This document shows positions 1 to 20,193 of a stretch of 20,193 bases of DNA, in pieces. Source of the DNA: a virus; IMG/VR virus record IMGVR_UViG_3300035701_000369, positions 1-20,193 of that record; one strand, 5' to 3'. The notes below the pieces were generated by a model. That model was not told the DNA's origin and ran no database searches. It saw only the letters and a list, made by a program, of their open reading frames with translations. The translations under genes and the position numbers were made by a program. The stretch's first letter is position 1, and each line of letters starts with the position of its first letter.

Positions 1-1
1 T

Positions 2-451
2 AAATGGCTAAATGAAAATAATAAATGGCTAAGAGCGGTCGCTGTTCTTATGAACGGTCCAAAATATCCAATTGAATCCGGATCTACTATGAGTGTAATT
101 TCATTATTGAAACCCGAAGGTATTGATACGCCTAGACAAGTAATATGGAGTGAGCTTAAGGGATTAAGTAAAAGTCAAGATTTTTATGTAACCAAATTTA
201 ATCGAGATAGAGTATCACCAGATTCTCTTGTTACTCGTTTTCATAAAACAGTATTTTTAAATCCAAATACTCAAATTCCACGATCTGAAATTGTGATTAC
301 AAAAATGAGTAATAGTAATCATACATATGTGGGGCCTGTTAGTATTGGTCCACCCACGTCTACGGGAGCTGGTATTGGATTATCTGAATCGTTAATGAGA
401 AAATTAGGATTAACTGATGGCCAAGTAGTATATTTCAAACTATCAGAATGA
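2..451 (+). CDS. Unrecognised phage protein, 5' end outside window
   Basis: The reading frame is open from base 2 to the stop at 449-451, so this is probably the C-terminal part (at least 149 residues) of a longer protein. An ATG at position 50 could be a start, but the bases before it (aagagcggtcgctgttctt) are GC-richer than, and unlike, the A-rich leaders in front of the other genes here. The frame upstream reads sensibly (KWLNENNKWLRAVAVL), so I prefer a start left of the window. The visible part has no cysteine, no membrane segment and a Gly/Pro/Ser-rich turn region (VGPVSIGPPTSTGAGIG), followed by a short hydrophobic C-terminus (LGLTDGQVVYFKL) that looks like a beta strand pair. I do not recognise the family. 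The two genes that follow look like virion or virion-associated proteins, which makes a structural role possible but unproven. Confidence 0.6.
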   Translation, partial: KWLNENNKWLRAVAVLMNGPKYPIESGSTMSVISLLKPEGIDTPRQVIWSELKGLSKSQDFYVTKFNRDRVSPDSLVTRFHKTVFLNPNTQIPRSEIVITKMSNSNHTYVGPVSIGPPTSTGAGIGLSESLMRKLGLTDGQVVYFKLSE

Positions 452-469
452 GATTAGTAAATTGCTAGA

Positions 470-477
470 TATTTATA
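470..477 (+). promoter_or_regulatory. Candidate TATTTATA promoter element
   Basis: TATTTATA lies 21 bases before the ATG at 491 in a 39-base gap. Similar boxes lie in the gaps before the ATGs at 9929 (TATTTATG, 9904-9911) and 13663 (TATTTATA, 13649-13656), all in front of probable late genes. The sequence is AT-rich, so chance is a real alternative. Confidence 0.25.
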
Positions 478-490
478 TAAAAATAAAAAT

Positions 491-688
491 ATGAATAATA
501 CAGACAAGGCATTAGATGATTTTTTAACTAAAACAGTTATTAAGGATGTCTCTGAAGATGGGAAAGAAGAAACGGTTTGTGATCTAGAAACTGGCGAATG
601 CTATATAATTAGAACAAAAGATGGTCTAATTGAACGAATTAATAAGAAATATATAACTGAAGACGGAAGGTTATTATTACAAGATTAA
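491..688 (+). CDS. Small acidic hypothetical protein
   Basis: A 65-residue protein starting at an ATG with an A-rich leader (aaaataaaaat) and ending 11 bases before the next gene, so the two are probably co-transcribed. It has a charged N-terminal helix (DKALDDFL), then a strand-rich part with two cysteines in CDLETGECY (C30 and C37), then DGLIERINKKYI and a C-terminal EDGRLLLQ. The spaced cysteines could form a metal site as a dimer, but nothing proves this. I do not recognise a named family. It is real rather than a chance frame: it sits tightly between two same-strand genes, has the leader type used elsewhere here, and has a sensible amino-acid composition. A structural or virion-accessory role is a guess from position only. 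Confidence 0.65.
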   Translation: MNNTDKALDDFLTKTVIKDVSEDGKEETVCDLETGECYIIRTKDGLIERINKKYITEDGRLLLQD

Positions 689-699
689 AATATAAAAAC

Positions 700-1374
700 A
701 TGGGAACTTTACAAGAAGAATTAATCCGTTTTAACGCGATAAATAAGTACACAGAGAAGCTTATATCAGAACAGGAGCCGCCTTTACCAGTAGCGGGAGC
801 GCCACTACCCCCAGGTGGGGAAGCTCCATTACCGCCGCCAGCAGGAGAAGCAGGAGCCCCACCACCGCCAGCAGGAAAAGAAGGTGAATTACCCCCACCG
901 CCAGGTGAAGAAGAAACTCCGCCAGAAGTTGCAAAAGATGCTACTATTGATGACGAAACCGAAGAACTTGATGTTACAGATTTAGTTAATATGACAAAAA
1001 GTATTAAAAAGCAACTTGAAGATGCTCCAAAAGCTGAAATGGGGATAACTCAAAAAATGGATGATGTTTTTACAAAGTTAAATGATTTGGAAAGCAAATT
1101 AGGCGAAATGGATAGTGTTTTATCTAAAATTGATCAATTAGGAGCTGAAATCGAAAAAGTTAAACCAAAAACGCCAATAGAAAAACTTGAGATGAGATCA
1201 TTAGATTCATATCCATTTAACAAAAAGCCAGATGATTTTTTTGCAGAAAAGAGAGGCGAGATGGAAAAATCGGGTAAAAATGAATACGTATTAACTAAAG
1301 GTGATGTTGAAAATTACGGTAAATATGATGTAATGAAATCATTTAACCCGAATATAGATAATAATACCATGTAA
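700..1374 (+). CDS. Proline-rich, coiled-coil probable virion protein
   Basis: This 224-residue protein has three clear zones. Residues 1-26 form an amphipathic leader (LIRFNAINKYTEKLISE). Residues about 27-76 are a low-complexity linker of PPLP, LPPP and APPPP units spaced by Gly/Glu. Residues about 115-155 have the heptad pattern of a coiled coil (MDDVFTKLNDLESKLGEMD). A charged C-terminal region (about 160-224) contains YPFNKKPDDFFAEKR. There is no enzyme motif and no membrane segment. Such an architecture fits an elongated, oligomeric virion or scaffold-like part. The linker DNA (about 775-930) is more GC-rich than its surroundings because of the Pro/Gly codons. The leader ends in I-S-E, resembling the (I/L)-x-E sites cut by the T4 prohead protease; this is inference. 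An intrinsic terminator follows 13 bases after the stop, making this the last gene of its transcript. No family name can be given. Confidence 0.7.
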   Translation: MGTLQEELIRFNAINKYTEKLISEQEPPLPVAGAPLPPGGEAPLPPPAGEAGAPPPPAGKEGELPPPPGEEETPPEVAKDATIDDETEELDVTDLVNMTKSIKKQLEDAPKAEMGITQKMDDVFTKLNDLESKLGEMDSVLSKIDQLGAEIEKVKPKTPIEKLEMRSLDSYPFNKKPDDFFAEKRGEMEKSGKNEYVLTKGDVENYGKYDVMKSFNPNIDNNTM

Positions 1375-1387
1375 ATAATAATTTTTT

Positions 1388-1430
1388 GATAAAAAAGAGG
1401 GTCTGATTTTGAAATCAGACTTTTTTTATC
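1388..1430 (+). terminator. Intrinsic terminator after the proline-rich gene
   Basis: The stem GTCTGATTT (1401-1409) pairs perfectly with AAATCAGAC (1412-1420), followed by seven T (1421-1427). Outside the stem, GATAAAAAA (1388-1396) can pair with TTTTTTATC (1422-1430), with a GAGG bulge on the left. The structure could therefore work in both directions, although no minus-strand genes are visible. Confidence 0.85.
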
Positions 1431-1504
1431 TATATTTTCAAAAAAAATAAAGTTAGAAATAACACAACATTATTTTGAAATCAAATTTTTTTTATGTATA
1501 TTTT
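1407..1504 (+). repeat. Two-copy direct repeat of a promoter-like block
   Basis: The 32-base blocks 1407-1438 and 1473-1504 match at 29 of 32 positions and start 66 bases apart. Both run TTTTGAAATCA, a T tract, then TATATTTT. The first copy overlaps the right arm and T tract of the terminator. The second leads into the SSB gene. Each copy keeps the spacing of a promoter (TTG, 19 bases, TATATTTT). Confidence 0.75.
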
Positions 1505-1505
1505 G
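1475..1505 (+). promoter_or_regulatory. Predicted Bacteroidota-type promoter of the SSB gene
   Basis: TTG (1475-1477) is followed after 19 bases by TATATTTTG (1497-1505), close to the Bacteroidota primary-sigma consensus TTG-N19-TAnnTTTG but with one extra base between TA and TTTG. It lies between a terminator and the gp32-like gene at 1545, leaving an untranslated leader of roughly 30 bases. It is the most convincing promoter in the window and probably serves the replication genes that follow. Confidence 0.55.
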
Positions 1506-1544
1506 ATTATTAATAATTATAAATTAAACTAAATTAATTAAACT

Positions 1545-2381
1545 ATGGGAACATTTGAAGCTGTACAAGCACAGTATGAAAAAAACAAAAACGCCGCAAG
1601 CGGCAGTAAATTTGCCTCTCAAGAGGAACGAATGAAAAAGTATTTTACCACCGTATTACCGAAAGGTTCTACTGGTGAAGAAAGACGGATACGTATTTTA
1701 CCCACAAAAGATGGATCATCTCCATTTGTTGAGGTGAAGTTCCATGAGGTACAGGTTGATGGAAAATGGGTTAAATTATATGACCCGGCACAGGAAAATA
1801 AACGATCTCCTTTAAATGAAGTTAAGGATAGCCTTGACGCCACAGGTGTTGAATCAGACAAAGAATTGGCGAAATCCTATCGTTCTCGCAAATATTTTAT
1901 TACAAAAGTCATCGATAGAGATCATGAACAAGATGGCCCAAAATTCTGGAGATTTAAATTTAACTATAAGGGAGAAGGAATTTATGATAAAATTTGGCCC
2001 ATCTTTCGTAGTAAAGGCGATATTACCGATATTACTAAAGGTAGGGATTTAATTCTTTCTTTATCTTTAACTAAATCAGGAGCAGGTAAGGAATATACAC
2101 AAATTAGTTCAATAATTCAGGAAGATCCAAGTCCGTTAAGTACTGATGAAGAACAGGTACAGAAATGGGTTAATGATACTTTAGTGTGGTCGGATGTTTA
2201 CTCTAAGAAACCAGAAGAATATCTTGATATGGTTGCAAACGGAGAAACCCCAAAATGGGATCCAAATGCCAAGAAATTTGTTTCCGCATCGTCTGGCGAA
2301 CAAACAATAGGTGGTTCAGAACCCCTTGTAGATCCACAGGCCGATGAGGCGCCTGACGATGACGCAGATTTGCCATTTTAA
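1545..2381 (+). CDS. T4 gp32-like single-stranded DNA-binding protein
   Basis: A 278-residue protein that should coat ssDNA during replication and recombination. Family evidence is the gp32-like core: RRIRILPTKDGSSPF (compare T4 IRFLPSKNDEQAPF), then a His-containing strand and DGKWVKLYD (compare NGKWYIE), then FWRFKFNYKGEGIYDKI (compare VFKYRFGKKIWDKI) and the GRDLILSLSLTKSG strand. T4 gp32 has about 301 residues, so the size fits. Two oddities stand out. The protein has no cysteine at all, so the gp32 zinc ligands are gone: SPLN stands where T4 has CPVC. The last residues are DDDADLPF, resembling the protein-interaction tip of bacterial SSB (DDDIPF in E. coli) rather than the T4 tail. The next gene encodes a UvsX-like recombinase, the natural partner of gp32. 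Expression probably starts from the promoter at 1475-1505. Confidence 0.85.
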   Translation: MGTFEAVQAQYEKNKNAASGSKFASQEERMKKYFTTVLPKGSTGEERRIRILPTKDGSSPFVEVKFHEVQVDGKWVKLYDPAQENKRSPLNEVKDSLDATGVESDKELAKSYRSRKYFITKVIDRDHEQDGPKFWRFKFNYKGEGIYDKIWPIFRSKGDITDITKGRDLILSLSLTKSGAGKEYTQISSIIQEDPSPLSTDEEQVQKWVNDTLVWSDVYSKKPEEYLDMVANGETPKWDPNAKKFVSASSGEQTIGGSEPLVDPQADEAPDDDADLPF

Positions 2382-2399
2382 GCATGCAAATTGCCTGTT

Positions 2400-2431
2400 A
2401 ATCTTCCGATTCCTAATCGAATCGGAAGATT
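2400..2431 (+). promoter_or_regulatory. Perfect 13-bp hairpin between SSB and recombinase genes
   Basis: AATCTTCCGATTC (2400-2412) pairs perfectly with GAATCGGAAGATT (2419-2431) around a CTAATC loop. No T tract follows (cccagtaattt), so a standard intrinsic terminator is unlikely. It could be an mRNA processing or stability element, an attenuator that lowers recombinase level relative to SSB, or a protein-binding site. Confidence 0.6.
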
Positions 2432-2467
2432 CCCAGTAATTTAATAAAACAAATAAAACACAAATAT

Positions 2468-3508
2468 ATGGCAGCAATTAAAAAAATGGATTTTTCGGCA
2501 ATACAAAAAAAATATTCACAAGAAGCCTCATTTAAACCCGATAGATATTTTGATTTAGGAGACGCTTTCGTGGACGCTTGCGGTATTCCCGGCCCCGCTA
2601 TGGGACATTTAAATATGTTTTTAGGTCATACTGACACGGGAAAAACAACGGCATTAATTAAAACAGCGGTTGATGCCCAGAAAAAGGGTATATTACCGGT
2701 TTTTGTTATAACAGAACAGAAATGGACGTTTTTTCATGCAAAACTTATGGGGCTTGTATGTGAACAAAAGATAGATGAAAAAAATGGTGAAAGTGAATGG
2801 AGTGGGTTTTTTCTTTTTAATAATCATTTTGATTATATTGAACAAATTACAGATTATATTAACACTATACTTGATGCACAAGACAAGGGTGAGGTAGACT
2901 ATGATTTATGTTTTTTATGGGATTCCGTGGGATCTATACCATGCAAAATGACCTATGAAGGTAAAGGTGGTAAACAACATAATGCTGCTGTGTTAGCAGA
3001 TAAAATAGGGATGGGATTAAATCAGAGAATTACAGGATCAAGAAGATCCGATAAGAAATATACTAATACATTAGTTATTTGTAATCAGCCATGGGTTGAA
3101 TTACCTGAAAGTAGAAATCCAAAAGCTCAACCGAGAATTAAAGCTAAGGGAGGAGAATCTATCTGGCTGAATTCAACATTAGTTTTTTTATTTGGAAATC
3201 AAAAAAATGCGGGAATAACTAAAATTTCAATAGCAAAAAACAGTAGAAAGGTTAAAATTGCAACTAGAACTAAAGTTAGTGTTATGAAAAACCATATCAA
3301 CGGATTAGGTTATGAAGATGGTAAGATTTTGGTCACCACGCATGATTTTATGAAAGCTAGAAGCGAGGCTGATGAAAAGAAATCCATCGAAGATTATAAA
3401 AAACTAGCTGGGGAATATATTAGTGAGCGTCTTGGTGTTAATATTACCGATATAGAAGATGCAAAAGTTGAAATGGAAGATATTGAAATGGAAGAGGCTG
3501 AAGAATAA
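2468..3508 (+). CDS. uvsX: UvsX/RecA-like strand-exchange recombinase
   Basis: A 346-residue ATPase of the RecA fold, slightly shorter than T4 UvsX (about 390). Walker A is GHTDTGKT (residues 53-60). The strand VFVITEQKW supplies a probable catalytic Glu (E83). Walker B is YDLCFLWDSVGSIP with D152. NQPWV (from N206) matches the RecA NQ sensor, and KGGESIWLNSTLVFLFG matches the RecA GGNALKFYAS region. The C-terminus is strongly acidic (DIEDAKVEMEDIEMEEAEE), as in many RecA/UvsX proteins where an acidic tail tempers DNA binding. Its role would be to form filaments on SSB-coated DNA and drive recombination-dependent replication and repair. It follows the gp32-like gene by 86 bases, with only the hairpin between them. 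A KaiC-like or DnaB-like ATPase is a less likely alternative, given the GGxxxxxxxS region and the neighbour. Confidence 0.85.
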   Translation: MAAIKKMDFSAIQKKYSQEASFKPDRYFDLGDAFVDACGIPGPAMGHLNMFLGHTDTGKTTALIKTAVDAQKKGILPVFVITEQKWTFFHAKLMGLVCEQKIDEKNGESEWSGFFLFNNHFDYIEQITDYINTILDAQDKGEVDYDLCFLWDSVGSIPCKMTYEGKGGKQHNAAVLADKIGMGLNQRITGSRRSDKKYTNTLVICNQPWVELPESRNPKAQPRIKAKGGESIWLNSTLVFLFGNQKNAGITKISIAKNSRKVKIATRTKVSVMKNHINGLGYEDGKILVTTHDFMKARSEADEKKSIEDYKKLAGEYISERLGVNITDIEDAKVEMEDIEMEEAEE

Positions 3509-3512
3509 TTAC

Positions 3513-3540
3513 ATAAATAAATAAATAAATAAATAAATAA
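3513..3540 (+). repeat. Seven-unit ATAA tetranucleotide repeat before an outer-membrane gene
   Basis: ATAA is repeated exactly seven times (28 bases) and ends six bases before the ATG at 3546, followed by AAAAAC. It forms almost the entire leader of the gene for the predicted outer-membrane protein. Four-base repeats can change copy number by slippage, which would alter spacing between a promoter and the start. A-rich leaders are normal here, but a perfect seven-fold unit is not. Confidence 0.85.
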
Positions 3541-3545
3541 AAAAC

Positions 3546-4025
3546 ATGAAAAAATTATTAATTTTAATGGCTTTCGTAGCCATAACAATTTCGGGATTTT
3601 CGCAAAGTGCGTGGGATGGATTTCTTCGTCCTGTTACCCATCAACAATTTGAAAACCGTTTGGCAGCGAATCCTTTGAAAGCGGTTGCAACAGGTTCATC
3701 AGTATGGTTATTTAGGCCGGCAATTGAAATTTCTGCAACTCAATTAGTTTATGATAGAACAACAAAGGATTGGGCATCTTCGTCATTTACATCAGCAGGA
3801 GTAGGGCTTGGTTATCAACATTATGTTGACAATAATGGTACTCCATATAATAATTATGGATTTAATTTATTGATATTATTTACTGCCATACCAACAGAAA
3901 CGTCTCCCGCTTCAGTATCTTTTGCAGGAACATTTAGTGCTTTAAAGTTTATAGATATTGGAGGTGGATATAATGCCACAACAAAAAATCCTTTTGTTCT
4001 TTTAGGAATATCATACAATTTCTAG
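3546..4025 (+). CDS. Predicted small outer-membrane beta-barrel protein
   Basis: A 159-residue secreted protein. Residues 1-20 (MKKLLILMAFVAITISGFSQ) are a textbook Sec signal peptide with a Bacteroidota-style end, probably cut before S21. The mature part is rich in alternating aromatic/hydrophobic strands and Gly turns (GVGLGYQHYVDNNG, FIDIGGGYNAT) and ends FVLLGISYNF. A C-terminal aromatic residue is the usual recognition signal for outer-membrane barrel assembly. At this length, six to eight strands are plausible. No lipoprotein cysteine or enzyme motif is seen. It lies between the recombinase and nuclease genes, although it has no obvious replication role. It may be a moron that modifies the infected cell surface, for example to block superinfection. 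A virion role cannot be excluded, and the function is not known. Confidence 0.7.
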   Translation: MKKLLILMAFVAITISGFSQSAWDGFLRPVTHQQFENRLAANPLKAVATGSSVWLFRPAIEISATQLVYDRTTKDWASSSFTSAGVGLGYQHYVDNNGTPYNNYGFNLLILFTAIPTETSPASVSFAGTFSALKFIDIGGGYNATTKNPFVLLGISYNF

Positions 4026-4050
4026 AAATATTCACGAATAATAAAGATGA

Positions 4051-5061
4051 ATGACCACTTTGCTTGTTGATGGTGATAATTTATTAACCATTGGCTTTTA
4101 CGGCGCCAAAAATTTCTTTTATAAAGGAAATCATATTGGGGGAATATTTCATTTTCTTAATACGCTCAGAATATCATTTGAGAACTATCATTTAGAAAAA
4201 ATTGCGGTTTTTTGGGATGGAGAAGATAGCTCACTATCAAGGAAAAAAATATATCATCATTACAAGGAAAACAGAAAATCTAGACTTAAATCTGAAGAGG
4301 AAGAAAGTTCTTACAATTATCAAAGAAGTAGGATAAAACAATATCTCGAAGAAGTTTATGTGAGGCAAGGAGAGTATGCATATTGTGAATCGGATGATTG
4401 TATAGCATATTATGTTCAAAATTCCCCACATGAAAAGAAAATAATTTTTTCTTCAGACGGAGATTTAACTCAACTTGTTTCAAAAGATACGCAATTATAT
4501 AACCCATCTCATAGAAAACTTTATAAACCAAAAGACAGTTTTGTCTATGATCATGAAGAAGTTCTAATTGAGAACATTAAGCTGGTAAAAATGTTGTGTG
4601 GCGACTATTCTGACAATATAGCAGGTATCAGAAGTCTTGGAATTAAAAGACTTCTGGTTTTATTTCCTGAAATTGTAACTCAACCCCTTACATTAGATTA
4701 TGTAAAACATAAAGCCAATTTCCTTTTCGAACAGGATAAGGAAGATAAAATTATACAAAATTTATTAACTGGGGTTACTAAATATGGTGTATTCGGTGAA
4801 GAATTTTACCAGATTAATAGTAGTATTGTGAGTTTAGATAATCCAATATTAACAGATGAGGCAAAGGAAGGTATAAACTCTTTAATAAATGAAAATCTTG
4901 ATCCTGAAGGGAGGTCATATAAAAACACAATGAAAATGATGATGGAAGATGGGTTATTTAATGTTCTTCCAAAGTCAGATGATGCGTGGATTAAATTTTT
5001 GAATCCATTCCTCAGATTAACTAGAAAAGAAAAAAATAAACGATTAAATTTTAAAAGATAA
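4051..5061 (+). CDS. FEN-family 5'-3' exonuclease (T4 RNase H-like)
   Basis: A 336-residue member of the FEN/5' nuclease family; T4 RNase H has about 305 residues. Metal-binding and substrate residues are in the expected order: LLVDGDN (D7, D9), VFWDGEDSSLSRKKIYHHYK (D56, R64, Y71, K72), then R75, CESDDCIAYY (E113, D115, D116), IIFSSDGDLTQL (D136, D138), and LCGDYSDNIAGIRSLGIKR (D185, D188), which begins the helix-3-turn-helix DNA clamp. The family removes RNA primers and 5' flaps from lagging-strand fragments using two metal ions. The C-terminal third is less conserved and ends in a basic stretch (RKEKNKRLNFKR) that probably binds DNA or a partner. The ATG at 4051 puts LLVDGDN at the extreme N-terminus, as expected. 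The gene sits among replication genes, 4 bases before the next. Confidence 0.88.
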   Translation: MTTLLVDGDNLLTIGFYGAKNFFYKGNHIGGIFHFLNTLRISFENYHLEKIAVFWDGEDSSLSRKKIYHHYKENRKSRLKSEEEESSYNYQRSRIKQYLEEVYVRQGEYAYCESDDCIAYYVQNSPHEKKIIFSSDGDLTQLVSKDTQLYNPSHRKLYKPKDSFVYDHEEVLIENIKLVKMLCGDYSDNIAGIRSLGIKRLLVLFPEIVTQPLTLDYVKHKANFLFEQDKEDKIIQNLLTGVTKYGVFGEEFYQINSSIVSLDNPILTDEAKEGINSLINENLDPEGRSYKNTMKMMMEDGLFNVLPKSDDAWIKFLNPFLRLTRKEKNKRLNFKR

Positions 5062-5065
5062 AAAT

Positions 5066-5515
5066 ATGCAGAGTCAAGATATTACTAAATTCGAGTTTCT
5101 CTTAACGCTAGAAAAAAATATAGTTATTCAGAGATATTTTAATGTTCCACATTATAACCCAAATGCAAGATATTCGGTAAATTTATATGAGTGCATAAAA
5201 GAAATTTGTAGAGAAATTTCGATAGATTTGAAAAATAAAACATTGGATTTAATGAGTGAGAATACGGAATTTATTACGGATGCACAGAAAGCCGAGGATC
5301 GTATAAACACAAAAGAAGAATACTTTTTATTAAGAATAAAGCTAGGGGAAGATGTATTTATTTCTAGGATCTTTCCCGCTCATATTTATCACCCCAAAGC
5401 AAGGTATGCGGTGGACATTAGACCAAAAGTCAGACAGATATTATTAAGTTTAACAAATGTATTATCGTCTGAAGTCTTGACCACTAATTATCTACAATAT
5501 GAGCTAAAAAAGTAA
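5066..5515 (+). CDS. Internally duplicated protein of unknown function
   Basis: A 149-residue protein built from two related halves. Residues about 9-52 contain FEFLLTLEKNIVIQRYF then HYNPNARYSV; residues about 85-130 contain YFLLRIKLGEDVFISRIF then IYHPKARYAV. The shared pattern is a hydrophobic strand pair, an Arg, an aromatic, then Y-x-P-x-A-R-Y-x-V and a helix. A linker with acidic and Ser residues (about 53-84) joins them. No catalytic motif is visible. I do not recognise the family. It begins 4 bases after the nuclease gene and ends 14 bases before the helicase gene, so it is almost certainly expressed with them. A helicase-loading, mediator (UvsY-like) or regulatory role is possible by position only; I saw no sequence similarity to T4 gp59 or UvsY. 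Confidence 0.65.
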   Translation: MQSQDITKFEFLLTLEKNIVIQRYFNVPHYNPNARYSVNLYECIKEICREISIDLKNKTLDLMSENTEFITDAQKAEDRINTKEEYFLLRIKLGEDVFISRIFPAHIYHPKARYAVDIRPKVRQILLSLTNVLSSEVLTTNYLQYELKK

Positions 5516-5529
5516 AAAGAAAAAAGAAT

Positions 5530-7218
5530 ATGAATGATAAAAATTTTGGTTATTTAGGAACAGGATTTCAACAGCAACTACTTAAAACACTCATTGAAGA
5601 TAAGAAATTTTCAATAATAATAATAGATTCTATAGATAGTAAGTATTTTGATGGGCCCTACTTCAAATATCTTATGGAGAATATCAAGGAGTTGTATACC
5701 TCCTATGGCGTAATTCCTGATTATACAACACTTGAGCAGAAGATAATGAAAGAAAACAGGGATATTTCCAGTAAGGTGCATATCGATACTTTACACACAA
5801 TTAGAGACCTTGATCTCCCAAATGCTGGGTTTGTCAAGGAAACATCATTAAATTTCTGTAAACAGCAGGTTTTGAAAAAATCCCTGAAGGAAGTTGAAGA
5901 GATTATGAATAATGGCGATTTTGAAGAATATCATAAAATTGAAGAAATTGTTCAAAAAGCGTTACTAGTAGGTTCAACAACCGATTCTGTAATAGATATA
6001 TTCGAAAATGTTCGAGAATCACTGGAAGACGATAATAGAGTTCCATTTCCAACAGGAGTTGTGGGAATCGATAATCTTCTTAAAGGCGGGCTTGCTAGAT
6101 GTGAAGTTGGTTTATTTATCGCCCCGTTAGGAGTGGGAAAGACCACCTGGCTTACTAAAGTGGCTAATACGGCATATAATGTCGGTGGAAATGTTTTACA
6201 TATATTCTTTGAGGATAATGAAAACGATATTCGAAGGAAACATTATACATGCTGGACAAAATATTCAGATACAGAACAAAGAGATCATAAAGATGAAGTG
6301 GTTCAAATTGTTGCAGAAAAAAGAACAACAAAAAATTTTCTTAAACTTGTAAAGCTGCCGCCAACCGGGGTTTCGGTTAATGATATAAGATCAATAATAA
6401 GAAAATTAGGATCAGAGGGGCAACATATTGATATGTTAATTATTGACTATATTGATTGTATTGCGAGTGAAAGATCCATCGATGGTGAAGAATGGAAAGG
6501 CGAAGGAGCAATTATGAGGAGTCTTGAAGCAATGAAAGATGAGTTTAATATTGCCATATGGGTAGCAACGCAAGGTAATCGTGAAAGTTTATCATCTGAA
6601 GTTGTAACAACCGACCAGATAGGCGGATCAATTAAGAAAGCACAAATTGGACATGTGGTAATATCAGCAGGTAAGACTCTTGAACAAAAAGAACAGAATT
6701 TAGCCACGATTACGTTACTTAAATCTCGTATCGGTAAAGACGGTGTGGTATTCACAAATTGTAAATTTAATAACGAATATCTTGATATTGATACAGATAC
6801 ACAAGTTACTCTTCTTGGTCATGAAGAAGAAGTAGCTGAAAGAAAGAGAGAAAGAGCATCTACTGTTTATAAAGCAGCGGCAGAGAAGGATGAGCGTAAA
6901 CTTGAAGCTCAGGTAGAAAAAATATTAGAATCAAAAATAATTAAAATTAATCAAGAACATGAAGTGGTTGATGAAATTGGAGCAATTGAACTTGTAGATG
7001 AGATTCTTGAGGAAAAATCTGAAGAATTAATTAAGGGAGATGATCCAGTGCCAGAAGGTACTCCGGAATGGACGGGATCAGATGATCTGAATGATGTGCC
7101 ATGGAAAGCATCTCTTGAGCCAGAATTAACACAAGAGGAAAAGGCTCGTCAAAGATTAAAAGAATTAGCCAACCAAAGAAAACATAAGGTTGAAGAAATG
7201 GAGGTAAATACTGGGTGA
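5530..7218 (+). CDS. DnaB/gp41-like replicative DNA helicase
   Basis: A 562-residue protein with the DnaB-family layout. The helical N-terminal domain is about residues 1-150. The RecA-like motor follows, opening with PTGVVGIDNLLKGGL. Walker A is APLGVGKTT (198-206). FFEDNENDIRRKHY holds the motif with the catalytic acid after Walker A. Walker B is IDMLIIDYIDCI (D306). WVATQGNRE carries the sensor Gln (Q348). TTDQIGGSIKKAQIGHVVI and TLLKSRIGKDG complete the C-terminal motifs, with R400 in the arginine-finger region. It should form a hexamer that unwinds DNA 5'-3' at the fork. T4 gp41 has about 475 residues; here a charged tail of about 130 residues, partly coiled coil (AERKRERASTVYKAAAEKDE), follows the motor. 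No primase is visible in the window, so this tail might be a docking arm. The gene belongs to the same compact cluster as the nuclease. Confidence 0.9.
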   Translation: MNDKNFGYLGTGFQQQLLKTLIEDKKFSIIIIDSIDSKYFDGPYFKYLMENIKELYTSYGVIPDYTTLEQKIMKENRDISSKVHIDTLHTIRDLDLPNAGFVKETSLNFCKQQVLKKSLKEVEEIMNNGDFEEYHKIEEIVQKALLVGSTTDSVIDIFENVRESLEDDNRVPFPTGVVGIDNLLKGGLARCEVGLFIAPLGVGKTTWLTKVANTAYNVGGNVLHIFFEDNENDIRRKHYTCWTKYSDTEQRDHKDEVVQIVAEKRTTKNFLKLVKLPPTGVSVNDIRSIIRKLGSEGQHIDMLIIDYIDCIASERSIDGEEWKGEGAIMRSLEAMKDEFNIAIWVATQGNRESLSSEVVTTDQIGGSIKKAQIGHVVISAGKTLEQKEQNLATITLLKSRIGKDGVVFTNCKFNNEYLDIDTDTQVTLLGHEEEVAERKRERASTVYKAAAEKDERKLEAQVEKILESKIIKINQEHEVVDEIGAIELVDEILEEKSEELIKGDDPVPEGTPEWTGSDDLNDVPWKASLEPELTQEEKARQRLKELANQRKHKVEEMEVNTG

Positions 7219-7222
7219 ACAA

Positions 7223-7276
7223 CATAGGAATTACGCAACGGAAAAAATAAAATAGAGTAAATGCATTAATCCTATG
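7223..7276 (+). promoter_or_regulatory. Inverted repeat spanning the RNR start codon
   Basis: CATAGGA (7223-7229) can pair with TCCTATG (7270-7276), extended by ATTA/TAAT bases with a bulge. The right arm contains the ATG (7274-7276) of the ribonucleotide reductase gene. If formed in mRNA, it would hide the start codon. The loop is about 36-40 bases, so stability is modest and chance remains possible. Confidence 0.3.
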
Positions 7277-9832
7277 ATAGAAACTATACTTAAAACCTAT
7301 ACAAAACAAGAGGTAATAAAAGCGGCCTCAGAATATTTTAATGGAGATGAATTAGCCGCCGATGTTTGGGCTAAAAAATATTGCTTAAAAGATGATAAAA
7401 ATTATTATGAACTTACCCCCGATGATATGCATTGGAGGATTGCTAGAGAATTAGCAAGAATCGAATCAAAATACAAACATCCTATTCCTGTAGAGGAAAT
7501 TTACGAATCACTTAAAGGTTTTAATAGAATAGTTCCACAAGGATCTCCAATGTCGGGAATTGGAAATGATTTTCAAATAGTTAGTCTTTCCAATTGTTTT
7601 GTTATTGGAAATGAAGGAGAATCTGATAGTTATGGTGGTATAATGAAACTAGATCAAGAATTGGTGCAATTGGAGAAAAGACGCGGAGGCGTGGGAACAG
7701 ATATCTCATTTGTTCGTCCATTTGGCAGTCCGGTAAAAAATAGTGCTATCACGTCAACAGGTGTGGTTCCATTTATGGAAAGATTTTCTCATAGTACAAA
7801 TGAAGTTGCTCAGGATGGACGAAGAGGAGCATTGATGGAAAGTATATCCATACGTCATCCTGATGCAGAAGCATTTATCGACGCTAAATTGATTCAGGGT
7901 AAGGTAACTGGAGCAAATATTTCGGTTAAGGTACATGATGATTTTATGATGGCGGCGTTGATGGGTGAAAAGTATATGCAAAAATACCCAATAGAAGGTA
8001 AATCTAAATATGGAAAAGAGATTGACGCTCAAAAACTATGGAAGAAAATTATTTATAATGCTTGGAAATCAGCCGAGCCGGGAGTGCTTTTCTGGGATCA
8101 GGTTATTCGTGAGAGTATTCCTGATTGTTATGCTGATTTGGGATTTATCACTATCTCAACTAATCCCTGTGGAGAAATACCTCTTTGTGCTGACGATAGT
8201 TGTAGATTATTGTGTTTGAATTTATTTGGATATGTGGATAATCCATTTATAGAAGATGCTGGTTTCGATTGGGTGTTATTTGAGCAAGATGCAGCTAAAG
8301 CTCAAAGATATATGGATGATATCATTGATTTGGAAATTGAAAAAATTGATGCAATATTAGATAAAATAGAATCTGATCCAGAAGAAGAACATTTAAAAAG
8401 AGTCGAAAGAGAACTTTGGATGAGAATCAAAGATAAAACAATTAGAGGTCGTAGAACGGGTCTTGGGGTTACAGGAGAAGGTGATATGTTAGCTGCACTT
8501 GGATTAAGATATGGTACAGATGAAGCAACAGAGTTTAGTATTAAAATTCATAAGACCCTTAAATTGGGAGCATATTATTCATCAGTTAAATTGGCTAAAG
8601 AACGAGGGTCATTTCCAATATATGATGCAAAGCGTGAAGAGAATAATCCATTTATTCTCCGTATTAAATGTGAAGATCCTTTTTTATATGCTGAAATGAT
8701 TAAGTCTGGCCGTAGAAATATTGCTTTACTTACTATTGCTCCAACAGGAACAGCCAGTCTTATGACACAAACCACATCAGGAATTGAACCGTGTTTTGCC
8801 CCATATTATATGAGACGCAGAAAGATTAATCCACAAGAGAAAGATGCTCGTGTTGATTTTATAGATACAGAGGGAATTTCATGGCAGGAATATCCTGTAT
8901 TTCATCATAAATTTGAAATGTGGCTTGAAGTTCATGGGTATAATATTAATGCTGTGAGATTATTAAAAGATGATGACCTTAATGATATTGTAAAAAGATC
9001 GCCATATTATAAAGCAACCTCTAATGATGTGGATTGGGTTAAGAAAGTTGAGATGCAGGGAAAGATACAAAAACATGTTGATCATAGTATTAGTGTGACT
9101 GTTAACTTGCCAGCAGATGTGACCGAGGAACTCGTTTCTAAGGTCTATGAGACAGGTTGGAAGTCGGGGTGTAAGGGAATGACTGTCTATAGAGATGGTA
9201 GTCGTAGCGGTGTCCTATTGAATAATACGGAGAAAAAAGAGCCAGAGGAGATACATGTTCCTAAACGTCCAAAAAGATTAAAAGGAGAAATTCATCGTTT
9301 CTATAATAGTTCAGAAAAATGGATAGCTGTGGTCGGATTGAAAGATGGAAGGCCATATGAGATCTTTACAGGTAAATTAGAAAATGGATTGAGTACGTTA
9401 TCACCAACCATAAAGGAATGTGAAGTCGTAAAAAACATTATAGAAATAGATTCGACCGATGAGCTTGGATTACCAATTAAAAAGAAAAGTAAAAGATATG
9501 ACATTGAATATGTTGATTCTAACGGAATTAAACAAGTTCATGAGGGTTTAAATCAAGCATTTAATCCCGAATTTTGGAATTATGCTAAATTGGTATCGGG
9601 AGTTTTGAGACATAAAATGCCAATGGTTTATGTATATGAGTTGGTTGAATCTCTAAACTTTAGAGAAGATCACATCAATACATGGAAAAACGGTGTAGTT
9701 CGAGTAATAAAAAAATATGTTAAAGACGGACAGAAAGCTAAAGGTAAATGTCATGAATGTGGAAGTGAAAATCTTCACTTCGTAGAAGGATGTCTAATGT
9801 GTCAAGCTTGCGGCAGTAGCAAATGTAACTAA
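7274..9832 (+). CDS. nrdJ: Class II (adenosylcobalamin-dependent) ribonucleotide reductase
   Basis: An 852-residue enzyme that reduces ribonucleotides to deoxyribonucleotides, feeding phage DNA synthesis. The glycyl/thiyl core is intact: NPCGE (N297, C299, E301) carries the thiyl-radical cysteine, and SLSNC (C108) with DSCRL (C310) form the likely redox pair. Other family landmarks are RRGGVGTDISFVRPFGSPV, APTGTASLMTQTTSGIEP, SGCKGMTVYRDGSRSG and a TSCPD-like domain (LKDGRPYEIFTGKLENG). The C-terminus holds cysteines at 826, 829, 840, 843, 846 and 851 (KCHECGS, CLMCQACGSSKC), as in NrdJ enzymes that regenerate the active-site disulfide. The length fits NrdJ, there is no sign of an intein, and no small R2 subunit gene is near, as expected for class II. 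It therefore needs adenosylcobalamin from the host or medium but no oxygen. It is the last gene before a strong terminator. Confidence 0.92.
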   Translation: MIETILKTYTKQEVIKAASEYFNGDELAADVWAKKYCLKDDKNYYELTPDDMHWRIARELARIESKYKHPIPVEEIYESLKGFNRIVPQGSPMSGIGNDFQIVSLSNCFVIGNEGESDSYGGIMKLDQELVQLEKRRGGVGTDISFVRPFGSPVKNSAITSTGVVPFMERFSHSTNEVAQDGRRGALMESISIRHPDAEAFIDAKLIQGKVTGANISVKVHDDFMMAALMGEKYMQKYPIEGKSKYGKEIDAQKLWKKIIYNAWKSAEPGVLFWDQVIRESIPDCYADLGFITISTNPCGEIPLCADDSCRLLCLNLFGYVDNPFIEDAGFDWVLFEQDAAKAQRYMDDIIDLEIEKIDAILDKIESDPEEEHLKRVERELWMRIKDKTIRGRRTGLGVTGEGDMLAALGLRYGTDEATEFSIKIHKTLKLGAYYSSVKLAKERGSFPIYDAKREENNPFILRIKCEDPFLYAEMIKSGRRNIALLTIAPTGTASLMTQTTSGIEPCFAPYYMRRRKINPQEKDARVDFIDTEGISWQEYPVFHHKFEMWLEVHGYNINAVRLLKDDDLNDIVKRSPYYKATSNDVDWVKKVEMQGKIQKHVDHSISVTVNLPADVTEELVSKVYETGWKSGCKGMTVYRDGSRSGVLLNNTEKKEPEEIHVPKRPKRLKGEIHRFYNSSEKWIAVVGLKDGRPYEIFTGKLENGLSTLSPTIKECEVVKNIIEIDSTDELGLPIKKKSKRYDIEYVDSNGIKQVHEGLNQAFNPEFWNYAKLVSGVLRHKMPMVYVYELVESLNFREDHINTWKNGVVRVIKKYVKDGQKAKGKCHECGSENLHFVEGCLMCQACGSSKCN

Positions 9833-9861
9833 GATAATTTATAAATTTATTTCTGATATTT

Positions 9862-9894
9862 AATCGCAATGACGCTACTCATTGCGATTTTTTT
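9862..9894 (+). terminator. Strong intrinsic terminator after nrdJ
   Basis: AATCGCAATGA (9862-9872) pairs perfectly with TCATTGCGATT (9879-9889) around loop CGCTAC, and a run of seven T (9888-9894) follows. It lies 29 bases after the nrdJ stop and separates the replication module from the structural module. An ATG inside the left arm (9869) is in frame with the next gene but is not a credible start. Confidence 0.93.
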
Positions 9895-9903
9895 ATTTCA
9901 TTA

Positions 9904-9911
9904 TATTTATG
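9904..9911 (+). promoter_or_regulatory. Candidate promoter element before the baseplate module
   Basis: TATTTATG lies in the 34 bases between the terminator and the ATG at 9929. A new transcript must start near here if the terminator is efficient. The wider TATATTTATG resembles both the Bacteroidota -7 element and the TATTTATA boxes at 470-477 and 13649-13656. Confidence 0.35.
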
Positions 9912-9928
9912 AAATATGGTATCATTTT

Positions 9929-10609
9929 ATGAAAAAAAGAACATTAAACGAAGAAATCAATAGGATAAAAAAACTAAACGAGTTATTCGCCGACGATAAT
10001 GACGACTATCTATATGATCCTGAGTACTATGAGAAAAACATGGAAGATGATGAGGATGAGACTGATCCGCAGTATGATGAGAATGGTGAATTAATTGAAC
10101 CTTCTGATTTTAATGACGATTTAACATTAGGGCCTAGTGCCTCTTCGGATACATCAACAAAAATGACCGAACCTGAAATGATAGAAACGCCTAAAAATGG
10201 ACTTCAACACTATGATAAAAAGAAAACAGATCAATTACATGATATATTATTAAAGGGAGATTTAGAGAAAGATATGATCGATGAACCTGTTCTTCAATCT
10301 ATGATAAAAGATTTTCTTGTAAAACCAACAGCCGATTTTGGACATGATAGGAGGTTTGGTAAGGATAAAAGGCTTTTCGGATTTAATAAGGCCAAAAGAG
10401 GTAGGGACGAGATCAATCCAACTAAAGATTATGGATATGCTGATATAACACCAGCAAACAGATCAATAATTGAGGATAAAAATAAATTTCACATATATAT
10501 TAATAATTTAATTGATATCAATAATAAAAAATTAGATCTAAACCCCCATAAAGATAAGGTTAATGACATCGAAAATGAATTCAGAAATCGATGGGGGGGT
10601 TACAGATAA
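9929..10609 (+). CDS. Acidic probable virion protein
   Basis: A 226-residue protein. The frame extends back to an ATG at 9869, but that lies inside the terminator stem, so the ATG at 9929 (MKKRTLNEEINRIKKLNELF) is chosen; it also gives a typical amphipathic N-terminus. Residues about 20-60 are extremely acidic (DDNDDYLYDPEYYEKN, then EDDEDETD). The middle is Ser/Thr-rich and probably disordered. The C-terminal half is mixed charge (GHDRRFGKDKRLFGFNKAKR) and ends RNRWGGYR. No known domain is seen. It is the first gene of the structural module, 16 bases before gp25. The leader has L-N-E, resembling a T4 prohead-protease site, and may direct the protein into the capsid; that is inference. A run of seven G near the 3' end (10593-10599) is unusual for this AT-rich DNA. 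Confidence 0.7.
   Translation: MKKRTLNEEINRIKKLNELFADDNDDYLYDPEYYEKNMEDDEDETDPQYDENGELIEPSDFNDDLTLGPSASSDTSTKMTEPEMIETPKNGLQHYDKKKTDQLHDILLKGDLEKDMIDEPVLQSMIKDFLVKPTADFGHDRRFGKDKRLFGFNKAKRGRDEINPTKDYGYADITPANRSIIEDKNKFHIYINNLIDINNKKLDLNPHKDKVNDIENEFRNRWGGYR
10541..10601 (+). repeat. GC-rich inverted repeat at the end of the acidic-protein gene
   Basis: AACCCCCAT (10541-10549) can pair with ATGGGGGGGTT (10591-10601), leaving two bulged G and a loop of about 41 bases. It lies in the last 70 bases of the gene and ends 24 bases before the gp25 start, so an RNA hairpin here could affect the level of gp25. Pure C and G runs stand out in this AT-rich region. Confidence 0.4.
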
Positions 10610-10625
10610 ACATATTAAGAAATAG

Positions 10626-11075
10626 ATGGCAACATACGGTATAGATTATCCATTTAGAGATAGTCAAATTGGAAATTATGTTCAAATGACTTCCACTCCT
10701 GAAAGAGAAGTTAGAGCTGACCTTATACATTTGTTATTAACAAGAAAAGGTAGTAGATATTTTTTACCTGATTTTGGAACTAGATTATATGAATATATTT
10801 TTGAACAAAATGACGTGGTATCATTTAATCATATAGAGGACGAAATAAGAGAAGGGGTAAGAAAATATATACCGAATCTAGATATAAATTCTATAAAGAT
10901 TATGGCGGCTGAAGATGATCCAGAAACACCTCCTTCTCCTAAAGAAGAAGATGACGAAAGATTATTTAGAACGGCAGATAATGCTGCAAAACCATATACA
11001 GCAAGAGTTAAAATAGATTATACGGTTAATAATGGAACATTTTCAACATCAGATTTTATAATAATAAACATTTAA
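10626..11075 (+). CDS. gp25-like baseplate wedge protein (GPW/gp25 family)
   Basis: A 149-residue protein of the GPW/gp25 family, which joins the wedge to the tube/sheath starting point in contractile tails. The family signature is clear: GIDYPFRD at the N-terminus, then REVRADLIHLLLTRKGSRYF followed by LPDFGTRLYEYIFEQND (to residue 63), and a helix (IEDEIREGVRKYIPNL). T4 gp25 has 132 residues; the extra length is a Pro/acidic insertion at about 96-122 (EDDPETPPSPKEEDDERLF) before the final strands. No transmembrane segment or catalytic residues are seen; the old lysozyme label for this family is not supported by sequence. The stop codon shares its last A with the next ATG (TAATG), suggesting translational coupling to the kinase-like gene. 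Confidence 0.88.
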   Translation: MATYGIDYPFRDSQIGNYVQMTSTPEREVRADLIHLLLTRKGSRYFLPDFGTRLYEYIFEQNDVVSFNHIEDEIREGVRKYIPNLDINSIKIMAAEDDPETPPSPKEEDDERLFRTADNAAKPYTARVKIDYTVNNGTFSTSDFIIINI

Positions 11076-11764
11076 TGGGCAGAATAAAATTATATGATAT
11101 TATAACTGAATCAATTGAAAGAGATATGTTTGAAGGATTTGATGAAACCGAATTAACTGAGGATTATCCAGTTGATTTTGATATATTTAATTTTAAAAAC
11201 ATAAGAGGTTATGCTGCAAAATTAAGATATGCTGAGACATATTTAGGTAAACCGATTGGCAGGGGATCATCAAGAGTCGTATATCGTGTAGATACTGATA
11301 AAGTTTTAAAGCTTGCTAAAAATAAAAAAGGTATTGCTCAAAATGAAGTTGAAATAAATTGGTCTGGAGATAATTACTATGGTGATATTATGGCTCGTAT
11401 TTTTGATTATGATAGAGACGATAGTTTATGGGTAGAAATGGAATTAGCCTTCAGATCTAAAAAGTCGGATTTTAAAAGATTATGGGGAGTCGATCTCGAT
11501 AAAATGCATTATTATTTAAGAAATAGATATCAAGAGAATAATGGAAAGCCATCGTATTTTTCTATAGAACCAGAAATCAAAGAACAATTGGATAATAATG
11601 ATTATGTTCAACATCTTTTAGAGTTCGTGCTCGATTCCGATACCAATCCCGGCGATTTAGGAAGAGTAAGTTCATGGGGATTAGTAAAAAGAACGGGCGG
11701 AATGGCTTTAGTTTTAATAGATTACGGACTAACAAGCGATGTATATGAATCATATTATAGATAA
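11075..11764 (+). CDS. Protein-kinase-like protein, candidate packaged virion protein
   Basis: A 229-residue protein with features of a eukaryotic-like protein kinase fold. There is a glycine-rich loop (IGRGSSRVVYRV, 61-72), a lysine strand (KVLKLAKN, K79), a helix-C type Glu (QNEVEIN, E91 or E93), a hinge-like VEMELA (120-125), and VLIDYGLTSDVY, where D216-Y217-G218 would be the DFG motif. The catalytic loop is unusual: DSDTNPGDLGRVSSWG (187-202) stands where HRDxxxxN is expected, so D187 or D189 with N191 could act, or the protein may be inactive. Residues 1-18 (GRIKLYDIITESIERDM) resemble the T4 capsid-targeting peptide MKTYQEFIAEA, including an I-T-E cleavage-like site. It lies between gp25 and gp6, overlapping gp25 by one base. 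A kinase-fold phosphotransferase for small molecules is an alternative. Confidence 0.55.
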   Translation: MGRIKLYDIITESIERDMFEGFDETELTEDYPVDFDIFNFKNIRGYAAKLRYAETYLGKPIGRGSSRVVYRVDTDKVLKLAKNKKGIAQNEVEINWSGDNYYGDIMARIFDYDRDDSLWVEMELAFRSKKSDFKRLWGVDLDKMHYYLRNRYQENNGKPSYFSIEPEIKEQLDNNDYVQHLLEFVLDSDTNPGDLGRVSSWGLVKRTGGMALVLIDYGLTSDVYESYYR

Positions 11765-11775
11765 TAAATAAAAAA

Positions 11776-13608
11776 ATGGGAAAACAAATTTCATACGCAC
11801 AAAGGGATTTTGCAAGTCTTAGAGATGACTTGGTTAAATTGACACAGCAATATTATCCCGATCTGATCTCAAATTTTAACGATGCGTCAATATATTCGGT
11901 TTTATTGGATTTAAACGCGGCAGTAGCCGATAACTTACATTTCCATATTGATAGAGTATGGCAAGAAACAATGTTGGACTTTGCTCAACAAAGACAATCA
12001 TTATTTTTTATTGCTAAAACATACGGTATCAAATTACCAGGTCTTAGGCCATCTGTTGCTTTATGTGATTTTAGTATAAATGTTCCGGTTAATGGGGATA
12101 AAGATGATGAAAGATACGAAGGAATATTAAAAGCAGGATCTCAAGTTTCGGGCGGTGGACAGGTTTTTGAAATTCTTGAAGATGTGGATTTTTCAAGTCC
12201 TTTTAATAGTAAAGGAGAATCTAATAGATTAAAGATACCAAACTTTAATACTAATAAAAAACTAGTATCCTATACAATAACAAAAAGAGAAGCTGTTGTT
12301 AATGGAGTTACAAGAATATATCGAAAAGTTATTACAGATGTAGACCAAAAGCCATTTTTAAAAGTATATCTTCCAGAAAAGAATGTTTTAGGAGTTACAG
12401 CAGTTATACATAAAGATGGCACGAGTTATGGAGCAAATCCAACATCAGATGAATTTATGTCTTCACCAAATAAATGGTATGAAGTTAAATCATTAATCGA
12501 AGATAAAGTTTTTATTCAAAATCCGACGGCAGCATCTGATAGTGATAATTTTAAAGCCGGCGATTATGTTAAGGTTGATAATAAGTTTTGTACAGAATAT
12601 ATGCCTGAAGGATATTTCTTATTAACTTTTGGTTCTGGCAATGTTGATCCGATGGATAATTTGGATAACTATATGAATGGAACAATGAAAGTTAATATTG
12701 CAACATTCTTAAATAATATGTCATTAGGGGCAATTCCAAAATCAAACACAACATTATTTGTCAAATATAGAATTGGTGGTGGTAAAGATACAAATATTGG
12801 GATTAATGTTATAACAACCATGGATTCATATGATTTTGCAATAAACGGCCCAAATGCGTCGATAAATAGTCAAGTGAATCAGTCAATGAGGGTGACAAAC
12901 GTTACGCCGGCAATTGGCGGATCTGATGCTCCAACAATTGAAGAAATAAGAAATATGATAGCATATAATTTTGCTGCGCAAAATAGAGCTGTAACATTAA
13001 ATGATTATAAATCATTAATCGAAACAATGCCATCAACTTATGGAGCTCCAGCGAAAGTTAATGTAATGGAAGAAGACAATAAAGTTAGAGTTAAATTATT
13101 ATCATATGATGAAAATGGTAATTTAATCGACACTGTTTCAACCACATTAAAAGATAATGTTTTAAATTATTTAGCCAATTACAGAATGTTAAATGATTAT
13201 ATAGATATACAAAGTGGCGAAGTAATAGATATGTCATTAGAAATTGATTTGGTGGTTAATAAAAATGAAAATTCAACTGATATTATAAAATCTGCCATTA
13301 ATCAAGTAATATCATTTTTTGACGTTGCCAAAAGAAAAATGGGTGATCCATTGTTGGTTGGTGATTTAAAAAGAGAAATAGGTAACGTTGCTGGAGTTGT
13401 AAATGTTGTGGATATTAGAGTATTCAATAAAATAGGTGGAAATTATTCATCATCACAGGTTGCTCAATCATATGTAGACAATGCAACCAAAGAAATTTTA
13501 CAATCTGATAGCACCATCTATATGAAATCGAATCAAATATTTCAAATTAGATTTCCATCCTTAGATATAAAAATAAGAACGAAAAATCTCTCTTCTACTA
13601 CATATTAA
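11776..13608 (+). CDS. gp6-like baseplate wedge protein (baseplate J family)
   Basis: A 610-residue protein matching the gp6/baseplate-J group; T4 gp6 has 660 residues. The N-terminus has the typical DFASLRDDLVKLTQQYYPDL and DASIYSVLLDLNAAVADNL, then LHFHIDRVWQETMLDFAQQR and AKTYGIKLPGLRPSVA, which form the helical core that clamps neighbouring wedges. The C-terminal third has AQNRAVTLNDYKSLI (about residues 400-415) and a late segment MGDPLLVGDLKREIGNVAGV, both family landmarks. The central part (about 100-385) is beta-rich. No signal peptide or membrane segment is seen. It should form the dimeric ring holding six wedges together around the hub. The A-rich leader (ataaataaaaaa) precedes an ATG 11 bases after the kinase-like gene, so transcription is probably shared with gp25. 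Confidence 0.88.
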   Translation: MGKQISYAQRDFASLRDDLVKLTQQYYPDLISNFNDASIYSVLLDLNAAVADNLHFHIDRVWQETMLDFAQQRQSLFFIAKTYGIKLPGLRPSVALCDFSINVPVNGDKDDERYEGILKAGSQVSGGGQVFEILEDVDFSSPFNSKGESNRLKIPNFNTNKKLVSYTITKREAVVNGVTRIYRKVITDVDQKPFLKVYLPEKNVLGVTAVIHKDGTSYGANPTSDEFMSSPNKWYEVKSLIEDKVFIQNPTAASDSDNFKAGDYVKVDNKFCTEYMPEGYFLLTFGSGNVDPMDNLDNYMNGTMKVNIATFLNNMSLGAIPKSNTTLFVKYRIGGGKDTNIGINVITTMDSYDFAINGPNASINSQVNQSMRVTNVTPAIGGSDAPTIEEIRNMIAYNFAAQNRAVTLNDYKSLIETMPSTYGAPAKVNVMEEDNKVRVKLLSYDENGNLIDTVSTTLKDNVLNYLANYRMLNDYIDIQSGEVIDMSLEIDLVVNKNENSTDIIKSAINQVISFFDVAKRKMGDPLLVGDLKREIGNVAGVVNVVDIRVFNKIGGNYSSSQVAQSYVDNATKEILQSDSTIYMKSNQIFQIRFPSLDIKIRTKNLSSTTY

Positions 13609-13648
13609 TTTGTTTTTTATGTATCTTATGGAAAAACTGAGAAGTTTC

Positions 13649-13656
13649 TATTTATA
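13649..13656 (+). promoter_or_regulatory. Candidate TATTTATA promoter element
   Basis: TATTTATA lies 14 bases before the ATG at 13663 in a 54-base gap, the largest gap inside the structural module. It matches the box at 470-477. The distance to the start is short, so any transcript would have almost no leader. An AT-rich chance match is possible. Confidence 0.25.
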
Positions 13657-13662
13657 TATAAG

Positions 13663-16600
13663 ATGATACAAAAGCATAGAATATACACTAATATAGGGAA
13701 AGACCAGAAAGTTAATGTCGAAATCAACCAGGACTGGGATTTGATGGAGATTCTTAGCCTAAAATTCTCACAAAAAGATATTTTTCCATCGGGAAGTTGT
13801 TCAGAATATGGTGTTGTAGTTGGCCGCATATCTGCAAATAATGGTTTTGGTGTTCCCAACGCTAAAGTTTCAATTTTTGTTCCACAATCTGATCTTGATG
13901 TAAATGATCCCATCATTTCAAAATTATATCCATATACAACTGTAAGTGATAAAGACGAAAATGGATATCGTTATAATTTATTGCCGGCAAGACAACAACA
14001 TTCTGGGCATGTACCAACAGGAACATTCTTTGATCAGGAAGATATATTAACAAGAGAAGAGATTCTTGAGGTATTCGAAACATATTACAAATATACCGTT
14101 AAAACAAATAGTGCTGGTGATTATATGATTTGGGGAGTCCCAATTGGAACACAAAATTTACATATTGATATTGATTTATCCGACATCGGATGTTTTTCAC
14201 TTAGGCCATATGATTTTATTAGAAAAGGCGTTGGGTTAGATGAGTTTGAAAGATATTATGCGTTTAAATCGAGTAGTGATATTGATGGATTGCCGCAGAT
14301 TGTTTCATATGACCAAACAATAAACGTTTATCCGTTTTGGGGTAACGAAGAACTATGTGAAATAGGAATAACAAGATCGGATTTTGATTTAATAAATAAG
14401 GGAATTAAAATAGAGCCAATATCCTTAATTTTATTATCGTCAGTAACCGATGATAATAGTGATGCTGTTAAAAGAAACGGAAAAATCAGAAAAAATACAG
14501 GATATAAGTGTAATCTACAAACAGCAACAGGAAAAGTGGAATGCGTTCGTTATACTGGTCGTAAAGTTTTTGCATCCGATGGAATAACCAAATATCCCGA
14601 ATTAGAGTATTTTAATATTAGTGAAGTAATTGACCAAGATGGTATTATGATGGGCGTTCTACCAATGAATATAGATTATTATTACACGAATGAACTTGGC
14701 GAACTAGAAATAACAAATGACCCAAATAAAGGCATTGCAACATCAGTTGTTGCTAGATTTAGATTTAGTCTAGACATTGATGGCCGTAAAACAACAGCAG
14801 CAAAATATCTCGTACCAAATATTAGAGAATTTAATCCAAATTCTGATGGAACAGCACACGGATATTCTGATGGTATAGAATATAATGAAGGAATGTTGGC
14901 AACATATCAATTCTCAGATGTGTTTGAAGATTATATAACTATAACGCCACCAATTAGCGGATTAACAAGTTCTACAAATTATGGGTCAGTGGAAAAAGCA
15001 GATAAAACTGCATTAATGTTAGGAACAAACAATGATAACATACCCGAAGACTATTTTTATAAATTCATTTATGGTAAAGTTTATACGGTATCATCTTTTC
15101 AAGGATCACATTTTGAGGGAACTAGACGAGACGCGTTTTTGGGTATTAAACAGATAAGACCAACAGCAGATGAGGATTGTGCTTCTAAAGCGAATTATTT
15201 TCCAACAAATTTTGGGTATAGAAATAGAACAAAATTTATGTTAATAGTGAGCCAAGTATTATTATTTATTCAATATATTTTTGCAATTATTTTAAATAAA
15301 TTTGCGGAATTAATTGGTAAGTTTGTTTATGGAGCGTCTAGAGTTTTTTATAATATACATATTCGTAACTGGAGGCCATTTAGAAGGTTTTCACAACAAT
15401 TAGAAGATCTTGCGTATAGAATACAAGATAGATTTACGCAACAACTTCCATTAACGATTTATCCTGACTGTGAAGAATGTACGACTTCAGATGAAGCAAT
15501 ACTATCAGACACATCTTTTGCTGATTCGTATTGTAGAATTGGTGAAGTTAAATTAGGTGTCATAATAAAGCCTCTTAATATTGGTGTTTGGCTCAATGTT
15601 GAGAACACGTCAACTGATTTTCGTGGCGCCGTAGGTGACCCAACTTTTTTAACTGGCACGACAGAGGCAAATAATTTATTTCCTGGTGAAACGGCAAGAG
15701 ATGATGAAGGAATATGTTCAGGATCAACAATTTTATTATATTCAGATTTAATTGGAATGTCTTCTGTTACGACAGTAATAGATGGAATATCGGTACCAAG
15801 ATATGTGGCGGAAGGGTATGGGTGGATTACACCAGGATTCTCAGGAGTTACGAATGTAACTGAATTTGTGGCACAATTTGCAGGCGGAGACGATTTTGAA
15901 AATGTAAGTTTCTCCCCATATAATTCAACGATAGCAATAGATAGAAGTTGGGAACAATTTTCTGAATTGACAGGTATCGATGTTGCTCATGATGATTATT
16001 CAACTTTACTTGACGAAACATATGTCGTTTTAAGAATATATGACAGGGGATTACCAAAAGAAACACCGCCGACAGAAGAAGAGTCATTAGTTCCAGAGGA
16101 AGGATGTGATAAATATGATAAAACATATAATGAGAGTATATCGGTTAGTTATTTATGGAGTACAGGGGGAACATATGGTAGTACCTATTTACCTATTAAC
16201 CCAGTTAATGGAATATATCCTTTAGATGCGCCCGGATTCATGGAATCCTTAACAGAAACATATCCACATATTAATTTATTATCAACAGTTATCGCTAAAT
16301 CTTATAGTGCTTTGAGGATGCCTCGTTATAAGAATTTTAGTAGAATTGGGCAAGCATATTATGATAGAAAAACAAAATCGGGATATTCAGAATTTAGAGA
16401 CGGTATTTTTACAATAATTCCAATAATAAAAGGTAAAAGCGTTAATACAACAGCAATACAAGAGTGGTATAGAAGAAAAAGAGTCGGATTATTTTTTTGT
16501 GGCGGAGTTCTTAATTACTCATTTATTGATAACTGGTTGAACGGTATATTATATTTTTTTAAATTTGATAAAAGATTGCGATGGGACAATGAGGAAGTGT

Positions 16601-18318
16601 ATGATCTAAATCAACGAAGATCTAGATTTCCAAGAGAACTTGTATTTTTTAATATATTAGATAAGAATTTTTATTATAGATGCACGCCATATCAACTATT
16701 ATTAGGATTTACTGGACAGTATTATTCAGATTCAGTTAGTGAAATTTTACATCCCACAACATTTTATGACGTCGGAGTTAGAGATGAATTTTTATCCGAA
16801 ATATGTTATGATCCAATGGTTGATCCAAGTTGTTCGGTAGTTAGAGATATTGGGCCAACATCTTATCAGGATGTGGCAAATATTCTTGAATATGCTATAA
16901 ATTATAGAATGGATATCAGTAATACAAAATTTGATGTTGATGATTTTTTTACTGGCGTATCACCTATCGATAATATAACCAGAATAAAAGTTCTAGACGG
17001 TGATATTATGCAATTAATGTCCATTAATTGTGAAGCGGGAATCGAGGCATTTGATTTGGATACTCCATATTATGATATGTATAACGGAGAATTGATGGAT
17101 CCGGAAGATCCTCGATTTGGATCGTTTTTTAGAATTGGCGTCTCGCCTAATTTTTCATATGGGCCGGTTACAATAGATTTAAAATTAGATAATAACGGGG
17201 CACTTATAAGATCATGTTTAAATAATCGACTAGGTGATTATTCTCAAATAGTACCATTTTACCTATGGAATAAAGGGGCAGAAGGGTTTGGTAGATACGA
17301 TGATAACTATTCAGATCAACAAATGTGGGATAAAACCGCAATTGCATCCATGAGATTTCAAAGGTTATTCTCAATAAGTGGAATAACATCAACTATTACA
17401 AATTATCTGATGCCTGATGGTGAAGAAGAGTATTTGTTAAAACCAATGACAATTACACATGACACTTTTGCCTTTACCGGGAATACTGAGGATATGCTAG
17501 AAAGATTTGAGGTAATTAGTTATGTGGCTCCAGATACCGCTCAAGATGGAGCAATACAATATATTGAGGGAGATTTGTGGCTACAAGTAACATCAGGAAC
17601 AACGAAAGACCCAATTTTGGGCATAATATATGTTGTGGTTAATAAAACATGGGTTGAACAAGATCCAGATCCGTTGGTATTTCAATATCATAATGGGTAT
17701 AGGGAAATGTTTGTACCACAAACAGCGTTGAATTATGCTGATATTCGTCAGGTTTTATCAACGCCATTTTTATTTTATTTTGGATTAAGGCCAGAAAAAA
17801 CGGCGTTAGATTTATTAATAAAATATTTTGGACCTAAAGGCGCGTTCACGACACCAACACCAATTCCGTTAACTGAAATAACACCAACACCGACACCACC
17901 TCCAAGCCCAAGTCCAACGCCGTCAATTACTGTAACGCCGGGATTATCTCCAACACCAAGTAGGACGCCAGCGCCAAGTTCGTCAACGCCAGGTTCATAT
18001 CCATTAATAAATGTTTTTAACAATAATACTCATAATATTAGAATTACGGGCGTTAAAGTTGGTGGTTCAGTAGCTACTTTATCGTCATCATCATATAATA
18101 TACCGATATGTGAAGGATACGGACATTCTCCAAAAGGAAGTGGAACGTGGGACATAACTGTTTCTGTGAATTCAACAGGAGGGTGTTCAGTATGGATACA
18201 GGGAAGCGATACTAACTATTATTGTTCGTATGTTAGTGGTTTAACAGTAATAGTAACAGGAGTTCCAATGGATAATATAACCGATGTAAACATATATCTT
18301 CAAGATGGGGGTTGTTAA
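13663..18318 (+). CDS. Large baseplate/tail virion protein with C-terminal appended domain
   Basis: A 1551-residue protein directly after gp6, where T4 has gp7 (1032 residues), so a wedge or peripheral baseplate role is likely, although I see no direct gp7 similarity. Near the N-terminus, EYGVVVGRISANNGFGVPNA with VSDKDENGYRYNLLP (about 48-108) looks like a carboxypeptidase-regulatory/Ig-like beta domain, split by loops. Residues 525-547 (FMLIVSQVLLFIQYIFAIIL and following) are strongly hydrophobic, like a membrane helix, which is odd in a baseplate protein. A cysteine cluster follows (PDCEEC, C603 and C606; SYCRIG). The middle is rich in Tyr, Asp and Asn. Residues about 1395-1445 form a Pro/Thr/Ser linker (TPTPTPPPSPSPTPS), then a domain of about 105 residues with four cysteines (PICEGYG, GGCSVW, YYCSYV, final GGC). 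That tip may bind receptors or glycans; this is inference. Its stop is followed at once by the next gene. Confidence 0.75.
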   Translation: MIQKHRIYTNIGKDQKVNVEINQDWDLMEILSLKFSQKDIFPSGSCSEYGVVVGRISANNGFGVPNAKVSIFVPQSDLDVNDPIISKLYPYTTVSDKDENGYRYNLLPARQQHSGHVPTGTFFDQEDILTREEILEVFETYYKYTVKTNSAGDYMIWGVPIGTQNLHIDIDLSDIGCFSLRPYDFIRKGVGLDEFERYYAFKSSSDIDGLPQIVSYDQTINVYPFWGNEELCEIGITRSDFDLINKGIKIEPISLILLSSVTDDNSDAVKRNGKIRKNTGYKCNLQTATGKVECVRYTGRKVFASDGITKYPELEYFNISEVIDQDGIMMGVLPMNIDYYYTNELGELEITNDPNKGIATSVVARFRFSLDIDGRKTTAAKYLVPNIREFNPNSDGTAHGYSDGIEYNEGMLATYQFSDVFEDYITITPPISGLTSSTNYGSVEKADKTALMLGTNNDNIPEDYFYKFIYGKVYTVSSFQGSHFEGTRRDAFLGIKQIRPTADEDCASKANYFPTNFGYRNRTKFMLIVSQVLLFIQYIFAIILNKFAELIGKFVYGASRVFYNIHIRNWRPFRRFSQQLEDLAYRIQDRFTQQLPLTIYPDCEECTTSDEAILSDTSFADSYCRIGEVKLGVIIKPLNIGVWLNVENTSTDFRGAVGDPTFLTGTTEANNLFPGETARDDEGICSGSTILLYSDLIGMSSVTTVIDGISVPRYVAEGYGWITPGFSGVTNVTEFVAQFAGGDDFENVSFSPYNSTIAIDRSWEQFSELTGIDVAHDDYSTLLDETYVVLRIYDRGLPKETPPTEEESLVPEEGCDKYDKTYNESISVSYLWSTGGTYGSTYLPINPVNGIYPLDAPGFMESLTETYPHINLLSTVIAKSYSALRMPRYKNFSRIGQAYYDRKTKSGYSEFRDGIFTIIPIIKGKSVNTTAIQEWYRRKRVGLFFCGGVLNYSFIDNWLNGILYFFKFDKRLRWDNEEVYDLNQRRSRFPRELVFFNILDKNFYYRCTPYQLLLGFTGQYYSDSVSEILHPTTFYDVGVRDEFLSEICYDPMVDPSCSVVRDIGPTSYQDVANILEYAINYRMDISNTKFDVDDFFTGVSPIDNITRIKVLDGDIMQLMSINCEAGIEAFDLDTPYYDMYNGELMDPEDPRFGSFFRIGVSPNFSYGPVTIDLKLDNNGALIRSCLNNRLGDYSQIVPFYLWNKGAEGFGRYDDNYSDQQMWDKTAIASMRFQRLFSISGITSTITNYLMPDGEEEYLLKPMTITHDTFAFTGNTEDMLERFEVISYVAPDTAQDGAIQYIEGDLWLQVTSGTTKDPILGIIYVVVNKTWVEQDPDPLVFQYHNGYREMFVPQTALNYADIRQVLSTPFLFYFGLRPEKTALDLLIKYFGPKGAFTTPTPIPLTEITPTPTPPPSPSPTPSITVTPGLSPTPSRTPAPSSSTPGSYPLINVFNNNTHNIRITGVKVGGSVATLSSSSYNIPICEGYGHSPKGSGTWDITVSVNSTGGCSVWIQGSDTNYYCSYVSGLTVIVTGVPMDNITDVNIYLQDGGC

Positions 18319-18324
18319 TTGAAT

Positions 18325-20085
18325 ATGGAAAAGAAACAAATCATATTGCCAACATTAAGATATGAAGGAGCGCCTGCGGTAGATACTCAGATACGCGTTG
18401 GATTTGAAGAACAACAATCGTTATTAAGAACGGATGACAGAGATATTGTCTTGAATTTAGCGGAACAATTTGCAACTGAGAGATCTAATTCTAAAAGATA
18501 TAAATTTTATGGTAAAATGAAAATGATTTTCAGAAATTTATATTTTGGGATGACCGATTATGATTATCTGAAAGAAAGATTATATATATTAAGCGATGGA
18601 ACAAACGGGGATTTTCGTGGATATATGCCATATGATGAATTTGCATTTTTAAGGAATGACATATATCGCGAAACCATAGAACCAATATCAGTTGGAACTA
18701 CAGGAAGTACAATAGGTTCTATGGATGCATTTAGCGGATTTACTCTTATCACATCAGGACATACAACACATCAACTCATTACTGCACTTAATGCTCCGTA
18801 TTTTAATTGGAATCTTTATTTGAGTTATGTATATACTGGTAATACCACATTTCCAATGAAATACACATTAACGGGTGAGACAAAAACAGAAGGTGATAAT
18901 TTATTAAATTTTGTTAGTGGCGATGGAATACCATTTAGAGTTCAAACGGGGACAACTGAATATATGCTTACCAGCCCAGTACATCATGGAATTAGTCAGG
19001 GCGAATATGTAATAATAAATTCAGTCCCATATTATGTTAATTCTATTGGAAATGAAATTTACGATTCAGAATATCATGTTATTAATATATCAGCTTCTCA
19101 ATTATCAGGAGGGACATTAAATTCATTAGTTAATGGCAAGAGGTGTACAGACATTAATGATATTGATAATTCCACATCACAATATTATGTTCATCAACAC
19201 AAAATTTTAACATCAACAGATGATTACATTTTAGATAAAGTTGGATTTGAATCACCGATATGGCAAGATGAGAAAAAACTATTATTTGAAAATAGCGCCG
19301 GGGTTGACGATTATGTCGCTGAGAGGAATAGAATGGAAGCTGTCTTATTTGATTTTAAAGAACCATTTATATTAACAGGAATAACCAATAATTTAGGATA
19401 TACTCCAACAGACTTATACGTAACCATGGTTTTCAGAAACGGTAATGGATTTTTTGACTATCCGCCAAAGGTTGGGTATTCGTTCCATTTTCATGATTTA
19501 TGGGTTGATGATTATTTTAGCGGAACAACATCAAATGAAACAGGATTATTAGGAGATACATTTGTTATAAGTGGAATTACTTTTACATCAGGGAGAACAA
19601 TGTCCGAAGGAGATATATTATATGGAGCATTTGTTGAATATCATCCTAAAGAAATGAAAGAAAGGATAATTTCTGAAGCATTTCATAAAATGATAGCCAA
19701 TGTGGATGTTTTCAATCATGGGCAAACGATGAGTAGTACATATTCTGGAGTATCAATAGATAATCAAGTGGGATTATATTATCAACCTCATTATAGATAT
19801 AAAATGAGAGAATTATCTCCTTATACTGAGACATTTAATACCAATAAAATTGATAACTTGCCCGAAAATGCCCGATATTTTCCCAACGAAAAATTATGGA
19901 GATGGAGAGATTTATATGATGATGGATATATTGATACAGACGGATATGGAACCGATTATCCATATTTAAATGATATACACTATATTCATAAAGATATTAA
20001 TTTCTATTTAAGAAACGAACAAGTATACACTAATAAGAAAGATGGAATTGCCAGCTTTTATATAAAAGACCCAACTAAATGTTAA
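18325..20085 (+). CDS. Probable virion/baseplate protein of unknown family
   Basis: A 586-residue protein. A TTG six bases upstream (18319) directly abuts the previous stop, but the ATG at 18325 (MEKKQIILPTLRYEGAP) is the more likely start; either gives nearly the same protein. It is rich in aromatic, Gly, Thr and Asn residues with many short beta-like strands, like tail and baseplate proteins. Features include HHGISQGEYVIINSVPYYV (about 220-238), a helical stretch KEMKERIISEAFHKMIANVD, and a conserved-looking C-terminus with ENARYFPNEKLWRWRDLYDD, HYIHKDINFYLRNEQVY and KDPTKC. No enzyme motif or membrane segment is seen. It follows the large baseplate-region protein where T4 has gp8, but its length (gp8 is 334) and sequence do not let me assign it. 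Its stop overlaps the next ATG by one base. Confidence 0.7.
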   Translation: MEKKQIILPTLRYEGAPAVDTQIRVGFEEQQSLLRTDDRDIVLNLAEQFATERSNSKRYKFYGKMKMIFRNLYFGMTDYDYLKERLYILSDGTNGDFRGYMPYDEFAFLRNDIYRETIEPISVGTTGSTIGSMDAFSGFTLITSGHTTHQLITALNAPYFNWNLYLSYVYTGNTTFPMKYTLTGETKTEGDNLLNFVSGDGIPFRVQTGTTEYMLTSPVHHGISQGEYVIINSVPYYVNSIGNEIYDSEYHVINISASQLSGGTLNSLVNGKRCTDINDIDNSTSQYYVHQHKILTSTDDYILDKVGFESPIWQDEKKLLFENSAGVDDYVAERNRMEAVLFDFKEPFILTGITNNLGYTPTDLYVTMVFRNGNGFFDYPPKVGYSFHFHDLWVDDYFSGTTSNETGLLGDTFVISGITFTSGRTMSEGDILYGAFVEYHPKEMKERIISEAFHKMIANVDVFNHGQTMSSTYSGVSIDNQVGLYYQPHYRYKMRELSPYTETFNTNKIDNLPENARYFPNEKLWRWRDLYDDGYIDTDGYGTDYPYLNDIHYIHKDINFYLRNEQVYTNKKDGIASFYIKDPTKC

Positions 20086-20193
20086 TGAAAATATTAAGAA
20101 ACGATTTAGATCAAAATATTATATTAAATACTGAAACCGATTTCAAAACAGATTTGGGATGGGAAGAATCTTTTCAAGAATTTGAACAAGATA
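20085..20193 (+). CDS. Start of the next structural-module gene (truncated by window)
   Basis: An ATG at 20085-20087 overlaps the preceding stop by one base (TAATG, as at gp25/kinase), and the frame stays open for 36 codons to the window edge. The visible residues begin MKILRNDLDQNIILNTETDF and continue with KTDLGWEESFQEFEQD. They are hydrophilic and acidic, without a signal peptide. The tight overlap marks it as a translationally coupled member of the same operon, probably another virion part. Too little is visible to name it. Confidence 0.7.
   Translation, partial: MKILRNDLDQNIILNTETDFKTDLGWEESFQEFEQD

Follow-up and report, generated by a model that had tools for sequence, protein, structure and literature searches.

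Phage proteins with features of the locus described here fall into two known groups. In T4, the internal proteins and Alt carry N-terminal propeptides of 10–20 residues, which direct these proteins to the core of the prohead and are cut by the gp21 protease after L/I-x-E (PMC9026906, PMC9958956, PMC5694885). Separately, phage kinase domains without a C-lobe have been described as the Kinase-PolyVal family (PF18762), found stand-alone or within polyvalent proteins, mainly in Bacteroidetes and Verrucomicrobia/Chlamydia, and thought to modify host proteins, while T7 gp0.7 is a phage protein kinase that acts on host proteins (PMC5512222). Minimal phage kinases and T4-type injected head proteins are therefore both already known, and the combination reported here is probably a new and widespread variant: our preferred reading, at a probability of about 0.62, is an Alt-like, head-packaged, injected and C-lobe-truncated minimal kinase carried as an accessory gene.

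Genomic setting of the kinase-like gene

The gene is a 229-aa ORF with an ATG start at exactly positions 11075–11764 (+ strand) of the window, by which we mean the whole 20,193-nt stretch of DNA analysed. Upstream lies a gp25-type baseplate wedge gene (10626–11075, +; PF04965, E = 1e-12), whose stop is overlapped by the start of the kinase ORF, and a gp6-type baseplate wedge gene (11776–13608, +; phrog_6, E = 9e-20; PF04865, baseplate J) begins 11 bp past the kinase stop, which confirms the placement between gp25 and gp6 that an earlier note had read from the sequence. The same note remarked that T4 has no gene at this position; the comparison tells little because gp25 and gp6 are, as we take it, not adjacent in T4, and the phage's own lineage, in which an empty site is common, is the better reference.

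Among 80 relatives found through gp6 (74–94% identity), gp25 directly abuts gp6 in 72, mostly with a gap of 4 bp, 6 have the kinase gene, whole or cut by the contig end, and 2 are too short; the gene is absent even beside a 90% identical gp6. Close relatives of the kinase (60–86% identity) occupy the same site in other contigs. The gene is a removable accessory insertion in a late baseplate operon. T4 late-promoter octamers near it occur below chance level. A search of the GenBank phage collection found no near-identical phage; the nearest cultured relatives of this large T4-like phage infect Flavobacterium, and a Bacteroidota host is suggested by a single comparison, in which gp6 is 27% identical to that of Flavobacterium phage immuto.

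Two other ORFs of the window deserve mention. Positions 9869–10609, beside gp25, encode an acidic 246-aa protein whose start is probably at 9929 (MKKRTLNEEINRIKKLNEL); given its absence from the relative L002, it appears to be another accessory ORF. Positions 3546–4025, flanked by UvsX/RecA-like and exonuclease-like genes, encode a 159-aa protein that appears to have a signal peptide (MKKLLILMAFVAITISGFSQ) and has no family match in Pfam or PHROG.

A family of minimal kinase-like proteins and their predicted active site

Across Pfam, PHROG and NCBIfam the window protein belongs to no named family, and its single strong PHROG match is phrog_4301 (E = 4.3e-15), annotated as function unknown, a profile that all 60 aligned relatives match as well. 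PHROG 4301 members occur on roughly 100 viral contigs, often those of jumbo phages, and a profile search returned 97 related stretches, many lying on contigs 200–370 kb long. Cultured carriers are distant (~27–30% identity) and comprise the Alishewanella phages Slickus01 and Slicko01, Xanthomonas phage XacN1 and Rhodothermus phage RM378; RaK2-like phages have weaker homologues, including the copy in Klebsiella phage K64-1 (gp473), which is annotated 'protein kinase' and matches PF00069 at E = 7e-5. All of these belong to the same sequence family as the window protein, but the K64-1 homologue differs in lacking the N-terminal tag of the window members and in retaining a canonical D-x4-N loop, alone among the members read, where the window protein has GD194L...S200. 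Clearly homologous stand-alone proteins of 154 aa (hhalign E = 3e-34) are encoded in clostridial chromosomes, where they are rare (3 of the 200 genomes of one family sample, counting that of the query); such kinase-like genes, seen in L194, L196, L197 and others, have no Pfam or NCBIfam family name.

An AlphaFold model of the window protein, built from the alignment of 60 relatives, has a mean pLDDT of 83, with values of at least 90 over most of the domain; a second alignment was rebuilt without proteins from annotated records. Foldseek matched the model to ULK1 (1e-4) and APH(2'')-IVa (1e-3), and also to MPS1, BRAF, CDK2 and methylthioribose kinase, and VIA-align gave Z scores of up to 7.7 over 128 residues, in what the tool calls its 'middling' range. 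Most of the doubt left by that score is removed by the clostridial 154-aa homologue, whose model has a pLDDT of 94 and 213 structure matches at E < 0.001, led by CDKL1 (Z = 10.2 over 120 of 154 residues) and followed by PRPK, Rio2 (RIO) and APH; SAICAR synthase is also among the fold matches. The kinase fold proposed in the earlier note is thus supported by structure prediction and fold search, with K79 and D216 at kinase positions, and on these models the protein almost certainly has a protein-kinase fold.

The kinase-like domain covers residues 33–229 (11171–11761, +). The elements of the PKL fold, namely Gly-rich loop, strand-3 Lys, helix-C Glu, loop Asp and DFG-type Asp, are found in order. 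The chain ends 11 residues past the DYG (G218), so the activation segment and helices F–I are missing; of the Hanks-type features, the HRD...N catalytic loop, the activation segment, APE and helices F–I are all lacking. Neither this early end nor the N-terminal tag was mentioned in the earlier note.

Invariant in 60 of 60 relatives are G64, R67, K79, A81, G86, A88-Q89-N90-E91, E93, D194, G202, D216 and G218, of which A88, Q89, N90 and E93 are also kept in the clostridial relatives. They include the glycine-rich loop G62-R-G64-S-S-R67 (11258–11275, +), the strand-3 ATP-binding lysine K79 (11309–11311, +) and the metal-binding, DFG-equivalent D216-Y-G218 (11720–11728, +), so that these three predicted motifs hold. 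In a structural alignment to MPS1, residues 219 and 220 pair with 667 and 668, and 216 accordingly with 664, which we take to be the DFG Asp. A helix-C Glu is likewise present, with its assignment corrected to E93 within the signature A88-Q-N-E-V-E93 at the start of helix C (11336–11353, +). The hinge proposed as VEMELA fared less well: E121 is found in only 31 of 60 members, while E123 is kept in 56. HRD is indeed absent, as had been noted, the loop reading G-D-L-x-R-x-[SNA]-[STN]-[WY]-G with S/T/N at the position of the Mg-binding Asn, but the Asp that opens the proposed replacement DSDTNPGDLG is probably not the catalytic one.

That role most likely falls to D194 (11654–11656, +), which we take as the HRD/HGD Asp because it is invariant in 60 of 60 and because the spacing in the compact members equals that of D166–D184 in PKA; D194 and D216 are separated by 18–19 residues in 16 compact members and by 22 in 44, and S/T/N200 directly precedes the strand before D216. 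D189, suggested by a first alignment of nine sequences, was rejected, being Asp in only 15 of 60. The kinase gene evolves faster than gp6, with a dN/dS of 0.08–0.26 indicating purifying selection, and this value together with the invariance across 60 relatives argues that the kinase motifs are not chance. The family can be summarized by the signature GxGSxR, K, AQNExE, D-x5-[STN]-[WY]-G and DxG, and we consider it quite likely that its members are catalytically active. An unannotated PHROG thereby becomes a defined enzyme family.

Kinase-PolyVal and the window family have both lost the C-terminal subdomain but differ in signature, AQNExE and D...[WY]G in the window family against GAEQKVY and EDLHDENVL...IDT in Kinase-PolyVal, and where Kinase-PolyVal has a Gln in the last N-lobe strand, position 123 of the window family is E in 56 of 60 and Q in 2. 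Membership in Kinase-PolyVal was rejected: none of the 60 members matched PF18762 at E ≤ 0.1, and hhalign gave a probability of 1.2%. No sequence similarity was found between the window family and T7 gp0.7, a kinase made after infection and not known to be packaged. The sequence profile also matches the effector kinase SteC (E = 7e-4 and 4e-6), in the N-lobe only, and NleH at E = 0.046. The bacterial effectors SteC, NleH/OspG and HopBF1 resemble the window protein as predicted here: they too are small kinases of an atypical kind, and they too are delivered into a target cell. The SteC N-lobe resembles the family by profile, but the similarity extends over only ~55 residues and these effectors use another delivery system and other target cells.

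The N-terminal tag and its company

Ahead of the folded domain, the window protein begins with a capsid-targeting-like propeptide, MGRIKLYDIITE (residues 1–12; 11075–11110, +), which [L/I]-x-E statistics and conservation predict to be cut by a prohead protease at ITE12|S13. A second possible site, L27-T28-E29|D30 (11153–11161, +), lies immediately ahead of D/E-Y-P, with which the folded domain conservedly begins, and its L-x-E is found in all clade members. At the first site, hydrophobic-x-E|[S/A] is kept in 7 of 7 clade members with a full N-terminus. Family-wide, [L/I]-x-E occurs in 34 of 34 stand-alone N-termini, against 18.4 (s.d. 2.7) when shuffled and 8.7 (s.d. 2.5, maximum 17) in matched background ORFs, a figure inflated by relatedness, although the sequences flanking the motif differ widely. 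Residues 1–32 are predicted to be disordered, with a pLDDT of 37 over residues 1–20, and yet they are strongly constrained: pN over residues 1–32 versus the domain was 0.057 versus 0.229 (against L002), 0.088 versus 0.247 and 0.090 versus 0.213, the exception being L001, where the N-terminus was not lower (0.069 versus 0.065). The RaK2 and K64-1 homologues have no obvious N-terminal tag.

A short propeptide-like N-terminus with [L/I]-x-E, as in T4-type internal head proteins, is found here too, and like Alt and IPI–III the window protein would be nonessential, variable and lineage-specific cargo with a 10–20-residue propeptide ending in [L/I]-x-E. The cargo itself differs, being an ADP-ribosyltransferase (Alt) or a small anti-restriction protein in T4 and a kinase fold, with packaging predicted, in the window.

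In two other phages the kinase shares its own N-terminal tag with unrelated proteins. The Slickus01 kinase has MKIDxLYxSLLE in common with six other ORFs (0.00 expected) and closes an ORF cassette (L008, 10–5975) annotated as hypothetical throughout, one member of which is ART-PolyVal (E = 4e-11) and others of which carry FHAT/YHST motifs like those of ADP-ribosyltransferases. Eight ORFs of unrelated content in a 259-kb contig start with MR[AV]xEF (control, 0), a tag that elsewhere precedes a GNAT–kinase fusion. Within the window's lineage, similar N-termini were modestly enriched, two contigs each having 4 at a score of ≥30 against an expected 1.2; among the window's own short relatives, whose contigs are short, tag sharing did not rise above background. 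An 'ITExQ'-type N-terminus that recurs in a further contig was set aside as weak, only 2–4 proteins having it. Every kinase-bearing phage record covered by both searches, 16 of 16, encodes a gp21-type protease (PF03420), as do three long contigs from the window's lineage; the protease was not found in the 20-kb window or the short nearest contigs, all of which lack head genes.

Elsewhere in the window, positions 700–1374 encode a Pro-rich 224-aa protein with an N-terminus ending LISE|QEPPLP, its relatives ending ITE| or LNE|; this protein is possibly a further substrate of the prohead protease.

Predicted packaging, alternatives and variant architectures

We propose that the kinase is made late, that its N-terminus would direct it into the prohead core and that a gp21-type protease would cut after ITE12, LTE29 or both. 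The mature kinase would then be packed beside the genome and enter the host with the DNA, where, ahead of phage gene expression, it would phosphorylate at least one host protein with ATP as the phosphate donor. Making a host-directed enzyme only late in infection is reasonable if the virion carries it, which is the logic of T4 Alt, an enzyme that ADP-ribosylates RNA polymerase. From the sequence evidence, packaging and injection are likely, and a host protein is somewhat favoured as the substrate. The earlier suggestion of Alt-like injection has in this way moved from a guess to a well-supported prediction, on the strength of N-termini that resemble capsid-targeting sequences, of tags in common with cargo like ADP-ribosyltransferases, and of genes for gp21-type proteases. 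Its company of ADP-ribosyltransferases, GNATs and nucleotidyltransferases suggests that the kinase may help in taking over the host or in countering its defences.

An active minimal kinase could instead stay unpackaged; expressed late alongside the baseplate genes, it would act in the already infected cell on host or phage proteins. We consider this unlikely: it would suit the position in a late structural operon, the overlap with gp25 and the RaK2/K64-1 homologues without a clear tag, and the N-terminal helix might serve as a site of interaction, but the protease motif is present in every stand-alone member examined, the disordered N-terminus is strongly constrained, and in two unrelated phages the tag is common to the kinase and other cargo. 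Far less plausible is a structural part in the baseplate or tail, or the phosphorylation of virion parts that the earlier note had also offered. Location between gp25 and gp6 is what speaks for such a role; against it, the 72 of 80 relatives in which gp25 abuts gp6 manage without the gene, which is therefore dispensable for the baseplate, most relatives with a 74–90% identical gp6 lack it, and homologues in other phages sit outside the baseplate operon.

Packaging might also be right and the chemistry wrong, the protein transferring AMP or another nucleotide, for example, or only binding ATP as a pseudokinase. The absence of HRD, with the loop G-D-L-x-R-x-[SNA]-[STN]-[WY]-G in its place, the lack of an activation segment and substrate-binding C-lobe helices, and the SAICAR synthase fold match would fit this reading, which we hold improbable nonetheless: the ATP- and metal-binding residues and the invariant loop Asp persist in 60 of 60 and in clostridial relatives, phage polyvalent proteins are reported to include minimal kinases without a C-lobe (PMC5512222), and one minimal and atypical kinase, HopBF1, is active (PMC9950578).

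If the packaged, injected kinase is correct, this would be the first protein kinase family shown to be injected by phage virions. Phage-injected enzymes act ahead of any phage gene expression, and apart from T4 Alt, IPI, P1 Dar and virion RNA polymerases few examples are known. The main texts of the published CBB, RaK2, phAPEC6 and XacN1 virion proteomes name no PHROG 4301 protein kinase, and a literature search of incomplete coverage turned up no phage protein kinase described as injected from the virion. The window protein is thus a testable candidate for a virion-borne kinase, and the tag with [L/I]-x-E offers a simple search rule for injected cargo in uncultured jumbo phages. More tentatively, and at somewhat less than even odds, jumbo T4-like phages may use a short, interchangeable N-terminal capsid tag to load changing host-directed enzymes, with minimal kinases of this previously undefined family, marked by its own catalytic signature, among the commonest cargoes.

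The kinase domain also occurs in larger proteins. In L078 (5962–11061) it is the first domain of a polyvalent protein; the rest includes two further segments that look like kinases, a nucleotidyltransferase of the poly(A)-polymerase/CCA type (PF01743, E = 2e-22) and a region that weakly matches 2H-phosphodiesterase. Similar polyvalent proteins are found in L033, L034, L036, L042, L044, L053, L057, L060, L063 and L188, and the lengths, that of L078 included, span 1,160–1,810 aa. Two or three tandem kinase domains are encoded in L087 (6001–8118), L076 (6001–7275) and G021 (113064–114323). In the 368- and 274-kb jumbo contigs L019 and L020, the kinase frame contains one in-frame TAG at about 6100–6105, at a Lys/Gln/Thr column, which would fit the decoding of TAG as Gln.
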